Positions 1 through 7,403 of a stretch of DNA of 7,403 bases are shown piece by piece. Numbering within the stretch: position 1 is the stretch's first letter; each line of letters starts with the position of its first letter. The DNA comes from Lachnospiraceae bacterium (GTDB taxonomy: Bacteria > Bacillota_A > Clostridia > Lachnospirales > Lachnospiraceae). Under the pieces are notes generated by a model. That model had not been told where the DNA came from. It saw only the letters and a program-made list of their open reading frames with translations, and searched no databases. A program made the position numbers and the translations under genes. The DNA lies in NCBI GenBank assembly GCA_024683935.1, contig JAIKXV010000020.1, positions 1 to 7,403 on the forward strand. Reading direction: 5' to 3'.

Positions 1-98
1 TCGTTCTCCGGCTGTGCGATCTTATATATACGCCCGTTAAGGGCTTCTTTTCTCATTTCCGCGGCCACCGCCGCCACGGTAATACCATCAAATGCCAT
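1..98 (-). CDS. rqcH: RqcH (NFACT/FbpA family) N-terminus, partial
   Basis: Only the first 32 codons are present; the gene continues beyond base 1. The reverse strand starts MAFDGITVAAVAAEM, then has NGRIYKIAQPEN, which matches the highly conserved start of the NFACT-N domain of bacterial RqcH, also annotated as fibronectin-binding protein FbpA/Rqc2 homologue. In the family, RqcH binds stalled 50S-peptidyl-tRNA complexes and adds C-terminal alanine tails to mark incomplete proteins for degradation; it is cytoplasmic. The ATG at 98 is supported by GGAGGAG at 113-107, 8 nt upstream. It lies 48 bp downstream of the MerR-type regulator on the same strand and may be read through from it, although a candidate promoter of its own overlaps the regulator's stop. 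The domains that confirm the family (NFACT-R, coiled coil, C-terminal region) are outside the window, so the call rests on the N-terminal signature alone. Confidence 0.85.
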   Translation of the reverse strand, partial: MAFDGITVAAVAAEMRKEALNGRIYKIAQPEN

Positions 99-121
99 GA
101 TACTGACTCCTCCGGTCTTCT

Positions 122-150
122 TTTATATCATATTTACCGCCTTAGTTCAA
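122..150 (-). promoter_or_regulatory. Candidate sigma-A promoter for rqcH
   Basis: On the minus strand TTGAAC (150-145) is followed by a 17-bp spacer and TATAAA (127-122). The -35 matches consensus at four of six positions and the -10 at five of six. The predicted start is near 115, giving a leader of roughly 17 nt that just includes the GGAGGAG ribosome binding site. The -35 overlaps the TGA stop of the regulator gene. If active, it would allow rqcH expression independent of the regulator. The call is based on motif and spacing only. Confidence 0.5.
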
Positions 151-965
151 AGTACCGGATGCCCTTTTACCGGTACAACACATTCGTATAAATACTTTCC
201 GGGGGCGGTTTTATTGACGTTAAGGACAATGAGCCTTACCGGACCTGAAGTCTCCAGATTTCTTTCGGATAATTCGGTGAAAAAATGGGAAAAGAGATCC
301 GATAGAATGGAGTATTCCCCGAACCCGCTGACTGAAAAGGCCTCACTTCCCGGGAAGAAGCGGAGATGGGGATCCTTAAGCTGTGAAGGATCCGGTATTA
401 CCGGGATACAGACCGTTAAATGACAGCCGGAGGGAGAGTGGCTTGCAATAGCCGTCCAGTCATCGGCCAGTACAATGGGAGGCTGCTCGGGTATCACACG
501 GAATCCCGAAGAGATCACCTTTTTATAGTAACCTAAGGAGGTCAATTCCGCTCTTTCAAAGGAGGCTGAGGAAATATCTTCGCAGTAACAGCTTGCTTCA
601 GGGAGAGATAGCAATGAGGAGACAGGTTCCTTTGTATGGGCGCGGCTTAAGTCATATTCATTTATGAAAAGCTGTAATTCCCTCAGGTGTTTGCGCTTTG
701 ACTCCACGTATTCCCGGCTGTCCTCCCGGTCATTGTAGATGTCCGTGATCTCATTCCGGGTAAATCCTAAGGACTGCAAGCGCTTGTATCTGCCGATATC
801 TAAGATATTATTTGAGTCATAATAGCGGTATCCCGTTACGGGGTTCACCCGGCTGGGTTTTAGGAACCCGCATTCTTCAAGGTGTATCAGTGTTGTCCGG
901 CTCACGTTGCAGGCACGGGCAACTTCTGCCACGGTAAATTCGTTTCTATCCTCGGAAGTAAGCAT
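147..965 (-). CDS. MerR-family regulator with BmrR/GyrI-like effector domain
   Basis: A 272-residue transcription regulator. Residues 10-80 form the MerR winged helix-turn-helix: FTVAEVARACNVSRTTLIHL, then LKPSRVNPVTGYRYYD (the wing), then the RLQSLGFTRNEI segment. The usual RYYE after the recognition helix is replaced by LIHLEE, a mild departure. Residues 80-110 are charged and helical, as expected for the antiparallel dimerisation coil. Residues 112-272 resemble the effector pocket of BmrR/GyrI-like proteins, including FPGSEAFSVSGFGEY (204-218), a helix ending near 236, GPVRL (241-245) and the terminal YLYECVVPVK strand. Such domains bind amphipathic or cationic small molecules; the ligand here is unknown. 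Length fits BmrR-type proteins (about 270-280). The gene is divergent from the lipoprotein-channel-hydrolase operon, which makes that operon and its own promoter the likely targets. The start ATG at 965 has only a weak GGAAAG site upstream; no better start lies before the HTH. Confidence 0.88.
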   Translation of the reverse strand: MLTSEDRNEFTVAEVARACNVSRTTLIHLEECGFLKPSRVNPVTGYRYYDSNNILDIGRYKRLQSLGFTRNEITDIYNDREDSREYVESKRKHLRELQLFINEYDLSRAHTKEPVSSLLSLPEASCYCEDISSASFERAELTSLGYYKKVISSGFRVIPEQPPIVLADDWTAIASHSPSGCHLTVCIPVIPDPSQLKDPHLRFFPGSEAFSVSGFGEYSILSDLFSHFFTELSERNLETSGPVRLIVLNVNKTAPGKYLYECVVPVKGHPVL

Positions 966-982
966 ATTTTCTCAACTTTCCA

Positions 983-1013
983 TTGACTTAACAAGGGGGT
1001 GTTATGTTACATT
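983..1013 (+). promoter_or_regulatory. Candidate MerR-type promoter/operator for the plus-strand operon
   Basis: TTGACT (983-988) and TACATT (1008-1013) are separated by 19 bp, the long spacer typical of MerR-activated promoters, where the regulator untwists DNA to align the two boxes. The spacer contains an inverted repeat, TAACA (989-993) and TGTTA (1000-1004) around AGGGGG. Allowing one mismatch, it extends to 8-bp arms (986-993 and 1000-1007). The dyad centre (996.5) lies within about 1.5 bp of the spacer centre (998). Predicted transcription start is near 1020, leaving a leader of about 67 nt before the lipoprotein ATG. The -10 matches consensus at only four of six positions, consistent with a promoter that needs an activator. 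The operator assignment is inferred from layout and from the adjacent divergent regulator. Confidence 0.55.
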
Positions 1014-1039
1014 GTAGGCAACAGATTTTTATCTGTCAA
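1011..1039 (-). promoter_or_regulatory. Sigma-A promoter for the MerR-family gene
   Basis: On the minus strand a perfect -35 TTGACA (1039-1034) is followed by a 17-bp spacer and TACAAT (1016-1011), five of six in the -10. This is the strongest promoter-like sequence in the window. Predicted start is near 1004, giving a leader of about 39 nt to the regulator's ATG. Its -10 overlaps the -10 of the plus-strand promoter (1008-1013), and its start site falls inside the 986-1007 dyad, so a protein bound there would probably repress this promoter while acting on the opposite one. Confidence 0.75.
1021..1036. repeat. Perfect palindrome, 6-bp arms with 4-bp centre
   Basis: ACAGAT (1021-1026) and ATCTGT (1031-1036) flank TTTT. 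It sits almost entirely inside the spacer of the minus-strand promoter (1017-1033), reaching into its -35. If the plus-strand start is near 1020, the same bases would form a small stem-loop at the extreme 5' end of the operon transcript. A direct repeat CAACAG (1019-1024 and 1037-1042) overlaps both edges. It could be a second regulator site, a 5' RNA stem, or chance in AT-rich DNA. Confidence 0.5.
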
Positions 1040-1086
1040 CAGTAGTCTTAGCTCGCTGTTATTTTTATCATCAGGAGGTTTATTTT

Positions 1087-2058
1087 ATGAAAAAGAGGAT
1101 GATATTTCTGATCGTAGCCGCTTTGGGTATCTGCATTCTGGCCGGCTGTAATAAAAAGGCCCAGGTTGAAGAAGCACCTTTTCCTGAGGAGGAGTTTGTA
1201 GAAGAGGATTTTGAAGAAGGGGATTTCGAAGAAGGGGATTTCGAAGAAGATTATATGGAAGAGGAGCCTGCCGAAGATTATAATGAGCAGGAAGCAGCTC
1301 CTGCTGAGGAACCTGCTGAGGAGCCTGCTAAGGAAGAGGCAGCTGACAGCAGCCAGGGCGCACAGGGTTCAGCCGATGCAGTAGGAACATGGCTTACAGA
1401 CGGCTATGATGAGGAAGCTAACTGGGCTATGAGCTATAAGATAGAGCTTACAGCCGACGGAAAGGCAAGCTGCTCAGGCTACAGGAATAAGGACACCGGA
1501 ACCTACGAGTCAACCGGAGATAACAAGGTTCTTATTACCTTTGATCACTGCGAGACTGACGAAGCAGGTGAAGGATATAAGGTTGTTGACGGCTTCAAGT
1601 ATACAGTAGAGATGACCATAAATGGAGACGATGCAGACATCAAGATCAATGCTCCGGATGTCATCAGTAATCTTGAAGATGGAAAAGTACACAGAAATAA
1701 TGGCAGTACCGCTTCCCGTTCGGGAGGCGGCGGTGCCGCAGAGGTTGCTGACGGAGATTATCTGACGGACGAGACATACAAAGGGGAAATATCTGCTGAC
1801 GGCTCAACCATCCGCATCAACACTGCCTTATATCACGAGGATGAAAACTGGAATAAGGTACTTGATTACGATAAGCAGGAATATGAATTCGCTACTTCAA
1901 GTGACTGCAAGTGCGTAGTATTTACAGAGACTAAAGAGGAAAATCCTGTTTCTGAAAGGATTGATTTCATCAACGAGTTCCTTCAGGGAAACAGCGGTCT
2001 GCCCATCAGCTTTAAGATATCAGGCGGCAAGGTGACTGAGATCGGATTCAGTTCATGA
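1087..2058 (+). CDS. Acidic repeat-containing surface lipoprotein, function unknown
   Basis: A 323-residue precursor. It starts MKKRMIFLIVAALGICILAGC: positively charged n-region, hydrophobic stretch and a lipobox LAGC with the lipidated cysteine at 21, so export and anchoring to the outer face of the membrane are expected. Residues 28-86 are a very acidic, low-complexity stalk of E/D/P/A with tandem repeats (GDFEE-type at 40-54; PAEE-type at 72-83). Residues 98-203 form a beta-rich segment (VGTWLTDGYD, IELTADGKASCSGY, VLITFDHCE, YTVEMTINGDDADIKI), then a Ser/Gly-rich linker (206-216), then a second beta-rich segment 218-323 beginning DGDYLTDETYKGEISADGSTIRI. I recognise no named family; the first beta segment loosely resembles lipocalin-like domains. 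A good AGGAGG (1073-1078) precedes the ATG by 8 nt. It is the first gene of the cluster and overlaps the channel gene by 4 nt, so it may be a partner of that channel. Confidence 0.85.
   Translation: MKKRMIFLIVAALGICILAGCNKKAQVEEAPFPEEEFVEEDFEEGDFEEGDFEEDYMEEEPAEDYNEQEAAPAEEPAEEPAKEEAADSSQGAQGSADAVGTWLTDGYDEEANWAMSYKIELTADGKASCSGYRNKDTGTYESTGDNKVLITFDHCETDEAGEGYKVVDGFKYTVEMTINGDDADIKINAPDVISNLEDGKVHRNNGSTASRSGGGGAAEVADGDYLTDETYKGEISADGSTIRINTALYHEDENWNKVLDYDKQEYEFATSSDCKCVVFTETKEENPVSERIDFINEFLQGNSGLPISFKISGGKVTEIGFSS
1204..1248 (+). repeat. Three tandem 15-bp units in the lipoprotein stalk
   Basis: Units start at 1204, 1219 and 1234. The second and third (GGGGATTTCGAAGAA) are identical, and the first differs by a few bases. 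In frame they encode (E/G)DFEE. The identical units suggest recent duplication or slippage, which could change stalk length without breaking the frame. Confidence 0.85.
1300..1335 (+). repeat. Three tandem 12-bp units in the lipoprotein stalk
   Basis: Units start at 1300, 1312 and 1324 and are close variants of CCTGCTGAGGAA, encoding PAEE, PAEE, PAKE. They are in frame and lie in the same acidic stalk as the 15-bp array, so copy-number change would alter spacing between the membrane anchor and the folded domains. Confidence 0.8.
2055..2058 (+). promoter_or_regulatory. ATGA stop/start overlap coupling lipoprotein and channel translation
   Basis: The lipoprotein TGA (2056-2058) overlaps the channel's ATG (2055-2057), and a second in-frame ATG follows at 2058. 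The nearest purine-rich site, AAGGTG (2029-2034), is 20 nt upstream and too distant to act as a normal ribosome binding site. Initiation therefore probably depends on ribosomes terminating on the lipoprotein gene, which would tie the amounts of the two proteins together. Confidence 0.7.
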
Positions 2059-5000
2059 TGGACAACGCCAAAAAACAGGCTCCCGGAAAAGCACGGCTTT
2101 TGCTGATACCGTTTATTACCGTTATCAGCACTGTGCTTTTTATTGTTTTTATGTGGAGTCATCTTATGAACAGCTTCCGGACCACGCAGATACAAAACAA
2201 CGAAAGCTTTTTTTCTCATACCATATCAAATCTCGACAGTAACAACCGCGAGATCGATTCCCTGACAGAAAGATTCAATTCCAACAATAACATAATGCTT
2301 AACGATCTGGTCAGGGTATATTCCTACGACAACTTCCAGAAGCTGGAAGCCATGCCTGTTGATGAGCAGAGTGAGCTGCTCTTAAAAACCACCATCAGCA
2401 TGTCGTACTGCTGCTGGATCCTTGTGATCGACAGGGACGGGGATGTTCTTATGGCTGACGCGTCGGATAACGTGGGATTCAATATGGTTGATGATATCGA
2501 ACTCGATAGAAAGGAGTTTGAAAGGCTCCGGGACGGCGAGATCGAAAAGATGGTCATTGACTCCCCTTATGAGCTTGAGGGAGTACGTGATGATGCAAAG
2601 CTGTATCTATACTGCAAAGCCATACCCGGTACCGGAGAGGGCGAAGAAAAAAAGTATATCTTTATTTCCTTCTTCTCGCAAATGATAGAAGAGACAAAAG
2701 ACAGGATGAACGATCTTTCCGCATGGATGAACGGATCTGCCATCGGCAGTAACGGCTCGGTCTTTTTAGTGGATGCCGACTCGGATGTGATTAAATACGG
2801 CTCCGTTAAAGGGACTGATCTCAAAGGAAAAAGCGCGTCACTTTCAGGTTTTGATTCACTGGTTTTGTCGGATGGATTTAACGGAACAGCTGTTATTAAT
2901 GGAACAAGGTGCTTTGTTTCATCAAAGGCCTATTCCTCTAAGTTATACGGACAGAATGATTATATCGTGGCAGCGATACCCTTCACGGAGATCATAAGGG
3001 TTAACGCCCCGGTCTTCATCTGGAATGTCTGCCTTTTCCTTATCTTTCAGGCACTTATGATGTCTTATATTACCCATGCATCTGCCGAACTGAAAGTGGA
3101 AGGAGAGGATCCGAAGAAGTTAAGGATATTTAAGGGCAGGGATCTGAGTATTTATTTTTCCCGTACTCTTGCGGGAAAGCTCATTCCCGTTGCCGTATTT
3201 GCCGCTGTTCTTCTACTGGGCTGCACCTTTTATTTCCAGCTGCTCATGAAAATGTCCGAGGTATTTTCGGAGTCCATGAGGATAGAGGAAGATATCTCGA
3301 AGAATGTTGAAGAAAGCGCCATACTGCAGGATGGTTTTAAGACTTATGCCAATCTGCAGTATGAAAGCCGGGCTAAACTAATTGCTTTCATGGCGGCGTT
3401 GAACGGCAATGCTTACCTTGATCCGGCAAAGGAAGCGGAAAGCATAAATCTCTTTAACGAAAAAGAAAACGGAAAAAGGGATGTTATTAAGGACGAGTAT
3501 AACAATGCGGTCCAGGTCATCAATAATTCCGCAAGTCTGGATGAGCTTAAGGAGTTAAACCATGTGGAGGAGATCTATCTGATATCCGATTCCGGTAAGA
3601 CCATGGCCACATCTTCTACCTACTGGAATTTTGCCTTAAGCACCGACCCGAAAGACCAGTCCTATGAATTCTGGGATATCATCAACGGCAAGAGCGAAGT
3701 AGTGGTGCAGGATGTGAGGATCAGCGATGAAGGAAATCTTTCCCAGTTTATCGGCTGTGCCCTTAATTACTATACCTGCCTTGACGATGACGGCAATACG
3801 AAATATGTAAGCTATACGGACTATATGGCGCAGGAAAATGGGCGTTACAACGGGAATGAGATCACCAGGCATTTAGGATTACTGCAGGTTGAGATCAACC
3901 CGGAGGCCAAAGACCGGATGATCGACAGCGCCAGACCGGAATATATCCTGTCTAACAGCAGGATCTCAAACGGCGGTTTCCTTATGGGATTTTCCTATGA
4001 CACGGATAAAGAGGATTATAAGGTCCTTTATTCTCCCATTGCGGATATGAAGGATAAATACGCCGGTGATCTGGGAATCCCGCAAAATGCTTTCAGCGGT
4101 AATTACAACGGTTTCAGGACCATTGAAAAAGTGCGTTACCTTCAGAGTTTCAGGGAGGCTGCGGATTATTTCATCGCAACGGCGGTTCCGGTTGCTTCAC
4201 TCTATAAGATATGTTTCAGAACATCGGTATTCTGTGCCGGATTTGCCCTGATCGTAATGCTGATGATTTCATTATTCGCGCTGTTTTCAGCCGAACGCAA
4301 GTCGTCCTCCGGAGCAGAGGATGAGATGGGATTTTTCATGGTGCCGGAAAGAAATGAAAAGACGGGAAAATGGGAGTGGACCGCATTCGAACGGCAATTT
4401 GAAAACATATTAAGGAACGGCCTTATCATTCTGGGGATAATCTTCCTGGCGGCCATTATCGAGGAAGGAAGACGTTTCGGCAGTGATTCCGTATTCTTCT
4501 ATATCCTCAGCGCAGAGTGGGACAGGGGAGTCCACATTTTCTCCATCTCCGCCTGCTTCCTGATAATCATAGTGTCTATGATCCTTATGAAGATGCTGGG
4601 ATATGTGGCCTGCCAGATAGCATCCGCCTTCGGAAACAGTGCGGTTACCATGATCCGGCTTTTCTCATCCCTTGTAAGGGTAATAGCCATAGCGGTGGTA
4701 GCCATGTACTGCCTCTTCCTTCTCGGTATCGATGCCACCAGGCTTCTTGCATCCGCCGGCATCATGTCGGTTGTAGTGGGACTCGGGGCACAGAGCCTTG
4801 TTGGCGACCTGCTGGCAGGGATATTTATCATCATGGAAGGGTCCCTCCATGTGGGGGATTACGTCATGATCGACGGTGTCAGGGGTAAGGTCCTTGAGAT
4901 CGGCCTCCGCACCACAAAGTACGAGGATGACAATCAGAATATCAGGATAATCTGCAATAACGAGATAAAGAAATTTGCCAATATGTCAAAGAAGTATTCC

Positions 5001-5339
5001 GTTGTCTATTACAATATCCCGGTGGCATACAATGAGGATTATCCCCGTATCAGGAAGATACTTAACGAGGAATTCCTGAAGATTTATGAGGATAACAGGA
5101 CATTAAAGAGTATTCCCAGTTGTCAGGGTATTGAAAACTTCGGTGAGAGCTCGGTAGACCTGAGGGTGACCTTTATCTGCGAGGAAAGCAAGAGATTTGC
5201 TGTCCAGCGTTTTATGAGGGATGAGATCATGCGGATATTCATGGAAAATGATATCACCATTCCCTTTAACCAGCTGGATGTCCATTTTGATAGAGAGCTT
5301 GTGCCGGAGGACAGTATAGAGACTCAGGAGAAGGCTTAA
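2055..5339 (+). CDS. MscS-family channel with two Cache-like extracytoplasmic sensor regions
   Basis: A 1094-residue membrane protein, far longer than E. coli MscS (about 286). I read eight membrane helices: 15-34, 319-341, 376-398, 720-744, 785-802, 825-848, 870-891 and the pore helix about 893-930. Two large loops lie outside: 35-318 and 399-718. Both look like double-Cache domains: the first has WILVIDRDGDVLMAD (121-135), GSVFLVDADSDVIKYG (234-249) and YIVAAIPFTEI before its exit helix; the second has EEIYLISDSGKTMATS (505-520) and YFIATAVPVASLY before its exit helix. The C-terminus is MscS: LLASAGIMSVVVGLGAQSL then GDLLAGIF (897-924), VGDYVMIDGVRGKVLEIGLR of the beta domain (933-952), and IICNNEI where IIPNGEI is usual. 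Topology puts both sensors outside and the beta domain in the cytoplasm. MscS channels release solutes on hypoosmotic shock; ligand control by the sensors is inference. Start is translationally coupled; an acidic tail closes the protein. Confidence 0.87.
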   Translation: MMDNAKKQAPGKARLLLIPFITVISTVLFIVFMWSHLMNSFRTTQIQNNESFFSHTISNLDSNNREIDSLTERFNSNNNIMLNDLVRVYSYDNFQKLEAMPVDEQSELLLKTTISMSYCCWILVIDRDGDVLMADASDNVGFNMVDDIELDRKEFERLRDGEIEKMVIDSPYELEGVRDDAKLYLYCKAIPGTGEGEEKKYIFISFFSQMIEETKDRMNDLSAWMNGSAIGSNGSVFLVDADSDVIKYGSVKGTDLKGKSASLSGFDSLVLSDGFNGTAVINGTRCFVSSKAYSSKLYGQNDYIVAAIPFTEIIRVNAPVFIWNVCLFLIFQALMMSYITHASAELKVEGEDPKKLRIFKGRDLSIYFSRTLAGKLIPVAVFAAVLLLGCTFYFQLLMKMSEVFSESMRIEEDISKNVEESAILQDGFKTYANLQYESRAKLIAFMAALNGNAYLDPAKEAESINLFNEKENGKRDVIKDEYNNAVQVINNSASLDELKELNHVEEIYLISDSGKTMATSSTYWNFALSTDPKDQSYEFWDIINGKSEVVVQDVRISDEGNLSQFIGCALNYYTCLDDDGNTKYVSYTDYMAQENGRYNGNEITRHLGLLQVEINPEAKDRMIDSARPEYILSNSRISNGGFLMGFSYDTDKEDYKVLYSPIADMKDKYAGDLGIPQNAFSGNYNGFRTIEKVRYLQSFREAADYFIATAVPVASLYKICFRTSVFCAGFALIVMLMISLFALFSAERKSSSGAEDEMGFFMVPERNEKTGKWEWTAFERQFENILRNGLIILGIIFLAAIIEEGRRFGSDSVFFYILSAEWDRGVHIFSISACFLIIIVSMILMKMLGYVACQIASAFGNSAVTMIRLFSSLVRVIAIAVVAMYCLFLLGIDATRLLASAGIMSVVVGLGAQSLVGDLLAGIFIIMEGSLHVGDYVMIDGVRGKVLEIGLRTTKYEDDNQNIRIICNNEIKKFANMSKKYSVVYYNIPVAYNEDYPRIRKILNEEFLKIYEDNRTLKSIPSCQGIENFGESSVDLRVTFICEESKRFAVQRFMRDEIMRIFMENDITIPFNQLDVHFDRELVPEDSIETQEKA

Positions 5340-5358
5340 AACGGAGGTAGTGATCCCA

Positions 5359-7403
5359 ATGAGACTTAAGAGAGTATTGATCGCAGCTATAGGTTTTTCA
5401 TTTGCACTTTCCCTTAATGCGCAGGCGGCAGTTACAACCATGCCTTCGGTATCAAAGGAGATGCTGGATCCGGAGTACTGGCTTGAAGATGTTTCGGAGC
5501 CGGATAAGGTCCTTGTTACCCGGGAGGATATAAGGACCTTAAACAGATCCTTTATCACCTGCAAGGACTGCAATATGTACGATCTCTTTTATGAGACCGG
5601 CAGCTTTAACGGCAAAGAAGATAACTTAAAGAGATGGAAGTCCGCCATGACGGATCTGGCCATCTATCTTGACGGCGCCCACTATGACGCGGCGGAAAAG
5701 ACCGTTTCCGGACAGTATGTGATGGAGATCCTTAAAAACGTAGAGGACCCCGGTGCCAAGGAAAAGCAGGAGATAAGGTACGGTATCGCTGTCCGGCAGT
5801 CTGATGTAAGGGCTTTCCCCACGGATCTCATAATAGCCGACGATCCCGGGGACAATGATTTCGACAATGTACAGGTTTCAGGCATAAGGCTTGGAGAGCC
5901 TGTCACCATCCGCGCGGTGTCTGAGGACGGGAGATACTATCTCTGCCACACTTCCTGCGTGTCCGGCTGGATCCCCTCGGAGGATATAGCTATCTGCAAA
6001 GACAGGGCAGAGTGGCTCAAAGCCTGGGACTTCCCTGCGGATAAGGTCATGGTGGTCACTGCGTCCAAGATCACCCTTGAAGAATCAAATACCAGTCCCG
6101 AGCTCTCGGGCCTCATGCTCACCATGGGCACTGTCTTAAAGAAGGCAGATCCTTCGGAATACGGGGACCTTGTAACCAACCGTTCCCTTTATTACAACTA
6201 TCCCGTCTGGATTCCTGTGAGGAATGATAAGGGTGGCTACGAAAAGAGGCTTGCCCTCATTTCCATGCATCACGAGGTAAGCGACGGATTCCTTCCCCTT
6301 ACCCACAGGAATATATTAAAGCAGGCATATAACAAGCTTGGAGACGCCTACGGCTGGGGCGGCATGCTTTCCGCACCCGACTGTTCATCCTATGTCAGGG
6401 ATATTTATAAGTGTTTCGGCATAGACCTGCCGAGGAACACCACCTGGCAGTCCGCTATGCCTGTTGAGAAATATGATATTTCCGCCGCTACGGACGAAGA
6501 GAAAACTGAATTCTTTAAGGAGCTGGATCCCGGAACCATCCTTTTCCTTAAGGGCCATGAGATGCTCTATCTCGGAAGCAAAGACGGAAAGTGCTATGTC
6601 ATCAGCTCCTCCAGCTCCATGATGGATCCTGCGGGTGAAGATAAAAAGAGGATAAGGAGCGTCATCATCAATTCCCTTGATGTTAAGCGGGCTAACGGCA
6701 AAACCTGGATCTCCGAGCTCTACGAGGCGGCGGTTCCCTATGCGGCCAATAAGGAGAACATAAGCCTGCCCATTTTTGACTCCTCAAAGAATGTAATTAA
6801 GAGAAAGCCTGCGGTTTCCGGCAATACCGTGTCCGGCAACGACGCATACGAGGAAATTTCCTTCGATAAGTCCTGGGAATACGGGGACAAGGCTAAGATC
6901 ACGGAGGGTAAGGCAAGACTTTACCGTTCCGACGCTGCGGACCGCAAAAATGTCACCGTCTGCATCAATGCAGGCCATGGCACCAAGGACGGTACAAGGG
7001 TGAAGACACAATGCCATCCCGACGGCAGCCCGAAGATCGTAACCGGCAGCACTGCCGCAGGAGCTACGGAAGCTGCGGCCATCGCAGACGGAACGGTAAT
7101 GAAGAACGGTGATACAGAGGCTGTAGCCACCCTTAAGGCCGCCATGAAGGTCAAGGATGAGCTGTTAAAGAAGGGTTATGATGTCCTTATGATCCGTGAA
7201 ACCGATGATGTCCAGCTTGACAACATTGCCCGTACCCTGATCGCCGACAACTATGCCGACGCCCATATCGCACTGCATTACGACTCCACAGATAAGGATA
7301 AGGGCGTATTCTACTGTAGTGTCCCTGATGAAGGCGGATACAGGGATATGGAGCCTGTAAAGACTCACTGGAGATCCCACGAAAAGCTGGGGAAGAGCCT
7401 GAT
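5359..7403 (+). CDS. Secreted NlpC/P60 peptidase - amidase_3 fusion, 3' end missing
   Basis: The frame is open from the ATG at 5359 to the window end (681 complete codons). GGAGG at 5343-5347 supports the start, 19 bp after the channel's stop. A signal peptide (1-23, cleavage after AQA) predicts secretion. Residues 27-140 fit the N-terminal segment of YkfC-like NlpC/P60 proteins; 142-212 is an SH3b1-like domain (VRQSDVRAFPTD, then GWIPSEDIA); 229-310 is a second SH3-like domain containing YPVWIPV. The NlpC/P60 core (315-420) has the nucleophile in APDCSSYVRDIY (Cys342) and His400 in GHEMLYLG; the third polar position appears to be Ser416 in YVISS rather than His. A linker with VSGNTVSGN (486-494) leads to an amidase_3 domain: INAGHG (His540), Glu587 in DTEAVATL, GYDVLMIRETDD and HIALHYDS (His640) fit the zinc ligands. 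The family cleaves the D-Glu-diamino acid bond and the MurNAc-L-Ala amide respectively. The catalytic Glu expected near the end is outside the window. Confidence 0.88.
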   Translation, partial: MRLKRVLIAAIGFSFALSLNAQAAVTTMPSVSKEMLDPEYWLEDVSEPDKVLVTREDIRTLNRSFITCKDCNMYDLFYETGSFNGKEDNLKRWKSAMTDLAIYLDGAHYDAAEKTVSGQYVMEILKNVEDPGAKEKQEIRYGIAVRQSDVRAFPTDLIIADDPGDNDFDNVQVSGIRLGEPVTIRAVSEDGRYYLCHTSCVSGWIPSEDIAICKDRAEWLKAWDFPADKVMVVTASKITLEESNTSPELSGLMLTMGTVLKKADPSEYGDLVTNRSLYYNYPVWIPVRNDKGGYEKRLALISMHHEVSDGFLPLTHRNILKQAYNKLGDAYGWGGMLSAPDCSSYVRDIYKCFGIDLPRNTTWQSAMPVEKYDISAATDEEKTEFFKELDPGTILFLKGHEMLYLGSKDGKCYVISSSSSMMDPAGEDKKRIRSVIINSLDVKRANGKTWISELYEAAVPYAANKENISLPIFDSSKNVIKRKPAVSGNTVSGNDAYEEISFDKSWEYGDKAKITEGKARLYRSDAADRKNVTVCINAGHGTKDGTRVKTQCHPDGSPKIVTGSTAAGATEAAAIADGTVMKNGDTEAVATLKAAMKVKDELLKKGYDVLMIRETDDVQLDNIARTLIADNYADAHIALHYDSTDKDKGVFYCSVPDEGGYRDMEPVKTHWRSHEKLGKSL
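6814..6840 (+). repeat. VSGN linker repeat in the wall hydrolase
   Basis: Two near-identical units, GTTTCCGGCAATACC and GTGTCCGGCAAC, encode VSGNT-VSGN between the NlpC/P60 and amidase domains (residues 486-494). Short Val-Ser-Gly-Asn repeats are common flexible linkers in secreted proteins of Lachnospiraceae as far as I recall. It marks the domain boundary of the fusion. Confidence 0.7.

Follow-up and report, generated by a model that had tools for sequence, protein, structure and literature searches.

MscS channels are the tension valves of textbooks. The locus described here raises the question of what such a pore does behind two large exported domains, and whether it answers to something outside the cell. 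It lies in a stretch of 7,403 nucleotides from a Lachnospiraceae bacterium (the window), where a single ORF with an ATG start encodes the 1094-aa protein on which we focused (Table 1).

An MscS core behind two exported modules

Pfam recognised only the MscS core in this protein at E<=1 (residues 873-1069); the three models concerned, PF21088, PF00924 and PF21082, all exceed their cut-offs, bearing out the complete core that a sequence-only reading of the same DNA had claimed. NCBIfam returned MscS-type models, none reaching its cut-off, and a PDB profile search matched the core to the MscS structure 3udc at 3.6e-61.

A hydropathy scan found eight hydrophobic segments, the last two at residues 874-892 and 908-926. 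With the MscS beta domain taken to be cytoplasmic, the scan puts residues 34-317 and 395-724 outside and the K/R-rich linkers at 337-375 and 744-784 inside. The two modules of helix, exported domain and helix that had been read in front of the core are therefore present, with 284 and 330 residues between their helices, and both the helix map and the placement of the K/R-rich linkers agree with sensors outside and beta domain inside. The same pattern had also been noted before each exit helix, and YIVAAIPFTEI and YFIATAVPVASLY indeed both occur there.

Table 1 Features of the window, with residue numbers (res) referring to the channel protein.
Feature	Position	Strand	Basis
Acidic lipoprotein-like gene, 323 aa, possible partner	1087..2058	+	ORF; ATGA overlap 2055-2058
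dCache-dCache-MscS channel gene	2055..5339	+	ORF, MscS core, relatives
TM1, res 15-33	2097..2153	+	Hydropathy; helix 11-88 in model
Ectodomain 1, predicted double-Cache-like fold, res 34-317	2154..3005	+	AlphaFold2 model
Exit motif 1, YIVAAIPFTEI, res 303-313	2961..2993	+	Sequence
TM2, res 318-336	3006..3062	+	Hydropathy
TM3, res 376-394	3180..3236	+	Hydropathy
Ectodomain 2, predicted double-Cache-like fold, res 395-724	3237..4226	+	AlphaFold2 model
Candidate ligand loop Q535-S536-Y537-E538-F539, ectodomain 2 distal lobe	3657..3671	+	Conservation, alignment to L091
Exit motif 2, YFIATAVPVASLY, res 705-717	4167..4205	+	Sequence
TM4, res 725-743	4227..4283	+	Hydropathy
TM5, res 785-803, additional helix ahead of MscS core	4407..4463	+	Hydropathy
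TM6, res 826-844, likely MscS TM1 equivalent	4530..4586	+	Hydropathy
MscS TM2/TM3 pore region, res 873-913	4671..4793	+	PF21088, 3.4e-6
MscS beta domain, res 915-978	4797..4988	+	PF00924, 4.1e-14
MscS C-terminal domain, res 986-1069	5010..5261	+	PF21082, 3.5e-6
Exported wall hydrolase: SH3_6, NlpC/P60, Amidase_3	5359..7403, runs off window	+	Pfam

Fold and kinship of the two ectodomains

AlphaFold2 models of ectodomains 1 and 2 (pLDDT 87.9 and 83.7) matched Cache/dCache sensor structures in a Foldseek/VIA comparison, with single-Cache and cytoplasmic PAS proteins also among the matches. Superposition of whole ectodomains is loose (rmsd ~6-11 Å, Foldseek TM mostly 0.2-0.46); single lobes superpose better, at ~2.5-4 Å. 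As modelled, both ectodomains have the Cache fold and the attributes of a dCache domain: two PAS-like lobes and a long N-terminal helix, placed between transmembrane helices on the outside of the cell. The sequence-only reading had proposed Cache-like ectodomains and staked this beforehand on the fold, and the proposal withstood the comparison. The search with PF02743 that it had suggested divided: relatives match, and the window protein has no match to Pfam Cache models at E<=1 and hence none above a curated cut-off. The model dCache_1 matches 16 of 40 relatives at E<=1 (best 3.1e-11) and five of nine scanned singly, all under the Pfam cut-off (best 43.7 versus 45 bits). Searching the PDB by sequence alone turned up no credible fold match for either of the two, and searches with profiles including the core gave MscS matches only.

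The two ectodomains resemble each other. Compared profile to profile, their families align over 257 columns (probability 99.9, E 6.9e-31); a membrane-proximal block common to the two is plain in both, and a single two-sequence BLASTP comparison also joined the membrane-proximal parts, at E 0.001. Scored against the profile of the other ectodomain, family members reached 68-171 (8 of 48 tried each way), and control dCache ORFs from the same genomes (n=19) reached at most 42 against either profile, a comparison of cut domains with whole ORFs that may somewhat favour the family scores. The controls were the ORFs of at least 500 aa from 30 dCache loci, 14 of them at exact open-frame length; ten loci with unusable short ORFs were left out, as was L086, which is the channel family itself. 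Because the match between the two ectodomains far exceeds those to other dCaches, they look like an internal duplication, the origin that we favour; by these scores, each module has the other as its closest relative in the set of sequences compared. Duplication and serial acquisition had both been offered as origins. Serial acquisition of two unrelated Caches is disfavoured by the same scores.

Ectodomain 2 is the better conserved, most strongly in its distal lobe. With lobe limits set by hand from the models, mean top-residue frequency in the distal lobe was 0.59 for ectodomain 2 versus 0.38 for ectodomain 1, and the former ranked highest in conservation among the four lobes examined. The candidate ligand loop found there aligns with the R-x-Y loop of L091, an ordinary dCache, and is nearly invariant over 48 rows (Q535 0.92, S536 1.00, Y537 0.88, F539 1.00). 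In PctA, according to passages of PMC10104139, R126 binds the ligand carboxylate of amino acids. This arginine of the amino-acid dCache loop R-x-W-Y has no counterpart at the aligned place in ectodomain 2, which reads D-Q-S-Y-E-F in a distant alignment. With no aligned arginine, and with neither of the binding-protein classes described below adjoining the gene, the ligands once guessed at (amino acids, organic acids, wall fragments) gained no backing for this protein.

Relatives, their binding-protein genes and the window locus

The closest genome relative, L001, is 99% identical and comes from a Lachnospiraceae MAG from goat reticulum; the source of the window gene is likewise a rumen-type bacterium. 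Among ~8000 candidates scored in each case, a search with the exported half yielded 15 proteins and a profile search 22, 20 of them full-length family members, and a scan of genome contigs yielded 257 relatives. The best 80 of these 257, which form our set of loci, come from Lachnospiraceae, Erysipelotrichaceae, Mogibacterium, Oscillospiraceae and other Clostridia, and from Coriobacteriia including Gordonibacter and Enteroscipio. The layout is conserved: both ectodomains occur in all 47 relatives chosen from the 80 loci for complete ORFs (242-291 aa for ectodomain 1, 255-336 aa for ectodomain 2), and a crude hydropathy scan found two gaps of 200-420 aa in 66 of the 74 relative ORFs with both ends. 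Six of the other eight have ectodomain 1 split by an additional predicted hydrophobic segment, and two (L067, L068) begin inside it. A Gordonibacter ectodomain 2 query retrieved 475 proteins at E<=0.001; among the 120 listed of these, a precomputed table gives PF02743 with PF00924 for 113, PF02743 alone for six and PF00924 alone for one. The architecture is thus visible in domain tables, and the survey for proteins carrying both domains that had been proposed comes out positive. Where source names are given for these homologues, they read simply mechanosensitive channel.

Distribution of the channel is patchy: matches at E<=1e-20 occur in 3 of 200 genomes drawn from the family to which L001's genome belongs, and in 33 of 197 drawn from the order that includes the genome of L070, each count including the genome named. 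Twelve genomes chosen for holding the sensor channel contain 29 MscS-domain genes, 13 long and 16 short ordinary ones. Every one of the 12 holds at least one of the long sensor type and at least one ordinary short gene, so the sensor type seems to be additional.

Two clusters of flanking ORFs stand out across the 80 loci as directly adjoining the channel, and both are binding proteins (SBPs). By tblastn an SBP gene adjoins the channel in 37 of these best 80 relatives: SBP_bac_3, of amino-acid type, lies upstream in 18, forming one clade, and an NMT1/THI5-like SBP lies downstream in 19, again one clade. Pfam, run on two per class, gave PF09084 and PF13379 for L030 and L064 and PF00497 for L059 and L050; remaining assignments are by homology, with those in GC-rich L073, L075 and L078 and in L039 made by tblastn. 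As the ORFs were called, the SBP_bac_3 gene overlaps the channel by 4-9 nt in nine of 15; in L041, ~650 nt separate the truncated channel ORF from the SBP. Lipobox-like N termini are found in 12 of 18 NMT1/THI5-like and 11 of 15 SBP_bac_3 predicted ORFs. NCBIfam placed two NMT1/THI5-like proteins nearest sulfonate-type binding proteins and three SBP_bac_3 partners nearest Asp/Glu or Lys/Arg/Orn-type ones, all below cut-offs. R149 and D247, which we take to contact the carboxylate and the amine of the amino acid in this family, are kept in all 13 aligned SBP_bac_3 partners.

A tree of 71 channels, made up of the window and 70 of the 80 loci, requires a single change per SBP class among its labelled rows; two loci lacking an SBP, L049 and L066, are on its SBP_bac_3 side. 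In a wider draw from the order of G005, SBP_bac_3 lies ~12-25 nt upstream in all 30 fetched loci (25 new, five already among the first 80; three matched genomes yielded no locus), their ectodomains being 54-100% identical to those of L070. Neither class was found in 43 of the 80 loci, some of which are on short contigs. Around the 16 ordinary MscS genes of the 12 genomes, profile and tblastn searches found neither class within ~1 kb, the span covered beyond the gene (less in L111, L138 and L139).

Proteins of the PF00497 and PF09084 families typically work with ABC importers, and the neighbours could be remnants of ABC uptake operons, uninformative on the channel. ABC-ATPase-like frames do lie within 3.5 kb in four of the 37 SBP loci by motif scan: L064, with two frames >2.3 kb upstream, and L075, L076 and L078. 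The same scan shows none in the other 33, 12 of the 37 having <3.5 kb on one side. Moreover, the frames in L075, L076 and L078 include some of ~600 aa that are of fused-exporter type by length and sequence (in L075 and L078 ~70-120 nt behind the channel), and fused exporter-type ABC proteins do not use SBPs. With SBP classes that are unrelated and lie one upstream and one downstream of the channel, and with linkage complete in the wider draw despite the divergence of its ectodomains, we consider such remnants scarcely credible as an explanation. The SBP neighbours suggest a family of channels under the control of external chemicals, although adjacent genes need not encode interacting proteins.

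Besides the SBPs, no widely conserved gene cluster directly adjoins the channel among the first 25 clusters, which bears on two other explanations. MscCG of Corynebacterium is an MscS-type glutamate exporter, and the present pore might similarly release a metabolite or osmolyte, with the Cache domains or SBP reporting the external level and switching export. The MscS pore itself, the amino-acid type of SBP partners and the separate ordinary MscS-domain gene in all 12 genomes would suit such a regulated exporter; the paucity of conserved neighbours would not, and we regard it as unlikely. That the protein is a receptor, with the MscS fold as scaffold and with partner proteins rather than ion flow carrying the signal, is highly improbable. 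L029, L043 and L047 do carry ~190 additional residues behind the MscS domain that could serve this role, but the extension has no Pfam match at E<=0.01 in L043 and L029 (the two scanned of the three), no widely conserved cytoplasmic partner gene is seen among the flanking clusters, and the pore helix motif LLASAG...GLGAQSL is strongly conserved among relatives.

The window's own neighbourhood differs from those of the SBP-bearing clades: tblastn with both SBP classes found none in the window or in L001-L017. Here the TGA of the lipoprotein-like gene, which has no Pfam match, overlaps the ATG of the channel; L001 is alike, with a protein of 329 aa, and in L003 a homologue with 53% identity sits 160 nt upstream of the channel. 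The window's lipoprotein, found in only two of the 80 loci, is a possible partner in place of a binding protein. On the other side, the wall hydrolase begins ~20 nt after the channel on the same strand (the ORF is listed from GTG 5350; we judged ATG 5359 the likelier start) and is also begun in L001, in no other of the 80 loci. A scan of the window's clade found no conserved neighbourhood; the neighbours differ and comprise an epimerase, a PLD-domain protein, an AMP-binding enzyme, an HD protein and, in L006, an SBP_bac_11 + VWA gene 26 nt upstream of the channel. Promoter and terminator scans of the window were at shuffle level.

In the window and L001, then, the channel has a lipoprotein gene on one side and a wall hydrolase gene on the other, which would fit an ordinary tension valve with a threshold that its ectodomains adjust by way of the cell wall or of a lipoprotein bound to it, with no soluble ligand. 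The hydrolase linkage is, however, confined to these two near-identical loci among the 80, whereas binding-protein neighbours occur in 37 of the 80 relatives; Cache is a ligand-sensor fold, and none of the other three lobes is as well conserved as the distal one of ectodomain 2. Tuning by the wall thus seems quite unlikely to us.

Proposed control of the pore and its nearest counterparts

We consider it probable that an external ligand controls the MscS pore of the tandem-dCache channel. We infer this from the architecture, and the SBP genes coupled to the channel in relatives lend independent support through their adjacency. The tandem homologous double-Cache sensors would face outside, with transmembrane helices joining them to the MscS pore. 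An external small molecule may bind directly to ectodomain 2, in its conserved distal pocket; alternatively, a lipid-anchored SBP would dock on the Cache domains and deliver it, the likely route in SBP-bearing clades. The ligand would change the pose of the exit helices TM2 and TM4, and this change would open, close or retune the MscS gate. The last exit helix leads through a short cytoplasmic linker to the helix preceding the MscS core, so its movement can be transmitted to the pore; in the piston view of Cache receptors, given in passages of PMC8846402, it is the exit helix that relays the motion induced by a ligand.

A more specific form of ligand control, which we put forward tentatively and think somewhat doubtful, is an MscS-based ligand-gated family in which a lipid-anchored SBP, of amino-acid type in one branch and NMT1/THI5 type in another, captures the ligand and docks on the tandem dCaches, which gate the pore. 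Cache sensors usually pair. By analogy with MscS, a homo-heptamer in passages of PMC4560390, the channel would presumably assemble as a heptamer; the two dCaches of each chain could then form an internal pseudo-dimer, an idea that would reconcile twofold Cache pairing with a sevenfold channel. If control from outside is correct, external ligand input would have been added to an MscS pore in a gut-bacterial branch, Cache domains would have a second family of pores to which they are fused as a channel output, and channel and SBP would offer a simple two-gene system for measuring binding-protein sensing and single-pore gating directly.

Within the MscS superfamily (MS_channel_1st/2nd/3rd; E. coli MscS; 3udc/3t9n, presumably Thermoanaerobacter MscS), the pore helices, beta and C-terminal domains match above cut-off; the window channel differs in having two exported dCache domains and five additional helices in front. 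MscK and MscM match it over the core only in the PDB search. In bCNG channels, cyclic-nucleotide-gated MscS relatives, the ligand domain lies inside the cell. As passages of PMC4560390 describe them, these likewise combine an MscS pore with an added ligand domain, although their ligand is a cyclic nucleotide and they are without Cache. The dCache sensors (PctA, Mlp24, PscC and others) share the modelled ectodomain fold and its placement between two transmembrane helices; in contrast to dCache chemoreceptors and histidine kinases, the window protein has a channel as output and two dCaches per chain, and the R-x-W-Y type of ligand loop gives way to D-Q-S-Y-x-F in its ectodomain 2.

According to passages of Upadhyay 2016 (PMC4822843), every Cache domain identified until then was in a protein that also has an output signalling domain; the ion-channel class in its table of Cache outputs is VWA_N/VGCC_alpha2. 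A literature search, largely outside subscription papers, found no paper on an MscS version of a Cache-fused channel, and the passages checked of PMC7848895 and PMC8846402 do not contain the tandem-dCache MscS architecture. Animal alpha2delta calcium-channel subunits, in passages of PMC9901441, likewise have two dCache_1 domains serving a channel, but as a separate auxiliary subunit of a voltage-gated channel, whereas here the domains are fused to the pore. The nearest precedent is the bacterial Cys-loop channels, for which passages of Tasneem 2005 (PMC549065) describe Cache/MCP-N fusions and PBP-II operons. The shared logic is a channel, a Cache fusion and a binding-protein operon; Cys-loop channels have an unrelated pore and their own ligand domain, whereas the present family has an MscS pore, two dCaches and no Cys-loop domain. 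If the ligand-gated form is correct, the family would be an MscS counterpart, independently reached, of ionotropic glutamate receptors and of the Cache-fused Cys-loop channels.

The divergent MerR-family gene of the window

A gene for a MerR-family regulator (147-965, minus strand) adjoins the lipoprotein and channel genes of the window and is divergent from them. The promoter scan placed a promoter-like site matching at 11 of 12 positions at 1039-1011 on the strand of this regulator gene, in a window whose overall scan counts were at shuffle level.

Genes beside the channel in relatives

The relative with an SBP_bac_11 and VWA protein gene beside its channel belongs to the window's own clade. 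Three loci from Eggerthellaceae each have a fused ABC-exporter-like frame lying 70-300 nt downstream of the channel (Table). A gene for a conserved protein of 400 aa overlaps the end of the channel gene or directly follows it in L005, L011, L013 and L015, and lies upstream and divergent in L007; judged by eye, this protein looks like a malic enzyme.

Features at channel loci of other genomes (L handles, best 80 of 257)
Feature	Locus	Coordinates	Strand	Remark
SBP_bac_11 + VWA protein gene	L006	3385-5073	+	26 nt upstream of channel
ABC-exporter-like fused frame	L075	10563-12393	+	~600 aa
ABC-exporter-like fused frame	L078	10542-12357	+	~600 aa
ABC-exporter-like fused frame	L076	10856-12692	+	~600 aa
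C-terminally extended channel	L043 and L047	7932-11861		~190 extra residues
C-terminally extended channel	L029	2687-6586		~190 extra residues

Variant channel ORFs

Three channel ORFs (L067, L068 and L041) start within ectodomain 1 or stop early, perhaps reflecting frameshifts or assembly errors; a single genome, G008, holds two long-type channels (L119 and L127). A Pfam search of the C-terminal extension of L043 and L029 returned zero matches. The extensions of L043, L047 and L029 contain an LRLLAEELFG-like stretch that, by eye, recalls GHKL/anti-sigma ATPases.
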